NCBI GenBank assembly: GCA_001871115.1
Contig: MNUR01000032.1
Coordinates: forward strand, 1-64,000
Direction of reading: 5' to 3'
Source of the DNA: Elusimicrobia bacterium CG1_02_56_21
GTDB lineage: Bacteria; Elusimicrobiota; Elusimicrobia; Elusimicrobiales; UBA9959
DNA length: 64,000 nt
The notes below the pieces were generated by a model. It worked only from the letters and a program-made list of their open reading frames with translations. It did no database searches and was not told the origin of the DNA. Of the stretch, positions 1 through 64,000 are shown in pieces. Numbering within the stretch: position 1 is the first letter of the stretch; each line of letters starts with the position of its first letter. The position numbers and the translations under genes are program-made.

Positions 1-1420
1 CGAAAGCCCATAAGCTAAATCCGTCCCAGGCCGCTCCCTGAGGCGCGGGGCCGGGGGTTTTCACGGACTCGGTTATAGCCCCGTCGCTGAAGCTTTGGCG
101 CACATAGCGCAGCTGGGCCATGTCCAGCGTCCAGAGCCCGCTGCCCGAGGCGCTCAGGGCCCCTGCCCTCAGCAAGCCGTTGGCGGGCGCGGGCAGAACG
201 CGAAGCGTAGAGAAATCTTTAATATCCTTAAGGGAGAGCCCCTTATTCCAATCGGACAGCCAGATCCCGTCTTTGGTCACGGCCAGGCCGGAAGGATTGG
301 GCAGATCGAGCGGAGAGCTGGCCATAAGTTTGTAATGGGCTTTTGCGCGCCAGGCGTATACCTGCCAGGCAGCGCCGGACATCAGGAGAAGGCCGGCAAG
401 ACCGAGCGCGAGCGCGCGGGAAACATTTTTACGCGCCCGCATAAACCCCTGGTCCGGGCCGGCGGAAACAAAAACGCTGGGCAGCTCCACGCCTTTCAGG
501 GCGTAAAGCTTAAGGACCTGCGTGACTTTTTCAGACCACTGGCTGGATTCTTTCAGAATATTGGCAAGCCCGGCGGCGTTCTCGACGCCCTTGGATTCCT
601 GCTCGCGCATTTTCATCGTCCAGGCTTCGCGCTCGGAGCGCAGGCGCTCCTCCCAAACCGCGAATTCCTGCCTGTGGGTTTCCCAAACCGAGCGCTCCCT
701 GTCCCAGAGCTCGCGCCACTGCGTTCTTTCGGCGTCCCAGTTGGTCTTTGCGCTGTCCAGCCGCCCGGTAAGATCTTTCACCCGGCCTTCCAGGTCTTTC
801 ATCTTTACCTGGTCGTCCCGGCGGTTCTTGCGCTCCGAGAGCAGTTCGGACAGGGTTTTTTCCACCGCTTCTTTTGAATCGCCGAGCTTCGCAGCAAGGC
901 CGGCCCTGGCGTCGTCCAGGTCCGCTTTCTCAACTGAAAGACCGGTAAATTTATTGCGCCATTCGTCGCGTTCTGACCGCAGAGCGCCGATCCGTGACTG
1001 GAGGCTTACCATCTCCACCTTGGTGCGCTCCAGCAGTTCTTTAAGCAGGGTTATCTCGCGGGAATGATTCTTCCTCTGCTCTTCCAGGGTTTTCCTGGAT
1101 TCTTCCAGGCTCAGCGCCGTGGACAGTTCTTCGTTAAGGCTCTTTTCGCGGGCTTCCTGGTAATGCTGCTTGATCTCGCCAAGATGGGCCCTGGTCTCTT
1201 CCAGCTGGGAGCTGAGGTCGCGCAGCTGGGCTTCCTTGCCGGCCAGCAGGGTCTTCCATTCGCCCTCGGCCTTGGAAAAGTTTTCGCGCAGGAACCGCAT
1301 GGTTTCCATGTTCGACTGGCGGATATCAGGGGGCAAAGACGAAGAGTCCGGAACGTATTCACTCCCGGAAACCTTCTTCCATAGGTCGTTTAAATGCCTG
1401 TCTATTTCTTTGCTTTCCAT
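1..1420 (-). CDS. Coiled-coil, single-pass membrane protein with a C-terminal repeat-like domain (partial)
   Basis: An open frame starts at ATG 1420 (MESKEIDRHLNDLW) and stays open to the left edge, so the C-terminus is missing after about 473 residues. Residues ~25-330 are almost all charged heptad-like sequence (rich in E, K, R, Q and L), predicting a long coiled coil. A hydrophobic segment around residues 333-352 (SRALALGLAGLLLMSGAAW) should cross the membrane once. After it comes a sequence with Trp- and Gly-containing strands (DGIWLSDWNKGL, SGLWTLDM, AAWDGFSLWAF) that resembles successive beta-propeller blades; this is an inference. There is no N-terminal signal, so the coiled coil should be cytoplasmic and the propeller-like part periplasmic. 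I do not recognise the family. It lies downstream of a beta-barrel gene that also ends in a coiled coil, separated by the inverted-repeat element at 1560-1726. Confidence 0.8.
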   Translation of the reverse strand, partial: MESKEIDRHLNDLWKKVSGSEYVPDSSSLPPDIRQSNMETMRFLRENFSKAEGEWKTLLAGKEAQLRDLSSQLEETRAHLGEIKQHYQEAREKSLNEELSTALSLEESRKTLEEQRKNHSREITLLKELLERTKVEMVSLQSRIGALRSERDEWRNKFTGLSVEKADLDDARAGLAAKLGDSKEAVEKTLSELLSERKNRRDDQVKMKDLEGRVKDLTGRLDSAKTNWDAERTQWRELWDRERSVWETHRQEFAVWEERLRSEREAWTMKMREQESKGVENAAGLANILKESSQWSEKVTQVLKLYALKGVELPSVFVSAGPDQGFMRARKNVSRALALGLAGLLLMSGAAWQVYAWRAKAHYKLMASSPLDLPNPSGLAVTKDGIWLSDWNKGLSLKDIKDFSTLRVLPAPANGLLRAGALSASGSGLWTLDMAQLRYVRQSFSDGAITESVKTPGPAPQGAAWDGFSLWAF

Positions 1421-1559
1421 ATAAGACCGCTTAGCCGCCATGCGGTTTTCCAGTTTCTCTATGTTTAGTTTAGCAACAGGGTATTAACCGGCGGTGAACT
1501 AAATGTTAACAAAAGGTTACAGCCGGCAGGCTCAAAGACGGTTCCGGCAAGCCGCCCCC

Positions 1560-1726
1560 AGGAGCCTGTCCGACATAAGCAATTTCGCCTGCAATTGCCG
1601 CTTTTGGCCTGCGCCTTTGCGCCGCTCAACCCACAACCTCCGTCAAGGGTGCTCGTTTCGCGTCGCTTCGGCCCGGCTTCAAAACAGACAATTTCGTCAT
1701 GAAAGCCTTATGCCGGACAGGCTCCT
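1560..1726. repeat. MITE-like element with ~20-bp terminal inverted repeats
   Basis: The left end (1560-1579, AGGAGCCTGTCCGACATAAG) and the right end (1707-1726) are inverted copies matching at 19 of 20 positions, with about 127 bp between them. The right end overlaps the TAG stop of the neighbouring gene by two bases. No protein is encoded inside. This looks like a small non-autonomous inverted-repeat element, although a very long-looped hairpin at the end of the minus-strand gene cannot be ruled out. Only one copy is visible in the window. The remaining part of the 1421-1724 gap shows nothing I recognise. Confidence 0.55.
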
Positions 1727-3146
1727 AGCGCACCAGCCCCTGCAGTTCCATAGTGGCCTGGCTTATATCTATCCCGGAGTCCTGGTATTGGGCCAGCATG
1801 CGCTGCAGGGAACCTTTCAGAACATCGGCAGGAGCCCCCCCGCCTTTCAGTTTGAGATAGCTCTGCCAGTCCACGCTGTAATCATATTTAAGCTGCTTCA
1901 TCTTGTCGGCCTTACGTTTCTCCGCCATAGCTTTCAGTTCGGCCTCTGCCGCGGCCTGGCGCCTGACCACCGCGGCCAGCCTTTCCCTCTCGCTGCTGAC
2001 GCTGGCTTTCTGTTCCTGGGTATCTTTAAGCCTGGAATTAAGGGAATCTATCTCGGCCTTCATCGAGGCGAGTTCTTCCTTTAGCATATTCTCGCGCCTG
2101 GCGGATTCATCCAGGGCCTCTACCAGGTCTTTGCGGTATTTTATTTCCTGCTTTATAAGACGCTCGTATTCCGCGCCTATGTCCCGGTCGCCGAAGCGCA
2201 GCGCGAGCGTAAGGGAATGCGCCGGGACAACCGCTCCGGTAAGCGGTACGGCCAGGCCGTAGGAGATTTCCGAGGCAAGATGCTTCCAGCCCAGGCCGGC
2301 GCTCAGTGCGGAAGCGCGCTCCGCCAGGTTCAGGCCGGCCCTGGAAAACAGAAGTCCCGCGCGCTGGGTGCGCCAGACATGCTCTACTCCTGGATTAAAG
2401 CTGACATTCCCCTTTTGCCCGGCCGAGGCTGTCCGCCTGGCCAGGTCCAGGGACAGTGTATAATCTTCATGCCGTTCCGAAACCCCCGCCCTTAATACCA
2501 TCGGGGCTTTATCATCAAGCGCCCCGACACTGAAAGAGGGGTTGTTTATATTTTGAATTGAAAAACCCGCGCTGTGCTTGTCATCCGGCCTGAAAACCAC
2601 GCCCAGGTCCAGCGCCGCCCCTGCCGCCGAATCCCCCGCCGAAGAAGCCGCCTGGAGTATCTTCAGATTAGCGCCCAGGTCTACTACCCCGGAACCGCCT
2701 CTCAGAAGCTGCCAGGTGCCCCAGCCGAAAGAAATTGTTTTCTGCGTCAGGACGCCGCCGTCGTCCCTGTACAGCCCGGCTATCGAGAGAGTTCCCATCC
2801 TGCCGTAGGCCATGCGCGGGAGCAGGGCCCACACGCCGTACGAGACAAAGTCGGCAGGGCCCTGGGTAGTCCTTTCCGAGGAAAGAAAATGCGCGCCTGT
2901 TTCAAATTTACGCGAAGAGCCGGCCAGCGCCGGATTGCCGTAAAGAGACAGCGGGTCCTCCAGGGCGGCCGCCTGCCCGCCGAAACCCGCCTGGCGCGCC
3001 CCGGCCGGATTGTCCTCGAAGAGAGCGGGCGCAGGGATAGCGAGGAAAATAAGCAGAAGGCCGCAAAATACGCCTGAACGATAGCCGCGGGCAGGCGCAA
3101 AAAATACGGGTTCGGATTCAGGGGAAGTCATAGTTTGTAATCTCAT
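1725..3146 (-). CDS. PorV/PorQ-like outer-membrane beta-barrel with a C-terminal coiled coil
   Basis: A secreted protein of 473 residues. I chose ATG 3146 (MRLQTMTSPES) over a longer upstream frame because that extension would overlap the preceding GGDEF gene and is very basic. A hydrophobic segment at about residues 20-40 ending near APA is the signal peptide. Residues ~42-300 have the pattern of UPF0164/PorV-type barrels: an N-terminal stretch with AALEDPLSLYGNPAL, then many alternating aromatic/glycine strands. Residues ~310-420 are a charged coiled coil, followed by a short conserved-looking tail with YSVDWQSYLKLKGG. It could be an outer-membrane structural or transport protein whose coiled coil reaches into the periplasm; the exact role is unknown. 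Its stop codon lies in the inverted repeat of the element at 1560-1726. Confidence 0.75.
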   Translation of the reverse strand: MRLQTMTSPESEPVFFAPARGYRSGVFCGLLLIFLAIPAPALFEDNPAGARQAGFGGQAAALEDPLSLYGNPALAGSSRKFETGAHFLSSERTTQGPADFVSYGVWALLPRMAYGRMGTLSIAGLYRDDGGVLTQKTISFGWGTWQLLRGGSGVVDLGANLKILQAASSAGDSAAGAALDLGVVFRPDDKHSAGFSIQNINNPSFSVGALDDKAPMVLRAGVSERHEDYTLSLDLARRTASAGQKGNVSFNPGVEHVWRTQRAGLLFSRAGLNLAERASALSAGLGWKHLASEISYGLAVPLTGAVVPAHSLTLALRFGDRDIGAEYERLIKQEIKYRKDLVEALDESARRENMLKEELASMKAEIDSLNSRLKDTQEQKASVSSERERLAAVVRRQAAAEAELKAMAEKRKADKMKQLKYDYSVDWQSYLKLKGGGAPADVLKGSLQRMLAQYQDSGIDISQATMELQGLVR

Positions 3147-3192
3147 TATTTTTATTCTTCGCCGTCTTGCGCTTCTTTGCGGCTGACCGCCT

Positions 3193-4707
3193 TTATTTGC
3201 TTTCCGCCTGCGCGGACTTTTTCTTTTCCTCGGCCACATCCGAATAAAGCGCTATCTTGCCGCGGCCGTGAGACTTTACCCAGTAAAGCGCGTCGTCGGC
3301 TTTTTCAAGCAGGCCGTCCATTGTGGAAGCGTCGGCGGGGAAAGTGGAGACCCCTATACTCATTGTAACGCGCAGCTCGCGGGTCTTGGAAAAAGGAACA
3401 GGGATCCGCAGCTCGGAAAGTTCCCGGCTAAGGCGCTCCGCCAGGCGCTGCGCCTCTATCCCGCTGGCCTGCGGGAGCAGGATTATTATCTCATCGCCTC
3501 CGTAGCGGCAGGGAAAATCTATCTTGCGCAGGTTGGAAAGTATCACCCTGCCGGCTTCCTTAAGCACCTTATCTCCTATCTGGTGGCCGTAAGTGTCATT
3601 AACTTCCTTGAAGTAGTCCACATCGGCCCAGACGAGCGCCAAGGGCTGCTTGAAGCGCTCCGCGCGGTAAAACTCCTCCTGAAAGCGCTGGTTAAAGTAG
3701 CGGCGCATGGGGAGCTTGGTCAGCTCGTCGTAAAGCGAAAGCTCTTCCACCTTGTCGAATAAACGCGAATTGTCCACCGCGAGCGCAATCTGCCCGCCGA
3801 AGGATTTCAGCATGGCCAGTTCCGCGGGCTCTATAAGCTGCTGGCTGAGCAGATTATCAACGATAAGCAGGCCTATGGTCACGCCCTGGACGGCCAGCGG
3901 CATATACAGCACGTAATCTTTGTAGCGCTCCATGAAGGCGCCGGAGCTTTTTCCCAGAACTATGTCCGCGAAGCGGTGCGCGCCGGGCTCCAGAGGGATC
4001 TCTTCATAGGCCATGCTCTTTATCTGCCCGCGGATGTCGGCGGAAAGCTCTCCTTTAAGCTTGTGGTTTTTCTCGTCTATCAGATAAAGGCGCACGCGGT
4101 CGAAACCGAAATAGGTCTGTATGCCGGCGAGGATGTGCCGGAAGCTGTCCTGCACCCGCAGGGCGGTGGCGAAAACCTCGGTCAGCTCGGTTATCGCGGC
4201 CACGCTCTTTTCATACTTGCGGTGCAGAGAAAAGAATTCAGCCTTGTAATAATCCCGGAGGAAAGAACGCAGATAGGCGTCAGCCCTGGAGGCCTCGGAA
4301 TGAGAAAAGCGCGGTTTTCTCGCAGAGCGCTCCATGCGGACCAGGCCGAAACACGGGACCACGCTGCGGCCGCCCGAAGGGTCGCAGTAGTCGAACCTGA
4401 AAGGCGAGTAAAGGAAGCTTCCCCCCGGAGTCTTCGAGGACGCGGGGGCGAGGGCCTCGATTGCGCGGGCGGCCGCCGAGCCGGGAAGCGGGCGCAGGCT
4501 TTCCTCGTGCTCAAAAGATATCCCGTGCGCGTGACGCTGGCGCAGGCGCAGCAGGCCGAGCTTCTCGTCGTATTCATAGAACGAGGCGCCGTCCAGGGAG
4601 AACTGCCCCGCTACGTCTTCCAGAGCCGCCTTCATGAAGGCTTCCCGGCCGTCGTAAAAAGCCCGCCCGGCTTCCGGCCCGCATAAATTCTTAGCAGTTT
4701 TTTTCAT
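3193..4707 (-). CDS. GAF-GGDEF diguanylate cyclase
   Basis: A cytoplasmic protein of 504 residues expected to make the second messenger c-di-GMP from two GTP. The N-terminal ~160 residues are unassigned, residues ~165-320 look like a GAF sensor (FGFDRVRLYLIDEK, LLIVDNLL), and residues ~325-490 form the GGDEF domain beginning YDELTKLPMRRYF. The active-site loop reads RYGGDEI with the last position Ile, which is conservative, and the upstream RKID at the correct five-residue spacing is an RxxD inhibitory I-site, so product feedback is expected. DVDYFKEVNDTYGH supplies metal-binding and substrate residues. No membrane segment or EAL domain is seen. ATG 4707 follows a GAGGA-type ribosome site. 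The gene lies head-to-tail with the barrel gene at 1725-3146, 46 bases away, and they may be co-transcribed. Confidence 0.9.
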   Translation of the reverse strand: MKKTAKNLCGPEAGRAFYDGREAFMKAALEDVAGQFSLDGASFYEYDEKLGLLRLRQRHAHGISFEHEESLRPLPGSAAARAIEALAPASSKTPGGSFLYSPFRFDYCDPSGGRSVVPCFGLVRMERSARKPRFSHSEASRADAYLRSFLRDYYKAEFFSLHRKYEKSVAAITELTEVFATALRVQDSFRHILAGIQTYFGFDRVRLYLIDEKNHKLKGELSADIRGQIKSMAYEEIPLEPGAHRFADIVLGKSSGAFMERYKDYVLYMPLAVQGVTIGLLIVDNLLSQQLIEPAELAMLKSFGGQIALAVDNSRLFDKVEELSLYDELTKLPMRRYFNQRFQEEFYRAERFKQPLALVWADVDYFKEVNDTYGHQIGDKVLKEAGRVILSNLRKIDFPCRYGGDEIIILLPQASGIEAQRLAERLSRELSELRIPVPFSKTRELRVTMSIGVSTFPADASTMDGLLEKADDALYWVKSHGRGKIALYSDVAEEKKKSAQAESK

Positions 4708-4781
4708 CAGTCCTCGATCACAAATTAAACCTGAACCGGTGGCCGCCTGCCGAACCCCGCGGCCTTAAGAACCCCGCCGCT

Positions 4782-5963
4782 CTAATACAGCGAAAGGAGA
4801 TAATCCGCCTCGCCCTGCGCCAGTATAAGTTCCCGCATCAGGTCTTCACGCTCATAATCCCTTCGGGCTATCTTGAGCGACAGGTTCCACAGCGCGTGCT
4901 CCAGCAGCAGTTCCGCGGTGGGGTAAACCATTATATTCGGCTTAAGCTCGGGAGCGGAAAAGAGCCGCCTGTAGACGCCCGCATCTTTTTCTTCCCTCAG
5001 GCGTTCTTCGAACATCGATTTAACACAGGGATAAACCCCGAAGCTTTCCGCAAAAGAGGATATATTGCGCGGCTCCATGGCCCAGGCCACGAAGGCCGCC
5101 GCCTCGCCGTGATCCCGGGATGAAGCAGAGACGGCCAGATTGGAGACCAGCATAAGCCCCCCCCCGGAAGGATAACCCGGGTAGGGCAGCATCTTAAGCC
5201 CGGAGCGGCTAGCGCCCGGCAGCTTCCGCCCGGAAATTATAAACGCGCAGTCCTCGGCCGGGCGGGGCCCGTTTTCAAAACGGTCCGCGTTGAAAAGTTC
5301 TATCTTGCCGCTGACAGCCAGCTCCAGCCAGTCCTCTATACCGCCGGCGGTTTCCTCCCGGCTGAAAGTAGCCCTGTTAAAATCGTCGGAAAAAAGCCCG
5401 CCGCGGCGGCCCCATACCCTGGGAAGAACATCGGCCACCGAAACCGAGCCCGAGGAGCCCGGCACAGAAAGAACCCGGAAATTACCCCGTTTGGCCGGGG
5501 CGCGCACCCGGTCGAGCGCGGCCCGGAAACCGTCCCAGGTAGCGAGTTCATTCTCTGGCTCCTCTACGGCGCCCTTAAGCGCCTGGGGTCTGTAGAAAAG
5601 CGAGGGGGCCTCCAGCCACCAGGGCGCGGAATAAGCGCGAAAATCCTCCTGCCGGCAAAGTTCCTTCAGTATAAATTCGGGATAACGGCGCTGGGACAGG
5701 ACTTCGACGCTGGAAGAAAGCTCGGACAAAAGACCCAGCCGGGAAAAAAGCTCGGTCCAGTTCTGCGGGATCTCTATAACGTCGGCCAGCGGATTGCGCT
5801 TGGGATCGCGCAGGTGGGTAAACAGGCTCTCCCAGAGACTGCGCCTGCTCTTTACGGAAAATTCTATAGTGGTATCGGGATAGGCGGAGGAAAACCTGGC
5901 CAGCAGGCTCTTGAAAGCCAGGTGCTTCCTGTGATCATAATCCGATAGCAGCCAAATAATCAT
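4782..5963 (-). CDS. Extracellular-solute-binding-protein-like protein without a signal peptide
   Basis: 393 residues with the overall look of a family 1 ABC sugar-binding protein: an N-terminal strand followed by LLARFSSAYPDTTIEFSV, a central APWWLEAPSLFYRP hinge motif, and a C-terminal part with DHGEAAAFVAWAMEPRNISSF. The N-terminus (MIIWLLSDYDHRKHL) runs straight into the first domain with no signal peptide or lipobox. No permease or ATPase gene is adjacent. It may therefore be a cytoplasmic sensor domain rather than a transport protein, perhaps linked to the downstream GGDEF cyclase; that link is inference from order and strand. A TATATA box lies 7 bases before the ATG with no ribosome site between, suggesting a leaderless message. 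Confidence 0.7.
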   Translation of the reverse strand: MIIWLLSDYDHRKHLAFKSLLARFSSAYPDTTIEFSVKSRRSLWESLFTHLRDPKRNPLADVIEIPQNWTELFSRLGLLSELSSSVEVLSQRRYPEFILKELCRQEDFRAYSAPWWLEAPSLFYRPQALKGAVEEPENELATWDGFRAALDRVRAPAKRGNFRVLSVPGSSGSVSVADVLPRVWGRRGGLFSDDFNRATFSREETAGGIEDWLELAVSGKIELFNADRFENGPRPAEDCAFIISGRKLPGASRSGLKMLPYPGYPSGGGLMLVSNLAVSASSRDHGEAAAFVAWAMEPRNISSFAESFGVYPCVKSMFEERLREEKDAGVYRRLFSAPELKPNIMVYPTAELLLEHALWNLSLKIARRDYEREDLMRELILAQGEADYLLSLY

Positions 5964-5970
5964 CTTTAGT

Positions 5971-5976
5971 TATATA
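5971..5976 (-). promoter_or_regulatory. -10 box seven bases before a start codon (probable leaderless promoter)
   Basis: The minus strand reads TATATA followed by ACTAAAG and then the ATG at 5963. This spacing puts transcription start at or next to the initiation codon. No Shine-Dalgarno sequence fits in the gap. Confidence 0.45.
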
Positions 5977-6106
5977 CCCCGCAGGTATTACAGTTATATT
6001 GCGCCATGGCTGGAAGATCCGGGAGATCGGAGGGCCGGAGGATTAACCGGCATGAACTACCGTCCTTAAAGCTAATCCTCTAATCTTCCGGTTTCCTGGT
6101 CCTCTA

Positions 6107-7147
6107 TTACCAGCCCGGCTCCGCAAGGTCCGGAGCGACCTTAAGGCTGTTTTTATACCCCCCCGCCTCCAGCCGGCGCAGCGCGCAGAGAGCGATCATC
6201 GCGGCATTATCGGAACAATAGGCCTTCTCAGAGAACCTGACCTCAAACCCTTCCAGGGCACCGAAGGCCGCGCGCAGCGCGCCGTTGGCCGACACTCCCC
6301 CTCCTACGGCTATGCGCTTAAGCCCGAGCGAGCGGGCGGCCTGGGATGTTTTTTTAACAAGCGTCTCTACGGCGGAATCCTGAAAGCTTTTACATACCCG
6401 CGCCCTTTGCGCCGGCTGCAGCCGCAGGCCTTTTTTATAAAAATCACCGCCTAGCTCCGAGGCGAGATAGTAGCTGACGGCCGTCTTTAGCCCGCTGAAA
6501 GAAAAATCCATTGTCCCCGGCATAAAAGGGCGCGGGAAATCCGGCCCCTTGCCGCGCGCGCGCGCCGCTTCTTTTTCTACGGAGGGGCCGCCCGGGTAAG
6601 GCAGGCCCAGGAGCTTGGCGACTTTGTCAAAAGCCTCTCCTGCGGCGTCGTCGCGGGTACGGCCCAAAACCCGGTAATCGCCGTATCCGCGCGCATGCCA
6701 GAGTTCCGTGTGGCCTCCGGAAACGATAAGCGTCAGCAGCGGGAATTCAAGCGGCCTCGCGGCCCTTCCATTTTTAAATTCACAAGCCAGGAGATGGCCC
6801 TCCAGATGGTTTACCCCTATGAGCGGGGCCCCGGAGAGCTCTGCCGCGGCCTCAGCGGCCACTCTGCCTACCATCAGCGCTCCGGGCAGGCCGGGCCCGC
6901 GGGAAAAAGCCACGGCGTCGAAATCTCCGGGTTTCAGGGGCGGGAGGTTTTGGGCCCGTTTAAGAGCGCTCCTCAGAATAACAGGTATTTTTTCCAGGTG
7001 GGCGCGGCTGGCCAGCTCGGGAACAACGCCGCTGTACTTGCGGTGCAGCTTTATCTGGGAGTAAACGGCGTTGGAGCGCAGGCTCCGCCCCTTCATTACC
7101 GCGGCGGAAGTCTCGTCGCAGGTGGTTTCAAAAGCCAGTATTTTCAT
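6107..7147 (-). CDS. tsaD: tRNA N6-adenosine threonylcarbamoyltransferase TsaD
   Basis: 346 residues, full length for TsaD (Kae1/Gcp family). With TsaB and TsaE it transfers the threonylcarbamoyl group from threonylcarbamoyl-AMP to A37 of tRNAs that read ANN codons. Hallmarks are the N-terminal ETTCDETSAAV, YSGVVPELASRAHL, the metal-binding HLEGH near residue 112, VSGGHTELW, GEAFDKVAKLLGLPYPGG and the C-terminal SDNAAMIA near residue 311. All key residues are present. The partner genes tsaB, tsaC and tsaE are not in this window. It begins at ATG 7147 and is separated from the upstream peptidase by a 139-base gap rich in short GATTCCCGATTCC-like repeats. Confidence 0.97.
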   Translation of the reverse strand: MKILAFETTCDETSAAVMKGRSLRSNAVYSQIKLHRKYSGVVPELASRAHLEKIPVILRSALKRAQNLPPLKPGDFDAVAFSRGPGLPGALMVGRVAAEAAAELSGAPLIGVNHLEGHLLACEFKNGRAARPLEFPLLTLIVSGGHTELWHARGYGDYRVLGRTRDDAAGEAFDKVAKLLGLPYPGGPSVEKEAARARGKGPDFPRPFMPGTMDFSFSGLKTAVSYYLASELGGDFYKKGLRLQPAQRARVCKSFQDSAVETLVKKTSQAARSLGLKRIAVGGGVSANGALRAAFGALEGFEVRFSEKAYCSDNAAMIALCALRRLEAGGYKNSLKVAPDLAEPGW

Positions 7148-7286
7148 TAAGCAAATTCGGAATCAGGAACCGGGAGCCGGGAATCCGTGAGGTTGGCCGG
7201 GGGTCGCGGGCCGCCAAACCGCAGCTTTACCGGCGCCCAATTCAGTAATTGATGATTCCCCGGCCCTTGATTCCCGATTCCGGAAC

Positions 7287-8561
7287 TCATTTCCCCGGTT
7301 TTAAATTACCCAGAACTTCACGCGCCTTCAGAAGCTCCACGGCGCGGTCGAGGACCTCATCACTCTGCAGGTCCTTTTTCTTGTCTTTATCTTCCTTGCC
7401 GGGGAAATAGATTTCCTCACCCTGCTGGATAAGTTTTTTTTCGGTTTCCAGGGAGACTTTGACCTCTATATCCGGGGTGATCCCGCCGGTTTTGTTTTTA
7501 GCGTCATGCTGTATGGATTTGCCGCTCGGCGTGTAATACTTCGCTATGGTCAGGCGCAGGGCCGATTTGTCCGAAAGAGGTATCATGGACTGCACGCTGG
7601 CCTTGCCGAAAGAGCGCTCTCCAACTATCACGGCGCGTTTGTTATCCTGCATTGCGCCGGCGACTATTTCGCTGGCGCTGGCCGAATAACGGTTGACCAG
7701 CACCACCACGGGCAGCATTTCATAGGGGGCCGTTCCGTTGGCCCTGAATTCCTGGTAGTTTTCCGGCTTGCGGCCCTTGGTGTAAACTATCATCTTGTTA
7801 TTGTTCATGAAAAGCTTGGAAATGTCCACGGCCGAAGAAAGCAGGCCGCCCGGGTTGTAGCGCAGGTCGAGGACCAGCGCCTCCATCCCCTTGCCTTTAA
7901 GCTCTCTCATCGCTTTTCCGAAATTCTCCGTGACGTGGCCGGTAAATTCCACGAGTTTTATATACCCGGTCTTAGAGTCCAGCATATGCCACTTTACATT
8001 TTCGGCCTTTATAAGCTCCCGCGTGAGCTCGATGTCCTTAGTTATCCAATCGGCTTTTTTATCGTCCGCCTCGCGCGCGGTCGTTATCTTAACCTTGGTT
8101 CCGGGCTTACCCCTTAATTTTTTGACCGCATCGTCTATTATAAGGTCCTTGGTGGTGACCCCTTCTATTTTTATTATCTTGTCCCCGGGCATCACTCCCG
8201 CCTTCCACGCGGGCGTATTGGGCAGCGGAGTCACTACCGTCAGCCAGCCTTCGCGGGTGTCCACCCTTATGCCGATACCCCCGAATTCCCCCTCGGTGTC
8301 GCTTTTCACCCTGTCATAAACGTCAGGCTCCATGAACTGGGAAAAATCATCGAGTTCGGCCACCATGCCTTTTGCTGCGCCGTAAACCAGTGTCTGAGAG
8401 TCTATTTCCTCGACATAACTCTCTTTTATAAGCTCCATCACGTCCACTATCACCTTAAGCTGCTGATAGGTCTGGTCCAGGGCGTAGTTTACATAGGGAA
8501 AAACAGCGCCTATTATCAGGGCTGAAAGCGCGACTAAAATAATTTTTCTGGCATTCTTCAT
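7287..8561 (-). CDS. ctpA: S41 family C-terminal processing peptidase (CtpA/Prc type)
   Basis: 424 residues. Residues ~7-27 are a signal anchor, placing the enzyme in the periplasm. A PDZ domain (residues ~95-175, GIGIRVDTREGWLTVV and AGVMPGDKIIKIEG) precedes the tail-specific protease domain. The catalytic Ser lies in YSASASEIVAG (about residue 294) and the general-base Lys in SFGKASVQ (about 319), so the Ser-Lys dyad is intact. The last ~50 residues are Lys/Asp-rich. A clear ribosome site (AAGGAGC) stands seven bases before ATG 8561. It lies downstream of envC and ftsX; the ftsX-envC-ctpA order is common in bacteria and links this protease to control of cell-wall splitting enzymes. Confidence 0.93.
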   Translation of the reverse strand: MKNARKIILVALSALIIGAVFPYVNYALDQTYQQLKVIVDVMELIKESYVEEIDSQTLVYGAAKGMVAELDDFSQFMEPDVYDRVKSDTEGEFGGIGIRVDTREGWLTVVTPLPNTPAWKAGVMPGDKIIKIEGVTTKDLIIDDAVKKLRGKPGTKVKITTAREADDKKADWITKDIELTRELIKAENVKWHMLDSKTGYIKLVEFTGHVTENFGKAMRELKGKGMEALVLDLRYNPGGLLSSAVDISKLFMNNNKMIVYTKGRKPENYQEFRANGTAPYEMLPVVVLVNRYSASASEIVAGAMQDNKRAVIVGERSFGKASVQSMIPLSDKSALRLTIAKYYTPSGKSIQHDAKNKTGGITPDIEVKVSLETEKKLIQQGEEIYFPGKEDKDKKKDLQSDEVLDRAVELLKAREVLGNLKPGK

Positions 8562-8739
8562 TTTAAAAGCTCCTTAAACAGAAAACCGGCGGGGATTTAC
8601 GCTCCTGTACTGCAAAACCGCCTTACTTAGCCCGCTAAACGCATAATCCGGGCCCTATATTTGACGGAAAAACCTTTTCCTGACCGTGGCCCTGAAGATT
8701 GAAAGCGCAAGCCGGCCAGTTAACCTGCCGGCGCTTATA

Positions 8740-9966
8740 TTATTTGATTATATATAATTTCGGCAGCCACTTAAGAGGATCCACAGCGCGGTCTCCCTTG
8801 CGGATCTCAAAATAAACGGCGCTGCCTGAAGATTTATCCCCCGAGTTTACGGCCAGGGTATCCTCGCCGGAGTAGCCGATAGTGGAAAGGGCCTCTACGG
8901 ATTGCCCCTTTGAAGTTTCTATCCGGCTCAGAAGCCCGTAGATAGTGAAAAAGCCCAGCTCATGATCAACTATGACCACATTGCCGTAGGTTCGAAACGG
9001 CCCGGCATAAATAACCTTGCCCGACAGCGCGGCGCGCACGACAGCGTGCTGGTCGGTGGCTATGCGTATACCCTCGCGCACGATCCAGGTTTTAAGCCCG
9101 GGAACGTCTTCCTTACCGAACCGGCTTATCACCTTTCCCTCGGCCGGCCAGGCCATAGCGTCTTTCTCTATAGGCAGCTCGGAGGACCAGTCGGTACTGC
9201 GGTAAGGGGATCTTTTCTGTAGTTTCTTTACCAGGCGGTTAAGGCCCAGCGCGGCGTTCTGGAGGTTTTCAAGGTCCCTGGCGAGCCTGGCCTGCTGTGA
9301 GCGGGTTTTTTCAAGCTCTCCCTGTTTTGCCCGGACTATCGTCCTGCGGGCGGAGCTCTGCCTGCGCAGCAGTTCCTGGCGGGATTTCAGCTCCGCCCCT
9401 TTGCGCTTAAAAGTTTCTATATCCTTGTTTACGCGCGCCGTTTCACCCTTGATCCTGGTAAGAAGGGCGCGCTTGCTGAACATGGCGGAGCGGACCAGCA
9501 TCTCCTTTGAAATGTCCCGCGTTCCGTAATAAGGGTAATAAAAATCCCGCTGAAAAGAATACATGACCAGCTCGCCGAAGATATCCCCGGCCAGGTCTTT
9601 TTTAGCTTTTTCCAAAGATTCGTATTTCTGGCGGGACTCGCCGGAGCGGGAACGGGATTTACTCAGCTGGGACTCGAGCTCCCTCCGCCTGGAAGCCGTT
9701 TGTTTTTCCTCTTTTTTCAGGCCAGAAATTTCTTCGGCGATCCGCTCCTCTTCCTGGCGGTATTTTTCCATTTCCCGCTTTTTTTCTTCCAGCTGCTGGT
9801 TTATCTGCTCCAGTTTCTGCTTTTTCTGCTCCGCCGCGCTCAGGCCGTAACCGGATTGGGGAAAAGCTGAAAAGAGGGCGGCGCAGATAAAAGCGATAAG
9901 CAGGACTCCCGGCATAAAGCCGGGCGCGGCGCGGCGCGCCTTGATTTTGCTTTTTTGAATTTGCAT
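8740..9966 (-). CDS. envC: EnvC-like murein hydrolase activator with a degenerate LytM domain
   Basis: 408 residues with a signal sequence (residues ~18-42), a long coiled coil (~45-250, QKLEQINQQLEEKKREME) and a C-terminal M23/LytM domain (~285-400). The fold is recognisable from KVIYAGPFRTYGNVVIVDH and FFTIYG, but the zinc ligands are gone. The usual HxGxD is REGIR, and the usual LHFE reads VYFE. As with EnvC of E. coli, this predicts a non-catalytic activator of amidases rather than an endopeptidase. The gene begins three bases after ftsX ends, fitting the EnvC-FtsX partnership at the division site. An imperfect GC hairpin at about 8700-8735 may end this transcript before ctpA. Confidence 0.9.
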   Translation of the reverse strand: MQIQKSKIKARRAAPGFMPGVLLIAFICAALFSAFPQSGYGLSAAEQKKQKLEQINQQLEEKKREMEKYRQEEERIAEEISGLKKEEKQTASRRRELESQLSKSRSRSGESRQKYESLEKAKKDLAGDIFGELVMYSFQRDFYYPYYGTRDISKEMLVRSAMFSKRALLTRIKGETARVNKDIETFKRKGAELKSRQELLRRQSSARRTIVRAKQGELEKTRSQQARLARDLENLQNAALGLNRLVKKLQKRSPYRSTDWSSELPIEKDAMAWPAEGKVISRFGKEDVPGLKTWIVREGIRIATDQHAVVRAALSGKVIYAGPFRTYGNVVIVDHELGFFTIYGLLSRIETSKGQSVEALSTIGYSGEDTLAVNSGDKSSGSAVYFEIRKGDRAVDPLKWLPKLYIIK

Positions 9967-9969
9967 AGT

Positions 9970-10767
9970 TCAGTAGCGGTCGTTTTTCCACTGACAGAGC
10001 GCCCAGCCCAGCAGCGCTCCGGAAGCAACCAGGCCCACCTGCCAGAACGGGTTGGGCCAGACCCAGACGGGGCTCAGGTATTTCACCGGATAAACTACGG
10101 CATAAGCGGCCAGGGCGGAAGCCGTGCCGCCGCCGGCGCCGGCAAGAAACCAATTCCTGTCGGCTCCCAGCGAAGCCAGCAGCGACGCCGGGGTATGTCC
10201 GTGAGCGAGAGCCATGGCCGCCATTATCATGAAGGCCAGAAAAGACAGGGCCAGGCCCAGAGTGATCAGGTGCCCGTAAAAGATGGAATGCATTATGGCG
10301 TAAGCCTCGAGAGGCTTGTACTTGATATCTCCGACCCCCGGAACACGCAGGGCCGCGGAAACCCAGGCATTGATGTCGCCCAGGGAATCCTCGCTTATGC
10401 TGGCTTCCCAGGTTTCGGGCATGGGGTTCTCACCGGGCGGCAGCACGGAGGACACCAGTTCGGGTTCTTCGGCTTTAAGCCGCGCCAGGCGGTCCTGGCG
10501 GCTGACGAAGACCGCCTGTACGGTGCCCTTTATTCCGGCCAGGGCCGCGCCTGTTTTCTCGGGAGCTTCCCTGGTTTTCCCGTCGCGCACTACTACGACG
10601 CGAAAATCCTCTTTAAGCAGGGTCGCTATCTCGCGCATCTGCGCGTGCATAAAAAGCAGCATCTCGGCCAGCAAGCCGGCTGAAAAAGCCAGCAGGAAAG
10701 CCACCCTGTAACCTTTGCGCGGCTTATGCGGGGAAGGAGAATGTGACGTGTGTTTGTGTTCGGTCAT
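9970..10767 (-). CDS. ftsX: FtsX-like division permease
   Basis: 265 residues. The topology fits FtsX: a short cytoplasmic tail, one membrane helix (~22-42), a large periplasmic domain (~45-155) and three helices toward the C-terminus (from ~163). FtsX has no transport role; it passes ATP-driven motion from FtsE to periplasmic EnvC-type activators. The gene is immediately followed by envC. The usual partner ftsE, normally directly upstream, is absent: upstream lies a 240-base gap and then an unrelated secreted-protein gene. The sequence is divergent, so the assignment relies on topology and neighbours. A TATAAT box 8 bases before ATG 10767 suggests a leaderless message. Confidence 0.75.
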   Translation of the reverse strand: MTEHKHTSHSPSPHKPRKGYRVAFLLAFSAGLLAEMLLFMHAQMREIATLLKEDFRVVVVRDGKTREAPEKTGAALAGIKGTVQAVFVSRQDRLARLKAEEPELVSSVLPPGENPMPETWEASISEDSLGDINAWVSAALRVPGVGDIKYKPLEAYAIMHSIFYGHLITLGLALSFLAFMIMAAMALAHGHTPASLLASLGADRNWFLAGAGGGTASALAAYAVVYPVKYLSPVWVWPNPFWQVGLVASGALLGWALCQWKNDRY

Positions 10768-10775
10768 AAAGCGTA

Positions 10776-10781
10776 ATTATA
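10776..10781 (-). promoter_or_regulatory. -10 box of the ftsX-envC transcript
   Basis: On the minus strand a perfect TATAAT ends eight bases before the ftsX ATG, with a TTTAGT at 17-bp spacing as a possible -35. No ribosome site lies between. Transcription probably begins at the start codon. Confidence 0.5.
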
Positions 10782-10950
10782 ACTTTTATGACACGGCAAC
10801 TAAACCCCAAAGAATTACCGGGCAGCCGCAAAAAAAAGCGGGAACCGCAAGCTTAAAATACAGGAAGTGGATTTTGCCGGAGTTCTTTCAGCTTTCCCGT
10901 TTCTTGCGCGTTTTGCGCCTCTTTGCGGCTGCTTCCGCCTACCGGAGGGC

Positions 10951-10978
10951 AAAAAAAACAGGCCGTTTTATCGGCCTG
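10951..10978 (-). terminator. Rho-independent terminator after the 11.0-11.9 kb gene
   Basis: The minus strand shows the perfect stem CAGGCCG/CGGCCTG with a six-base loop, followed by eight T. It sits just past the stop of the secreted-protein gene. Confidence 0.85.
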
Positions 10979-11010
10979 CTTCCCCGGCGGCGGAGGTTTC
11001 TGCCCGCCGC

Positions 11011-11910
11011 TTACAGCGAAATATCGTTAAACTCCACCGAGGCGACAAAAGGAGAGCGGGAAAGCTCCCCTATCATGTCCATCGGCAGGGTTCCCGTAAC
11101 ATTGAACACGCTGAACTTGGAATCATTATTTTTCTGGGGCATCCTGAACCAGGCTTCGGCGTCAAATCCGCCCTCGTCCGTAAGGCGTTTTACAAACTCG
11201 GGAACAAAAGCGTTAGGCCTGTTCTGGTAGGGGACTTTAAGCGTAAACCGCACTTTGGCCTTAAGCGGGACCCCGATTCTCTTTTTTTCCACTACTACCC
11301 CGCCGACCCCGCTGATCTTTGATATTTTAGAGATGCCCGAATACGGCGCCCAGCCGAGAATAACGGTTTTTTTTGTCTTTACGGAATAGGAGATCTTTTC
11401 CCCGGCAAACCGCAGGCCCGCGGCTTCAAGCCTGGCCAGAACTTTATCATAGGGACCTTCGCCTACCGAGATCCCGAGAAGGACATATTCCCTGGCATAT
11501 TTCCTGGAGCCTGAATCCAGCGGCCACACAAAAGACCCGACCGGTCCGCTGTCCCCGGCAAAAGTTACTTTATAATGCCCGTTCGGGAGCATGGGCAGGC
11601 CGCTCCGGTCCTCCGGACGCACCCTTGGATCTGCAGACTTTTTTTCTGCGGGAGCCGGGTTTTTAAGCGTAGGGGCGGGAGAAGAAAATACGGAATCCCT
11701 GAAATCACCGGTCTCCCGGAAATCAGTGCGGATCGCCAGTGTGTTCTTTGAATTAAGATAGCCGTCGGCAGTTTCTATGAAGTCCTGGAAAACCGGGTCG
11801 GCGTAAGGTCCGGCCCCGGCGAGGGGGTCGCCGGCTGAATATACGCCTTCGGCGGAAAGGTTGGCGGCGCAGGCCGTGAGCAGAATAGCTATTATCAGGT
11901 TTTTTTTCAT
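11011..11910 (-). CDS. Secreted protein of unknown function with two ferredoxin-like inhibitor-type modules
   Basis: 299 residues with a clear signal peptide (MKKNLIIAILLTACAANLSA). The middle is a low-complexity Pro/Lys linker. Two parts look alike in outline: residues ~165-215 (GEKISYSVKTKKTVILGWAP ... ISGVGGVVVEKK) and ~230-299 (VPEFVKRLTDEG ... ELSRSPFVASVEFNDIS). Each has a strand, a helix with repeated Ile/Leu, then VGGVVVE or VASVEF. That pattern resembles inhibitor I9-like or ACT-like folds and is my inference, not a firm family call. Cysteine occurs only in the signal peptide. The gene is transcribed alone, ends at a strong terminator, and begins just downstream of a hairpin followed by a U-run that could attenuate its expression. 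Confidence 0.6.
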   Translation of the reverse strand: MKKNLIIAILLTACAANLSAEGVYSAGDPLAGAGPYADPVFQDFIETADGYLNSKNTLAIRTDFRETGDFRDSVFSSPAPTLKNPAPAEKKSADPRVRPEDRSGLPMLPNGHYKVTFAGDSGPVGSFVWPLDSGSRKYAREYVLLGISVGEGPYDKVLARLEAAGLRFAGEKISYSVKTKKTVILGWAPYSGISKISKISGVGGVVVEKKRIGVPLKAKVRFTLKVPYQNRPNAFVPEFVKRLTDEGGFDAEAWFRMPQKNNDSKFSVFNVTGTLPMDMIGELSRSPFVASVEFNDISL

Positions 11911-11932
11911 TTCAGATCCGGTTTACCAACGC

Positions 11933-12031
11933 AAAAAAAGAGAAACGAAACAATATTTTCGTTTCCCTTGGTTACAGCTGGTTAAGGCCTGCCGGTGGAT
12001 TCTCCCCCGCCTGTTCGGAGGATTACAAGGG
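11933..12031 (-). ncRNA. Candidate structured leader RNA or small RNA upstream of the secreted-protein gene
   Basis: On the minus strand, CCCCTTG (12026-12032) pairs with CAAGGG (11965-11970) to close a ~65-nt domain containing GC-rich inner pairings. It is directly followed by a nine-bp hairpin, GAAACGAAA/TTTCGTTTC (11942-11965), and a U-run (11933-11939). A plausible promoter, TTGTCA (12059-12064) and GATACT (12038-12043), would start RNA right at the closing stem. The layout fits a riboswitch or attenuator, or a stand-alone small RNA. No known motif was recognised. The rest of the 11911-12304 gap holds the hairpin at 12102 and the promoter of the next gene. Confidence 0.4.
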
Positions 12032-12101
12032 GACTACAGTATCAAGTGTAACTTTCTCTGACAAAAATCAATAGAGGCATAAGTCCTATAAATTAAAAAT
12101 T

Positions 12102-12129
12102 AAAAGGCCTATGCGCTTTTAGGCCTTTT
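12102..12129. terminator. Perfect ten-bp hairpin, possible bidirectional terminator
   Basis: AAAAGGCCTA and TAGGCCTTTT pair perfectly around an eight-base loop. The A- and T-rich ends would let it act in either direction. It lies in a gap between divergently transcribed genes with no gene reading into it, so its role is unclear. Confidence 0.45.
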
Positions 12130-12252
12130 GGCCTATAGGCTCCCGGCTGTTAAAGCCCGGGCCGCCCCCCTCCCCTTTCGGGAGCAGTTCCCCCGAACCT
12201 CCGCGGCCTTTAGGCGTGGCGCAGGTATTCTTTCCGGTTTGGGCCCGGTTCA

Positions 12253-12295
12253 TTGACGGCGAAAAAACTGCATGGTATAATTAATCTACCGGTAG
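12253..12295 (+). promoter_or_regulatory. Promoter and palindromic operator of the TetR-TolC efflux operon
   Basis: TTGACG (12253-12258) and TATAAT (12276-12281) are separated by exactly 17 bp, a near-consensus housekeeping promoter. The palindrome CTACCGGTAG (12286-12295) covers the predicted transcription start. A repressor bound there would block initiation, so autoregulation by the TetR domain encoded next is likely. AGGTAAG before ATG 12305 is the ribosome site. Confidence 0.75.
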
Positions 12296-12304
12296 GTAAG
12301 TTTT

Positions 12305-14209
12305 ATGAAAAAAAATACGACACAAAAAACAACCAAGGGCGACAGGACCCGGCGCCGCATACTTAAAACCGCCTCGGCAATGATGGCCGAAAACGGCCCC
12401 GACAGCGTATCCATGAGCGAGATCTCCGCAAAGATCAGGATAACCAAGCCGGTGCTCTACTATTATTTCAAGAACAAAGACGAACTGATCAGGGCTTCTT
12501 TTATCGAAGGAACCAAGCATTTCAGGGAACTCTACGCGGAGATAAGCGGGCCCGGGCTTTCCCTGCAGCAGAAACTGGAGCGTATTTTCTCCAATTATCT
12601 GGACTTCATAAAACTCTACCCCGACATGCCCAAGTGCGCGCTGAAAATGATGGCCTCCCCCTCCGAGGGGACGCTTGGCCTCCTGGCCAGGGAACTCAAA
12701 GAGCGCAACCGCAAATCACTGATGGATGCTATCAAGGCCGGCAAGGAATCCCTCAGCAAAACAGCCATGGACGGGTTAATAAGAATGGTCAGCGCGGTCC
12801 TGCTTTATTTCATGGTGGAAGCCCGGGAGCGGGGAATAGACAGCCTCCCCAAAGGCCTGCCGGCCAGCATGGCTAAAATAATAACCGCCGGGGCCAGGCA
12901 GCTGAAAGTCGCATTGGCGATCATCCTGCTTTCCCCGCTCCTGGCCTCGTCCCGGACCGCAGGCCTCAGCGTGGAAGGCGCGGTCAAGCTGGCCATGAAA
13001 AACAACCCCGCGGTAGCCAACGCCGAGCGAAGCCGCCTGATCTATAAGGAGAAAATACGCGAATATTGGGGCGGGGTATACCCGCAGCTGAGCGCCAGCG
13101 CCCAATATACCCGCAATATAGAACAGGCCGCCATCTTCTTCGGCGGCAATAAAATAAAACTGGGCTCCGATAACGCTTACGCCGCCTCGCTGGACCTGAA
13201 CCAGGTGCTTTGGGCCGGGGGCAAGGTCTACACCGGCATAAAGATGGCCGACATCTACTCCGACTCAAGCGCGGAGCGGCTGCGCGGAACGCAGAACTTC
13301 ATAAAAAAATCCGTAACGCAGCTTTACTATTCCGTCCTGCTCTCAAAAGCCATGGCCGATGTACAGAAGGAAACCCTGGATCTCTCCAGGCAGCACCTGG
13401 CCACGATAGAGGCAAAGTACAAAGAGGGCCTGGCCAGCGACCTGGCCGTGCTCCGCCAGAAAGTGGAGGTTTCCAATAACGAGCCGGCCGTAATGCAAAA
13501 CCTTAACTACTACGAATCCGGCCTGCTGACCCTCAAGAGCCTGCTCGGCCTGGACCCGGATGAGGAACTCCTGCTCTCCGGAACCATGAGCTGCGATGCG
13601 GGCCAACCCGAGCCTATCGACGCTCTTTACGCGCGGGCAGCCAAGGCCCGGCCTGAATACCGCCTGGCGGAGCTGCAAAAGCGGCTGGCGCTTGAAACGA
13701 TCACGCTTGAAAAAGCCGGACATTACCCTTACCTCGGGGCCTTTGCCACCAGGCAGTTCCAGGGGCAGACCAACGGCGCTTTTCCCGGCCCGGACGAAAG
13801 CGCGTGGAGCCTTTCTGCCGGGCTCCGGCTCAGCCTGCCGCTTTTTGCCGGAGGCTCGGTAAATTCAAAAGTAAAACAGGCGCAGCTGGAGCTGGAGATA
13901 GCCGGCGAGAACCTGAAGAGCGCCGAGCGGGAATTAAAGATAGCCGTAAAAAAAGCCTGGCTGGACCGCAACGAAGCTTCGCACAGGCTGGCCTCACAGG
14001 AAACCGCGGTAGAAACGGCGAAGATAGCCCTTTCAGCCACGGAACTGCGCTTTAGAAACGGCCTCTCGGGGCAGCTGGACCTTAACGACGCGACCCTGGC
14101 GCTTAACCGGGCCCGGACGCTTTATACCCAGGCGCAGCACGACGTATGCTCCGCGGCCGCCGAACTGGCCTGGGCTGTCGGGGAACAAACAGAAGCCCAA
14201 AGCAACTAA
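12305..14209 (+). CDS. TetR repressor fused in frame to a TolC-type outer-membrane efflux protein
   Basis: A single 634-residue frame. Residues ~15-62 are a TetR DNA-binding domain (RRRILKTASAMMAENG, VLYYYFKNKDELI), and residues ~65-195 are a complete TetR ligand/dimer domain. A hydrophobic signal-like segment (~200-217, VALAIILLSPLLASS) follows, then a full TolC-family protein (~222-625, LSVEGAVKLAMKNNPAVANA; PLFAGGSVNSKVKQAQLELE). One chain would have to be both cytoplasmic and in the outer membrane. The in-frame ATG at 12869 (codon 189, MAKIITAGARQ) would give a normal TolC precursor, so internal initiation, a real fusion or an indel error at the junction are all possible. In another frame the junction contains TGA (GCTGAAAG), as expected if one base were missing. 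Adaptor and pump genes follow directly. Confidence 0.85.
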   Translation: MKKNTTQKTTKGDRTRRRILKTASAMMAENGPDSVSMSEISAKIRITKPVLYYYFKNKDELIRASFIEGTKHFRELYAEISGPGLSLQQKLERIFSNYLDFIKLYPDMPKCALKMMASPSEGTLGLLARELKERNRKSLMDAIKAGKESLSKTAMDGLIRMVSAVLLYFMVEARERGIDSLPKGLPASMAKIITAGARQLKVALAIILLSPLLASSRTAGLSVEGAVKLAMKNNPAVANAERSRLIYKEKIREYWGGVYPQLSASAQYTRNIEQAAIFFGGNKIKLGSDNAYAASLDLNQVLWAGGKVYTGIKMADIYSDSSAERLRGTQNFIKKSVTQLYYSVLLSKAMADVQKETLDLSRQHLATIEAKYKEGLASDLAVLRQKVEVSNNEPAVMQNLNYYESGLLTLKSLLGLDPDEELLLSGTMSCDAGQPEPIDALYARAAKARPEYRLAELQKRLALETITLEKAGHYPYLGAFATRQFQGQTNGAFPGPDESAWSLSAGLRLSLPLFAGGSVNSKVKQAQLELEIAGENLKSAERELKIAVKKAWLDRNEASHRLASQETAVETAKIALSATELRFRNGLSGQLDLNDATLALNRARTLYTQAQHDVCSAAAELAWAVGEQTEAQSN

Positions 14210-14221
14210 ATATCGAGCAGA

Positions 14222-15121
14222 ATGGAAAAATTCATGAAAAATATCAAAACGCAGATACTGATCCTCCTGGCCGCGGCCGCCGCTTTTACCGCCGCCTGCA
14301 GAAATAAAGAAATTGAGGCCTTCGACAATATAGAGAAAGACCGCTTCATCGTCAAGACCGAGAAGGCAAGCGTAAGGAACCTGGAGGAGTATATACTTCT
14401 CACCGGCTCGATAAAAGCGCTGCAAGAAGCCACCCTCTATCCCAGGACCTCCGGCAAACTTCTGCGCAACCTGCTTAAAGAAGGCGACCCGGTAGAAAAG
14501 GGCCAGACAGTAGCCCTTATAGAACGCGACGAGGTAGGCGCGGTATACGAACCGGCGCCCGTGCCTTCCACTCTTAGCGGGGTTGTGGGGAGCATCTACC
14601 AGGATACAGGCGCAAGCATAAACCCGGCCACCCCCATTGCTCTGGTGGTTAACCAGGTACAGGTGCGCGTAGCCGTGGACGTGCCCGAACAATACATCGG
14701 CAAAGTTTTCCAGGGACAGAGCGCGGCCATAAAAGTGGACGCCTTCCCTGACACCCGCTTTAACGGGAAAGTTTACAGAGTAAGCCCGGTAGTTGATTCG
14801 CGTTCGCGCAACACCCTGGTGGAAGTCCTCATCGACAATCCCGAAAGCCGCCTCAAGTCGGGAATGTTCGCGGAAACCCGCCTTATCGTGGCCTCGCGCG
14901 GCGCGGCGCTTTCCGTGCCGGCCGGGGCCGTTGTAACACAGGACGGCGCCGACTTCGTATTTGTGCCCGCGGAAGGCGGCCTTGCCGCGCGGATCCCCGT
15001 AAAGACCGGGATAAAAACCGACGAGTTCGTACAGGTCAGCGGGATTAAGCGGGGCGCGGAAGTGATCACCTTCGGCCTCTATGGATTAAAAGACGGCAGC
15101 AAGATAAAAGTACAGAACTAA
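14222..15121 (+). CDS. RND efflux periplasmic adaptor lipoprotein
   Basis: 299 residues, HlyD/MexA family. It bridges the inner-membrane pump and the TolC-type channel. The N-terminus has a hydrophobic segment ending AAFTAAC, a plausible lipobox with Cys at about residue 25. LYPRTSGKLLRNLLKEGDPVEKGQTVALIE is the first half of the lipoyl-like domain and STLSGVVGSIYQDTGASI the second. The usual long alpha-hairpin between them is nearly absent, which makes the protein short. A beta-barrel domain (~150-215) and a membrane-proximal domain follow. Starts at 14222 and 14234 (MKNIK) are both possible; neither has a strong ribosome site. It lies 12 bases after the TetR-TolC gene and about 100 bases before the pump. 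Confidence 0.9.
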   Translation: MEKFMKNIKTQILILLAAAAAFTAACRNKEIEAFDNIEKDRFIVKTEKASVRNLEEYILLTGSIKALQEATLYPRTSGKLLRNLLKEGDPVEKGQTVALIERDEVGAVYEPAPVPSTLSGVVGSIYQDTGASINPATPIALVVNQVQVRVAVDVPEQYIGKVFQGQSAAIKVDAFPDTRFNGKVYRVSPVVDSRSRNTLVEVLIDNPESRLKSGMFAETRLIVASRGAALSVPAGAVVTQDGADFVFVPAEGGLAARIPVKTGIKTDEFVQVSGIKRGAEVITFGLYGLKDGSKIKVQN

Positions 15122-15222
15122 ATAGATAATCAGCAGTCAGGAACCGGTTCAAAAACCGAAAGAAGATCCCCCTCCCGAGATTCCGGATTCCCGACCCTCG
15201 ATTCCCGATCGTTTAACTATTT

Positions 15223-18200
15223 ATGAAAATAACTGAAATTGCGGTTCAAAAACCCATCTTCACCACCATGATGATCCTCACCATAGTGGTGCTGGGCGCT
15301 TTCTCCTACTTCAGGCTGGGCGTCGACCTTTTCCCGAACGTGGAATTCCCCTTCGTGATCGTGCAGACGGCTTTGCGCGGCGCCGGCCCCGAAGAAGTGG
15401 AATCCTCGATAACAAAACCTATTGAAGAAGCCGTAAACACCATTTCCGGCATAGAGGACATCACCTCCACCAGCTACGAGGGACTCTCGATAGTGATGGT
15501 GAAATTCATCCTGGAAAAGAACGGCGACGTGGCCGCCCAGGAAGTCCGCGACAAGGTCAACTCCGTGCAGCGCCAGCTGCCGCAGGGTACCGACGCCCCG
15601 ATGATAGCCAAGTTCGACATGGGCGCCACGCCCGTGCTGAACGTGGTTATCTACGGGGACAGGGACCTTATCGGCCTGACGCAGATAGCTAAAAAGAAAA
15701 TAAAAGAAAACATAGAGACCGTCAACGGCGTCGGCGCCGTGGACATCGTGGGCGGCCGCGAGCGGGAGATCCACCTGGTGGTGAACCCGCTCAAACTCTC
15801 GGCCATGAACCTGTCGATAAAGCAGGTGAAAGACGCAGTAACCCAGCAGAACATAGAGATCCCGGGCGGCAAGGTGGAGCAGAAGAACAAAGAATTCGTG
15901 CTGCGAATTATGGGCCGCCTGGAGAGCGTAAAAGATTTCAACGACATAGTCATAACCAACATAAACGGGACGCCGGTGCGCCTCTCGGATATAGGCCGCG
16001 TGGAGGACACCGGGGCCCGGATGACCACCTCTTCCTCCTACAACGGAACCCCTTCGGTCACCCTGGTGGTAAAAAAACAGTCAGGGACCAACACCGTGGC
16101 CGTGGTCAAGAACATAAAAGCCCGTCTTAACGGGCTTGAGAAATCCCTGCCGCCCGGGGTGCAGACCAAGATAATCGGCGACCAGTCCGTCTTTATCGAG
16201 GCCTCGGTCTCCACGGTAAAAGAGCATCTTATCCTGGGCGCCGTTTTCGCGGCCCTCATGGTGCTTCTTTTTATCGGGGACTTCCGCTCCACTATTATCT
16301 CTTCACTCGCTATTCCCACCTCGCTCATCGGAACCCTGATCTTCATGGACCTGTCGGGCTTTACGCTCAACAATATGACGCTGCTGGGCCTGACCATAGC
16401 GGTCGGCATAGTCATCGACGACGCCATAGTCATGCTCGAGAACATCTACCGGCACATGGAAGAGCATAAAATGAGCCCGCTTAAAGCCTCTCTGGAAGGA
16501 TCGAGGGAAATAGCGTTCGCCGTCCTTGCGATGTCCACGGCGCTGCTGGTTATCTTCGTGCCCCTGGCCTATATGGGCGGGATCATCGGCCGCTTCATTA
16601 AGAGCTACGGCCTCACCATAGCCTATGCCGTGGCGATCAGCACCCTGGTCGCCCTGACGCTCACCCCGATGCTCTGCGCCATCTTCCTGAAGGTCAATCC
16701 CAAAGGCAAGACGAACCTGCAGAAAAGCACCGACAGGATCAACGAATACCTGGCGAAATATTACATAAAGATGCTCGAGTGGGCCCTGGCCCGCCGGAAG
16801 CGGATGGTGGCCTTCGCGGCGGCCATCATGATCTCCATGGTCCCGCTGTTCATGTTCCTCGGCAAGGATTTTTTGCCCTCCGACGATACCGGCCAATACC
16901 AGATAATAATAATCGCGCCGGAAGGCACCAGCCTTTCAATGATGAAACAGATCTTCGCGCAGGTAGAAACCGAGACAAAACAGATCCCCTATGTGATAAA
17001 CACTCTGTCGTCCATAGGCACCGGCACTGGCGGCCATAGCGGCTCGGCCTCCCCGAACGAGGGCTATATAATGGTGGAGGTCGCCGATATCAAGGACCGC
17101 CCCCTGCCTATTTCCAAACTGGTGTCGGCTTCCCGTGAAATGATGAGTAAATACAAGGGGCTGCGCGTCTCGGTGTCGGCGGTCGGAGGTTTCGGCGGCG
17201 GCGAGGCCGAGCTGCAGTACAACATTTCGGGCCCCGACCTGGCTAAGCTGCAGGAGTACTCAAGCAAAGTCGCCAATGCTCTGCGCAAGGTCAAAGGCGC
17301 GGTGGACGTGGACGTAAGCTTCTCCTACGCCAAGCCGGAGTATCGCGTTGAAATAGACAGGAAGCGGGCCCACGATCTGGGAGTTAAAGTAGAGGATATA
17401 GCCACCAGCCTGCGCACCATGGTGGGAGGCGAGGAGGACATAACCAAGTTCAAGGACGGCGACGAACTCTACCAGGTGCGCCTGCGCGCAGAGGAGTCCT
17501 TCCGCGACCGCAAAGAGGCCATAGAGGCCCTTATGATCCCCGCCGGCGTCAACCGCGTTACCCGGCTCGACAATATAGCCAAGGTGGTGCAGGGCGTAGG
17601 CCCTACCCAGATAGAACGCTTTAACAGGCAGCGCAATGTGAAGGTGCTGGCCAATATGTCCGGCATCCCCATAGGAAAGCTTATAACAGAAGCTGAGAAA
17701 GCTTTCCGGGAACTGAACGCACCCCCCGAATACAAGGGCGGGGTGACCGGCAAAGCCAAAGAACTGGGCAATATGTTAAAGGGCTTCCTTATAGCCTTCC
17801 TGATGGCCTTTATCTTCATCTATATAGTGCTGGCCAGCCAGTTCGAAAGCTTCGTGCATCCTATATCCATCATGATAGTGCTGCCGCTGACCATACCGTT
17901 CGCGGTCATCTCCCTGTTCCTGTCCGGGCAGAACCTGTCGCTGTTCAGCATCATGGGTATCTTCATGCTCTTCGGCATAGTAAAGAAAAATTCCATACTT
18001 CAGGTTGACTATACCAATACCCTGCGCGCCAAAGGCATGCCGCGCTACCAGGCCATGATAGAGGCGAACAAGACCAGGCTGCGCCCGATACTGATGACCA
18101 CCCTGACTCTTATAGCCGGCATGATCCCGACAGCCCTCGGAACCGGGGCAGGATCGGGAACCCGCCGCGCAATGGCTATCGTCATCATCGGCGGACAGAC

Positions 18201-18318
18201 CCTGTCGCTGCTGATAACCCTGCTTATGACCCCGGTCACCTACTCACTGTTCGATGACCTGGAGATCTGGTTCCGGAAGAAATACATGGGCGGGGAAACG
18301 GACCGGGAAACCGTCTGA
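15223..18318 (+). CDS. RND multidrug/solute efflux pump (AcrB/HAE-1 type)
   Basis: 1031 residues, the usual length. The two halves each carry membrane helices and a large periplasmic loop. The N-terminus (ITEIAVQKPIFTTMMILTIV) is the typical first helix. The proton-relay pair is present in helix 4, IVIDDAIVMLENIY at about residues 395-408, and the second half has the helix LFGIVKKNSILQVDYTN. FGSE-like substrate tunnels cannot be judged. As in related pumps, it should use the proton gradient to export small hydrophobic molecules through the adaptor and TolC-type partner encoded just upstream. Gene order is regulator/channel, adaptor, pump, and transcription ends at the terminator at 18349. Confidence 0.95.
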   Translation: MKITEIAVQKPIFTTMMILTIVVLGAFSYFRLGVDLFPNVEFPFVIVQTALRGAGPEEVESSITKPIEEAVNTISGIEDITSTSYEGLSIVMVKFILEKNGDVAAQEVRDKVNSVQRQLPQGTDAPMIAKFDMGATPVLNVVIYGDRDLIGLTQIAKKKIKENIETVNGVGAVDIVGGREREIHLVVNPLKLSAMNLSIKQVKDAVTQQNIEIPGGKVEQKNKEFVLRIMGRLESVKDFNDIVITNINGTPVRLSDIGRVEDTGARMTTSSSYNGTPSVTLVVKKQSGTNTVAVVKNIKARLNGLEKSLPPGVQTKIIGDQSVFIEASVSTVKEHLILGAVFAALMVLLFIGDFRSTIISSLAIPTSLIGTLIFMDLSGFTLNNMTLLGLTIAVGIVIDDAIVMLENIYRHMEEHKMSPLKASLEGSREIAFAVLAMSTALLVIFVPLAYMGGIIGRFIKSYGLTIAYAVAISTLVALTLTPMLCAIFLKVNPKGKTNLQKSTDRINEYLAKYYIKMLEWALARRKRMVAFAAAIMISMVPLFMFLGKDFLPSDDTGQYQIIIIAPEGTSLSMMKQIFAQVETETKQIPYVINTLSSIGTGTGGHSGSASPNEGYIMVEVADIKDRPLPISKLVSASREMMSKYKGLRVSVSAVGGFGGGEAELQYNISGPDLAKLQEYSSKVANALRKVKGAVDVDVSFSYAKPEYRVEIDRKRAHDLGVKVEDIATSLRTMVGGEEDITKFKDGDELYQVRLRAEESFRDRKEAIEALMIPAGVNRVTRLDNIAKVVQGVGPTQIERFNRQRNVKVLANMSGIPIGKLITEAEKAFRELNAPPEYKGGVTGKAKELGNMLKGFLIAFLMAFIFIYIVLASQFESFVHPISIMIVLPLTIPFAVISLFLSGQNLSLFSIMGIFMLFGIVKKNSILQVDYTNTLRAKGMPRYQAMIEANKTRLRPILMTTLTLIAGMIPTALGTGAGSGTRRAMAIVIIGGQTLSLLITLLMTPVTYSLFDDLEIWFRKKYMGGETDRETV

Positions 18319-18348
18319 GCAAACCGGTAAAACCGTTCTGCCCTTAAC

Positions 18349-18373
18349 AAAGGGAGGCCCTGCCTCCCTTTTT
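18349..18373 (+). terminator. Terminator of the RND operon
   Basis: AAAGGGAGG pairs with CCTCCCTTT around a five-base loop, followed by T residues. It lies 30 bases after the pump stop codon. Confidence 0.85.
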
Positions 18374-18461
18374 AAATTTTCAGGCAGCTCCGGCTACTGC
18401 GCTGCCGCCGCAAAAACATTTCCCCTTGAAATAATAATGAGAATCAGGTAAAAATATATAG

Positions 18462-19739
18462 ATGTGTTCTTCTATCCTCGTCTGCCTAAACGGATTTAAG
18501 CGGCCGGCCCTGCTGGCGGCTTTCTTCAGTTTTATCGCCGCTGCCTCGCCGGCGCTGGGGGCCAATTACGATATTTCTTATCTCTGGCACCCGGACCTGG
18601 CCAGCGTAACCGCCTACAAAGACAAGATTTCAGGAATTCTCGGCCCGGAAGTTACCCGCCGCCTGAGCATAGTCCAGGGGCAGGATAATTACGGGCTTAT
18701 TTACAGGCGTAAAGGAGGGGCGGAGTCCGCCAGGTCCGTGGCGGTCAAGCACTCCGCTTTTTTAAAGGCGAAAGGCCTGGGACCGGCCATCCCCATACAG
18801 TCGAAAGACTGGACACCCTTAAAAAAAACCGCGCCCCCGGCCGGGCAGGCCGGGGTTCTGAGCAGCGGGCCGCCGGCGCCTTTCGAGTCCGAAGTTGAAA
18901 AATATATAAAGAGCCTGCGCCGGCGCGGACATATTAAAGGCGACGAGCGCACCGCCTGGCTTATCTACGACCTGGCCGCCGATAAAAAACTGGTCAGCAT
19001 CAACGAGGACATGCCGCTGGAAGCCGCCAGCATGATAAAGCCTTTCATCGCCCTGGCCTACTTCCATGAAGTTAATGCCGGGCGCCGTAAATATTCAGCC
19101 GCCGTGCGCTCGCGCATGGAGCGGATGATACAGCACTCCGACAATCCTTCGGCCGACTGGCTGCTCCGGCGCCTGGGCGGCCCCGCCAAGGTCCAGCGCC
19201 TGCTTAAGACTAATTACAGCGGGATACTGACCAATACCCGTATAGTGGAGTATATCTCCGCCAGCGGCCGGACTTACCGCAACAAAGCTTCGGCGCACGA
19301 TTACAGCCGCTTCCTGTACGCGCTGTGGAACGGAACGCTGCCCCGCTCCGCCGAGCTGAAGCGGATAATGAACCTCCCTAACCCGGACCGGCTTTATACC
19401 TCCAGCCCCGGAGTTCCCGAGGGAACGGAGGTGTACGACAAAACCGGGACCACCAGCCACCTTTGCGGCAATATGGGCATACTCGTGGCGATGCGCGAGG
19501 ACGGCAAGCGCTTTCCGTATATTATCGTTGGAATTATAGAGAAGGAGAGGGCCGCCCGGAACTACTTCGGCTGGATGCGCGCCAGGGGCGACGTCATCCG
19601 CCGGGTGTCGGAAATGGCCTATGAGACCATTTCAGGCCGGCACCAGCTCGAGGATTTCAGCCCTTTAAGCGCCAGCTCCGGCGGCGGCAAAGAGCAAGCG
19701 GACACGGAAGAGAGCGAAACAGAAGATTCCACCTCATAA
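18462..19739 (+). CDS. Class A beta-lactamase-like serine hydrolase, secreted
   Basis: 425 residues with a signal peptide (cleavage near SPALGA, residue ~33). The C-terminal ~280 residues carry all three signatures of the penicillin-binding/beta-lactamase fold: SMIK (Ser ~190, Lys ~193), SDN (~226) and KTG (~327, YDKTGTTSHLCG). The Glu-166 motif of true class A lactamases is not evident, so a peptidoglycan-related or esterase-like role is as likely as antibiotic cleavage. An N-terminal ~120-residue extension contains a Tyr/Trp-rich part and a Pro-rich linker. The last ~35 residues are acidic and Ser/Glu-rich. It stands alone between the RND terminator and convergent glycosyltransferase genes. 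Confidence 0.85.
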   Translation: MCSSILVCLNGFKRPALLAAFFSFIAAASPALGANYDISYLWHPDLASVTAYKDKISGILGPEVTRRLSIVQGQDNYGLIYRRKGGAESARSVAVKHSAFLKAKGLGPAIPIQSKDWTPLKKTAPPAGQAGVLSSGPPAPFESEVEKYIKSLRRRGHIKGDERTAWLIYDLAADKKLVSINEDMPLEAASMIKPFIALAYFHEVNAGRRKYSAAVRSRMERMIQHSDNPSADWLLRRLGGPAKVQRLLKTNYSGILTNTRIVEYISASGRTYRNKASAHDYSRFLYALWNGTLPRSAELKRIMNLPNPDRLYTSSPGVPEGTEVYDKTGTTSHLCGNMGILVAMREDGKRFPYIIVGIIEKERAARNYFGWMRARGDVIRRVSEMAYETISGRHQLEDFSPLSASSGGGKEQADTEESETEDSTS

Positions 19740-19772
19740 ACCGTACGCCCCGGGAGAGTTTCACTCCCCGGT

Positions 19773-20975
19773 TCAGCGGACCAGGCTCCTGTAAAGGTCG
19801 TAAGTTTTTTTGGCCACCCCGGCCCAGCTGAACTGCGTTTCCGCGCGGCGGCGGCCGGCGGCCGAAAATTTCCTGGCCAGGGAAGGGTTGCGCAGAACCC
19901 GGTTTACCGCGGCCGCAAGGTCGCGCGAGAACTTTTCGGGGTTGCACGGCTCGCAGGCCCCGTCCTTAAGGGCCTGGAAGGGAACCAGCAGGCCGGTTTT
20001 TTCCGGCACAACCACTTCCAGTATCCCCCCCACTCCGGAAGCCACCACCGGCACCCCGCAGGCCATGGCCTCCACATTTATTATCCCGAAAGGCTCGTAG
20101 ATAGACGGGCAGCAAAAAACGGCCGCATGGCTGTAAAGTTCAATAACCTCGTTCTTGGGCAGCATACCGCGTATCCAGATCACGTTTTTATGGACCTTGC
20201 TTATCTTCGCTACGCTGGCCTCCATCTCCGCGGCTATCTCCTTGGTATCCGGAGCGCCCGCGCAGAGCACTATCTGCGCTTCAGGGTCGATATGGGGAAT
20301 AGCGTTTACAAGGTGAATTATGCCTTTTTGCCTGGTTATCCTCCCTACAAAAAGCACATAGGGCTTAGCCGGGTCTATCTTCCATTTGCGGAGGGCTTTG
20401 GAGGAAGTAGTCCGGCTGTATTCGGCCAGGTCGATGCCGTTATGGATAACGTGTATCCTGGAGGCCGGAACATTATAGCAGGACAGGATATCCGCTTTCA
20501 TGCCGTGCGAAACCGCGATGACGGCGTCCGCGGACTGAACAGCGTTTTCCTCTATCCAGCTGCTCAGGTCGTAGGCTCCGCCCAGCTGCTCGCGCTTCCA
20601 GGGGCGGTGCGGCTCTAATGAATGAGTGGTCAGAACGAAAGGGACTTTGTAAAGCAGCTTGGCGAAGAACCCGCCCAGGTTGGCGTACCAGGTATGGCAA
20701 TGGACTATATCGGCCGTGTTATTCTTACAGAACTGCAGATTGACGCTTACCGCCTCGAGCGCCTTGCCTAAGCCTTTGTCCGCTCCCTTCGCGAGGGCGG
20801 CCCAGGGCTTGTAGCCGGCTACCTGCAGATGCGGCAGTTTCACTTTCTGGTCGCCGAAGCAGCGGACCTCCACATCCATAAGCAGGGAGAGCTCACGGGT
20901 AAGGTATTCTACGGCTACTCCGGCGCCGCCGTAGATATTCGGCGGATATTCATTCGTGTATAAGACAACTTTCAT
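19773..20975 (-). CDS. GT4 glycosyltransferase of the actinobacterial GlgA/GlgM type
   Basis: 400 residues. The N-terminus (YTNEYPPNIYGGAGVAVEYL) and the C-terminal nucleotide-sugar site (CCPSIYEPFGIINVEAMACG) place it in GT4, close to the Corynebacterium-type glycogen synthase subfamily, which transfers glucose from ADP- or UDP-glucose to alpha-glucan or to maltose-1-phosphate. VLFVGRITRQKGIIHLVNAI is the hinge between the two Rossmann domains. The neighbour is a GT5 glycogen synthase, so two alpha-glucan transferases sit in tandem; they may differ in donor or acceptor. ATG 20975 is preceded by AGGGGGAA. It converges with the serine hydrolase gene; an imperfect CCGGGGAG hairpin at about 19748-19772 lies between their ends. 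Confidence 0.85.
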   Translation of the reverse strand: MKVVLYTNEYPPNIYGGAGVAVEYLTRELSLLMDVEVRCFGDQKVKLPHLQVAGYKPWAALAKGADKGLGKALEAVSVNLQFCKNNTADIVHCHTWYANLGGFFAKLLYKVPFVLTTHSLEPHRPWKREQLGGAYDLSSWIEENAVQSADAVIAVSHGMKADILSCYNVPASRIHVIHNGIDLAEYSRTTSSKALRKWKIDPAKPYVLFVGRITRQKGIIHLVNAIPHIDPEAQIVLCAGAPDTKEIAAEMEASVAKISKVHKNVIWIRGMLPKNEVIELYSHAAVFCCPSIYEPFGIINVEAMACGVPVVASGVGGILEVVVPEKTGLLVPFQALKDGACEPCNPEKFSRDLAAAVNRVLRNPSLARKFSAAGRRRAETQFSWAGVAKKTYDLYRSLVR

Positions 20976-21046
20976 GGTTCCCCCTGGACCTTCTCAATCA
21001 AAGATAAGCCCGCAGCTTCCGGTCCGGAGTCCGGAATTGCGGCCGG

Positions 21047-22504
21047 CTACAGCTGCCTGCGCTGGGCGGCGATATTAAATAATTTCAGGTAAGCCTCGGC
21101 GGATTTTGACCAGGAATAATCGCCGCTCATTGCGTTGCGCACCATCATGTTCCAGTTCTCCTTCCAGGCGTACAGCGAGATGATATGCCCAAGCACCGAC
21201 CTTAACTGCCCCTCGTCGGCGTCGTCTATCGCAAAACCGTTGGAATCTTTGGGCTCGCCGTTATAAAACACCGTGTCTTTTAGCCCCCCGGTGCGGGTGA
21301 CCAGCGGAAGCGCGCCGTAGCGCATGGAGATCATCTGCGGCAGGCCGCAGGGTTCAAAGCGGGAGGGCATCACAAAGATATCGGCGCCGGCGTAAATCCG
21401 GTGCGCTAGTGATTCGTTAAACCCTACTTTAAAGGCCGCACGCCTGGGATTGGCCGCCGACAGCGCGCTGAAGGCGTCCGACAGCCCGGGGTCGCCCTGC
21501 CCCAGCACCACGAACTGCATCTTATCCAGGAACTCGGGCGCGGCGTTCAGGAGAACGTCCAGCCCCTTCTGGCTGTCGAGGCGGCTCACTACGCCCGCCA
21601 GCACGGTATCCTTGTTCTCTTCCAGCCCCAGTTCCTTCTGCAGCGCTTTCTTTGAAGCCGCTTTGCCGCGCCGGAAGCTTTTGAGCTCGTAGCCGCGCTC
21701 GAGGAAAGTATCCGTAGCCGGGTCCCAGATCTCGTCGTCTATGCCGTTTAAGATGCCGAACAGGTCGGAGGCGCGGTGCCTGAGAACGCCGTCCATCCCG
21801 TGACCGAATTCCGCCCGGTACTGTATCTCTCCGGCGTAAGTAGGGCTGACGGTAGTTATCAGGTCGGCGAATATCAGGCCTGCTTTCATGAAATTAATCC
21901 CGCCGTAATATTCCAGGCGCTCCGGAGTAAAATCCTGCCAGGAGAACCCCGCTTTGAGCAGGGTTTCTTTCGGGAACATCCCCTGGTAGGCTATATTGTG
22001 GACGGTGAACACCGAGGCGGTCTTGGAGAAGAAAGAGTCCAGCCGGGAAAGGGTGCGCAGGTAAGCGGGGACCAGGCCGGTCTGCCAGTCGTGGCAGTGG
22101 ATAATGTCGGGCTTGAAACCTATGAATTTTGCGCCCTCCAGCACCGCGCGCGAGAAAAATATAAACCGCTCGTCATTGTCCTCAAAATCCCCCGCGGCGC
22201 TGCGGTACATCCCCGGCCGGTCGAAATACTTGGGATTCTCTATAAAATAGACGGCCACCTTCCCCCACTGGACGCGGCTCATGGTAGCGGTCTCGACGTG
22301 GTTGCCCATGGGGATGAGGAAACTTCCTCCGGCGGCTTTAAGAGAGAAGGCGCCTCCCCCGACATTGCGGTAGCGCGGCAAAAACAGCACTACTTCCGTG
22401 CCTTCCGTCCTGGAAAAAACCTGGGAGAGAGCCCCGGTCACGTCGGCCAGGCCGCCGGTCTTGCAGAAGGGAAAAGCTTCGCTCGCCGCGATCAGGATTT
22501 TCAT
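21047..22504 (-). CDS. glgA: Glycogen synthase, GT5
   Basis: 485 residues, full length. ADP-glucose:glucan transferase extending alpha-1,4 chains in glycogen. The N-terminal KTGGLADVTGAL loop binds ADP-glucose, HNIAYQGMFP and INFMKAGLIFADLITTVSPTYA are typical of the family, and SRFEPCGLPQMISMRYG holds the C-terminal catalytic Glu. The ribosome site GAGGAGAAA precedes ATG 22504. It lies 10 bases after galT and upstream of the GT4 gene, forming a sugar-storage cluster. No branching enzyme, phosphorylase or glgC is present in the window. Confidence 0.96.
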   Translation of the reverse strand: MKILIAASEAFPFCKTGGLADVTGALSQVFSRTEGTEVVLFLPRYRNVGGGAFSLKAAGGSFLIPMGNHVETATMSRVQWGKVAVYFIENPKYFDRPGMYRSAAGDFEDNDERFIFFSRAVLEGAKFIGFKPDIIHCHDWQTGLVPAYLRTLSRLDSFFSKTASVFTVHNIAYQGMFPKETLLKAGFSWQDFTPERLEYYGGINFMKAGLIFADLITTVSPTYAGEIQYRAEFGHGMDGVLRHRASDLFGILNGIDDEIWDPATDTFLERGYELKSFRRGKAASKKALQKELGLEENKDTVLAGVVSRLDSQKGLDVLLNAAPEFLDKMQFVVLGQGDPGLSDAFSALSAANPRRAAFKVGFNESLAHRIYAGADIFVMPSRFEPCGLPQMISMRYGALPLVTRTGGLKDTVFYNGEPKDSNGFAIDDADEGQLRSVLGHIISLYAWKENWNMMVRNAMSGDYSWSKSAEAYLKLFNIAAQRRQL

Positions 22505-22514
22505 GGTTTCTCCT

Positions 22515-23510
22515 CTAAATCTTAAATGTCTTCCCGGAATTCAGGATCTCCGCCGCGTCCTCCGGGGAGACGGTGTTAATATAGAACCCGGTGCCCCACT
22601 CAAAACCGGCTACGTGCGTAAGTTTGGGCATTATCTCGATATGCCAGTGATAATGCTGCGCCTCCGGCTCCCGGACCGGCATGGTATGAACGATAAGATT
22701 ATAGGACAGGTCCGGCAGAGAAACTGAAAGTTTCCGCAGGGTGTCTTTAAGGATTTCCGCCAGGGCGCCGGTTTCATTTTCCGGCATGTTCTCGAAATGG
22801 CTGGCATGCTTCTTCGGCAGTATCCAGGTCTCAAAGGAAAAACGGCTGGCGTAGGGAGCAACGGCCAGGAAAGAGGGGTTCTCTGCCACTACGCGGCGCC
22901 GGAACGCGGTTTCCTCGGTCACTATATCACAAAAAACGCAGGTTCCGCGCTCAAGATAGTATTGAGCCGCGCCGTCTATCTCCTGCGCCACCCTGAGCGG
23001 GGCCATTGGCATGGCTATTATCTGCGAATGCGGATGCATAAGGCTCGCCCCGGCGTTGCGGCCATGGTTCTTGAAGATCATCACGTATTTTATCCGCGGA
23101 TCTTTTTTTATTTCTTTCACGCGCAGGATAAAGGTGTTGAGCACTTCGCCCATGGCCTCCGGGGAAAGCTCTTCCAGCCGGCTCCCATGGTCGGGGGTCT
23201 CTATGACCACCTCGTGAAAGCCCATCCCGTCCATGCGGTTATAGATGCCCTCGCGGCGGTTATCGGAAGACCCCTCGGAGGTCAGCGCCGGATATTTATT
23301 CCGCACTACGCGCAGGCGCCAGCTTCCCGCGGCTCCGGGCAGCGAATAAATAACGGGAGGGGTGAGGTCCTCGTTGCCGGCGCAGAAAGGACAAACATGA
23401 CCGCTCCCGTCCTGGTGCGCCCCCAGCCGGAAATCATTGGGCCGCAAGCCGCGCTCGGAGGCTATTATAACCCAGCGGCCGAAGACGGGATCTTTTCTTA
23501 TTTCAGGCAT
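22515..23510 (-). CDS. galT: Galactose-1-phosphate uridylyltransferase (GalT/HIT superfamily)
   Basis: 331 residues. In the family, a His forms a covalent UMP intermediate and exchanges UDP between UDP-glucose and galactose-1-phosphate. The motif GASLMHPHSQIIA (about residues 151-163) contains the HPHxQ nucleophile. CPFCAGNEDLTPP and a second CVFC give the zinc ligands. The second HIT half (QHYHWHIEIMPKL) is intact. The context of two glucan synthases suggests feeding or drawing on the UDP/ADP-glucose pool; a related ADP-glucose-specific activity cannot be excluded from sequence alone. No Shine-Dalgarno sequence is seen before ATG 23510; scpB ends 36 bases upstream at a hairpin terminator. 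Confidence 0.9.
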   Translation of the reverse strand: MPEIRKDPVFGRWVIIASERGLRPNDFRLGAHQDGSGHVCPFCAGNEDLTPPVIYSLPGAAGSWRLRVVRNKYPALTSEGSSDNRREGIYNRMDGMGFHEVVIETPDHGSRLEELSPEAMGEVLNTFILRVKEIKKDPRIKYVMIFKNHGRNAGASLMHPHSQIIAMPMAPLRVAQEIDGAAQYYLERGTCVFCDIVTEETAFRRRVVAENPSFLAVAPYASRFSFETWILPKKHASHFENMPENETGALAEILKDTLRKLSVSLPDLSYNLIVHTMPVREPEAQHYHWHIEIMPKLTHVAGFEWGTGFYINTVSPEDAAEILNSGKTFKI

Positions 23511-23534
23511 TGTAAAAAGTAAACGTCAAAAACC

Positions 23535-23558
23535 AAAAAAGCCGTTTTAGAGCGGCTT
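23535..23558 (-). terminator. Terminator overlapping the scpB stop codon
   Basis: The minus strand shows AAGCCG/CGGCTT with an eight-base loop and a run of T. The stop codon of scpB lies in the loop. It separates the scp operon from galT-glgA. Confidence 0.75.
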
Positions 23559-24428
23559 TTCCCCGGTTTCGTCGGAGGCCTGTCCGGAGAATTCGGCCTC
23601 CGCGGCCGGCTCTTCCGCGGTTTCTGCCCGCACGGGGGAGTTCTGCCCCTCTAATTCCGCGGGCTCTGTTTCTTCGGTGGCCGACGCGGCTTCTTCGCTT
23701 TCAGCCGGAGCCGCACCGGCCTCTTCGGTTGCTTCCGGGGCCGGCCCAGCTTCTTCAGTTTCAGCCGAGGCCCCCTCGATTTCTCCGGTTTCTGCCAAGG
23801 CGGCCTGCGCCGGGTCCGGCGGCGGGGCGCCCTCGGCGACAGGCTCCGGGATAGATTCCTCTTCAACAAGCTCCACCGCGGTCGACTGCGCGGCGGCCGC
23901 CATGTTCTCTATATTAAAGCTTTCCAGCTTCGGCATATCGTCCAGGGAATTAAGACCGAACTGGCGCAAAAACTCGCTGGTGGTTCCATAAAGTATCGGG
24001 CGGCCTATGCTCTCTCTGCGGCCCACCACGGTAATAAGCCTGCGCTGTGATAGCGTTTCAAGAGGGCCTATCACTTCAACCCCGCGGATGGCTTCTATTT
24101 CGGCCCGGGTGAGCGGCTGCTTATAGGCTATTATGCAAAGGGTCTCCAGCGCGGCCTGGGTAAGGCGCACCGTCATTTTATTCTGATAAAGTTTACGCAC
24201 CCACAGGCCGTATTCGGGCCGGGTAGCCAGCTGCCAGCCGCCGGCCACCTGCATTATCTGCAGCGTGCGGCCTTCTTCATCATAACTGCTGCGCAGTTCG
24301 GAGAGAGCTCTTTCCAGGCGCTCTTTGTTCTTTATTTCACAAAGCTGGGCTATGCGGCTCACCGGCAGCGGCGCGTCCGTAATGAACAACAGGGTCTCAA
24401 GCACTTTTTTAAGTTCGATGTCTTCCAT
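23547..24428 (-). CDS. scpB: Segregation and condensation protein ScpB with an acidic tail
   Basis: 293 residues. Residues 1-180 are the twin winged-helix ScpB (LKKVLETLLFITDAPLPVSR; TQAALETLCIIAYKQPLTRAEIEAIRGV; GRPILYGTTSEFLRQFGL). ScpB dimers bind ScpA and the SMC ATPase to compact chromosomes. The remaining ~110 residues are an unusually long, low-complexity Glu/Ala/Pro/Thr tail (many EE and AE pairs), predicted to be disordered. ScpA just upstream also ends in an Ala/Pro-rich tail. smc itself is not in the window. ATG 24428 has a GAGGT ribosome site. Confidence 0.95.
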   Translation of the reverse strand: MEDIELKKVLETLLFITDAPLPVSRIAQLCEIKNKERLERALSELRSSYDEEGRTLQIMQVAGGWQLATRPEYGLWVRKLYQNKMTVRLTQAALETLCIIAYKQPLTRAEIEAIRGVEVIGPLETLSQRRLITVVGRRESIGRPILYGTTSEFLRQFGLNSLDDMPKLESFNIENMAAAAQSTAVELVEEESIPEPVAEGAPPPDPAQAALAETGEIEGASAETEEAGPAPEATEEAGAAPAESEEAASATEETEPAELEGQNSPVRAETAEEPAAEAEFSGQASDETGEKPL

Positions 24429-24473
24429 AGTACCTCATAAAAGAAAAATAAAAAAACAGCCGGTAATTCGTTA

Positions 24474-25295
24474 TCAGTCGCCGGAACCCGGGGAGGGTTC
24501 CCCGGCCTGCACGCCGGTACCCGATGACTTTTGCTTTGCTGCCTCCGGCTCCGCTGCCGAGGCTGCTGCCGCAGGCTCCGGCGCTGGCGCAGCGGCCTGG
24601 ACGGGGGCGGGGTAAATCCGGACCTCGGTATAAGCTTCGTCCTGCGAGACCATTATTTTCCGCTGTTTCACGAGCTCAAGCAGGGCCATAAAACAGGTTA
24701 TAACCCCCAGGCGCTTGGTCTCCGAGGCGAATACATCGTCCAGCAGCAGCCACTCCCGCCCTTCCAGCATCTTCTCTATCTTCGCGACCCGCGACCCTAT
24801 AGGGAAAGGCTCGCCCTGGACGCCCCGGCTGGGCTCGGCCCGCTCAAAAGCGCGCTTTACCGCGTCCATCAGGGCGCTAAAATCAAGGTCCAGGAACTTC
24901 TCCTCGCTTGAGAAAACCGGTGAGCCGCGGTAAAAGGCGTCCTTGAAGCGCGCAAAGCGCCAGTTCATCTCTTTTGAAGCTTCTTTGTAGCGCTGGTACT
25001 CTTCGAGCATGGAAACAAGCGCGCCGCGCGGGTCTGGCCCGCTCTCGCCTTCGGGCCGCTCGGGCGCGGGCAGGAGCATCTTCGCCTTTACCTGCATAAG
25101 AGTGGCCGCCATCACCAGAAATTCTCCGGCTACCTCAAGGTTCAGGCTCTTCATAACTTCCAGGTACTGCAGATACTCGGAAGTGATCTGCGATATCGGG
25201 ATGTCGTAGATATCCAGGTTGTTCTTTTTGATGAGGTGCATCAACAGGTCAAGCGGGCCCTCAAAGTTTTCCAGATGTATGTCTATTGCGTTCAT
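24474..25295 (-). CDS. scpA: Segregation and condensation protein ScpA
   Basis: 273 residues. This is the kleisin subunit linking SMC heads. The N-terminal helical domain (IHLENFEGPLDLLMHLIKKN, DIYDIPISQITSEYLQYL) binds the SMC neck, and the C-terminal winged helix (RLGVITCFMALLELVKQRKI) binds the SMC cap. The final ~45 residues are Ala/Pro/Glu-rich and look disordered, matching the style of the ScpB tail. It lies 8 bases after trpS and 45 bases before scpB, so M50 protease, trpS, scpA and scpB form one transcript. Confidence 0.96.
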   Translation of the reverse strand: MNAIDIHLENFEGPLDLLMHLIKKNNLDIYDIPISQITSEYLQYLEVMKSLNLEVAGEFLVMAATLMQVKAKMLLPAPERPEGESGPDPRGALVSMLEEYQRYKEASKEMNWRFARFKDAFYRGSPVFSSEEKFLDLDFSALMDAVKRAFERAEPSRGVQGEPFPIGSRVAKIEKMLEGREWLLLDDVFASETKRLGVITCFMALLELVKQRKIMVSQDEAYTEVRIYPAPVQAAAPAPEPAAAASAAEPEAAKQKSSGTGVQAGEPSPGSGD

Positions 25296-25303
25296 TTTTA
25301 CCT

Positions 25304-26392
25304 TTACAGTTTAAAAGCGGCGCGCACTCTAGCCATCATTTCTTCGGCCCTGGCGGCGGCTTGCGCCCCGCCGGCGGCAAGTATCTCGTCGGCGGCGGCC
25401 CCGGCCGCCACGGTCTGCCTGCGGCTGCGCTGCTCGGCCATCGGTCCGCTCATCAGCTCTATCAGGTGTTTTTTGCAGGCCCCGCAGCCTATTTTACCTT
25501 CGGAGCACTCTGCCTTGCGGGCGGCCCAGCCGGTATTGTAAAGCTTATGAAAAGCGAACACCACACAGCCTTCCGGGTGGCCCTTATCATCCACTTTTAG
25601 CTTGAGCGGGTCGGTGAACATCTTCTTCACCTTGCCCTCGAGGGCTTTGGGCTCCTCGCCAAGCTCCACGGTATTGCCGTAGGATTTTGACATCTTGCGG
25701 CCGTCAAGGCCGGGAACCATAGGCGCGCTGGTGAGCAGCGGCTCCGGGGCAAAAAGTATCTCCTGCTTGACCGTATGGTTGAAACGGCGGGCTATCTCGC
25801 GGGTCAGCTCCAGGTGCGGAAGCTGGTCACGGCCCACCGGCACGTATTTTGCCCCGTACATTAAGATATCGGCGGCCTGGAGCACCGGGTAGCCGAGAAA
25901 GCCGTAAACGGCCATATCGGAATGCAGCGCAAGCTCGTCGGCGTCATGGCCGTGGGCCTCGGCCAGCTGCTTCGTTATTCCCTCGGCCTTCTTCATCTTG
26001 TCTTCCTGCCCTTTATACTTCTGTTTATAAAGTTCCTGGAGCTGCTCTTTAAAGGTCGGGTTCCGCAGCAGCCAGCTTACAGGGGTCAGCATGCCTAGCA
26101 GCATGAAAAGCTCGGCGTGCGCCTTTATGTCGGACTGGCGGAAAATAACGCATTTGGCCGGGTCCAGGCCGGCGGCCAGCCAGTCGGCCGCCATCAGGCG
26201 CGCGTTCTCGCGCATCGCTGCTGTTTCCTCGTGCGAGGTGGTCAGCGCGTGCCAGTCGGCCACAAAAAAATAGCAGTCGTATTTATCCTGCAGTTCCACC
26301 CAGTTCTTCAGCGCGCCCCAGTAATTCCCCAGATGCAGCCGGCCGGTGGGCCTCATGCCGGAAACTACCACGGGTTTCTTGTTGTTTTCCAT
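25304..26392 (-). CDS. trpS: Tryptophan--tRNA ligase
   Basis: 362 residues, class I synthetase that charges tRNA-Trp. The HIGH-type signature is TGRLHLGNYWGAL near the N-terminus, and KMSKSYGN (about residue 232) is the second signature. QAADILMYGAKYVPVGRDQ is the Trp-specific active site. An insertion (~residues 108-140, rich in Lys/Glu) and a C-terminal CGACKKHLIELM motif are present. It begins two bases after the M50 protease stop and reads into scpA. Confidence 0.97.
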   Translation of the reverse strand: MENNKKPVVVSGMRPTGRLHLGNYWGALKNWVELQDKYDCYFFVADWHALTTSHEETAAMRENARLMAADWLAAGLDPAKCVIFRQSDIKAHAELFMLLGMLTPVSWLLRNPTFKEQLQELYKQKYKGQEDKMKKAEGITKQLAEAHGHDADELALHSDMAVYGFLGYPVLQAADILMYGAKYVPVGRDQLPHLELTREIARRFNHTVKQEILFAPEPLLTSAPMVPGLDGRKMSKSYGNTVELGEEPKALEGKVKKMFTDPLKLKVDDKGHPEGCVVFAFHKLYNTGWAARKAECSEGKIGCGACKKHLIELMSGPMAEQRSRRQTVAAGAAADEILAAGGAQAAARAEEMMARVRAAFKL

Positions 26393-26394
26393 AA

Positions 26395-27030
26395 TCAGCC
26401 TATGTAAATTCCCAAATACGCCAGCAAAGAAAGCGCGAGCGCCAGCGGCGGGATTATAAGGAACTTTATCAGCCCTGTAAAAACCAGCGCTATTATTATA
26501 TAAACCCCGTACGGAAGATGCTTTTCATAGTGTTCCAGCCAGCTCCCTTTGAGCAGCCCCAGCGCCACCTGGCTGCCGTCCAGCGGATATACCGGGATAA
26601 GGTTGAACATGGCCAGCGCCAGGTTAATTATTACCCCGAAGCCGGCCATCCGCATAAGGGTGTAGGACATATCTTCTCCAAGAAGGCCGAAGGTCAGGAA
26701 TTTAAAGGCAACGGAGAAAACCAAAACCAGGAAAATATTTGAAAGCGGGCCGCTAAGAGCCACCATAGCCATGTCCGCGCGGGGACTGCGCATGCGGTAC
26801 GGGTTCACAGGCACCGGCTTGGCCCAGCCTATAGTAGGCAGGTGCATCATAGCGCAGGCCACCGGAACCAGCACCGTACCGATGGGGTCTATATGCGGCA
26901 AAGGGTTTAAAGACAACCTCCCCGAAAGATAAGCGGTATCGTCACCACGCCTGAAGGCCGAATACCCATGGGCAAATTCGTGGAAAATGACGGAGAAAAC
27001 CAGCACAGGTATCTGTAAAATCCAATCCAT
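26395..27030 (-). CDS. Site-2-protease-type membrane metalloprotease (M50)
   Basis: 211 residues, nearly all hydrophobic. The zinc motif HEFAHG lies in the first membrane helix (His 17, Glu 18, His 21). The third ligand motif NLIPVYPLDGSQ is present, a slight variant of NxxPxxPLDGG. The protein belongs to the short, PDZ-less M50B group. Such enzymes cut substrates within the membrane; the substrate is unknown. It heads the trpS-scpA-scpB transcript. A TATAAT ends nine bases before the ATG without a clear ribosome site. Confidence 0.9.
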   Translation of the reverse strand: MDWILQIPVLVFSVIFHEFAHGYSAFRRGDDTAYLSGRLSLNPLPHIDPIGTVLVPVACAMMHLPTIGWAKPVPVNPYRMRSPRADMAMVALSGPLSNIFLVLVFSVAFKFLTFGLLGEDMSYTLMRMAGFGVIINLALAMFNLIPVYPLDGSQVALGLLKGSWLEHYEKHLPYGVYIIIALVFTGLIKFLIIPPLALALSLLAYLGIYIG

Positions 27031-27039
27031 ATAATTGTG

Positions 27040-27045
27040 ATTATA
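27040..27045 (-). promoter_or_regulatory. -10 box of the M50-trpS-scpAB operon
   Basis: A perfect TATAAT on the minus strand ends nine bases before the M50 start codon, so the transcript should have almost no leader. Confidence 0.5.
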
Positions 27046-27187
27046 TTAATTATGGGCCCTAATGGGAAAGAAGAGCGGGCCTGCGGGCATAAACCGGCCC
27101 GGCAGCCGAAAGAGCGCTTGCCGAACCGGCGCTGGAATCCCCCGTTCTTTTTAGTATAATTTGTTTGGATTTGGCGGGGCTATAATA

Positions 27188-28486
27188 ATGAAAAAGATAA
27201 AAGAACTTATAAGCAGCAGGAAGGCTAAAGTAGGCATAGTAGGCATGGGCTACGTGGGCCTGCCGCTGGCCATGGAATTTGCCAAGGGCGGCTTTGCCGT
27301 GACCGGCTTCGAGGTGGACGCCCAGAAAGTGCGCGACCTGGAAGCGGGCCAGTCCTATATTCCCGATGTACCCTCCAGCGAGCTCGGCCCCATTGTAAAA
27401 AAAGGCCTCCTGACGGCCACCCTCGATTTCTCCGGGCTCAAAAAACAGGACGCCGTAATAATCTGCGTACCCACCCCCCTGCGCAAGAGCAAAGATCCAG
27501 ACGTTTCCTATATAGTGGCCTCGGTCCGGGAAGTGCGCAAATATATGCGCCGCGGCCAGATAATAGTGCTGGAAAGCACTACCTATCCCGGAACTACCAA
27601 AGAACTGGTAAAACCCATGCTTGAGCTTGGCGGCTTTGTCGCCGGCAAAGATTTCTTCCTGGCCTTCTCCCCGGAGCGAGTGGACCCGGGGAATAAGAAA
27701 TACGGGGTTAAAAACACCCCTAAAGTGGTAGGCGGGCTTACCCCGGCCTGCACAGAACTGTCCGGCATGCTCTATAGGTCCGTAATAGACAAAGTCCTGG
27801 AAGTTTCCAGCACAGAAGCGGCCGAGCTGGTAAAGCTGCTTGAAAACACCTTCCGCGCCGTCAATATAGGCATGATGAACGAAATGGCCCTGATGTGCGG
27901 CAAACTCGGCCTGAACGTCTGGGAAGTCATAGAGGCGGCTGCCTCAAAACCGTTCGGCTTTATGCCTTTCTATCCCGGCCCCGGCATAGGCGGCCACTGC
28001 ATACCGCTGGACCCCCACTACCTCGGCTGGAAAATGAAAACGCTTAATTTCGAACCCCGCTTTATAGAGCTGGCCGGCGCTATAAATTCTTCCATGCCGG
28101 ACCATGTTGTGACGCGCCTCGGGGCGATACTCAATACCCGCGGCAAAGCGCTGAGCAGGTCCAGAATACTGATGATAGGCATGGCCTACAAAAAAGACAT
28201 TTCAGACTCCCGCGAAAGCCCGGCCCGGGACGTTCTCACCCTGCTGGAGAAAACAGGGGCCAAAGCAGATTATTATGACCCCTATGTGCCGGAAACCGAG
28301 CTGGAAGGTGAAGTTCGCCGCTCAAAAAAAGACGCCCTGAAAAAGCTCAAATCTTACGACTGCGTAATGATAGTGACCCCGCATTCCTGCATAGATTACG
28401 CTGAAATCCTAAAAAAGTCCGTCCTGGTCTTTGATACGAGGAACGCTACAAAGGGGCTGAAAGGAAAGAACCTCTTCCGCCTATGA
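27188..28486 (+). CDS. Nucleotide-sugar dehydrogenase (WbpA-like UDP-N-acetylglucosamine 6-dehydrogenase)
   Basis: 432 residues from ATG 27188 (MKKIKELISS); an upstream TTG would add nine residues but starts beside the -10 box (TATAAT, 27155-27160). The NAD site is VGIVGMGYVGLPLAMEFAKG. The catalytic Cys sits in GPGIGGHCIPLDPHYLGWK (about residue 270), the HCIPLDP form typical of UDP-GlcNAc/ManNAc dehydrogenases rather than UDP-glucose dehydrogenase. The four-electron oxidation gives a uronic-acid sugar for surface polysaccharide. No other polysaccharide gene is adjacent; the next gene is a histidine kinase. Confidence 0.9.
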   Translation: MKKIKELISSRKAKVGIVGMGYVGLPLAMEFAKGGFAVTGFEVDAQKVRDLEAGQSYIPDVPSSELGPIVKKGLLTATLDFSGLKKQDAVIICVPTPLRKSKDPDVSYIVASVREVRKYMRRGQIIVLESTTYPGTTKELVKPMLELGGFVAGKDFFLAFSPERVDPGNKKYGVKNTPKVVGGLTPACTELSGMLYRSVIDKVLEVSSTEAAELVKLLENTFRAVNIGMMNEMALMCGKLGLNVWEVIEAAASKPFGFMPFYPGPGIGGHCIPLDPHYLGWKMKTLNFEPRFIELAGAINSSMPDHVVTRLGAILNTRGKALSRSRILMIGMAYKKDISDSRESPARDVLTLLEKTGAKADYYDPYVPETELEGEVRRSKKDALKKLKSYDCVMIVTPHSCIDYAEILKKSVLVFDTRNATKGLKGKNLFRL

Positions 28487-28559
28487 CCCGGAGAGAGCTT
28501 TGTCGCTTTTACCTTATATCTTCCCGGAAGAAGACGGCTGCCGTCAAGGAGGCGTCGGA

Positions 28560-30410
28560 ATGACTGAAAGCCAGGACCCCAAGACCCTGTGGTTTAATTT
28601 CCTAAAGATCTTCACCAGGGCGCTGGTGCAGATAAACCTGTATACGCCCGACCACCCCCAGGTCAAGCAGGCGCTCATAGAAGGCGAAGCCCTGCTGGTC
28701 CAGATCTCGGACTCTCTTGACGGCGCCGATTTCTCCGTCACACTCGACAATGACAAGCTGCTTATAAACAGCACCCCGCTGCTTGCCTCCGACAAGCTGC
28801 CCAATTCGCTTCGGAACCTCTTCTTAAAATCCCGTATCCAGACTATCACCTTCTCCAAGGGCGTCTCGGGAGACGACCTGCTTGCGCTCTGCCAGATCCA
28901 GGCCTTCAAAGGGGAGGCTAAAGACCTGCTTGCCGAGCGCGGAGTAACAAAGATAACCCTCAGCCAGGCTATTTACGGCAAAGTGGACGCTTCCCAGGCG
29001 CAGTCCGAAGTCTCCCCGGCCGCGGGAGCGCAGGCCGCCGGCCGGACCGGCGCCGGCCCCGGCGGAACGGAGTCAGATGGGAACGTAGCGGACAAAATTT
29101 CAGGACAGGGCCTTGAAACGGCGCTCTCCACCTTGGTCGGCAGGGCCACCAAGGATACCGCAGAACAGCAGCGCATAATGGAGATCCTTACCGCCAAATT
29201 CAGGGAAGAAATGGTGGTCGAGGTGAAAAAAGCCCTGGAAGTAGTGCACCGCGAAAAGAAAAAGGTGGAGAACGACATGGTGCGCGCCGACTCCGTCATG
29301 AACAGCATGGCGGACGGCGTGGTGGTAGTGGACAAGAACGGGAACATTTTAATGATGAACCCCCAGGCCGAAGCTATCTCCGGAGGGGTACTGGCCGAGC
29401 TGTCCGGCAAAAAGATAGTTGACCTCTCCCAGATAGAGAACCAGGTGGTCTCGCTTGCCAAGGAAATAAAGTCGGAAAGCAATACGGACATCTCCACGGA
29501 AATATCCAGGGCGGGCTCGGAAGAGCTGGCCAAATCGGTAAAAAATGCCACCGCCATAATACAGAACGAGGACGGCAAAATAGTAGGTACCGTCTCCATC
29601 CCCACCGACGCCGCCAAGCTCAAACAGGTGCAAAAAATGCAGGAAGAATTCATCGCCACCATGACGCATGAACTCCGCTCACCCCTGACCTCCATTAAAG
29701 CAGCCCTGGAAATAATGAGCCGGGACTCAGCCAAAGAAAACGGCCCCGGCCACGGGGTACTGAACACCGCTATCCGCAATACGGAGAGGCTCAACTCCAT
29801 AATAACCGACATCCTGGATTTCTCCAAACTTCAGTCCGGAAAGCTGATTTTTCACCCGGAGAACACCTCAGCGGAGGACACGGCTAAAGAAGCGGCGGAA
29901 TCGATGCGGGCCTGGACTACCTCCAAAGGCATCAATCTCTCGGTCAGGTGCGAGCCGGGCGTTCCCTTCGTCTACGCAGACCGGCGCAGGACGGTACAGG
30001 TACTGATCAACCTCATCTCCAACGCCATCAAATTCACCCCGCAGGGCGGTTCCATAGAAGTGTCGGCCGACGCCGGCAAGGACACCCTGGACGGCTTTGT
30101 CTTTTTCTCGGTCAAAGACAACGGCTGCGGCATAAAGAAAGAGGATCAGGGCAAGATCTTCGAGAAATTCGTCCAGGTCGCCTCCGGAGAAAAAGTAGGC
30201 GGGACCGGCCTCGGCCTTTCCATCACCAAGGCAATGGTCGTCATGCAGGGCGGCAGGCTGACCCTTGAAAGCGAACCGGGACGGGGAACCACCTTCCGGG
30301 TGGGAATGCCGGTCTACAGGGGCCAGGCTGAAGAGGGCGTCTTTGAGCAGGTAACCGAAGCCAGGCCGGAAGAAAAACCCTGGTGGAAGAAACTCCTGGG
30401 GATGCAGTAA
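28560..30410 (+). CDS. PAS sensor histidine kinase, soluble
   Basis: 616 residues from ATG 28560, chosen for the strong AAGGAGG site upstream. Residues ~1-150 are a domain I know only by pattern (LYTPDHPQVKQALIEGE; LPNSLRNLFLKSRIQTITF; ring-like SGDDLL), found at the head of several bacterial sensors. A Gly/Ala-rich linker and coiled coil follow, then a PAS domain (~240-345, MADGVVVVDKNGNILMMNPQ). HisKA has the phospho-His in MTHELRSPLTS (about residue 369). The ATPase domain has its N-box in NLISNAIKFTP and G2 in GTGLGLSITKA. No membrane segment is seen, so it senses cytoplasmic signals. No response regulator lies beside it. Confidence 0.92.
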   Translation: MTESQDPKTLWFNFLKIFTRALVQINLYTPDHPQVKQALIEGEALLVQISDSLDGADFSVTLDNDKLLINSTPLLASDKLPNSLRNLFLKSRIQTITFSKGVSGDDLLALCQIQAFKGEAKDLLAERGVTKITLSQAIYGKVDASQAQSEVSPAAGAQAAGRTGAGPGGTESDGNVADKISGQGLETALSTLVGRATKDTAEQQRIMEILTAKFREEMVVEVKKALEVVHREKKKVENDMVRADSVMNSMADGVVVVDKNGNILMMNPQAEAISGGVLAELSGKKIVDLSQIENQVVSLAKEIKSESNTDISTEISRAGSEELAKSVKNATAIIQNEDGKIVGTVSIPTDAAKLKQVQKMQEEFIATMTHELRSPLTSIKAALEIMSRDSAKENGPGHGVLNTAIRNTERLNSIITDILDFSKLQSGKLIFHPENTSAEDTAKEAAESMRAWTTSKGINLSVRCEPGVPFVYADRRRTVQVLINLISNAIKFTPQGGSIEVSADAGKDTLDGFVFFSVKDNGCGIKKEDQGKIFEKFVQVASGEKVGGTGLGLSITKAMVVMQGGRLTLESEPGRGTTFRVGMPVYRGQAEEGVFEQVTEARPEEKPWWKKLLGMQ

Positions 30411-30455
30411 AAAATCCCCCGCCGCGGGTTCCGGCCCGCAAAAGCCGGCCAAGCA

Positions 30456-30483
30456 TTGTTATACCGCCCGCATAAATTATAAA
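30456..30483 (+). promoter_or_regulatory. Promoter of the tRNA-Arg gene
   Basis: TTGTTA (30456-30461) and TATAAA (30478-30483) are 16 bp apart. The start of transcription would be about 30 bases before the tRNA. Confidence 0.6.
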
Positions 30484-30519
30484 ATAAGTGTTCAGTCGTT
30501 TCTCACTGTTCATTATTTT

Positions 30520-30594
30520 GCGCCCGTATCTCAACGGATAGAGTCCCGCCCTGCGAAGGCGGTTGTATAGGTTCGATTCCTATCGGGCGCACCA
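30520..30594 (+). tRNA. tRNA-Arg, anticodon GCG
   Basis: A complete cloverleaf with encoded CCA. The acceptor arms GCGCCCG/CGGGCGC pair perfectly. The anticodon stem CCGCC/GGCGG encloses the loop CTGCGAA, giving anticodon GCG for codon CGC (and CGU by wobble). The T-arm is ATAGG-TTCGATT-CCTAT and the discriminator is A. Most bacteria instead read these codons with an ACG tRNA carrying inosine. Confidence 0.95.
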
Positions 30595-30634
30595 GTTTTC
30601 TAAACACCTTAGCCAACGGCGAAGGGAAGCCGAA

Positions 30635-30689
30635 GAAGGCAACGGAACGTAAGAAAAAGAAAAAAGCTTACCTTCGGTTGCCTTCTTTT
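30635..30689 (+). terminator. Terminator after tRNA-Arg
   Basis: GAAGGCAAC (30635-30643) pairs perfectly with GTTGCCTTC (30677-30685), with GTAAG/CTTAC inside, then TTTTG. Confidence 0.7.
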
Positions 30690-30725
30690 GTCTTAACCGC
30701 CCAGGCCCCGGCCTTATATCTCTTT

Positions 30726-30920
30726 ATGCCAGAAAACAAAGAAACCCAGAAAAAACAATCAGCTACCGGCCGCTACGTTTACGACAAGAAACTCGGCAAA
30801 GTGGTCAAGGTCTCCGACGAAGTTCCGGGCCTCAAAAAAGGCGGCCCGCCCCGGGGCGGAAACTGCCCTCTGAACACCGGCGGGCACAACTGCGGGGGCG
30901 GCTGCGGCTGCGGCGGCTAA
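30726..30920 (+). CDS. Small protein with a Gly/Cys-rich C-terminus
   Basis: 64 residues from ATG 30726. The longer upstream frame was rejected because it runs through the tRNA terminator. The first half is basic and polar with RYVYDKKLGKVVKVSD. The end, CPLNTGGHNCGGGCGCGG, has four Cys and many Gly. A TTATAT box lies six bases before the ATG, so the message is probably leaderless. Cys spacing could bind metal or an iron-sulfur cluster, or be a substrate for modification; none of this is proven. I do not recognise a named family. The reading frame stops exactly where the M32 remnant begins. Confidence 0.6.
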   Translation: MPENKETQKKQSATGRYVYDKKLGKVVKVSDEVPGLKKGGPPRGGNCPLNTGGHNCGGGCGCGG

Positions 30921-31464
30921 GCTTTTCCCCGGGCAAATTCGACAGGGTCACTCCCGAGGAACTTTACTCGGCCGTAAACCGCTCGGCCCCCTCCATGATA
31001 CGGGTGGAATCTGACGAAGTAAACTACAATCTGCATATACTGCTGCGGTTCGAGACAGAAACCGCAATGCTGGAAGGCCGCCTCAGGGTAGAGGAAGCCC
31101 CGGAATTCCGGAACGCAAAAATTCAGGAATATTTCGGGATAAGCCGGCCGCGGCCTCTGAAAGCATACTGCAGGATATCCACTGGTCCCTGGGCATTATA
31201 GGCTACTTCCCTGCCTACACCCCGGGCAATCTGCTATCCGCCCAGCTGGCGGAAAAGATGGACAAAGACCTGCCCGGCTGGAAAGAACTGCCGGAGCGGG
31301 GAGAGTTCGCCCCGATCCTGGACTGGATGCGCCGGCATATCCATTCGCAGGGCCGCAAATACCCGCCCGAACAGCTCCTCAAGCGCGAGATAGGAGAAGG
31401 TATACGCGCGGAGCCGTTCCTGGATTATATTAAGGGCAAGTATTCAAGGATCTACGGATTTTAG
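30921..31464 (+). pseudogene. Remnant of an M32 (Taq-type) carboxypeptidase
   Basis: Only the C-terminal third of the ~500-residue enzyme is left. The first frame (30923 to ~31145) gives GKFDRVTPEELYSAVNRS, then IRVESDEVNYNLHILLRFE and IQEYFGI. After a frameshift near 31145 the second frame gives ILQDIHWSLGIIGYFPAYTP and runs to TAG 31462 (IKGKYSRIYGF). These are family-typical sequences in the right order. The zinc site HExxH lies in the deleted N-terminal part, so no activity is possible. It begins directly at the stop codon of the small Cys-tailed protein, so a deletion joined the two. Confidence 0.85.
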
Positions 31465-31500
31465 AGAGACAGCCTTTAATTATCTTTATCAGGAAAACTA

Positions 31501-31782
31501 ATCCTTAAGACCAGCGAGTATTTTGACGGTAAGGTTAAATCCATCGCTTTCGCTGCCGGGACAGCCCGCCGCCGTGGGGGTAATGGCTCCCGGAGATTAT
31601 GAGTTCGGTACCGCCAAGCGGGAAATTATGAGCGTGATAGCGGCAAGCTCACCGTAAAGCTGCCCGGCGAAGGCGGCTGGCAGGGCTTCTCCGGGGGAAC
31701 CTCGTTCACCGTACCCCCGGATTCCAGGTTCCGGGTAAAAGTCGCCGAAGATACCGCCTATCTCTGCCTCTATGTTGACTGA
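31501..31782 (+). pseudogene. ppnP: Broken pyrimidine/purine nucleoside phosphorylase PpnP (YaiE/DUF1255)
   Basis: The intact protein is ~95 residues. All of it can be followed here across three frames: [16 protein letters not shown], then after one shift (near 31565) [20 protein letters not shown], then after a second shift (near 31641) [15 protein letters not shown] and [20 protein letters not shown] up to TGA 31780-31782. No start codon is evident at the 5' end. The family cleaves nucleosides with phosphate; this copy cannot be made as one protein. Confidence 0.85.
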
Positions 31783-31800
31783 CACCGGCGGGAAATAAAA

Positions 31801-31821
31801 AAACCGGGCCCCGCCCGGTTT
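31801..31821. terminator. Bidirectional terminator between ppnP and pilT remnants
   Basis: AAACCGGGC/GCCCGGTTT with a CCC loop, flanked by A-runs on one side and T-runs on the other. It can serve both converging remnants. Confidence 0.8.
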
Positions 31822-31839
31822 TTTATTAGTTCCGTTAAG

Positions 31840-32827
31840 CTACTCCTCTATCTCTTTCAGGTCCAGAACTATACTTTTAGTCTTCAGCAGCGCTACGAAC
31901 CCAGCCTTATCCACAGACTTGATATAAGCCTCCTCGGGCGCCACCTGTTTATCAACGACCTGCTTAAAAAGCACGTCGTTAAGAACAGTCATGCCCTGCT
32001 TTTTTCCCGTCTGCATGATAGAAGGGATCTGGTAGATCTTGCCTTCCCGGATAAGGTTGGAGACCGCGCTTGTAACGAACAGCGCTTCCATAGCAGCTAT
32101 CCGGCCCCCTCCGATCTTTTTGCAGAGGGTCTGGGGAAATAACGCCTTTCAGCGAAGTGGAAAGCATGGTCCTGATCTGCGGCTGTCTGTCGGCCGGGAA
32201 CTGGTCGATAATACGGTCTACGGTAGACGCGGCTGTAGTAGTATGAAGGGTTCCGAAGACAAGGTGGCCGGTCTCGGCCGTCTCTATAGCTATTGAAATA
32301 GTCTCAAGGTCCCGCATCTCTCCTACCAGAACTATATCCGGATCCTCGCGCAGCGCGGCGCGCAGAGCCTGCGAGAAAGACTTTGTATGAACGTGCACCT
32401 CGCGCTGATTAATAAGACAGTTCTTTTTCTGATGGACGAACTCAATAGGGTCCTCTATCGTAATTATATGGTCTTTCCGGTGGCGGTTGATATAATCCAC
32501 CAGCGCGCAGAGCGTGGTGGATTTGCCGGCTGCCGCGAGAAGGGTGAGCCTGGCGCCGGCCTGGCCGCTCTCCATAGAGAAGGCCACGGCTACGGTCTTG
32601 GAGTAGGCTGTATATTCGAACCGGCACGGCTTCTGCTGCACTATTGCGGGCTTGTTCTCCTCCGGCGCTATCTCCAGCAGAAGGTTGGCCAGCTGCTGAG
32701 CCGAAACCACCTGGCTGAACATCGGCGCCAAACCGGCCGCGGTCTTCAGCATCGGAGTCTTGCCCGGCTCCAGGACTATCTCCTGCTCCGGCTGTATTTT
32801 TTAAATAAGTTTATCTAATTGAGCCAT
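31840..32827 (-). pseudogene. pilT: Degraded twitching-motility ATPase pilT
   Basis: PilT retracts type IV pili by ATP hydrolysis. Homology starts at ATG 32827 (MAQLDKLI), but an in-frame TAA at 32801-32803 follows after eight codons. Downstream, KTAAGLAPM and [18 protein letters not shown] match the N-terminal domain. About 60 residues before the P-loop are missing, and Walker A reads [10 protein letters not shown] instead of GPTGSGKSTT. Later motifs survive: [10 protein letters not shown] (Asp box), [15 protein letters not shown] (Walker B), [11 protein letters not shown] (His box). A one-base insertion near 32130 then shifts the frame, and [20 protein letters not shown] continues in the other frame to 31840. 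Three independent lesions mean the gene is dead. Confidence 0.92.
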
Positions 32828-32913
32828 AGCCCCTCATAGCCCTGAAATAAGATTCGACAAAGCAAATGTAGCATAAATTAAAGGCGGGGGTTGCCTGGCC
32901 GGCAGCTGCCCCC

Positions 32914-33141
32914 TTATCCGCCGGAGTAAATATGCGAGATGACCACGCGGTCCCCGTCCTCTACCAGTTCACCGGGCGCGGCGGCCTTGCCGTTGCGGGT
33001 GATTATCGTGGGCCTTTTTTTATCTATCTTCACCTGCGCGGATAATTCTTCGGCGGTCAGCGGACCGGCCAGTTCAAGGGTCTTTTCACTGAACCCGCCC
33101 TCGTAAATGAGCGGCCCGATAAGCTTTACCGTTATTTTCAT
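32914..33141 (-). CDS. moaD: MoaD/ThiS-family sulfur-carrier protein
   Basis: 75 residues with the ubiquitin-like pattern (KITVKLIGPL, DGDRVVISHIYSGG) and the obligatory C-terminal Gly-Gly, which is adenylated and thiocarboxylated. In molybdopterin synthase it donates sulfur to cyclic pyranopterin monophosphate; neighbours moaA, moaB, moaC and moeA make that role most likely. The large subunit gene moaE is not in the window. It overlaps the upstream small ORF by an ATGA. It is the last gene of the molybdenum/tungsten cluster on this strand. Confidence 0.88.
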   Translation of the reverse strand: MKITVKLIGPLIYEGGFSEKTLELAGPLTAEELSAQVKIDKKRPTIITRNGKAAAPGELVEDGDRVVISHIYSGG

Positions 33142-33323
33142 AAATCAGACCGGCCTTTTGCGCCCGGCAGCCGCGTCCGGAAACTTCCGGGGGCCCGGAG
33201 TTTGGCTATGCCGGCGTCATTAAAGAGATAGGCTTTTTGGGTAAAAGAGGCGCGGCTTCCCCTCCGGGAGCAGCCTCCCGCAAAACGCGTCAGCAGAGAA
33301 ACTACCAGGATAGTTTTTTTCAT
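33138..33323 (-). CDS. Possible small lipoprotein in the cofactor cluster
   Basis: 61 residues from ATG 33323 (MKKTILVVSLLTRFAGGC). The start looks like a signal peptide with a Cys at position 18 that could be a lipidation site. The rest is basic and matches nothing I know. Its stop overlaps the moaD start (ATGA), which argues for translation coupling, but it may be a decayed gene. Confidence 0.35.
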   Translation of the reverse strand: MKKTILVVSLLTRFAGGCSRRGSRASFTQKAYLFNDAGIAKLRAPGSFRTRLPGAKGRSDL

Positions 33324-33376
33324 GAACAAGCCCCCGGCAATTCAAAAAACTTTTCTTAGCCACGGGCTGAAAAAGA

Positions 33377-33859
33377 CTAGTGCTTTCCACCCCTAAGCAT
33401 TTCCAGAGAATGCGGGATAAGGTCCAGCACGGCCTCTAGCGATTCTCTTACGGCCCTGGGACTGCCGGGGAGGTTAATTATTATGGTATTCCCGCGTATC
33501 CCGCATATTCCGCGGGAGAGGACTGCTTTTTTGGTCTTTTTAAGGCCCTCGGCGCGCATCAGTTCGCTCAGGCCGGGGATTAATTTTTCTATCACCTGCC
33601 CGGTAGCCTCGGGAGTAATGTCGCGGCCGCTGAAGCCGGTCCCGCCCGTGGTTATTACCAGGTTCACTCCGAGGGCGTCGCAATAGTGGATCAGCTTTTC
33701 TTTTATGGCTGGGATTTCGTCCGGGACTATATCATAGGCGGCGGTACGGGCGCCGATCGTTTTCAGGATTTCAGAAACCAGCTTTCCGCTCACGTCTTCG
33801 GCTTCGCCTTTGGAGCAGCGGTCGCTGGAAGTTAAGACCGCGGTTTCAATAAAGGACAA
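33377..33859 (-). CDS. moaB: Molybdopterin adenylyltransferase-type protein MoaB/MogA
   Basis: 160 residues. It contains the MPT-binding motif TTGGTGFSGRDITPEAT and the loop NLPGSPRAVRESL. The family activates molybdopterin by adenylation before metal insertion by MoeA; in tungsten users MoaB does this job. Ser-Asp (TSSDRCSKG) starts the first strand. Its start overlaps the end of the MOSC gene by 14 bases, so the two are translated in tandem. Confidence 0.92.
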   Translation of the reverse strand: MSFIETAVLTSSDRCSKGEAEDVSGKLVSEILKTIGARTAAYDIVPDEIPAIKEKLIHYCDALGVNLVITTGGTGFSGRDITPEATGQVIEKLIPGLSELMRAEGLKKTKKAVLSRGICGIRGNTIIINLPGSPRAVRESLEAVLDLIPHSLEMLRGGKH

Positions 33860-34295
33860 TTTGATCTCCTATGGTTATTTCCCCGCCTTCAAGGACCTCG
33901 GCGAATATGCCTTTGCGCGGCATTATACAGTCTCCTACCTGATGATAGATAGCGCAGCGGCTGTGGCATTCTTTGCCTATTTTCGAAATCCGGAGAACGG
34001 CGGTTTTGCCGGCGCGGAGTTTATCGCCTATTTTTACGGCGGCAAGGTCTATGCCCTCGGTAGTGATATTTTCAGCGTAGATGCCGGGACGGATCCGGAC
34101 GGTGGCTTTTTTGGCTTTGGCGTCGGCTATCTGGCCGCGTATGCTTTCAATGTCGAGCAGGCTGACCTGCCGGACAGGGGTTCCGGCATGGGCGTCGCCC
34201 TGTATGCCGTGGTCTTTCACCAGCAGAGCGCTCCGGGCCTGTTCTTTAGGAACGCCCTTGCCGGTGCTGCAGTTTATCGAAAATATTTTACCCAT
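33846..34295 (-). CDS. MOSC domain protein
   Basis: 149 residues covering one stand-alone MOSC domain. Conserved parts are VKDHGIQGDAHAG, RQVSLLD, IRPGIYAENITTEGIDL and GKECHSRCAIY followed by CIMPRKGIFAEVLEGG. The Cys in KECHSRC is the family's presumed sulfur carrier. Short MOSC proteins lie in Mo/W cofactor operons and probably handle sulfur for the mature cofactor. It overlaps moaB. A 243-base gap with one copy of the dispersed repeat separates it from moaC. Confidence 0.9.
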   Translation of the reverse strand: MGKIFSINCSTGKGVPKEQARSALLVKDHGIQGDAHAGTPVRQVSLLDIESIRGQIADAKAKKATVRIRPGIYAENITTEGIDLAAVKIGDKLRAGKTAVLRISKIGKECHSRCAIYHQVGDCIMPRKGIFAEVLEGGEITIGDQIVLY

Positions 34296-34329
34296 ATTAT
34301 AATTGCTCGCTTAGACCAGGCCGCCAAGC

Positions 34330-34433
34330 GATCCGGAACGCAAAAACGTTGTCTCGCACACCGTGCTCGCAACTCCTGCTCTCGGCCTCGGCGCTTACGC
34401 AAGCCTCGGCCTCCGAGAGGGTTTTGCTAACCC
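34330..34433 (-). repeat. Dispersed hairpin repeat, copy A
   Basis: On the minus strand the order is GGGTTAGCAAAACCCT (34418-34433), a GAGGCTTGCGTAAGCGCCGAG core (34387-34408), then GTTTTTGCGTTCCGG (34333-34348). All three blocks recur at 40454-40555. The first two can fold as hairpins. The rest of the gap to moaC holds GATTCCCGATCCCCGATTCC-like short repeats and no gene. Confidence 0.7.
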
Positions 34434-34538
34434 GGCCCGCTCGTCGGCCTGGGTGCCAGCTCCTAAACAATCCTTCACTGCTTTCCGATTTCTACTCTCT
34501 ATTCTCGACTCTCTGATTCCCGATCCCCGATTCCTTTC

Positions 34539-34970
34539 TTATTTCTTCCGCCTGTAATGCCCGCTTTTGCCGCCGGATTTTTCCAATAGGTACACTTCTC
34601 CTATTTCCAGGTCCTGGGCGAACATTTTGCACATATCGTAAATAGTGAGGGCGGCTACGGAAGCGGCCACCAGGGCCTCCATCTCTACCCCGGTTTTTCC
34701 GTTGCAGCGGGCTTCGGTATTTATAAGGACGCCGTCTTTTTCAACTTTAAATTCTACGCCCACATAGTTAAGCGGAAGGTTATGGCAGAGAGGCAGCAGG
34801 CCGGCCGTATTCTTGGCGGCGAGTATCCCGGCAAAGCGGGCGGCCTCCAGAACATTCCCCTTAGGGATCTTGTTGGTCTTTATAAGGCCGATTATTTTAG
34901 CGTTCAGCTTAATATAAGCCTGCGCCCCGGCGATCCGTTTAGTGTCTTTCTTCGCGCCTACATCGATCAT
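34539..34970 (-). CDS. moaC: Cyclic pyranopterin monophosphate synthase MoaC
   Basis: 143 residues, near full length. It converts the MoaA product 3',8-cyclo-dihydro-GTP to cyclic pyranopterin monophosphate. Family motifs are MIDVGAKKDTKRIA, AKNTAGLLPLCHNLPLN (catalytic Lys and His region) and KTGVEMEALVAASVAALTIYDM. The final ~10 residues are basic. The gene follows moaA after a 158-base gap containing a folded element. Confidence 0.96.
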   Translation of the reverse strand: MIDVGAKKDTKRIAGAQAYIKLNAKIIGLIKTNKIPKGNVLEAARFAGILAAKNTAGLLPLCHNLPLNYVGVEFKVEKDGVLINTEARCNGKTGVEMEALVAASVAALTIYDMCKMFAQDLEIGEVYLLEKSGGKSGHYRRKK

Positions 34971-35024
34971 AAATTCCTTGAAGGTTTATATTCCTGTTTA
35001 ATCATTAACACTACCGGGACGGCA

Positions 35025-35122
35025 GGGGTGTTGCCCTGAACGACCGTTGCGGATGGGGGGCCCCGCTTCGGGGGGAAACCACGCAAGGGTTTCCTCTGCC
35101 CGGGCGGGCAGGGTAACACCCC
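35025..35122 (-). ncRNA. Folded element between moaA and moaC (candidate regulatory RNA or MITE)
   Basis: The outer arms GGGGTGTTACCCTG and CAGGGCAACACCCC (minus strand) pair at 13 of 14 positions. Inside are two perfect hairpins: GGAAACC/GGTTTCC (35074-35094) and CCCCG/CGGGG (35061-35073). A third, CTGCCC/GGGCAG (35096-35111), competes with three outer pairs. The element lies in the moaA-moaC transcript just before the moaC start. It could be a cofactor-responsive switch, an RNA-processing site or a mobile inverted repeat; the Moco riboswitch consensus is not evident to me. Confidence 0.45.
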
Positions 35123-35128
35123 GGCCGG

Positions 35129-36085
35129 CTAGCCGCCCAGGCTGCTCATTTCTATATGCCCTGCCGACCCGGAGTCTTTCTTATAGTTAGATTTTACTAA
35201 AAATATCTTTTTTATATACTCGGCTAAAGAAGCGTCATCCTCGCCTGAACGCAGGTGGTCCCGCAGGTTATGGGTGGAGGGCGAGAACAGGCAGGGGTAG
35301 ACTTTACCGGTACAGTCCATGCGCACGCGGTTGCAGGCCCCGCAGAAATAGTCGCTGCGGCCGCTTATAAAGCCTATCTTCCCCTTACCCCCCCGCCGCT
35401 TATAAACCCGGGCCGGGCCGTCCGAAGCGCCGGGAGGCAGCTGCTCCAGCGGACCGTAGACTTCCTCTATCTTTTTTTTGGCCTCGGCAGTAGTAAACAA
35501 GGCGTCTTTGAGCCTGGCAGAGCGCTCATTGGTAGGAAAAAATTCTATGAACCGCACCGTCAAAGGAAAATCTATTGCCAGCCTGGCGAATTCGGGAACT
35601 TCGGCGTCGTTTATCCCTTTCATTATCACCACGTTCAGTTTCACCTCGGAAAAACCGGCCTTCAGGGAGGCCATTAAGCCGTCCCAGACATCTTCCAGGC
35701 CTTCCGAGCCGGTGATCTTCCTGAAGTTGGCGGGCTGGAGCGTATCGAGGCTGATATTTACCCGGTCCAGGCCGGCTTTGCGCAGCGGGACGGCCATCCC
35801 GCCCAGCAGCAGGCCGTTGGTGGTCAAAGTGAGCTCCTGCAGGCCCGGGATAGCGCGCAGCATGCTCACCAGGCCGATAATATTCTTCTTTACCAGCGGC
35901 TCGCCGCCGGTCAGCCTTATCTTTTTTACGCCGGCGCTTACAAAACCAGCGGCGGCGCGGGCTATTTCCTCATGACGAAGCAGTTCCTCATGCTTAAGGA
36001 AGGCTCTTTTTTCCTTTGGCGTACAGTAGATGCAGTTTAAATTACATCTGTCGGTAAGAGAAATCCTTAAATATTCTACTGCCAT
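35129..36085 (-). CDS. moaA: GTP 3',8-cyclase MoaA (radical SAM)
   Basis: 318 residues. First step of molybdopterin synthesis. The radical-SAM cluster motif is CNLNCIYC near the N-terminus, TGGEPL binds SAM, and a second cluster site CGACNRVRMDC...C holds the GTP. The protein ends in MSSLGG, the conserved C-terminal Gly-Gly required for activity. Its start lies ten bases inside the end of moeA, so the pair is translationally coupled. Confidence 0.97.
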   Translation of the reverse strand: MAVEYLRISLTDRCNLNCIYCTPKEKRAFLKHEELLRHEEIARAAAGFVSAGVKKIRLTGGEPLVKKNIIGLVSMLRAIPGLQELTLTTNGLLLGGMAVPLRKAGLDRVNISLDTLQPANFRKITGSEGLEDVWDGLMASLKAGFSEVKLNVVIMKGINDAEVPEFARLAIDFPLTVRFIEFFPTNERSARLKDALFTTAEAKKKIEEVYGPLEQLPPGASDGPARVYKRRGGKGKIGFISGRSDYFCGACNRVRMDCTGKVYPCLFSPSTHNLRDHLRSGEDDASLAEYIKKIFLVKSNYKKDSGSAGHIEMSSLGG

Positions 36086-37257
36086 TCCAGGAATACCGCC
36101 TTTTCGCCTTTCTTTATGGAACCGCCCTCTTTTACCATTGTAAAACCGCCGGCCCGGGCTAGGGCCAGGATATCCGCGGACCCGTTATTTGAAACCGGCG
36201 CCAGGGAATAATTTGTCCTGCCGCGCACGGCGGAGAGCACCATAGCCCGGCGCGGGGTACGCGGGTCGAACTTTGAAGAGCAAACGCCTGTTTTAAAGTC
36301 CGGGGCATAATCCTGACGGCCGCTCATTTTCAGTATCGCCGGCCTTATATAGGCGAGATAGGCCATAAAATTGGCCAACGGGTTGCCGGGGATGCCGAAT
36401 ACCAGTTTACGGCCTTTAACGCCGAAGAACATCGGCTTGCCGGGCCTTATCCGCACATTATGAAATACTTTTTTAACCCCGAGGACCTTCAGCACACCCG
36501 GGACCAGGTCATAATCCCCCATGGAAACCCCGCCTGAAATAAGGACTATATCCGCCGCCAGGGCTTTCCCCAGGGCCGCCCGCATTGCTTTCTCTTCGTC
36601 GCGGACTATTACCGGCTCAGTGCTGATCCCGTCCGCCTTCAGCATCGCGGAAAGCATAGGGCCATTGCTGTTATAAATTGAATTTTTACCCAGCCTGGCC
36701 CCGGGGGCGACTATCTCCCCTCCGGTGTTTACGAGAGAAACTTTAGGCAGCGCCCCGGTCTTTATACGGCCCCGGCCTACCGCGGCCAGCACGGCTATCT
36801 GGGAGATGGAGATAACCGTGCCCCGGGCAAGTATTCCCCGCCCTTTCTTTATATCTTCTCCTCGCAGCGCTATATTCGCGCCCTTCCTGACCGCTTCTTT
36901 AAATTCAACCAGGCCGTTCCTTTCGCTTGTGGTCTCCACCATCGCCACAGAGTCGGCCCCGGCCGGAACAGGCGCGCCGGTCATTATCTTGACGCATTCT
37001 CCGGCCCCCAGTTTTCCCTTAAAAGCTTCGCCGGCCTGCAGAACCCCGGCACAGACCAGGTCACGGTTTTTTGCCAGGTCGGCGGAGCGCACGGCATAGC
37101 CGTCTACGGCCGACTTGTTGAAAGGCGGCATATCCATTCCGGATTTTATGTCCTCCAGCAGGACCCTGCCCACCGAGCTCTCCAGGCGCGTCAGCGCCGC
37201 AGGGAGAGGCTTCGCTTGCCTGAAAACTGCCGTCATCGCTTCTTCGAAAGTTATCAT
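36076..37257 (-). CDS. moeA: Molybdopterin molybdenumtransferase MoeA
   Basis: 393 residues. MoeA inserts molybdate or tungstate into adenylated molybdopterin. Typical motifs are MPPFNKSAVDGYAVR, VKIMTGAPVPAGADSVAMVE, SGGVSMGDYDLVPGVL and GIPGNPLANFMAY. Full length with all four subdomains. It starts three bases after the ABC ATPase ends and overlaps moaA, so metal import and insertion are on one transcript. Confidence 0.96.
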   Translation of the reverse strand: MITFEEAMTAVFRQAKPLPAALTRLESSVGRVLLEDIKSGMDMPPFNKSAVDGYAVRSADLAKNRDLVCAGVLQAGEAFKGKLGAGECVKIMTGAPVPAGADSVAMVETTSERNGLVEFKEAVRKGANIALRGEDIKKGRGILARGTVISISQIAVLAAVGRGRIKTGALPKVSLVNTGGEIVAPGARLGKNSIYNSNGPMLSAMLKADGISTEPVIVRDEEKAMRAALGKALAADIVLISGGVSMGDYDLVPGVLKVLGVKKVFHNVRIRPGKPMFFGVKGRKLVFGIPGNPLANFMAYLAYIRPAILKMSGRQDYAPDFKTGVCSSKFDPRTPRRAMVLSAVRGRTNYSLAPVSNNGSADILALARAGGFTMVKEGGSIKKGEKAVFLEWQ

Positions 37258-37260
37258 AGT

Positions 37261-38319
37261 TTACCTCTTGATCAAATGTGCGGCCGTGGCCTTGAACGAG
37301 GCGAAAATCCCGTCACCGGGCTTCAGCCCCATGTCATCCAAAGACCGCTTTGTCACGGCGGCTATCAGGTTAAACCCGCAGTCTATTGAAAGCCTGTATT
37401 CAAGCCGCCACGGTTCAACGGAAGTTATTGTGCCTTTAAAATGGTTGCGCATGCTGTTGGCTTCCGCGCTCCTAGACACCGCTACAGCCTCAGGCCTTAC
37501 GCACAGCAGCACGCTGTCCCCTGCCTCACAAGCCGACACCACCGCTAAAGTATTGTCCCCGACGCGGACCGAACACAAGTTATCACTCGCTGCCGTTACC
37601 TCACCGCCAAGCATAGTTTCTACTCCCACAAAATCCGCCACTTCTTTAGAAGCCGGCCGCGAAAAGATAGTCTCGGGCCTGCCGGTCTGTAGCAGGCGCC
37701 CTTCCTTTATCACCGCCAGGACGTCCGCCAGGGCCAGAGCCTCTTCCTGGTCCTGGGTCACCAGGACCACGGTGGTTCTAGCGGCCCTGGTTATCCTGCG
37801 CAGGTCGCTTATGATAGCCTCTTTAACGCGCGCGTCCAGGCTTGAGAACGGCTCATCCAGCAAGACAAGGCGCGGCCTGGTAACGAAAGCCCGAGACAGG
37901 GAAACCCGGTGCCGCTCACCCTGAGAAAGCTGGTTCGCGCTCCGGTCACGCAGATATGCTATCTTAAAAACCTCCAGCATCTCCGCAACCTGACCGGAGT
38001 CTTTCTCTCCCCTGAACATAAGCGGCAGGGCGATATTATTATAAACCGTATCGTTTATAAGGTAGGGCCGCGAGAACAGGTAAGACATAGAACGCCGCAG
38101 CGCCGTACTGCCCGAGCGGTCGAGCGCGCTCCTGCCGCCTATTTCAAAGTTGGCGGGTTTTGCATCCTGCAGAAGCGCCAGGATATTGAGCAGCGTAGTT
38201 TTGCCAGCCCCGTTAGGGCCTATTATAGCGAACACCTCTCCCACGCCTATGGAGAGGCTGTCAATGTTCAGCGCGAACCCGGTAGAGAGGCGGAAATCAA
38301 GGTCTTTCAGTTTTATCAT
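37261..38319 (-). CDS. tupC: Tungstate/molybdate ABC importer ATPase
   Basis: 352 residues. Walker A is GPNGAGKTT, the signature LSQGERHRVSLSRA, Walker B LVLLDEPFSSLD and the H-loop position shows Gln (VLVTQDQEEAL) where His is usual. The C-terminal ~120 residues form a TOBE-like oxyanion-sensing domain (MRNHFKGTITSVE). It overlaps the permease gene by four bases. Together with TupB and TupA it forms an oxyanion importer; tungstate is the likely ion since TupA and TupB resemble that subgroup. The H-loop change should be checked, as it may slow ATP hydrolysis. Confidence 0.88.
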   Translation of the reverse strand: MIKLKDLDFRLSTGFALNIDSLSIGVGEVFAIIGPNGAGKTTLLNILALLQDAKPANFEIGGRSALDRSGSTALRRSMSYLFSRPYLINDTVYNNIALPLMFRGEKDSGQVAEMLEVFKIAYLRDRSANQLSQGERHRVSLSRAFVTRPRLVLLDEPFSSLDARVKEAIISDLRRITRAARTTVVLVTQDQEEALALADVLAVIKEGRLLQTGRPETIFSRPASKEVADFVGVETMLGGEVTAASDNLCSVRVGDNTLAVVSACEAGDSVLLCVRPEAVAVSRSAEANSMRNHFKGTITSVEPWRLEYRLSIDCGFNLIAAVTKRSLDDMGLKPGDGIFASFKATAAHLIKR

Positions 38320-39017
38320 TCGGTACGCGCCTTCTGCTGCTGAATATAGGTCAGCGCGATATTTATAAGAAAAGTCAGGGAAAGAAGGATAAGCCCGAGG
38401 GCTATAGCGTTATCAAAATTCCCCATATGGGTTTCCATAACGATGGCCGTGGTCAGGACCCGCGTCTGGTGCCTGATATTACCGCCTACTATCATCACCG
38501 CGCCTACTTCTGAAATAACGCTGCCGAAGCCGGCGATCACCGCTGCGAGGATGGAAAGTTTGATTTCTTTAAGGCAGACCCAAAGCGCTTGCCACTGCCC
38601 GGCGCCAAGAGTGAGCATCTGAAGGTAAAACTTCCGGTCCAGGCTCTGCATCGCGGAGAGAGAGAGCCCGGCAATTACTGGGGTGGCTATGATCACCTGC
38701 GCCAGGACCATGCCTGTGGGAGTATAAAGCCAGCCCAATAAACCCAGCGGGCCGTTCCTGGAGAGGAACAGCATAGCCATAAGGCCGACAACTACGGGCG
38801 GCAGGCCCATCCCTGTATTGACCACCGAGATGACTATTTTCTTGAACGGGAATTCTTTTATAGCCACGATACTGCCGAGCGGAACCCCGATAGCCACTGA
38901 GAGAGCGGTGGAGAAAACAGAAACAAAGAGGGACAGCCTTACGATGGCGTATACCTCGGCGTCTCCGCCAAATATCAGGGACAAGCCCTTTAATAAACCA
39001 TCTAAGATAAAATCCAT
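38316..39017 (-). CDS. tupB: Tungstate ABC transporter permease TupB
   Basis: 233 residues with five to six membrane helices. The short form with VNTGMGLPPVVVGLMAMLFLSRNGPLG and the coupling-helix region AALGAGQ-type sequence (LTLGAGQWQALWVCLKEIK) is typical of TupB. The ATPase gene overlaps its end. Upstream, 21 bases away, is a MOT1-type permease. Confidence 0.93.
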   Translation of the reverse strand: MDFILDGLLKGLSLIFGGDAEVYAIVRLSLFVSVFSTALSVAIGVPLGSIVAIKEFPFKKIVISVVNTGMGLPPVVVGLMAMLFLSRNGPLGLLGWLYTPTGMVLAQVIIATPVIAGLSLSAMQSLDRKFYLQMLTLGAGQWQALWVCLKEIKLSILAAVIAGFGSVISEVGAVMIVGGNIRHQTRVLTTAIVMETHMGNFDNAIALGLILLSLTFLINIALTYIQQQKARTE

Positions 39018-39038
39018 CCGTCCTTATCCAATCCGACC

Positions 39039-40046
39039 TCAGGCAATGAATTCCGGCTTCAGCCAGGTAAATTTAGTTATCCGTACCGCCCCCTCCGCAG
39101 CCAGCCCCAGGGCGAGGGCATAAGAAAGGTTGCTGGTGGCAAGCCCTATAAGGCCCATGGCTGCCGCAACAGGAATATTAGCCAGCGGGTCCAGGACCAG
39201 TTTTGTATGCAGCAGTCCGGTATAGCCGAGCAAGGCCGCCAGCAGCCAGACAGGGATAGTCTTCAGCACTGCCGCCGAACCCTCTGAGCCCAGCAGCAGG
39301 GAAAGGGCTATAAAAACCGTCCCGAGTATTATCGTAGCGCCGGCCGTTCTTGCACCGAACTTATGATGAGCCGTTACGCCGCCGGAACCGTGACAGACCG
39401 GCATCCCTCCGAAAAAAGCGGAGGCTAAATTTGAGAGGCCGATGGAAAAGGAGACCTTTGAAGGGTCCACCCTGGCCGCCCTGTCTCCGAAATAGTCCCG
39501 GCTGACTTCGCAGGTAGCGGCAACGGAGTTTCCCAGGGTCAGCGGCAGTTGGGGAATAACAAGCACCCACAAAGCGGCCCACATATCTTCCAGGCCCGGA
39601 AAGCCGCCGCTGGCAGGCAGAAAAGACGGGGCATGCGGCACGGTGACCAGCAGCTTATAAGCCGCCCTGAAAAGGAGCAGGCCGACGCCGCATTGTATTC
39701 CGCGCACTATGGTCCTGGTAAAAATACGGTTGAGTTTTTCAGAGAGCCCGGTAACCGAAAGAACTATAAAGATAGCGGCTATCCACAGCGAGCAGGCCCT
39801 CAGCGCCGTTCCGCCAAGCCCGCGCGCTATGACCAGCGCCGTGGCGGCTTTAAGCGGCTGCACCGGCAGCGGGATACGGAAATAGAAGCCCGCGCAGACA
39901 TAAACAGCGCCGAAGAGCAGCAAAGCGCGGCTCAGGTCCAGCGCCCCGGAAGCAGAAAGAGCAAGCAGCACCGGCACGCTGATCCCGAGGTCCCCGATGG
40001 CCCCGGCCCATTCGCGCGGAGCGAATGAAATAGCGGGACGTTTCAT
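39039..40046 (-). CDS. MOT1-type molybdate/sulfate permease
   Basis: 335 residues with about ten membrane helices. The MOT1 family signatures are WAGAIGDLGISVPVLLALS at the start and FFGGMPVCHGSGGVTAHHKFGAR in the middle. Family members in plants and algae import molybdate with high affinity; bacterial members are little studied. Its presence between a ModE-like regulator and a Tup importer gives this organism two different oxyanion uptake systems in one operon. It overlaps the regulator by four bases. Confidence 0.88.
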   Translation of the reverse strand: MKRPAISFAPREWAGAIGDLGISVPVLLALSASGALDLSRALLLFGAVYVCAGFYFRIPLPVQPLKAATALVIARGLGGTALRACSLWIAAIFIVLSVTGLSEKLNRIFTRTIVRGIQCGVGLLLFRAAYKLLVTVPHAPSFLPASGGFPGLEDMWAALWVLVIPQLPLTLGNSVAATCEVSRDYFGDRAARVDPSKVSFSIGLSNLASAFFGGMPVCHGSGGVTAHHKFGARTAGATIILGTVFIALSLLLGSEGSAAVLKTIPVWLLAALLGYTGLLHTKLVLDPLANIPVAAAMGLIGLATSNLSYALALGLAAEGAVRITKFTWLKPEFIA

Positions 40047-40390
40047 TTTATCCTCCCGCCCGGGAATGCTATTTCAAGAAGTTTCTCCGCCTGTTTCTTT
40101 ATGGCGGCGTCCAGCCTTTCAAAACGCTCAAGGAATTTCCGCCCGGCCGGGGTAAGCGCGGAGCCCCCGCGGCTGCTGCCTCCTCTGCTGCTGGCCAGGA
40201 CCGGGAGGCCAAGCTCCTCCTCCAGGGTTTTTACCAGTTTATGGGCCTTGGAATAAGACATCTCCATGTCCCTGGCGGCCAGGGAGAGCGAACCGGCCTT
40301 CTCAACCCCGCGCAGCAGCCAGGCCGTGCCTATTCCCATGAAAGGCCTGTCCGCCGCGTCCCGCAGCCCGAGCTTGATCTTTATCTGCAC
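40043..40390 (-). CDS. ModE-like winged-helix regulator (DNA-binding domain only)
   Basis: 115 residues. Residues ~20-100 match the ModE N-terminal LysR-type winged helix (GSLSLAARDMEMSYSKAHKLV ending in SRGGSSRGGSALTPAGRKFLE). The Mop/TOBE ligand domains of full ModE are missing, so it must sense metal by another route or act as a constitutive DNA binder. It heads the import/cofactor genes and is followed by MOT1 with a four-base overlap. Confidence 0.88.
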   Translation of the reverse strand: MQIKIKLGLRDAADRPFMGIGTAWLLRGVEKAGSLSLAARDMEMSYSKAHKLVKTLEEELGLPVLASSRGGSSRGGSALTPAGRKFLERFERLDAAIKKQAEKLLEIAFPGGRIK

Positions 40391-40429
40391 CGTTATATTT
40401 TACAAAATATAACGGAACAAGACCTTAAC

Positions 40430-40565
40430 TCCGAGAGGGCCGATATGGGGACCGGGTTAGCAAAACCCTGCCGGAAGGCGAGGCTTGCGTAAGCGCCGAG
40501 CCTAAGGCGGGGAAGGGCGGGCGCGGTGTGTCCCGACCCTGTTTTTGCGTTCCGGTCCCCATGCC
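40430..40565 (+). repeat. Dispersed hairpin repeat, copy B
   Basis: GGGTTAGCAAAACCCT (40454-40469), a GAGGCTTGCGTAAGCGCCGAG core (40480-40500) and GTTTTTGCGTTCCGG (40541-40555) appear in the same order as in copy A but on the plus strand. It fills the gap between tupA and the ModE-like gene. Confidence 0.7.
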
Positions 40566-40575
40566 GGCCCGAACC

Positions 40576-41418
40576 CTACTTAGCGGGGTAATCGTAGTGG
40601 AAAAGCGGCTTGCCGTATTTTTCCACTCCGTATTTCCCCACAATCTTCTTTGTCTTTTTCGTAAGGAGGAAGTCAAAGAAAGCCTTTGCCCCCTCTACAT
40701 TGACCTTGGGAAATTTTACGGGATTGGCAAGAATAAGGCTGTAGCGGTTCAACAGGGCCTCGTCATTCTCGCAGACGATCTGCAGGTTTATGTTTTTCTG
40801 CAGCGACAGGAAGCTGGACCTGTCCGCCAGGATGTAAGCTTCTTTCTCATTGGCTATCGCCACGGTAGCGGCCATGCCCTGCCCGGACTCTATGTACTTT
40901 TCTCCGACCGGCTTAACCTTGGCGGCGGCCCAGAGCTTCAGCTCTTTTTTATGGGTACCGGACTTGTCGCCCCGGGAGACGAAAAGCGCCCCTGCCGAAA
41001 CTATTTTAGCGAAAGCCCCGGCGACTTTCTTTTCACCTTTTATTTTTGCCGGGTCGGAAGCGGGCCCGAGCAGCACAAAGTCGTTATACATGAACGTGGT
41101 CCTGTCGGTACCGTAGCCTCCGGCCACGAAGCCCTTTTCATCGTCCGGGCTGTGCACCCAGAGGAGGTCGGCCTCTCCTGACTTACCCATCTGCATAGCC
41201 TGACCGGAACCCACGGCTATGGCCTTTACAATATAACCACTTTTTTTCTGGAAAGCGGATATCAGCACATCAAGCAGCCCGGTGTCCTGAACGCTGGTGG
41301 TGGTCGCAAGTATTATGGTCTTGTTCTTTACCGCCTTAGACTTTCCCTGCACCGCTCCGGAAAAGACCGGCGTGATCAGGACTGCAAGGCATAACCCTGT
41401 TATTATTTTTTTAAACAT
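40576..41418 (-). CDS. tupA: Tungstate-binding periplasmic protein TupA
   Basis: 280 residues with a signal peptide (residues ~1-25). The tungstate-specific TupA pattern is clear: ILATTTSVQDTGLLDVLI, IAVGSGQAMQMGKSGEADLLWVH, FVSRGDKSGTHKKELKLW and ADRSSFLSL. TupA binds tungstate far more tightly than molybdate in characterised homologues. It is separated from tupB and tupC by the ModE-like and MOT1 genes plus a repeat. CCCTCC-type leader sequence gives a good ribosome site before ATG 41418. Confidence 0.94.
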   Translation of the reverse strand: MFKKIITGLCLAVLITPVFSGAVQGKSKAVKNKTIILATTTSVQDTGLLDVLISAFQKKSGYIVKAIAVGSGQAMQMGKSGEADLLWVHSPDDEKGFVAGGYGTDRTTFMYNDFVLLGPASDPAKIKGEKKVAGAFAKIVSAGALFVSRGDKSGTHKKELKLWAAAKVKPVGEKYIESGQGMAATVAIANEKEAYILADRSSFLSLQKNINLQIVCENDEALLNRYSLILANPVKFPKVNVEGAKAFFDFLLTKKTKKIVGKYGVEKYGKPLFHYDYPAK

Positions 41419-41458
41419 TTCATTTCCCTCCTTGAATTATCGCCATATTATGAGGCAA

Positions 41459-42733
41459 TTACAACTTTAAACTGAATTGCAAATAAAGCCAGTCAGCATT
41501 GTCATGAACACCGGTGTCTTTAATATATTCTCCGGTAAAGAACCGGGCATAGCCGCCTTCCAGGCCGGCCCCCCCGCCCAGGTCGGCCTTTGCCGTCAGG
41601 GAAACTTCCTGGCCTACATAGTCTCCTGCCGTACCGGCGGCGTTAGTGCGCAGTTTCTTGCCGGAGGAACTGTACCAGGAATCTTTTACCTCCGCCAGCC
41701 AGAAGTAATTGGTCATAGCTCTCAACTTAAAACTCTTCGCGGGCTTAGCGGAAACTTCCAAAGCGAACTCCTTCATGTTCTGCCAGCGGAAGAAGTCCAT
41801 CAGGCCATATGGGTCATGCGTGCTCTGGAAAAGCGGAATAAAAGTATTATTTACCGAATCCGCGGAATTTTTGTCTCCGCTCGCGTAATTGTAGACCGCG
41901 GCCAGCCTGGGGCTCCAGGCGCCCTTGAATTCCCGGCTCAGGTCCAGGTGGAAAGCGCTGGCATAGACGCTTTTTCGGGAGCTTTTACCGAACTGGTAAG
42001 GCAGCTCCAGGTCGCAGACTACCGCGCCGGGCAGCCTGAACTCTCCGTGAAACCCGACAGTCCTCCTGTTCAGGGTGGACATATTGGAACTGTCGGAATT
42101 TGACAGGAAATATCCTTCCAAAAGAAGAGCTTCCTTGCTTTTACGGTAACTTACATAGGTTCCGGCAAGGATCTCGTGCCGGTTAGGGTCATTCCAACCG
42201 TCCTCGTCATAAGAAACCCGGGAACCGTAGAAAGCGGCCGCGGAAAGACCGCCGGACTTATACTTAAGCAGCGCCGCATCCAGGTGGTTTATCCTGTTGC
42301 TCCAGGTTGCGGCCCAAAGCAGACGGCCCTGACCGTATTTAAGTTCCTGCCTGCCGGCCTTGAGTTCAAGGGGCAAACTGAAAACTTTTTTCACTGCGGC
42401 ATAAGCCTGATGCAGGTCGGCATCGTCCGACTGTGCAGGACGAGGCATATTCTTATAAGCGACCCGCAGGTCCATTCCCTCAGCGAACAACTCAAGCTTG
42501 CCTGGCAATTCGGCTTTAGCGTTCAGCTTTAACCGCTGGTAAATGACCCCGCCATGGTCGCCGCTCCCGTCATTGAAGTCAAAATTGTTCTTATTCTCTA
42601 CGCGCACCCGCTCATCAGCTCCGAAGCCAAGCTTCCACCCGGCCCAGGAGGGCTCTTCCGCCCCTGCTTTAACCGCCGGAAATTGGATAAATACAAGTAG
42701 CGCAAATATTAAATATTTCACAACTGCCTCCAT
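41459..42733 (-). CDS. Outer-membrane beta-barrel, alginate-export-like family
   Basis: 424 residues with a signal peptide (cleaved near VKAGAEE). The mature part is alternating-strand barrel sequence with RQELKYGQGRLLWAATWSNR and VDLR-type strands, ending in the typical aromatic C-terminal strand LYLQFSLKL. The family includes alginate and other anion-selective porins. It lies 40 bases upstream of tupA on the same strand; this placement suggests a channel admitting tungstate or molybdate. It is divergent from the LysR gene and shares a control region with it. Confidence 0.8.
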   Translation of the reverse strand: MEAVVKYLIFALLVFIQFPAVKAGAEEPSWAGWKLGFGADERVRVENKNNFDFNDGSGDHGGVIYQRLKLNAKAELPGKLELFAEGMDLRVAYKNMPRPAQSDDADLHQAYAAVKKVFSLPLELKAGRQELKYGQGRLLWAATWSNRINHLDAALLKYKSGGLSAAAFYGSRVSYDEDGWNDPNRHEILAGTYVSYRKSKEALLLEGYFLSNSDSSNMSTLNRRTVGFHGEFRLPGAVVCDLELPYQFGKSSRKSVYASAFHLDLSREFKGAWSPRLAAVYNYASGDKNSADSVNNTFIPLFQSTHDPYGLMDFFRWQNMKEFALEVSAKPAKSFKLRAMTNYFWLAEVKDSWYSSSGKKLRTNAAGTAGDYVGQEVSLTAKADLGGGAGLEGGYARFFTGEYIKDTGVHDNADWLYLQFSLKL

Positions 42734-42793
42734 GACTTAAGCAATACCGACCGTTAAATGATATAAAATACCAGTTTATTAGTATAATTCATA

Positions 42794-42816
42794 ATATTCA
42801 TAGTTAGTATGAATAT
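42794..42816. promoter_or_regulatory. Perfect 9-5-9 palindrome, LysR-type operator
   Basis: ATATTCATA and TATGAATAT are perfect inverted arms separated by GTTAG. The T-N11-A form fits LysR regulators. It lies 39 bases before the LysR start and 60 bases before the divergent barrel gene, so it may control both. The surroundings are unusually AT-rich. Confidence 0.75.
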
Positions 42817-42854
42817 AATATTATTAAAATATACAGACAACCATAGAGGGGAAC

Positions 42855-43754
42855 ATGAGCCTGGACCTTTACCAGCTTAAGACTTTTTTTACGGTAGCGC
42901 GGACGCTCAACTTCACCGAGGCGGCCAAAAGGCTGCATATCACCCAATCCGCGGTAAGCCACGCGGTGAAAAAACTGGAGAGCCGTGCGGGCGCGGAGCT
43001 ATTCAGCAGGGGCGGCGGCAAATTCTCGCTCTCCGAGGCCGGCCGAACCCTTTACCGGGCCTGTGAAACCGTTTTTTCCGAACTGGAGAAAGCGGAGGAG
43101 TCGATAGCCGGAGAGAAAAAGTCCGGTTCCATACGCCTGGGGGCCACTGTAGAGTTCGGAACCACGCTGTTGGTCAAATACCTGAAAGGATTTATAGAGA
43201 AAAACCCGGGAATACACATAGACTTCCTGTTCAAGCATGAGCTGCTCAGGCCGCTGCTGAACGACGAGCTTGATATCATTATAGACTGCAAAGACCACAA
43301 AGCGGAAGGAATAGTAAAAAAACCGCTGTTCCGGGAGGAATACGCCGTAATAGCGTCAGGAGAGTTCATCCGGAAGAATAAAATAGAAACCCCTTCCGGC
43401 CTTTCCGCCTGCAATGTTCTGTCGATGGATAAAGGTGGGTTGTGGTGGGGGAATTTTTTAAACGCGCTGCCTGCCGGCAAGAGACCTGAACTCAAATTCA
43501 TTACCCAGATCAACCATGTACGGGGAATAATCAACGCGGCTATAGAATCGCTGGGCGCGGGCTTTGTGCCGAAATACTGCGTCCTTAAGGAACTCAAAGC
43601 CGGGACGCTTAAAAATGTTTTCCCGCGCCTGGAGCTGCTGGAAGACCACTTCTCCGTTTACCAGAAGAGCAAGAGGTCTGGTTTGGAAAGGCACCGCCGC
43701 CTTATAGACTACCTGGCAAACATAAAATCCGCTCATTTAATCCGACCGGAATAG
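42855..43754 (+). CDS. LysR-family transcriptional regulator
   Basis: 299 residues, normal length. The N-terminal winged helix (LKTFFTVARTLNFTEAAKRL and ITQSAVSHAVKKLE) is typical. The effector domain follows from residue ~90. GAGGGGAAC before the ATG is the ribosome site. The autoregulatory palindrome lies directly upstream. The possible targets are the divergent porin/tup genes and the downstream P5C dehydrogenase, 85 bases away on the same strand. The effector is unknown. Confidence 0.92.
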   Translation: MSLDLYQLKTFFTVARTLNFTEAAKRLHITQSAVSHAVKKLESRAGAELFSRGGGKFSLSEAGRTLYRACETVFSELEKAEESIAGEKKSGSIRLGATVEFGTTLLVKYLKGFIEKNPGIHIDFLFKHELLRPLLNDELDIIIDCKDHKAEGIVKKPLFREEYAVIASGEFIRKNKIETPSGLSACNVLSMDKGGLWWGNFLNALPAGKRPELKFITQINHVRGIINAAIESLGAGFVPKYCVLKELKAGTLKNVFPRLELLEDHFSVYQKSKRSGLERHRRLIDYLANIKSAHLIRPE

Positions 43755-43839
43755 GATGAACCGGGCAAAACCGGGCGCGCGGCATATTTGATAATATTGT
43801 GATAAGCGGATTCATTGATTAGTGACAGGGGAGACTACC

Positions 43840-45474
43840 ATGGACACGGATTTACGCATACCCAGGCCGGAGAACGAAGCGGCGCTGAACTACGCCCCGG
43901 GCAGCCGGGAGCGCGGGGAACTTATCGCCAAACTGACTGAATTAAAAAGCCAGACATTCGATATCCCGCTCATAATAGGCGGGAAAGAACTGCGCACCGG
44001 TAAAACCTCTGACATTATTATCCCCCACGACAATAAGAAAAACCTGGGCAAATTTTACAAAGCCGGCGCTCCCGAAGCGCAGCTGGCCATAGACGCCTCC
44101 AACGCGGCCAAGGCGAGCTGGGAGCGCACCCCCTGGCGGGAACGGGCGGCAATATTCCGGAAGGCGGCTAAACTGCTGACAGGGCCCTGGCGCTCTACGC
44201 TGGTGGCCGCCACCATGCTCGGCCAGTCGAAGAACGTGCAGCAGTCCGAGGCGGACGCTGTCTGTGAACTGGCCGACCATTTCCGCTTTAACGCCTACTA
44301 CCTCGAGCGGCTCCAGACCCAGCAGCCCCCCTCCACAGCCGGGGAGAAGAACTCCCTGGAATACAGGGCCCTCGAGGGATTCATCTTCGCCCTGACGCCT
44401 TTTAATTTTACCAGCATAGCCGGAAACCTGCCCTCCGCCCCCGCTTTAATGGGCAATACTGTCCTCTGGAAGCCGGCTTCCGCGGCAGTGCTTTCCGCGT
44501 ATTATCTTATGAAGCTCTGGCAGGAAGCGGGCCTGCCTGACGGGGTTATCAATATGCTCCCCGGGCCGGTCGGCGAGATAGGAACCCACTCTATCGACAG
44601 CCCCGACTTTGCCGGCCTGCATTTTTCCGGCTCCACTCCTGTCTTCAACGGCTTCTGGACAGCTGTCTCCCGCAACCTTTATAAATACAAATGCTACCCC
44701 CGCCTGGTAGGCGAAACCGGCGGTAAAGGTTTCATCTTCGCCCATACCTCCTGCGAGCCGGAAGCGCTGAAAACCGCAATCATCAGGGGCGCCTACGAAT
44801 TTCAGGGGCAGAAGCGGGCTTCCGCCTCCCGGGCTTACATACCGCGCACTCTATGGGACAGGATAAAAGACGACCTTGTGGCGCAGATAGACGATATAAA
44901 GATGGGCTCCAGCGAGGATTTTTCCTGCTTTATGAACGCCGTAATAGACAAGGCTGCCTATGATAGAATAAAAGGCCATATCAGCCTGGCGAAAAAAGCT
45001 GCCGACGCAACCATGCTTTCCGGGGGCCGCTGCGACGAAACACAGGGATATTTCATAAGGCCCACGCTCATACAGACCTCGGACCCGCTTTTTAAAACGA
45101 TGCAGGAGGAGATTCTCGGCCCTGTGATGACCGTCTTCGTCTACGAAGACGATAAGTACGCGGAGACGCTTAAAATCTGTGACGACACTTCGCCCTACGG
45201 TCTTACCGGTTCTGTTTTTGCACTGGACAAGAGCGCGGTCAGCGAGGCCTCCGCAGTACTGGTCAACGCCGCAGGCAACTTTTACATAAACGACAAACCC
45301 ACCGGGGCTGTCATAAACCGCCAGCCTTTCGGCGGCCACAGGGCCTCCGGCACGAACGACAAGGTAGGCTGGCCGGACAATTTGCTGCGCTGGACCTCGG
45401 TCAGGGCGGTAAAAGAGAACCTGGCCCCGCCCACCAGCTATAAGTACCCGTTCATGGAAGAAAAGAAGCCTTAA
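43840..45474 (+). CDS. pruA: Delta-1-pyrroline-5-carboxylate dehydrogenase family protein lacking the catalytic Cys
   Basis: 544 residues from ATG 43840 (MDTDLRIPRPENEA), which has a GGGGAG ribosome site; a GTG six codons earlier is less likely. The length and motifs match the eukaryote/Bacteroidetes-type enzyme that oxidises glutamate semialdehyde to glutamate: FALTPFNFTSIAGNLPSAP, FSGSTPVFNGFW and GETGGKGFIFAH with the conserved Glu. The nucleophile motif, normally FQGQKCSAASR, reads FQGQKRASASR. The catalytic Cys is Arg, codon CGG at 44815-44817. Without it no thioester can form. The rest of the protein looks well kept, including TGANDKVG-like C-terminal features (GTNDKVGWPDNLLRW). It may have a new role or the base may be wrong. 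Confidence 0.9.
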   Translation: MDTDLRIPRPENEAALNYAPGSRERGELIAKLTELKSQTFDIPLIIGGKELRTGKTSDIIIPHDNKKNLGKFYKAGAPEAQLAIDASNAAKASWERTPWRERAAIFRKAAKLLTGPWRSTLVAATMLGQSKNVQQSEADAVCELADHFRFNAYYLERLQTQQPPSTAGEKNSLEYRALEGFIFALTPFNFTSIAGNLPSAPALMGNTVLWKPASAAVLSAYYLMKLWQEAGLPDGVINMLPGPVGEIGTHSIDSPDFAGLHFSGSTPVFNGFWTAVSRNLYKYKCYPRLVGETGGKGFIFAHTSCEPEALKTAIIRGAYEFQGQKRASASRAYIPRTLWDRIKDDLVAQIDDIKMGSSEDFSCFMNAVIDKAAYDRIKGHISLAKKAADATMLSGGRCDETQGYFIRPTLIQTSDPLFKTMQEEILGPVMTVFVYEDDKYAETLKICDDTSPYGLTGSVFALDKSAVSEASAVLVNAAGNFYINDKPTGAVINRQPFGGHRASGTNDKVGWPDNLLRWTSVRAVKENLAPPTSYKYPFMEEKKP

Positions 45475-45489
45475 ATACCAGCTTCCATA

Positions 45490-45522
45490 AAAAAGACCGG
45501 AGGAGCACCCTCCGGTCTTTTT
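45490..45522 (+). terminator. Terminator after the P5C dehydrogenase-like gene
   Basis: AAAAAGACCGGAGG pairs with CCTCCGGTCTTTTT, an almost ideal intrinsic terminator 16 bases after the stop codon. Confidence 0.9.
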
Positions 45523-45582
45523 ATTTCCAGACCGACCGCACTTGTCTTAAGCAGCCGGCACGGTACCGGACCTGAATAGAAC

Positions 45583-45618
45583 AAAAAAAAGAGCCCGGCT
45601 TTAAAGCCGGGCCCTTTT
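45583..45618 (-). terminator. Terminator after the trypsin-like gene
   Basis: On the minus strand GCCCGGCTT pairs with AAGCCGGGC and is followed by CTCTTTTTTTT. It lies just beyond the stop codon. Confidence 0.9.
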
Positions 45619-45633
45619 CAAAGCGCTGGGCGC

Positions 45634-46485
45634 TCACTTAACCTTGCTGTTTATCCACGGAAGGCCCACGCTGACCTTCGAGTAAACTCCGTACTTATTG
45701 GGGCGGGCGCAGCCGATGCCCCAGCTTACAATGCCCACGAGCTTCCTGGAGGAGCCGTAGCCCATCATCAGAGGGCCGCCGCTGTCTCCCTGGCAGGAAT
45801 CTTTGCCGCCTTCCTTGAAGCCGGCGCAGACCATGCTGTCGGTAACGTCGGGATAGGCGAGCAGGCAGTCTTCTTTGCTGACAAAAGGCACGGTGACCTT
45901 CATCAGGTTCTGGGCCAGGCTGCCGCTCTCGCTGGTGGTTCCCCAGCCGGCGGTTACGAAGTCGGTGCCGGCGCTTATTTCGGAGGAATTAAGGTTTATA
46001 GGCGAGAATTTAGACTCGCCTTCGAGGCGGACCAGGGCGAAATCATTCTCCATGGTATTGGTGTTCCAGTCGGGATGGATCATCGTCTCAGCGACGGTGA
46101 ATTTCTCCACGCCTACGGTGTCGGACTGGTTATGCAGGCCTATCGTCACACCCTTGAGATAACCGCCCTCGATGCAGTGAGCGGCAGTCAGCACCCAGTT
46201 TTTAGCTATCAGGGAGCCGCCGCAGAAATGGCTGCCCCAGGAGCTTCTGAGAGAAACGATGAAGGGGAACTCGCCTTTTGTCGCCTCTACGCCGCCAACT
46301 ATCTTCTCGGCGGCGAAGCGCTCGAAAGGATTTTCCGCCGCGGGCACGAGTGCTGGGCGGGCAGGGATTTCTATTGAAGTAATCGCGGGCAGCAGGCTGC
46401 TGCCGGTGTTATCAAAACTTACGTTCGCCGCATTGGCCGGGACCATGGATACTGCCATGACCAGCGCCGCTATCATCTTTATCAT
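45634..46485 (-). CDS. Eukaryote-like trypsin (S1A serine protease), secreted
   Basis: 283 residues. A signal peptide (~1-19) is followed by a ~40-residue propeptide. Activation should occur before IVGGVEATKGEFPF (about residue 61). The triad is complete: His in VLTAAHC (~102), Asp in ENDFALVRL (~150) and Ser in CQGDSGGP (~233). KDSCQGDSGGP has Asp at the bottom of the S1 pocket, giving Arg/Lys specificity. Paired Cys residues allow three disulfides as in animal trypsin. Such genes occur in predatory or host-associated bacteria; transfer is possible. AGGAG stands before ATG 46485. Confidence 0.95.
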   Translation of the reverse strand: MIKMIAALVMAVSMVPANAANVSFDNTGSSLLPAITSIEIPARPALVPAAENPFERFAAEKIVGGVEATKGEFPFIVSLRSSWGSHFCGGSLIAKNWVLTAAHCIEGGYLKGVTIGLHNQSDTVGVEKFTVAETMIHPDWNTNTMENDFALVRLEGESKFSPINLNSSEISAGTDFVTAGWGTTSESGSLAQNLMKVTVPFVSKEDCLLAYPDVTDSMVCAGFKEGGKDSCQGDSGGPLMMGYGSSRKLVGIVSWGIGCARPNKYGVYSKVSVGLPWINSKVK

Positions 46486-46768
46486 GCTAGACTCCTTGTC
46501 TATATACCGAAGCGTTAAACTACCTAAACGAATTGTGCAATATCAATTGAGCAATGTCAACTATAAATTTTCCCTTTGGACCTATCCGGCCCCGGGTCCT
46601 ACTGCCTATGCGGGCTACCTCGTCGTGAGATTTAAAAAAAGCGGCCCGGCTGCCGGTTCTATAAACCGGCCAAAGCGCGGGAACCGGGCTGTAAGCAGGC
46701 AAGTACCGTTTTAAACCGGCGGGAAAAGACAAAAAAGCTGAATGGCGGGGTTAGAGGAAATACAGCGG
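46486..46768. other. Intergenic region with direct repeats upstream of the trypsin gene
   Basis: On the minus strand two copies of ATTGC(T/A)CAATT stand about 15 bases apart before the trypsin gene, the first joined to a TTGACA. A TATATA box lies closer to the gene. The direct repeats could bind a regulator. Near 46645-46690 are GC-rich inverted segments (CCGGCTGCCGGTTCTATAAACCGGCC). No gene is seen. Confidence 0.4.
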
Positions 46769-47671
46769 TCAGACCAGGCTGAACAGCAAGCCGGCGGAGA
46801 AAGCGAAGGCTATCCACCACGCGGAATAGACCATCAGGCCGCGGCGGCCTATTAGCTTTTGCGACATTATAAGCGTGGGGATGCAGGTCCCGACCGAACC
46901 CAGCAGAAAAGCGAAGGTCGGACCCGGGCCGAGGCCGAGTTTCAGCAATGAAAGAGCCAGGGGGATCTCCTCTCCCTCGCAGACATAGAGGGGAACTCCA
47001 AGGAATACGGCGGCAATATAAGCCAGCGGCCCGGAGGAACCTATATGCCTCGTAATAACCCCGGGCGGCAGCAGGACGGTGAGAAGGCTGGCGATGGCCA
47101 TACCCAGCACAAAATATTTGCCCAGGTCCTTAAGTATATCTATGAACACCGGCCAGAATTTTTTAGGCCCGTCTTCAGCGCCGCTACCGGAACAGCCGCA
47201 GCCGGAACAGCACTTCCTCTCCGGCTCCGGGGCCGGAATATCCAGAAAACCCGGCCTGGAGCGCTCCAGCCAGAGGAAAATGGCTCCTATCATCAGGCCG
47301 CCAAAGAAAGCAGCCAGAGCCCGGGCAGCCGCGAATTTCCAGCCCAGCACGGCGAAGGTCAGGATCAGGGTCTGCGGACTGACCAGCGGAGAGGCCAGCA
47401 GGAAGCTTGTGACCGTGCCCAGGTCCGCGCCTTTCCGGCGCAGCCCGTCGGCCATAGGCATAGTGGCGCAGGAACAGCCGGGTATCACCATACCCAGCAA
47501 AGAGGCTTTGGCCATGGAAAGCCAGCCGCCCCTTAAATGCTTCAGCGCGAACTCCGGCTTGAGGAAAACGTCCAGGGCGGCGCCGAAAAGAGCCCCTCCC
47601 AGGAAATACGGGAGCACCATCCAGGTGAGGCTAAGGAATTCTTTAATAAAAGAGTGAATGTATCCCATCAT
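46769..47671 (-). CDS. Predicted metal-efflux permease (DUF318/SO_0444 type)
   Basis: 300 residues from ATG 47671 (MMGYIHSFIKEF). About eight membrane helices in two halves. Repeated family motifs are MVIPGCSCATMPMADGLRRKGA in the first half and YVCEGEEIPLALSLLKLG in the second. A cytoplasmic Cys-rich linker, CCSGCGCSG (about residue 155), is typical of the subgroup proposed to export copper or zinc; related permeases export organoarsenicals. The metal cannot be decided from sequence. No ArsR-type regulator lies next to it. Confidence 0.85.
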   Translation of the reverse strand: MMGYIHSFIKEFLSLTWMVLPYFLGGALFGAALDVFLKPEFALKHLRGGWLSMAKASLLGMVIPGCSCATMPMADGLRRKGADLGTVTSFLLASPLVSPQTLILTFAVLGWKFAAARALAAFFGGLMIGAIFLWLERSRPGFLDIPAPEPERKCCSGCGCSGSGAEDGPKKFWPVFIDILKDLGKYFVLGMAIASLLTVLLPPGVITRHIGSSGPLAYIAAVFLGVPLYVCEGEEIPLALSLLKLGLGPGPTFAFLLGSVGTCIPTLIMSQKLIGRRGLMVYSAWWIAFAFSAGLLFSLV

Positions 47672-47696
47672 ATATCCCGGCGGCTTTGACAAGAAA

Positions 47697-47722
47697 AAGG
47701 CCGGAGGCATACCCCCGGCCTT
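47697..47722 (-). terminator. Terminator after the decarboxylase gene
   Basis: Minus strand AAGGCCGGGGG pairs with CCTCCGGCCTT around a short loop, followed by TTTC. It lies about 20 bases beyond the decarboxylase stop codon. Confidence 0.8.
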
Positions 47723-47740
47723 AGTCAGCCCGTCCGCGCG

Positions 47741-48910
47741 CTACTTTTTTTTAGCGGAAGCGGGCTTTTTCAGGTTCGCATGCACCACCTTCGCGGGCGG
47801 AAAGCCGTTGAAGCTAGTGGAGGAAGCGTGGCTGTAAGCACCCATATTCTCGCTATAGAGCAGCTCTCCCAGCTTAAGGTCGGAAGGCAGGTTCTCCGAC
47901 ATAGAGATCACGTCCAGCGCGTCGCAGGTGGGCCCGAATACGCCGCAGATCTCCTCGCGGCCCTTGCGGAAAGACTTCATATGGCAGTGCTGGTGGTCGA
48001 AGATGATGCCGGAATAGGTATGATAAGCCCCGTCGTCTACATAATAGCAGGTTTTGCCGTCTCTTACCGCTTTTCCGTTGATCTTTACCACCGAAGTTCC
48101 GGCGGTGGCTATCATAAACCGGCCCGGCTCGGCCAATATCTCTATATGCGGGGGGAAAAGCCTGTTTATTTCGGCGTTTATCTTTTTGGCCAGAACCTGG
48201 AAAGGCTTGACCGAAGCGTCATAGGGGGCGGGGAAGCCTCCGCCGATGTCCAGCAAATTCATCCGGGTGTGGCCGCGCTCTTTAGCTTCTTTGAAAATAT
48301 CGGAGGCCCGGCTGATCGCCTGCACGAAGTTCTCGAAGTTGGTAGTCTGGCTGCCAACGTGGAAGCTCAGGCCTTCTACCCCGAGGCCGAGCTTCTCGGC
48401 GGCAAGAATCAGGTCCACGGCCTCGCCGGCGGCCGCTCCGAATTTGGAGGAGAGCTCCACCACGGCGCCGGTATTAGCCACCCTGATGCGCAGCACAAGG
48501 CCCGCGTGAGGGGCGTATTTCTTTATCTTATGCACTTCCTCTATATTGTCGTAAGTGACCAGCGGCCTGTAAGGGTCCAGCTGCTTAAGCGTCTCATTTG
48601 GCTTGATCGGGTTGGCGTAGATGATCTTGTCCCAGATCCAGTCCAGCCTTTTCTTGTCAGGCATATTCTTTATGTTCTCATGCACGATAAGAAACTCGGG
48701 CATGGAGGCCACGTCGAAGCTGGCGCCGGCGTCGAACAGCGTCTTGACGATCTCCGGAAGGGGCTCGGCCTTGACCGCGTAATAAGCCTGCACCCGCGGC
48801 AGGTACTTCTTGAACTGCGCGTAGTTGCGCCGTATTTCCTCGTGGTCTACCACGAAGAGAGGCGTGCCGTGCTTTACCGCCAGAGCCTGCAGCTGTTTTT
48901 TTGAGATCAC
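47741..48910 (-). CDS. Ornithine/lysine decarboxylase, alanine-racemase fold
   Basis: 389 residues from GTG 48910, supported by GGAGGA eight bases upstream. Fold III PLP enzyme. The PLP Lys is in YYAVKAEP (~46). HVGSQ, GGGFPAPYD and EPGRFM bind the cofactor phosphate. GPTCDALD (~325) has the Cys and Asp of the partner-subunit active site used by eukaryote-type ornithine decarboxylases. The product is putrescine (or cadaverine). The gene directly upstream encodes homospermidine synthase, which consumes putrescine, so ornithine is the likely substrate. The Lys-rich tail (PASAKKK) is unremarkable. Confidence 0.93.
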   Translation of the reverse strand: MISKKQLQALAVKHGTPLFVVDHEEIRRNYAQFKKYLPRVQAYYAVKAEPLPEIVKTLFDAGASFDVASMPEFLIVHENIKNMPDKKRLDWIWDKIIYANPIKPNETLKQLDPYRPLVTYDNIEEVHKIKKYAPHAGLVLRIRVANTGAVVELSSKFGAAAGEAVDLILAAEKLGLGVEGLSFHVGSQTTNFENFVQAISRASDIFKEAKERGHTRMNLLDIGGGFPAPYDASVKPFQVLAKKINAEINRLFPPHIEILAEPGRFMIATAGTSVVKINGKAVRDGKTCYYVDDGAYHTYSGIIFDHQHCHMKSFRKGREEICGVFGPTCDALDVISMSENLPSDLKLGELLYSENMGAYSHASSTSFNGFPPAKVVHANLKKPASAKKK

Positions 48911-48951
48911 TATTTTTGTCCTCCAATATGCCTGTCGGTCAATACGGCGGG

Positions 48952-50409
48952 TCAGTCCCCGTCCGTTATCAGGAAATTCTTGAACTGCCAGGGGTCCTTC
49001 CTGTCCACCGCGGGGTTATTATGCCCCTTGAAGGCGTTGGTATAATGCTTCAGCGGCGTCCAGTCTGACGGCGCGGAATGAAGTTTCCCCAGCCAGGGTT
49101 TGGCTATCTTGAGAATATATTCATGCGGCAGGTCGTCGGGCACATTGACGCCCTCTTCCGGGTTCTCCATCATCCACATCGCCGCGGAGATGACGCCGAT
49201 GGCCACCTGCACGGTGGTGGCGTTCTGGTGCGGGACCAGCTTGCGCGACTCTTCTATGCCGAGAATAGTGCCTGTCCACCAGGCATTATACTGGTGGCCC
49301 ATCAGCAGCGCGCCGAGTATGTCATAGCCGCTGGTAATCTCGTCGCCCAGTATGCGTGCCTTGTCCTGCAGCTTATAATCGTTGCCTCGCAGCTCGTTAA
49401 GCGAGGATATTGCCGCGTCGGCCGGGCAATAGGCGTAGTGGACGGTAGGGCGGTAGACGGCCTTGCCTTTCTTCCATACGGTCAGCTTGTCGGACAGGGT
49501 GAAAGCCTCTCCGTGGCGGACCACCATGCCGCGGATGCAGTAATTAGGGACCCAGGTGCAGACCCAGGTATTCATCCCCATGCGGGCCAGGCAGATCTGG
49601 TTCCTGGGCCCTTCTTTGTGCTGGTAGGCGAAAGGAGGAAGTTCCTTTTCATGAGTTCCCCAGCCCATCTCGGCGGTGGTAACGCCTTCCTCGCGGAAGC
49701 CTTCCACGCTCCAGGTATTCACGAATTCGTTTACCTGTTTGGGCTTATTGGTTATCTGGGTATCCCTTTCACTGACATGGATGACCTTTACGCCCAGTTC
49801 TTTGGAGAGCAGATTAAACGCGCGGTCGCTGATAAGCTGCCTGAGCGTCTCGGCCGCTTTCCCTTTTACCTTCTTTTCAGCCAGCAGGCGTTCGCCTATA
49901 TCGATCAGGCCCTTCTTGGCGAAATGAGAGATCAGCCCGGGATTCGCCCCGTGCTCTATTACCGCGGTCGGGCCGGGGGTCTTCCACTTGGCTATCATGC
50001 GGCGGAGGTTCATATGCCGCCAGTAAAGAGTTCTCTCGGTAGGATGCTTGTCCTCAGCGCCGGCGTAAGGGTCCCACACCTCGGTAGAAGTGTTGAGATA
50101 GCGCACCCCGTGGCCGCGGCACCACCGGAGTATCACGGCTGCGTCAATGTTCCACGCGAGGTCTATGAGCATGTCGCCGGGAGAAAGATATTTGCCGAGC
50201 AGCGAACCCAGGTTTTTCCTGGTGACCTGGGCGCGCACAAAATTCACGCCTTTGGCGGTCCAGGGCTTCATTTTCTTCCGGTAGTCCTCAAAATCCATGA
50301 CCGTAATGTTCTTGGCCGGAACTTTAACCAGTTTCAGCAATACGGGCAAAGCGCATTGAGCCACCGAGCCGTAGCCGATAAAAAGTATTTTATTGTTGAA
50401 GCCTAGCAT
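48952..50409 (-). CDS. hss: Homospermidine synthase
   Basis: 485 residues from ATG 50409 (MLGFNNKILFIGYG); GGAGG at eight-base spacing favours it over the two ATGs just upstream. The protein belongs to the saccharopine-dehydrogenase-like family that condenses two putrescines, with NAD, to sym-homospermidine. NAD site: LFIGYGSVAQCALPVL. Others: YLNTSTEVWDPYAG, IEHGANPGLISHFAKKGL, and the Trp-rich C-terminal part NAWWTGTILGIEES. With the decarboxylase 41 bases downstream it makes a complete two-step polyamine route. A terminator and dut lie upstream. Confidence 0.94.
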   Translation of the reverse strand: MLGFNNKILFIGYGSVAQCALPVLLKLVKVPAKNITVMDFEDYRKKMKPWTAKGVNFVRAQVTRKNLGSLLGKYLSPGDMLIDLAWNIDAAVILRWCRGHGVRYLNTSTEVWDPYAGAEDKHPTERTLYWRHMNLRRMIAKWKTPGPTAVIEHGANPGLISHFAKKGLIDIGERLLAEKKVKGKAAETLRQLISDRAFNLLSKELGVKVIHVSERDTQITNKPKQVNEFVNTWSVEGFREEGVTTAEMGWGTHEKELPPFAYQHKEGPRNQICLARMGMNTWVCTWVPNYCIRGMVVRHGEAFTLSDKLTVWKKGKAVYRPTVHYAYCPADAAISSLNELRGNDYKLQDKARILGDEITSGYDILGALLMGHQYNAWWTGTILGIEESRKLVPHQNATTVQVAIGVISAAMWMMENPEEGVNVPDDLPHEYILKIAKPWLGKLHSAPSDWTPLKHYTNAFKGHNNPAVDRKDPWQFKNFLITDGD

Positions 50410-50571
50410 AGTCATTACCTCCATGGAATAGCTTCCGCTTTGAACATTTCAGAATCTGTTCCTTCAGAAGCACTCCCCTTTAATTACTTGTTTATTAATA
50501 TAATAATACAAAAAACCGCGGTTATTTATAAAATTTTACTCAAATTTTTACTACGGGCTCAGGCCGCAAAT

Positions 50572-50601
50572 AAAAGACCCGGCACATTGGCCGGGTCTTT
50601 T
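50572..50601 (-). terminator. Terminator after dut
   Basis: AAAAGACCCGG pairs with CCGGGTCTTTT. A near-perfect symmetric intrinsic terminator that isolates dut from the homospermidine operon. Confidence 0.9.
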
Positions 50602-50617
50602 GCGGGGCAAGGCTCCC

Positions 50618-51061
50618 TCAATGCTTGCCGGTGCTGCCGTAGCCGCCTTCGCCGCGGGTGGTGCCGGCGAGCTCGGCCGCTTCCGTGAAAGCGGCGTATT
50701 CGACTTTATTAAAGACCATCTGCGCCACTTTTTCGCCTTTTTTTACTTCATAGGCGTTCTTGGGGTCGAGATTGATCAGGATGACGCCGACTTCGCCGCG
50801 GTAGGGAGCGTCCACGGTCCCGGGGGTATTGAGGACGGTGAGGCCGTGCTTGAGGGCGAGGCCGCTTTTGGGGCGGACCTGGCCTTCGTAGCCGTGCGGG
50901 ATGGCCATCTTAAGACCGGTGGGAATAAGAGCCCGCTCGCCGGGCTGCAGAACCCGGTCGATTGTCGAGAAAAGGTCTGCCCCGGAGTCGCCCTCATGGG
51001 CGTAGGCCGGGATTTTAGCGTCGCCGCCGAGTTTTTGCACCGCTATTTCAAGTTTAGTCAT
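50618..51061 (-). CDS. dut: dUTP diphosphatase
   Basis: 147 residues, trimeric dUTPase. All five family motifs are visible: AHEGDSGADLFS, RPKSGLALKHGL, NTPGTVDAPYRGEVGVILIN, GEKVAQMVF and the C-terminal Gly-rich arm TTRGEGGYGSTG. It hydrolyses dUTP to dUMP, which keeps uracil out of DNA and feeds thymidylate synthesis. It follows nrdG by four bases, so deoxynucleotide synthesis and clean-up are coupled. Confidence 0.98.
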   Translation of the reverse strand: MTKLEIAVQKLGGDAKIPAYAHEGDSGADLFSTIDRVLQPGERALIPTGLKMAIPHGYEGQVRPKSGLALKHGLTVLNTPGTVDAPYRGEVGVILINLDPKNAYEVKKGEKVAQMVFNKVEYAAFTEAAELAGTTRGEGGYGSTGKH

Positions 51062-51065
51062 CGGG

Positions 51066-51791
51066 TTAACCTCTTAGTTGGCAGTTTGGGAGATAATTCA
51101 AAACTTCCTCATGAATGTCCTGCAAAAGCTGCGGCGGCGTTTCCGGGAATACTTCCAGGCGCGGGTCGAGAAGGCCGTTTTTACGGGGGACGAACTTCTG
51201 CACGTAGTATTTATGGTCGGCTCTGCCGGTAACTTTGGCTATCAGCCGGGCCGCCGAGACCATCTCGGGAACGGTCAAAAAAGAAATATCTTCATCCCCC
51301 CTGACTACAGGCGCTACGGTGGTACGGTATTCATAATCGGGGAACCTGGCCACGGTAGCGATACTTTCCATCATTGCGGTTTCCGCGCCCGCATTACCTG
51401 AAAGACTGGGCCAAAGGAACTTGGGGCCTTTTATATCCATGGCTACATAATCCACCAGTTTATCCGAGAGGAGTTGAGCCAGGACCTGCGGATTGCTGCC
51501 ATTGGTGTCGAGCTTGACGGAGAAACATTCCGCCCGGAGCTTTTTGATAAAAGGGACCAGGCCCGGCTGGAGAGTAGGTTCACCGCCGCAGATAACTACG
51601 CCGTTGACCCAGTCTTTTACCGTAATCAGGTATTTAAGAAAGTCATCCTCGTTTATAGGCGCCGCGGTCCCGAGTATGGGCTTGGCATGGCAGTGCGGGC
51701 AGGTATAATTGCAGCCGGGCGCAAAAGCGACCGCCGCTATCTTTCCGGGATAGTCGATAAGATTAAAACCGAGCGCCGCGCCTATTTTCAT
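51066..51791 (-). CDS. nrdG: Anaerobic ribonucleotide reductase activating protein (radical SAM)
   Basis: 241 residues from ATG 51791 (MKIGAALGFNLIDYPGKIAA). The cluster motif is CNYTCPHCHA (CxxxCxxC) and GGEPTLQPGL binds SAM. This is the NrdG2-like subgroup that installs the glycyl radical on NrdD. It follows nrdD with a 121-base gap containing a partial dispersed repeat. The longer frame starting at 51857 was rejected because the extension runs into that repeat. Confidence 0.93.
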   Translation of the reverse strand: MKIGAALGFNLIDYPGKIAAVAFAPGCNYTCPHCHAKPILGTAAPINEDDFLKYLITVKDWVNGVVICGGEPTLQPGLVPFIKKLRAECFSVKLDTNGSNPQVLAQLLSDKLVDYVAMDIKGPKFLWPSLSGNAGAETAMMESIATVARFPDYEYRTTVAPVVRGDEDISFLTVPEMVSAARLIAKVTGRADHKYYVQKFVPRKNGLLDPRLEVFPETPPQLLQDIHEEVLNYLPNCQLRG

Positions 51792-51861
51792 ATCTTTATT
51801 AAAAACGCAGGATGCAAAGTCGGGGTCCTGCCGAGGGTATAGGTTTGTCGGGCACACGGTC

Positions 51862-51901
51862 GGCCACGGTGTGGCCGAGCGCGTTTTGCGTTCCTGTCCC
51901 C
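51862..51901 (+). repeat. Dispersed repeat, partial copy C
   Basis: CACGGTGTG followed by GTTTTGCGTTCCTGTCCCC resembles the end of copy B (GCGGTGTG ... GTTTTTGCGTTCCGGTCCCC). The first hairpin blocks are missing. It lies between nrdD and nrdG. Confidence 0.5.
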
Positions 51902-51912
51902 TTGGCTTGAGC

Positions 51913-54900
51913 CTACTTTACCGCGTAAGCGCCTTCCACCATCTTGTAATATTCCACTTCTTTGCGGTGCACGGGCTTGCCGCGCTTGAACTCCAGTTCA
52001 TAGCGGTTCATGGTCCCGTTGTTCTTTACCAGCACCGTGGGTATAGGGTCCAGGGGGACGTTCCAGCGGGCGGCCGCCATGCGGGCGTCCTGCTTTGTAA
52101 GGTCGTAGAACTCCACGGGGATCTCTATGCCTTTTTCCTTGAGGGCCTTGGCAAGGCTGACCTTGGCTTCTTCGCACATTGCGCAGCCGGTCTTGCCGAA
52201 TACCATCACCTTCTTGGAAGAATCCTTCTCGTGCAGCCAGTTTACGTTGGGAGTGAAGCTGGCGTAATGCGGGGCCACGGCTTCGCGCGCTTTGCTTATT
52301 TCAAGCTGCGAATCGTTCCAGCCGCCGAGATTGGAGAAATAACCTACGATCTTTGTGCGCTTGGCCAGGTCTACGCTGCCGCATTTACCGCATTTCTCTT
52401 TGAAGCCGAAGTAGTTGGTGTGGCAGTTATTGCAGTGCGTGAATTCCGGGGACACGGTTATCTGGGAAGCGCGCGTATTGCGGTAAGCCTTCTCTATCAG
52501 GGTCCCTATGGACTCCGGCGGTATCTGGGACTCGCCGCAGTAAACGTGTATGATGGAACCGGACTCTATCATATCGTGGAACTTGGACTGAAGTTCTATG
52601 CGGTCTATGATAGAGACGTCGGCGCCCGGGTTGAGGTGTACCGAGTTGGTATAGTAAGGAGCCTTCTTCAGGTCGCCCTTCACCACTTTCTTCGCCTCGG
52701 GGAAGCGGGCCATATCGCCCTTGGCGAGCTTCTGGGTGGCCGACTCGGCGGGGGTCTCTTCCATCGTTATCTTCAGGCCGTGCTTGGCGCGCAGGGCGTT
52801 GATGGTCTGGTGCATGTGGTCGATAACCTGCAGGCCGGTCTCGTAGGCGTCGCGGCCCTCGTGCAGCTCTTTGCCGGTGAGGTACTGCACCACTTCGTTA
52901 AGGCCGATGATCCCCATGATATAGGTGGCCTTGTTCAGGTCCACGTAGGGCGTGCCGTCGTCGGAGGGGATACCGAGTGAGCGGAGCGGGCTGCCGTCGG
53001 TGTCCAGCAGGGTCTGGGTATAAGCCTTCTTCTGCAGATGCGCCTTAACCGCTAAGTCTATGGCCTTATCTATCTGCGCGAGCGTCCCTTTCAGGGTTTT
53101 TCCCTTGTAAGCCGCCTGCGGCAGGTTGATAGTGACGTTCTGGAAACCGGTAAACCGGATATTCTCCGGGTGCTTGAGAAGGTAAGGGTCCGTCACTTTC
53201 TCTTTAAGCCGGCAGCACTGGGCCAGGGTGGCCCCGGCGCCGTCGCGGTCGAACATGAAGTAGGTGGAGCCGTTTTTGGTGGCCAGCTTGCAGCCGTAAT
53301 CGTAAACTTCCCTCTCGTCCGGGTTCTCCAGGGCTTCCTTGCTTACGTGCAGGTCGCACTTGGGGAAAGCGAACTGTAGGCCGTACTTGTCGCCGTCCTC
53401 CCAGACCTTCATAAGCTCTATTGCGAATTCCTGCGCGGTCTTCACCATGCGGGGGTCGCCGTAGGTGATGAACTTGCGGCCGTCCCCGGGGTGAACAACA
53501 TCCCCGTTCCGGGAATCTCCGTCCACGCCGGTAAAGCGGGGGGCATCGTCGACCATCTCTATATTGCCGGAAGCGTCTTCCAGCATATATTTGCCGCCGG
53601 GGCCCATTGCGGGCACATTATGCATATACTGCGGGACGCCGGTATGCATATTGAAGTCTATGAACAAGGTCTGGCCGCCGCGGCTGAAGGCGTTCTGGCT
53701 GGCGGAGAAGATCAGGTTCTGCGCTATCTGGCGCATTTCTTTTCTGGACAGCTTGAAGAGCTCGCGCACTTCGCCGGTCTTTTTGAAGTAAGGGGCCGAA
53801 GTTCCGTCGGTATAGGAAACCGTTCCGGCCTCTATCATGGCCTCGAGGGTTTCTTTCTTCAGTTTAACGCTCTTGCCTTCCAGCTCGCCTTCCACCAGGA
53901 CTTCCGGGCAGTTGAGCATAGGGGCGTAAAGGATATTAAGGAAGCCGAAACCCAGCGCGCCTGCGTAGCGGCTCTGCATCGACGCGAGGAAGGTCTGGAT
54001 ATGACCGTTAAGCACCATGGCGGACTTGGCCGGATGGCTTTTATTCTGAAGATTGGAAACTATCTTGTTAAGACCGTATTTCTTTATGTATTCCACGGAG
54101 TGGCTGGAGCAATATACGCGCTGGGGATAGCCCAGGTCGTGTATATGAATGGTCCCGTTATTGTGGGCCTCGGATATCTCCTCGGAGAATACTTTGCGCA
54201 GGCTGTACTGCTTCAGGACGTATTCCGCTATTCCCAGGTTCACCGCTTCGGGATTATTCGAGGTAATATTGGAGTTTTCCTTGCTGTTGCCGATAACCAG
54301 GGATTCAATGGTGGAAAGGGGCATGGCCAGCGCGGAATTCTTGAGAGGGATACCCATCATGGAAAGATGCGCTTCGGAAATGCGGCGCAGGAACTGCGTG
54401 TCGAAGTTCTTGGTCCCGTATTTCTCGGACAGCTCATAGGCGTCGTTCTCTGTTTCTTTGGCTATCATTTCGGCCAGGTCGCGGGTAAGGAGGTATTCCT
54501 TCTCCAGGGCGGCCGCAAGCTTCTTGCGGTCGAAGGCCTCTATGGTCTCGTTGGTAATGGACTGCACGAGCAGCATCTGGTCGGTGATGTCGGCCTTGCC
54601 GGCTTTCTTTTTGACGGTCAGGCCGCTCTTGCGTACCCGCTGCCGGTCCAGGGAATAAGACTCGAATTTATCGGCGGTGCGGTCGAAACCTTTTTCGCGC
54701 AGGACCTCGACGCACATAGTGTTGCTGTCGTCGACGGTAGGGATCTTGGAACACATGGTGAAATTATTGTTAAGGCGGCGGGCCACTTCATTGGCGACGT
54801 CCACGGCCTTTTCCTCGTCACGGCCGCCCAGAGTATAGGCCGCCTTGTAAATAGCGCTCTTTATCTTCTCTATGTCGAAAGGAGTTATTTTACCTTCGCG

Positions 54901-54933
54901 CTTCTTGATCACTTTCGGAAAAAATTCATTCAT
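51913..54933 (-). CDS. nrdD: Anaerobic ribonucleoside-triphosphate reductase with a C-terminal glutaredoxin-like domain
   Basis: 1006 residues, ~250 more than a typical NrdD. Residues ~5-95 are an ATP-cone (VIKKREGKITPFDIEKIKSA) and a second cone-like region covers ~105-195. The barrel follows, with GHIQTFLASMQSRYAGALGF, FSRGGQTLFIDFN and TGFQNVTINLPQAAY. A four-Cys zinc site is at ~832-850 (CNNCHTN, CGKCG). The glycyl-radical loop is IVGYFSNLGGWN (~861). The final ~100 residues form a thioredoxin/glutaredoxin-like domain with active-site CAMC (~915) and a cis-Pro motif DPIPTVLVKNNG. It probably supplies electrons or redox control in cis. It lies 15 bases after nrdR. Confidence 0.95.
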   Translation of the reverse strand: MNEFFPKVIKKREGKITPFDIEKIKSAIYKAAYTLGGRDEEKAVDVANEVARRLNNNFTMCSKIPTVDDSNTMCVEVLREKGFDRTADKFESYSLDRQRVRKSGLTVKKKAGKADITDQMLLVQSITNETIEAFDRKKLAAALEKEYLLTRDLAEMIAKETENDAYELSEKYGTKNFDTQFLRRISEAHLSMMGIPLKNSALAMPLSTIESLVIGNSKENSNITSNNPEAVNLGIAEYVLKQYSLRKVFSEEISEAHNNGTIHIHDLGYPQRVYCSSHSVEYIKKYGLNKIVSNLQNKSHPAKSAMVLNGHIQTFLASMQSRYAGALGFGFLNILYAPMLNCPEVLVEGELEGKSVKLKKETLEAMIEAGTVSYTDGTSAPYFKKTGEVRELFKLSRKEMRQIAQNLIFSASQNAFSRGGQTLFIDFNMHTGVPQYMHNVPAMGPGGKYMLEDASGNIEMVDDAPRFTGVDGDSRNGDVVHPGDGRKFITYGDPRMVKTAQEFAIELMKVWEDGDKYGLQFAFPKCDLHVSKEALENPDEREVYDYGCKLATKNGSTYFMFDRDGAGATLAQCCRLKEKVTDPYLLKHPENIRFTGFQNVTINLPQAAYKGKTLKGTLAQIDKAIDLAVKAHLQKKAYTQTLLDTDGSPLRSLGIPSDDGTPYVDLNKATYIMGIIGLNEVVQYLTGKELHEGRDAYETGLQVIDHMHQTINALRAKHGLKITMEETPAESATQKLAKGDMARFPEAKKVVKGDLKKAPYYTNSVHLNPGADVSIIDRIELQSKFHDMIESGSIIHVYCGESQIPPESIGTLIEKAYRNTRASQITVSPEFTHCNNCHTNYFGFKEKCGKCGSVDLAKRTKIVGYFSNLGGWNDSQLEISKAREAVAPHYASFTPNVNWLHEKDSSKKVMVFGKTGCAMCEEAKVSLAKALKEKGIEIPVEFYDLTKQDARMAAARWNVPLDPIPTVLVKNNGTMNRYELEFKRGKPVHRKEVEYYKMVEGAYAVK

Positions 54934-54948
54934 TTCTTTGTTCCCCTG

Positions 54949-55398
54949 TTATTTTTTAATTGATTTGATTTCTTTTTCAAAATCGGTGACATCCTCGAAA
55001 TCCTTGTATATGGATGCGAACCGTATATACGCGACCTTGTCGAGCTTTTTGAGTTTCTTAGCCACGAGCTCCCCTATTACCCCGCTGGGGATCTCGCTTT
55101 TATCCTCGTTCCTCAAAGCAGTCTCGATATCCCTGCCTGCCTCCTCCATTTTCTCCATGCTGACTTCCCGCTTCTGGCAGGATTTTATAATGCCGCTCAT
55201 CAGTTTTACCGTGGAAAAGCCCTCACGCCGTCCGTCTTTTTTTATAACTACCAGCGGGTGCGCATCAATGCGCTCATAAGTGGTGAACCGCTTTGAGCAC
55301 TTTCCGCATTCTCGCCGGCGCCTTATTTCAAACGCTTCGGGTGTGTCGCGGCTATCGGTGACTTTGGTGTCTTCCGCACCGCAAAAAGGGCACTTCAT
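54949..55398 (-). CDS. nrdR: Transcriptional repressor NrdR
   Basis: 149 residues from ATG 55398 (MKCPFCGAEDTK) with AGGAGAA upstream; longer frames lack the zinc ribbon start. The N-terminal zinc ribbon has CPFC and CGKC, and the ATP-cone is at ~48-138 (VIKKDGRREGFSTVKLMSGI). NrdR reads ATP/dATP levels and represses ribonucleotide-reductase genes. It heads the nrdR-nrdD-nrdG-dut cluster. Two NrdR boxes lie just upstream, so it should repress its own operon. Confidence 0.97.
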   Translation of the reverse strand: MKCPFCGAEDTKVTDSRDTPEAFEIRRRRECGKCSKRFTTYERIDAHPLVVIKKDGRREGFSTVKLMSGIIKSCQKREVSMEKMEEAGRDIETALRNEDKSEIPSGVIGELVAKKLKKLDKVAYIRFASIYKDFEDVTDFEKEIKSIKK

Positions 55399-55477
55399 TA
55401 GTATTCTCCTGACTTGCGCGGGGCGAAAGGCCCCCTGAGACGGCGCCCTTGCTATACTATCCTCGGCAGCCGGCAAA

Positions 55478-55524
55478 CCACTATAAGTTGTGTCTTAAAC
55501 TTCCCCCACCACTATTAGTAGTAC
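55478..55524 (-). promoter_or_regulatory. Paired NrdR boxes in front of nrdR-nrdD
   Basis: Box 1 is CCACTATAAGTTGTGT (55478-55493) and box 2 is CCACTATTAGTAGTAC (55509-55524). They start 31 bp apart, three helical turns, as in known NrdR operators. A TATA-like -10 (TAGTATAGC on the minus strand, about 55451-55459) lies downstream toward nrdR. Confidence 0.8.
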
Positions 55525-55593
55525 CAAGACATTTTACACCATATAATGTTTTTAACGCAATTTTTTTCTTTTTTTCATAGGGAAAAATAATTG

Positions 55594-55790
55594 TTGACAT
55601 AAAAACACGGAATGTTTTAATTTTATAAACCCGGGAAAAAGAGGCGTTTTGGCGCCTGTCAAGGTAACTTAAATCACATGTGTCCGGGCGGCGGTTGATA
55701 ACCGCGGACGCGCGAGGTACAGTATATCGTGGCAGCTGCTCCCCGGGCATCATCTATATATTATCCCGGGGCCGTACTGCCAGACAAAAC
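55594..55790 (+). promoter_or_regulatory. Promoter and hairpin-rich leader of the pilin gene
   Basis: A perfect -35 TTGACA (55594-55599) is followed 18 bp later by TAATTT. The ~190-base leader has two perfect hairpins, GCGGTTGATAACCGC and CCCCGGG/CCCGGGG with a 17-base loop, just before the pilin. Such 5' hairpins may stabilise an abundant message. The 55399-55810 gap also contains the NrdR boxes. Confidence 0.55.
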
Positions 55791-55810
55791 GCGGTATAGG
55801 AGGTAGTATT

Positions 55811-56260
55811 ATGAAAAACCTGAGAAAGGGGTTCACCCTGATAGAGCTGATGATAGTGGTTGCGATCATAGGTATTCTGGCTGCGATAGCCATACCCAAG
55901 TTCGCGGACCTCATCAACAAGTCCAAGGAAGGCGCGACGAAAGGCGCTCTTTCCTCGGTGCGCAGCGCGGTACAGGTGTACTACGGCGACAATGAAGGCT
56001 GGTTTCCGGCCGACGACCTCGCCTGCATAACGGCCAATGCCAAGTACCTGAAGGAAATGCCCCTGGCCAAGCTGCCGGGCACCGGCCACGGAGATGTCGC
56101 CACAGTGGTGAACACCTACGCGGACGGAGGCGGCTGGTACTACGCTAACGACATAACCATCTCCACTACCTGGGGTAATTTTGTCGTCAGCTGTTCACAT
56201 GAGGACATAAAGGGCCGGGATCCTGCCGGTACCCAGTTCTCGCCCTGGTCGACCTTCTAA
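55811..56260 (+). CDS. pilA: Type IV pilin / pseudopilin
   Basis: 149 residues. Prepilin peptidase should cut after Gly 7 in [20 protein letters not shown], with the key Glu at position +5. The helix is followed by a short globular part with [19 protein letters not shown] and a C-terminal [10 protein letters not shown]. Only two Cys are present, which could form the usual disulfide loop. The family form with YYGDNEGW is one I associate with Elusimicrobiota. AGGAGGT precedes the ATG. It is a single-gene transcript between two strong hairpins. The only pilT in the window is a pseudogene. Confidence 0.95.
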
Positions 56261-56280
56261 AAGGTCAGGAGGAAAAACAA

Positions 56281-56311
56281 AAAGACCCCGCGCCATAAGC
56301 GCGGGGTCTTT
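56281..56311. terminator. Bidirectional terminator between pilin and recG
   Basis: AAAGACCCCGCGC pairs perfectly over 13 bp with GCGCGGGGTCTTT. It can end both converging transcripts. Confidence 0.92.
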
Positions 56312-56327
56312 ATTTGTCTCTCCTTAG

Positions 56328-58403
56328 TTAAGAAAGGTCTATCAGGTTCCAGCGGGCGGCGTAGATCTCCTGCAATTTGCGCTTCAGGCCGGCGTTCTCT
56401 TTCTTGACCAGGTCCGGGTCGGCCGCCAGAACCAGCTCCCTGTCCTCTATAGCCTGCGCCAGGATATCCTTGTCCCGGGACATATCAGCCAGCTTAAAAT
56501 CCATATCACCGTGCTGGCGCACCCCCAGTATCTCCCCCGCTCCCCTTATATATATATCCTTTTCGCTCAGCTCGAAACCGCTGGAAGACTGCGCCATCGC
56601 CCTCAGCCGCTCCGGCGAATCCCCGGCGCGGGCATGCGCCACAAGCAGGCAGCGGGAATCCCACTTGCCGCGCCCCACCCTGCCCCTGAGCTGGTGCAGG
56701 CTGGCCAGGCCGAAGCGCTCGGCATTGTTTATGACCATCAGAGTGGCGTTAGGCACGTCAATACCCACCTCTATTACCTGAGTAGCCACCATGACATCGG
56801 TCCGCCCGGCCGCGAAATCCGCCATTACCTGTTTTTTAAGTTCGCCGGGCATGCGCCCGTGCAGCATGTCCACCCGCCGCCCCTTGAAAAACAGTTTAAG
56901 CCGCTCAAATTCCGCCTTTACGGACTTCATATCCGCGGCCTGAGTCTCCTCTATTACCGGGTAGACTATATAAACCTGCCGGCCTTTAGAAACCTCGTCC
57001 GCCGCGGCCTGGAAAGCTATATCTTCCGTGGATTCGGCGGTTTTAACCGGCTTGCGGCCCGGCGGCATTTCCCTTATTACCGAGAGGTCCAGGTCCCCGT
57101 ACAGGGCAAGAAATAGCGTCCGGGGGATAGGGGTTGCGGTCATTATAAGCATATCGGCCTTGTCGCCCTTGGCGCGCAAAGCCGCGCGCTGCCGCACCCC
57201 GAAACGGTGCTGCTCGTCCACAACCACCAGGCGAAGGCTATTGAATTTCACCCCCCCGCCTATAACCGAGTGAGTCCCTATCAAAATGTCTATCTTGCCC
57301 GAAGCCAGGTCGTCGAGGACCTTCTTTTTCTCAGCCGCTTTCAGGCGGCCCGTCAAAAGGGCGAACCTGACTCCCAGGCCTTTGAGAAATTTTTCAAAAG
57401 TGAGAAAATGCTGCTCGGCCAGTATTTCGGTCGGGGCGGCGAACACGCTCTGCCCCCCGTTCTCGGCCGCCAGAAGCATAGCGCTGAGCGCGACCACGGT
57501 TTTACCGGAACCCACATCCCCTTCCAGCAGGCGGGCCATAGGGGTGGCGGACTGCATATCGGCGAATATCTCGTTTATAGCGCGGGCCTGGCCGGCCGTA
57601 AAGCTGAAGCCCAGGTTCTCCCGGAAAGGCGTGAGCAGGCTCTTCTTTATTTCATAAGAGAATCCTTTGCGCACGCTGCGGGTCTGGCGCCTTTTTATGG
57701 CCCAGGCCAGAGCGAGCAGCAGCAGCTCCTCATAGATGAATCGGCGCCGGGCCTGGACCAGCTCAAAATTGTTCTCGGGGAAATGTATGGCCCTGGCCGC
57801 CAGGTCGCGGGCGGCCAGCCCCCGGCGCGCGGCCAGCCCGGCAGGCAGAAAATCACCCACGCCTTCGGCCCCGGCCTTTACCGCCTCGTAAACGGCTTCG
57901 CGCATAAATCTTGCGTTCAGGCCCCCCGTGAGAGGATACACGGGAACGATGCGGCCCACATGAATCCTGAGGGCGCGGATATCGTCATCAGGGTAATATT
58001 CGTCCGCTCTCAGCCGGCTGAGGAAAAGGGGGTCTTCGGGGGTTCCGGTTATCCAGACAGTGCGGCCCTCTTTCAGATCTTTTTTCAGCAGTGCGAATAC
58101 GTCGAAACGGGGATTATGCCGCTTAAAAAAACTGGCCTCGGCCTCTCCGTACCGCGTCTCTACTATGACCTTGAAAATGCGCAGGCGGCCCGAGGTATAA
58201 AGATCCCGCACTGTCTTTATCCTGCCCTTTATAACCGGAGAGGCCTCCAGGAGAGACGAAAGCTCCCTTTTGTCCCGCAGCCTGCGGTCTTCCCACTTAC
58301 GGGGGAAATAAAAAAGCAGGTCGTCGAGCGTCTCTATACCGAGGCGCCCGAACAGCTCCGCTTTTTTAGGGCCTACGCCTTTGAGGAATTGAATTGAAGT
58401 CAT
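56328..58403 (-). CDS. recG: ATP-dependent DNA helicase RecG
   Basis: 691 residues, full length. The wedge/OB part is at the N-terminus (FLKGVGPKKAELFGRLGI). The motor has Walker A GDVGSGKTVVALSA (~296), Walker B VVVDEQHRFGVRQR (~396), TATPIPRTL, and motif VI QLRGRVGRGKWDS. RecG remodels stalled forks and Holliday junctions. It faces the pilin gene. The 58404-59377 gap upstream holds the tandem RNA units. The gene context does not suggest a specialised role. Confidence 0.97.
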   Translation of the reverse strand: MTSIQFLKGVGPKKAELFGRLGIETLDDLLFYFPRKWEDRRLRDKRELSSLLEASPVIKGRIKTVRDLYTSGRLRIFKVIVETRYGEAEASFFKRHNPRFDVFALLKKDLKEGRTVWITGTPEDPLFLSRLRADEYYPDDDIRALRIHVGRIVPVYPLTGGLNARFMREAVYEAVKAGAEGVGDFLPAGLAARRGLAARDLAARAIHFPENNFELVQARRRFIYEELLLLALAWAIKRRQTRSVRKGFSYEIKKSLLTPFRENLGFSFTAGQARAINEIFADMQSATPMARLLEGDVGSGKTVVALSAMLLAAENGGQSVFAAPTEILAEQHFLTFEKFLKGLGVRFALLTGRLKAAEKKKVLDDLASGKIDILIGTHSVIGGGVKFNSLRLVVVDEQHRFGVRQRAALRAKGDKADMLIMTATPIPRTLFLALYGDLDLSVIREMPPGRKPVKTAESTEDIAFQAAADEVSKGRQVYIVYPVIEETQAADMKSVKAEFERLKLFFKGRRVDMLHGRMPGELKKQVMADFAAGRTDVMVATQVIEVGIDVPNATLMVINNAERFGLASLHQLRGRVGRGKWDSRCLLVAHARAGDSPERLRAMAQSSSGFELSEKDIYIRGAGEILGVRQHGDMDFKLADMSRDKDILAQAIEDRELVLAADPDLVKKENAGLKRKLQEIYAARWNLIDLS

Positions 58404-58601
58404 TTAAGAAACCGGAAATAGAGAATCGGGTCGCCGCCTGGCGCGGGCCTTTTGCCGCCCGCCGTTCCTCCGGGTCTATCTCCTCCTGGAATATTTTAGA
58501 AAATTAGCGGGGTCAGCGGGCGGAATATCGTCGGGAATCCCCGCTTTTATTTCTTGAAGTTGTTTTGAGCCGCAGTTGAGCGATTCCTGAACGGCCTTTG
58601 T

Positions 58602-58846
58602 TATACTTTAAGTGCAGGAGCAAGCTCTTTAAAAACAGGTCGTTTGCAGGATAAATCCGGAACGACACAACAGATCTCCAGCGCTGCACGGTGCGCCCCC
58701 CTAACCCAACCCCCAAGACTCGGGGCCTTCGGGCTCCGTGCTCTATGCATCTGCAGCGCTGGCTAATTTATAGCCCCGCCGGACAACAGCAACACTCCCC
58801 CATCAGGCTTTTGTAAGGCTAAAATACGGCAGGCGGGGCGCTTTTT
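58602..58846 (+). ncRNA. Tandem structured RNA unit 1 (unknown family)
   Basis: Extended -10 TGTTATACT (58599-58607) predicts a start near 58614. After a 5' hairpin (GTCGTT/AACGAC) comes the conserved module 58671-58770. It is closed by CCAGCGCTG/CAGCGCTGG, has an inner GCACGG/CCGTGC, a hairpin GGGGCC-UUCG-GGCUCC and a C-rich strand (CCCCCCTAACCCAACCCCC). Then GCCCCGCC (58773-58780) pairs with GGCGGGGC (58832-58839) around a 51-nt loop, followed by GCTTTTT. Length is about 233 nt. No protein frame of note. I cannot match it to 6S, tmRNA, RNase P or SRP RNA. Confidence 0.7.
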
Positions 58847-58888
58847 AACCAAAAAGCCAGTCTTGAACGTTTCTTGAACGCCTTTTGT

Positions 58889-59246
58889 TATAATTTTTAA
58901 GCAGTATAGTTCTTTACAAACAGATCCCCAGCGCTGTACGGTGCGCCCCCCTAACCCAAACCCCCAAGACTCGGGGCCTTCGGGCTCCGTGCTCTATGCA
59001 TCTGCAGCGCTGGCTTAATTTATCCCGAATCCTGCACCGCAGGTTCCCCGCGATAGCGGGGCGAGGACCAAGCGCTATGCGCGCCGCGTCCGAGAGGGTG
59101 TATATCGCGCTGGAAGCGGCCCCGCCATGCGGGGAAAAAGTTTCAACAGAAACTTTTCGATTAAAGCCCCGCCGGGCAGCATCAAATAAGTCTCCTTAGT
59201 AAGTCCAACCGCAAATCACCACGAATGTTCCGGCGGGGCGCTTTTT
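58889..59246 (+). ncRNA. Tandem structured RNA unit 2 (paralogue with insertion)
   Basis: The extended -10 TGTTATAAT (58886-58894) predicts a start near 58901. The module at 58921-59023 is ~96% identical to unit 1 (two substitutions, two one-base insertions). One substitution turns a G-C of the inner stem into G-U, so pairing is kept. A 141-nt insert (59024-59164) with several hairpins, including AAAAGTTTC/GAAACTTTT, separates it from the terminal stem GCCCCGCCGG (59166-59175)/CCGGCGGGGC (59230-59239). The 54-nt loop differs completely from unit 1 and contains CTCCTT, complementary to Shine-Dalgarno sequences. A T-run ends the unit. Confidence 0.7.
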
Positions 59247-59364
59247 GGCCCTGTATTTAAAAGTGCGGAGCAAACCTGCTATTCCGGCGGGATCCGGCCA
59301 TTCCACCCAGCCTCCCTTATGTCGCCCCCTTTCCCGGCGGCCCACTATTTACTGGAAAGTATTA

Positions 59365-59370
59365 TATAAT
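59365..59370 (+). promoter_or_regulatory. -10 box of the response-regulator operon, leaderless
   Basis: A perfect TATAAT ends seven bases before ATG 59378. The gap CACTTTT has no ribosome site, so the message should start at the codon. Confidence 0.6.
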
Positions 59371-59377
59371 CACTTTT

Positions 59378-60064
59378 ATGAAACAGCGAGCCCTCATTGC
59401 GGACGATGACGCGGACCTCCTGGCTATTCTAAAGCGCTACCTGGAGAACCACGGGCTCGAGACCGCGCTGGCCGCTGACGGCGTAAAAGCGCTGGCTCTT
59501 GCCTCCTCAACCAAGCCCGACATTATCATTACCGACGTGGACATGCCTCTCATGGACGGGTTTACCCTTTGCCGCAGGATAAAAGAATCCAAAACCCTCA
59601 GGGGCATCCCGCTCATAATCATGTCCGGCAAGAAAGTTTCCGAGGCGGATATGGTATCCGGCTACAATTTCGGCGCTGATGATTATGTGATAAAGCCTTT
59701 TTCCTATCCGCTGCTGATAGCAAAGATAAAAGCCGTAATCCGCCGCAGAGAAAAAAAGCCGCAAAAGCCGCCGGTTCTTAAAAAAGGCGGCCTTGAACTT
59801 AATCTTGAGGGCAGGACAGCCAAGCTTAAGGGAAAAGTGCTGAAACTTACCTCCAAGGAACTGGACCTGCTCGCCGCCCTGGTCTCAAATCCGGGACGCG
59901 TGCTCAGCTTGACCGGCCTGCTTGAATCCGTATGGGGGTATAACACCGCCGACTACAATAACCCGCACACCGTAGAAGTACATATCTCCAACCTGCGTAA
60001 AAAGACCGGGACTTTCTCTAAACGCATAATAGCCGTCCCCGGGCACGGCTATAAATTCGAATAA
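59378..60064 (+). CDS. OmpR/PhoB-type response regulator
   Basis: 228 residues. Receiver domain ~1-120: acidic pocket DDDAD near residue 9-11, phospho-Asp 53 (IITDVDMPLMDG), Thr/Ser in IIMSGK and Lys ~103 in VIKPFSYP. Effector domain ~130-228 is a winged helix (LTSKELDLLAALVSNPGRVLS, VEVHISNLRKKTG, VPGHGYKFE). It should bind DNA after phosphorylation. Its TAA overlaps the ATG of the next sensor gene by one base (TAATG), which links the two as a signalling pair. The promoter appears leaderless. Confidence 0.95.
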   Translation: MKQRALIADDDADLLAILKRYLENHGLETALAADGVKALALASSTKPDIIITDVDMPLMDGFTLCRRIKESKTLRGIPLIIMSGKKVSEADMVSGYNFGADDYVIKPFSYPLLIAKIKAVIRRREKKPQKPPVLKKGGLELNLEGRTAKLKGKVLKLTSKELDLLAALVSNPGRVLSLTGLLESVWGYNTADYNNPHTVEVHISNLRKKTGTFSKRIIAVPGHGYKFE

Positions 60065-63000
60065 TGCCCAAAAGCCATCCCAAAAGCCCGGAAGCGCGCA
60101 TCTCAAGGGAAGTCCTGCATGATTTTCTGCTCGCTGCAGGCTCTCCCGACAATCAGGACGCTTTCCTGCGCAGAATACTGAATATCCTTTCCAGGCAGGA
60201 CGCCCTGGGCGCGGCCGCCGCTTTGGCCGTAGCGCTGCCCCGGGGAGAAAACCCCGCTTCCCTGACGGCATCCCTTAATTTCACAAAAAAAGAACTGCAG
60301 CGGCTTTCAGCTATTAACAGTGTCCCCTATAAATGGCCGGAAAATATTTTATGGGCCCCCATACAATGCGGGCCCCTTAAAGGTTGCCTGCTGGCCCGTC
60401 TTTCCTCTCCAGATTCACGCGGGGCCGCCGCAGAACTTCTTGAAACAGCCGCGGCAGTAATATCCGGCCGCCTGGCCCAGGAAAATCGGGAAGCTCAGCT
60501 TATCCGGGAACGGGATATAGCAGACTCAATCTCCCATCTCGAAGAACTCTACCTGGCTTTTCCTTCTATTTCGATAGAAGAAATTTCGAGAACCGTGCTT
60601 GACGAAGCAAGACGCCTCACCGGAAGCGCTTTCGGCTTTGCCGGCTATATAGACACTGCCACCGGCTTTCTTTGCGTTCCGTCCGCCTCCGGGCGGGCCG
60701 GCAGAGCGGCCCGCGGAAACAAGAGAGAACTGCTATTCAAGGAATTTGCCGGGCTCTGGGGGTGGGTGCTCAGGAATAAAAAGCCGCTGCTTACCAACTC
60801 CGCAGGCTCCGACCCGCGGGCCAAGGGCCTGCCGGGCTGGCATGTAAGGATCAGCCGGTTTGCGGCGGCGCCTGCCATTTCCGGAAACAAGCTTTTGGGC
60901 ATTATAGCCCTGGCCAACCCGCCCGGGGCCTATCCTCCGGCCGCCCTCGACACCGTAAAAAAGCTGGCGCGGATATACGCCCTGATGCTGCACCACAAGC
61001 TCTCTGAGAAGCAGATGCAGGCCGACGACAGCAAGAACAAGTCGCTGCTGGACTCCTCGCTTGACATGATTTTCAACCTGACCGTGAAAGGAGAACTGAC
61101 CTATGTCAGCCGGGCGATAAAGAACTACGGCTATTCCCCGGAAGAAGTCCTGGGGAAAAGCCTTATAAGCTTCGTCCACCCCGCAGACCGGGAGCGGATA
61201 ATCAAGATTTTCCTGTCCGCCTTGAAAAAAGGGTCCTCTCTGCCGCAGGTAAGCTACCGCCTGCGCAAAAAAGACGGCTCCTTTATTTTGATAGAACAAA
61301 AAACCTCGGTTCTTCCGCGCGCCGGCAGCGCGCCTCTTATAACCGGCGTGCTGCGCGATATTACCGAGTACCGCCAGGCCCAGGAAAAGCTGGCCGAGAC
61401 CGAGAAAAAGCACAGAACACTTTTCGAGAACGCCCAGGCCGCGATCATCATTGCGGACGCCGCTACCGGCACGATACTGGACGTAAACAAAAACGCCGAA
61501 AAGCTCACCGGCTGGACGCGCCGGGAACTTATAGGCATGAACCGGCTGAAGATACACCCCGGCGAGTCCTCCGCCTTTTATCTTAAGCAGTTCAAAACCC
61601 ACTCCCGCAAAGGCCAGGCCGTATCCGAGGAAGCGGAGATTCTCCGCAAAGACGGCTCCGTCATACACACAAGACTGAGTTCATCAAAACTTAAACTGGG
61701 TGACAGGGAGGTCATGCAGGGGATATTTCTTGACATGACCGGACAGCGCCGGGCCGAATTGCTGGTCCGGAACATAGTGGAAATGAATCCGATGTCGATA
61801 CAGATAGTGGACAAAAAAGGGTACACACTTACTTCAAACCCGGCACATACCCGCCTGTTCGGCTCGGTTCCGCCCCCGGACTACTCTATTTTTGAGGACC
61901 GGCAGTTAAAGAAACAGGGTTTCGGACCCTTACTAACCCGCATTAAAAAAGGTGAAACAGTCAATTTCCCCGACACTTCTTACAATGTCCATAAGTTCAA
62001 CCCCGGCCTGCCGGACCGCCCGGTCTGGCTGAGGACAGTTGTATTCCCTCTCAAGGACAGCGCCGGCAAGCCTGAACGCTTCGTGATAATGCATGAGGAC
62101 ATTACCGCCCGGAAGCAGGCTGAATTGGCTATCCGCGACGGGGAGGAAAATTATAAACGGCTGGTAGAGAACCTTGGAAAAAAATATTTCTTTTACCAGC
62201 ACGATACCAATGGCATATTCAGTTACTTAAGCCCCTCAATAAAAGGCTGCCTGGGTTATACCGTAGAAGAGTTCATGGCCCACTTCAGCAAATACCTCAC
62301 CGAAAGCCCCCTCAACAAAGATGTTCTAAAGCACACCGCCCTCTGCATCCGCGGAATACAGCAGCCGCCTTACGAGGTAGAGATCTACCACAAAAACGGG
62401 TCCACGCATCTGCTTGAAGTTACAGAAACACCGCTGAGAGGATTAAACGGGGAAGTTACGGGAGTGGAAGGCCTCGCCCATGACATCACCGAGCAGAAGC
62501 TTAAAGAAAAAGAGGTGAAGGAATCCGAAACGCGGTATAAAGCGCTGTTCGCGGGCATAGCGACCGGAATACTCGTCGCGGACTCGAAAACCAAAACATT
62601 CCTGTACGCGAACCCGGCCATGTGCCGGATGCTGGGCTACACGGAAAAGGAGTTCACGGGCCTGGGCGTTCACGACATTCATCCCAAAAAATATTTGCCG
62701 CATGTACTATCAGAATTTGAGGCCCAGGCGCGGGGAGAAAAGAAAATAGCCCTGGACCTCCCCTGCCTCCGCAAAAACGGAACCGTAATATGGGTTAATA
62801 TACTTACCGCATCGCTTTTCCTGGACGGCCGTGACTGCCAAGTGGGGCAATTCACGGATATCACCGAAAGCAAGCGCCTCGCGAATATCCTCAGCGAAAG
62901 CGAAGAAAAATACCGCACACTTTTTGAAACCTCGCGCGACGCGCTTATGATCCTTGAGCCCCCCCGCTGGAAATTCGCCCAGGCTAACGAGGCCACGCTT

Positions 63001-64000
63001 AATCTTTTCGGAGCCCCCGAGGAATCCGATTTCCTGAAGCTTACCCCATGGGACATCTCCCCTAAAAAGCAGCCGGACGGCCGGATTTCCGCGAAGAAAG
63101 CTAAAAAGGCGCTGGGGATTGCCTTAAAAACCGGCTCTCATTCCTTCGAGTGGGAACATAAACGCCTTTACGGCCCCGTATTCTCTTCCGAGGTCCTGCT
63201 GACGCGGGTACAGATCGGCGGAAAACCCTTCATCCAATCCTGCGTGCGGGATATAAGCGCAAGAAAGAGAATAGAGGAACTGCTGCGCCAGAGCGAACTG
63301 CGCCAGCAGCTGGCGATGTCCCAGATAAACGGAATTCTCTGGGTACTGGATAGAACCCTGAGGTTTACCCTCTCCAGGGGGCAGGGCCTGACCGCACTCG
63401 GACTTAAACCCGACCAGATAGTGGGAATGACGCTGGAGGAATTCATGGGCCGGGCAGGCCCTGGGGACCAGTCCCTGAACGCGCATTACAGCGCGCTTCG
63501 CGGCAAGAACGTGAATTATGAAGTGAGAATAAGCAATATCGACTTCAGCGTGATCCTGTCTCCCTTAAGAGACAAGAAGAATAAAATTATCGGAGTCGTC
63601 GGCCTGGGGCTGAATATTACCGATAAAAAAAGAATGGAGAGGCTGTTGAAGGAGAACCAGGAAACCCTGAGCAAGATCTTTGAAACCACTACGGACGGGA
63701 TGTACATTAAAGATCTCAGCGGCATCTATACAATAGCAAACAGCGCTTTCGCCAGGCTCTTTAACAAGAAACCCAAAGAAATTCAGGGTGTCTCGGACAG
63801 ACAACTTTTATCGCCGGAAGACGCTGCCGACGCCGAAAAAGAGGACTCGGAGATGCTGAAGAGCGGAAAAACTCTGAACTTCACCAGGACCAGGACCCTC
63901 CCCGCGGGAACCCGCTATTTCAACACTATCAAGACCCCGATCCGCAACCTTCAGGGAAAAATCACCGGGGTTCTGGGGATATCCCGCGATATAACCTCGC
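60064..64000 (+). CDS. Very long multi-PAS sensor protein, C-terminus outside the window (partial)
   Basis: An open frame from ATG 60064 to the right edge, at least 1312 residues. The N-terminal ~130 residues are unassigned. Residues ~165-310 look like a GAF domain (EEISRTVLDEARRLTGSAFG). From ~330 on I count eight PAS repeats, each beginning like YRTLFETSRDALMIL or HRTLFENAQAAIIIADA and most ending in DIT-type PAC motifs (GVLRDITEYRQAQEKL, GLAHDITEQKLKEKE, QFTDITESKRLANIL). No transmembrane segment is seen. A HisKA/ATPase module probably follows outside the window, making it the kinase for the overlapping response regulator; that is inference. Confidence 0.9.
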   Translation, partial: MPKSHPKSPEARISREVLHDFLLAAGSPDNQDAFLRRILNILSRQDALGAAAALAVALPRGENPASLTASLNFTKKELQRLSAINSVPYKWPENILWAPIQCGPLKGCLLARLSSPDSRGAAAELLETAAAVISGRLAQENREAQLIRERDIADSISHLEELYLAFPSISIEEISRTVLDEARRLTGSAFGFAGYIDTATGFLCVPSASGRAGRAARGNKRELLFKEFAGLWGWVLRNKKPLLTNSAGSDPRAKGLPGWHVRISRFAAAPAISGNKLLGIIALANPPGAYPPAALDTVKKLARIYALMLHHKLSEKQMQADDSKNKSLLDSSLDMIFNLTVKGELTYVSRAIKNYGYSPEEVLGKSLISFVHPADRERIIKIFLSALKKGSSLPQVSYRLRKKDGSFILIEQKTSVLPRAGSAPLITGVLRDITEYRQAQEKLAETEKKHRTLFENAQAAIIIADAATGTILDVNKNAEKLTGWTRRELIGMNRLKIHPGESSAFYLKQFKTHSRKGQAVSEEAEILRKDGSVIHTRLSSSKLKLGDREVMQGIFLDMTGQRRAELLVRNIVEMNPMSIQIVDKKGYTLTSNPAHTRLFGSVPPPDYSIFEDRQLKKQGFGPLLTRIKKGETVNFPDTSYNVHKFNPGLPDRPVWLRTVVFPLKDSAGKPERFVIMHEDITARKQAELAIRDGEENYKRLVENLGKKYFFYQHDTNGIFSYLSPSIKGCLGYTVEEFMAHFSKYLTESPLNKDVLKHTALCIRGIQQPPYEVEIYHKNGSTHLLEVTETPLRGLNGEVTGVEGLAHDITEQKLKEKEVKESETRYKALFAGIATGILVADSKTKTFLYANPAMCRMLGYTEKEFTGLGVHDIHPKKYLPHVLSEFEAQARGEKKIALDLPCLRKNGTVIWVNILTASLFLDGRDCQVGQFTDITESKRLANILSESEEKYRTLFETSRDALMILEPPRWKFAQANEATLNLFGAPEESDFLKLTPWDISPKKQPDGRISAKKAKKALGIALKTGSHSFEWEHKRLYGPVFSSEVLLTRVQIGGKPFIQSCVRDISARKRIEELLRQSELRQQLAMSQINGILWVLDRTLRFTLSRGQGLTALGLKPDQIVGMTLEEFMGRAGPGDQSLNAHYSALRGKNVNYEVRISNIDFSVILSPLRDKKNKIIGVVGLGLNITDKKRMERLLKENQETLSKIFETTTDGMYIKDLSGIYTIANSAFARLFNKKPKEIQGVSDRQLLSPEDAADAEKEDSEMLKSGKTLNFTRTRTLPAGTRYFNTIKTPIRNLQGKITGVLGISRDITS

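What the first reader, a model, noticed from the sequence alone, without database searches (positions are those of the whole stretch)
58590..59250. Tandem paralogous structured RNAs with a conserved core and swapped terminal loops
Two units in a row share an extended -10 promoter, a ~100-nt module ~96% identical, and a GC stem followed by a U-run. The ~50-nt loops inside that stem are unrelated. The module folds into nested stems with a UUCG hairpin and an exposed C-rich strand; one base change is a G-C to G-U swap that keeps pairing. Conserved scaffold plus variable loop suggests small RNAs that present different target-recognition sequences. Loop 2 carries CTCCTT and loop 1 ACTCCCCC, both able to pair with ribosome-binding sites. 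No known family fits.
Basis: partly seen in the sequence, partly recalled or inferred. Interest (0 to 1): 0.85.

Follow-up and report, generated by a model that had tools for sequence, protein, structure and literature searches.

The report
Twin regulator-linked C-rich small RNAs
Two tandem noncoding RNA genes, conserved across one family of Elusimicrobiota beside the same signalling genes and lying in no catalogued RNA family, look like small regulatory RNAs switched on by that signalling system, with an exposed C-rich strand, an rRNA-type boxA start and a repeated seven-letter motif that may capture mRNAs or a protein.

Summary
Each unit is one gene: TTGARC hexamers at 11-bp spacing (OmpR/CiaR-type operator geometry), an extended -10, a boxA at the 5' end, a ~92-nt module and an intrinsic terminator with a ~50-nt loop. 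The module is a true RNA: across 54 distinct homologues 21 of 26 pairs show two-sided changes (135 cells against 27 shuffled). Rfam has nothing. Homologues occur only in one family of Elusimicrobiota (seven genera). In 15 of 15 other-genus loci the module lies beside orthologues of the window's response regulator and PAS sensor. The operator pattern occurs nowhere else in 32 genus genomes. The terminator loops are not unrelated: they share a tandem heptamer [GA]U[AC]AGNC, and 20 of 21 three-copy arrays in the genus lie at this locus. Best reading: response-regulator-activated, stand-alone sRNAs in an Hfq-less lineage, like LhrC, csRNAs or OmrA/B, acting through the C-rich strand. The best recurrent complement is a G-rich 3' UTR of a receiver gene, in 20 of 28 genus genomes; ribosome-binding-site targets were not enriched. 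Protein titration by the heptamers (CsrB-like) is the main rival. All evidence is comparative; there are no expression data.

The parts
58554..58592 (+). Unit 1 operator: four hexamers (TTGAAG, TTGAGC, TTGAGC, CTGAAC) at exact 11-bp spacing
   Evidence: Sequence; pattern TTGARC-N5 x3 + TTGTTATA found 41 times in 27 of 32 genus genomes, always at this locus, control 0; same 11-bp TTGA spacing in all 15 other-genus homologues
58599..58607 (+). Unit 1 extended -10 (TGTTATACT); no -35 at usual spacing; start inferred near 58614
   Evidence: Sequence, conserved in the genus
58624..58634 (+). Unit 1 boxA, GCTCTTTAAAA, exact match to consensus GYTCTTTAANA
   Evidence: 42 of 45 units at <=1 mismatch, 0.07 expected; rRNA leaders of the genus carry GCTCTCTAAAAA
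58673..58764 (+). Unit 1 structured module
   Evidence: Covariance model 107.2 bits; covariation
58696..58715 (+). Unit 1 exposed C-rich strand (CCCCCCUAACCCAACCCCCA)
   Evidence: Unpaired in MFE; near-invariant in 35 genus sequences
58772..58846 (+). Unit 1 terminator hairpin with ~50-nt loop and U-run; heptamers ATCAGGC 58802-58808 and GTAAGGC 58813-58819
58863..58879 (+). Unit 2 operator: two TTGAAC hexamers at 11-bp spacing (a third, upstream, is degenerate)
   Evidence: 3 mismatches
58886..58894 (+). Unit 2 extended -10 (TGTTATAAT); start inferred near 58900
58909..58919 (+). Unit 2 boxA-like GTTCTTTACAA (one mismatch)
58923..59015 (+). Unit 2 structured module
   Evidence: 113.1 bits; fold z -3.8
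58946..58966 (+). Unit 2 exposed C-rich strand (CCCCCCUAACCCAAACCCCCA)
   Evidence: Unpaired in the fold
59022..59160 (.). Dispersed palindromic repeat inserted between unit 2 module and terminator; probably not part of the RNA's core
   Evidence: Four other copies in the genome, 73-81% identity
59166..59246 (+). Unit 2 terminator hairpin with ~50-nt loop; heptamers ATAAGTC 59186-59192 and GTAAGTC 59199-59205 flank TCCTTA
59378..60064 (+). OmpR/PhoB-type response regulator, proposed activator of both units
   Evidence: Response_reg + Trans_reg_C; orthologue adjacent in homologous loci across genera
60064..64000 (+). Multi-PAS/GAF/HisKA sensor protein (runs to 64263, beyond the window); proposed partner of the regulator
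   Evidence: Pfam; synteny

Best explanation
The locus encodes two tandem, stand-alone small RNAs (about 234 and 347 nt) switched on by the neighbouring OmpR-type response regulator, which binds the 11-bp-spaced TTGARC hexamers next to an extended -10. Each RNA starts with a boxA, which recruits NusB/S10 and probably protects the untranslated, C-rich transcript from Rho. It then folds into a rigid module that holds a ~20-nt C-rich strand open, and ends in an intrinsic terminator with a heptamer-repeat loop. In this Hfq-less lineage the C-rich strand pairs with G-rich mRNA sites; the best recurrent candidate found is the 3' UTR of a HTH-receiver gene. Shown here: RNA structure, conservation, the operator array, the boxA match, synteny. 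Inferred: regulator binding, boxA function, pairing, direction of regulation.
For: Covariation: 21 of 26 pairs with two-sided change, 135 cells vs 26.9 shuffled, 0 of 500; slid controls at most 27. Family-wide distribution and linkage to the regulator and PAS sensor. Operator found only here in 32 genomes, control 0, and kept in 15 of 15 other-genus homologues; geometry equals the CiaR box TTTAAG-N5-TTTAAG with the -10 ten bases on (PMC3091779). BoxA in 42 of 45 units vs 0.07 expected and in 15 of 15 other-genus homologues at <=2 mismatches, matching GYTCTTTAANA (PMC5725501) and the genus rRNA boxA. In genera g13 and g14 the module lies downstream of the sensor gene, so it is not a leader of the regulator. 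No Hfq in 61 genomes, control positive, which fits C-rich seeds as in LhrC (PMC4132741) and sX13 (PMC3771888). G-rich 3' UTR complement in 20 of 28 genus genomes, duplex -35 to -53 kcal/mol, z -3.5 to -8.3; in the own genome the only non-sRNA match to GGGTTAGGGGGGCG within one mismatch.
Against: No transcript data. Regulator binding is inferred from geometry and synteny only. The 3' UTR site can also pair with a second C-rich hairpin RNA encoded just downstream of it, and in genome G080 fits that RNA better (-37.1 vs -32.3); the site is lost or diverged in other genera, whereas the C-rich strand is not. No conserved ribosome-binding-site target was found. The pairing model does not explain the heptamer arrays.
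Confidence: 0.58

Rival explanations
1. The RNAs are protein decoys: the heptamer array in the terminator loop (and perhaps the C-rich strand) titrates an RNA-binding protein, as CsrB or RsmY/Z titrate CsrA under a two-component system. Base pairing is secondary.
For: Heptamer core T[AC]AGNC 85 times in 42 distinct loops vs 7.8 shuffled; 20 of 21 three-copy arrays in 32 genomes are at this locus; exact 12-nt spacing in genus g10 (L162, L164); heptamers found in another part of the RNA in g13 and L046. Spacers vary while heptamers stay, as expected of protein sites.
Against: The most conserved element is the C-rich strand, not the array. Genus g14 homologues lack the array. No candidate protein identified. 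The shuffle control ignores shared descent.
Confidence: 0.27
2. The C-rich strand is a Rho loading site (rut) and boxA its antagonist: the RNA acts on transcription termination or as a Rho sink rather than by pairing.
For: C-rich, G-poor, unpaired strand downstream of a boxA in nearly every unit; boxA complexes prevent Rho termination (PMC5725501).
Against: The strand is fixed almost letter by letter (CCCCCCUAACCCAAACCCCCAAG), far beyond what Rho requires; the module structure is also conserved. Rho not tested here.
Confidence: 0.08
3. The units are a 5' leader/attenuator of the response-regulator operon: boxA and the terminators control read-through into the regulator gene.
For: In the window and most of the genus the units lie upstream of the regulator on the same strand, with terminators in between.
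Against: In g13 and g14 the module is downstream of the sensor gene. The regulator has its own TATAAT just upstream of its start codon. Each unit has a complete promoter.
Confidence: 0.05

Closest known systems
LhrC1-5 of Listeria (PMC4132741)
   Same: Multicopy near-identical sRNAs wholly dependent on a two-component response regulator; [quoted passage not shown] Hfq not needed for action
   Different: LhrC is 111-114 nt with redundant UCCC motifs at a translation start; here the RNA is 2-3 times longer, has a boxA, one long C-rich strand in a covarying module and a heptamer array; no RBS targets found; no homology
csRNAs of Streptococcus, CiaRH regulon (PMC3091779)
   Same: Several related sRNAs under one response regulator; operator of two hexamers with N5 (11-bp repeat) ten bases before the -10; Hfq-less host
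   Different: 51-202 nt, mostly simple two-hairpin RNAs with SD/AUG complementarity; different hexamer; no boxA mentioned in the passages read
OmrA/OmrB of enterobacteria (PMC12692685)
   Same: Duplicated sRNAs in one intergenic region under OmpR, shared part plus diverging part
   Different: Short (88 nt for OmrA), Hfq-assisted, 5' seed; lie between aas and galR, not beside the regulator gene
sX13 of Xanthomonas (PMC3771888)
   Same: Hfq-independent RNA with C-rich loops that acts on G-rich mRNA motifs
   Different: 115 nt with three hairpins and 4C loops; no regulator linkage seen in the passages read; no homology
CsrB / RsmY / RsmZ
   Same: Two-component-controlled RNAs with a repeated short motif in loops (own knowledge; GacAS-RsmY/Z named in PMC4132741)
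   Different: Motif is GGA there, [GA]U[AC]AGNC here; protein unknown

Membership tests
Any Rfam 15 family | Covariance-model score above gathering threshold | tested here: not met
   Best hits far below threshold, unrelated
LhrC family | Two-component response regulator control | tested here: inconclusive
   Synteny and operator geometry agree; binding not testable
LhrC family | Several UCCC motifs aimed at ribosome-binding sites | tested here: not met
   One long C-rich strand; no enriched RBS complement
csRNAs (CiaRH) | Operator TTTAAG-N5-TTTAAG, ten bases before the -10 | tested here: not met
   Same spacing, different hexamer TTGARC
OmrA/OmrB | Action assisted by Hfq | tested here: not met
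   No Hfq in 61 genomes of the order, positive control
sX13 | C-rich unpaired segments | tested here: met
   analogy of action, not homology
sX13 | G-rich targets near translation starts | tested here: not met
   the recurrent G-rich site is in a 3' UTR
CsrB/RsmZ-type decoys | Repeated GGA motif in loops | tested here: not met
   A repeated motif is present but it is [GA]U[AC]AGNC
CsrB/RsmZ-type decoys | Titration of an RNA-binding protein | not testable with these tools
   Needs pull-down
BoxA-carrying transcripts | GYTCTTTAANA near the RNA 5' end | tested here: met
   42 of 45 genus units at <=1 mismatch; 15 of 15 other-genus homologues at <=2

The most novel reading that the evidence does not exclude
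A new class of boxA-led regulatory RNA in an Hfq-less lineage: two-component-activated RNAs with two working parts, a C-rich pairing strand held open by a conserved scaffold and a spaced heptamer array that captures an unidentified RNA-binding protein, so one RNA both pairs with mRNAs and titrates a protein.
Probability: 0.25. Interest if true: 0.82.

Novelty: new variant of a known kind. Interest (0 to 1): 0.64.

Why it matters
It gives Elusimicrobiota, a mostly uncultured lineage in whose order no Hfq was found, a well-supported regulatory RNA family with a probable controller, and a handle on how sRNAs work without Hfq. A boxA at the start of a stand-alone sRNA would extend Nus-factor antitermination beyond rRNA and mRNA leaders; the E. 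coli boxA survey states that it did not consider non-coding RNAs (PMC5725501). The heptamer array predicts an unknown RNA-binding partner that can be fished out directly.

Tried and rejected
Rfam at permissive thresholds: nothing. Viral contigs: no match. An alternative CCCC/GGGG hairpin in the module: no covariation at all. RBS targets of the C-rich strand: not above the reversed control; the single good case (G016, L048: GGGGTCGGGGTTAGGGGGGCGTATG) was not seen to recur. Hfq: absent, although loops contain Hfq-like CAACA runs. 5' leader of the regulator: rejected by gene order in g13/g14. HTH-receiver 3' UTR in other genera: G-rich in some, exact complement of the module only inside the genus. 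The leader print was on the wrong strand for five loci; one search corrects it.

Full report
What is there. The window lies in a ~3.0-Mb Elusimicrobiota genome; its genus holds 31 further genomes here. Between recG (56328-58403, minus) and an OmpR/PhoB-type response regulator (59378-60064, plus) stand two noncoding units in tandem. Their modules are 96% identical. A covariance model built from 35 genus sequences scores them 107.2 and 113.1 bits.

It is an RNA. The module folds stably by itself (z -3.8). In 35 distinct genus sequences 98.8% of pair cells are standard pairs and 13 of 26 pairs show two-sided changes; 51 cells against 10.8 shuffled. Adding other genera (alignment fitted to the model, which leans towards the structure) gives 21 of 26 pairs and 135 cells against 26.9, with at most 27 in slid controls. 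The inner AGAC/GCUCU helix, invariant in the genus, covaries across genera (AU to GC and CG). The C-rich strand CCCCCCUAACCCAAACCCCCAAGAC is unpaired and almost invariant.

Distribution. A pattern scan of about 85,000 species genomes hit only records named Elusimicrobia, or unnamed bacteria whose contigs coincide with genus genomes. The model found 36 of 295 phylum genomes, all in one taxonomic family, seven genera. Most genus genomes carry two tandem copies (22 loci with two); other genera mostly carry one, so the duplication belongs to the genus. The pair is not universal: G008 (84% complete) has no match.

Control. Upstream of each unit stand TTGARC hexamers at 11-bp spacing followed by an extended -10 without a normal -35. 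The pattern occurs 41 times in 27 of 32 genus genomes, always at this locus, control 0, and the TTGA spacing is kept in 15 of 15 other-genus homologues. This is the geometry of CiaR operators (PMC3091779). Orthologues of the regulator and the PAS sensor flank the module in the other genera, 15 of 15 loci; in g13 and g14 the order changes, the linkage does not. The two remote hits L173/L174 lack this linkage and are probably a separate C-rich RNA. That the regulator binds these hexamers is inference.

BoxA. Eleven to 27 nt after the -10 lies GYTCTTTAANA: 17 of 45 exact, 42 of 45 within one mismatch, 0.07 expected. All 15 other-genus homologues have it at up to two mismatches. The rRNA leaders of the genus carry GCTCTCTAAAAA. 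The E. coli study that gave this consensus says non-coding RNAs were not considered. A boxA protecting an untranslated C-rich RNA from Rho is my inference.

Terminator loops. They are orthologous within each position and share a heptamer [GA]U[AC]AGNC, usually two or three times per loop: core T[AC]AGNC 85 times in 42 distinct loops vs 7.8 shuffled (related sequences inflate this). A three-copy array search of 32 genomes gave 21 hits, 20 at this locus. In g10 the spacing is exactly 12 nt. In g13 and L046 heptamers sit upstream of the module; g14 has none. Variable spacers with fixed heptamers favour a protein partner.

Targets. In the own genome the only non-sRNA match to the complement GGGTTAGGGGGGCG within one mismatch is the 3' UTR of a HTH_17-receiver gene, and the same place carries the site in 20 of 28 genus genomes. 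Predicted duplexes are -35 to -53 kcal/mol. Some 120-180 nt further on lies a second conserved C-rich hairpin RNA with its own sigma-70-type promoter and terminator, in 28 of 32 genus genomes and several other genera. It pairs with the same site, less well in all 20 genus cases, better in G080. So the site is a credible hub for C-rich RNAs, but which RNA is its partner is open. Ribosome-binding-site targets were not enriched. Hfq is absent from the 61 genomes of the order that were searched.

Verdict. A new RNA family that most probably works as two-component-controlled sRNAs, nearest in logic to LhrC, csRNAs and OmrA/B and in chemistry to sX13, but a member of none. The combination of boxA, open C-rich strand in a covarying scaffold and heptamer array was not met in the papers read; the literature search was limited to open-licence papers.

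Noticed in passing
L003 1647-1735 (G000:C106 ~11252-11340): Second conserved small RNA: TTGACA-TAAACT promoter, stem GGGCTGCCT/AGGCAGCCC around the C-rich loop CCCTCACCCTACCCCCCAAT, U-run; near identical in 28 of 32 genus genomes and in other genera; no Rfam hit in L055.
   Followed up: partly
L003 1497-1525; L055, L056, L062, L064, L066-L068, L070, L072 equivalents: G-rich, possibly G-quadruplex-forming element between stop codon and terminator of a HTH_17-receiver gene, complementary to both C-rich RNAs.
   Followed up: partly
L173 2341-2419 (-), L174 2290-2368 (+): Further hairpin with CTCCTCCCTAACCCAAACCCCCAAG loop and U-run upstream of another gene in genus g12: probably a third C-rich RNA type.
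   Followed up: no
L039, L040, L042, L044, L085: Dispersed long hairpins whose loop carries GGGGTTTGGGTTAGGGAGGC or similar (C-rich on the other strand); strand and function unclear.
   Followed up: no
window 59022-59160: Dispersed palindromic repeat inside unit 2 between module and terminator; four further copies in the genome (73-81%); similar sequence starts at the same place in the G003 and G015 first units.
   Followed up: partly
window 60064-64263 (past the window end): 1399-aa PAS/GAF protein ending in HisKA with no HATPase domain matched; followed by a double-receiver protein. Unusual partner for a response regulator.
   Followed up: partly
G000-G060: No Hfq found in 61 genomes of the order while positive controls rang.
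   Followed up: yes
window 55811-56260: Type IV pilin-like ORF ([31 protein letters not shown]...).
   Followed up: no
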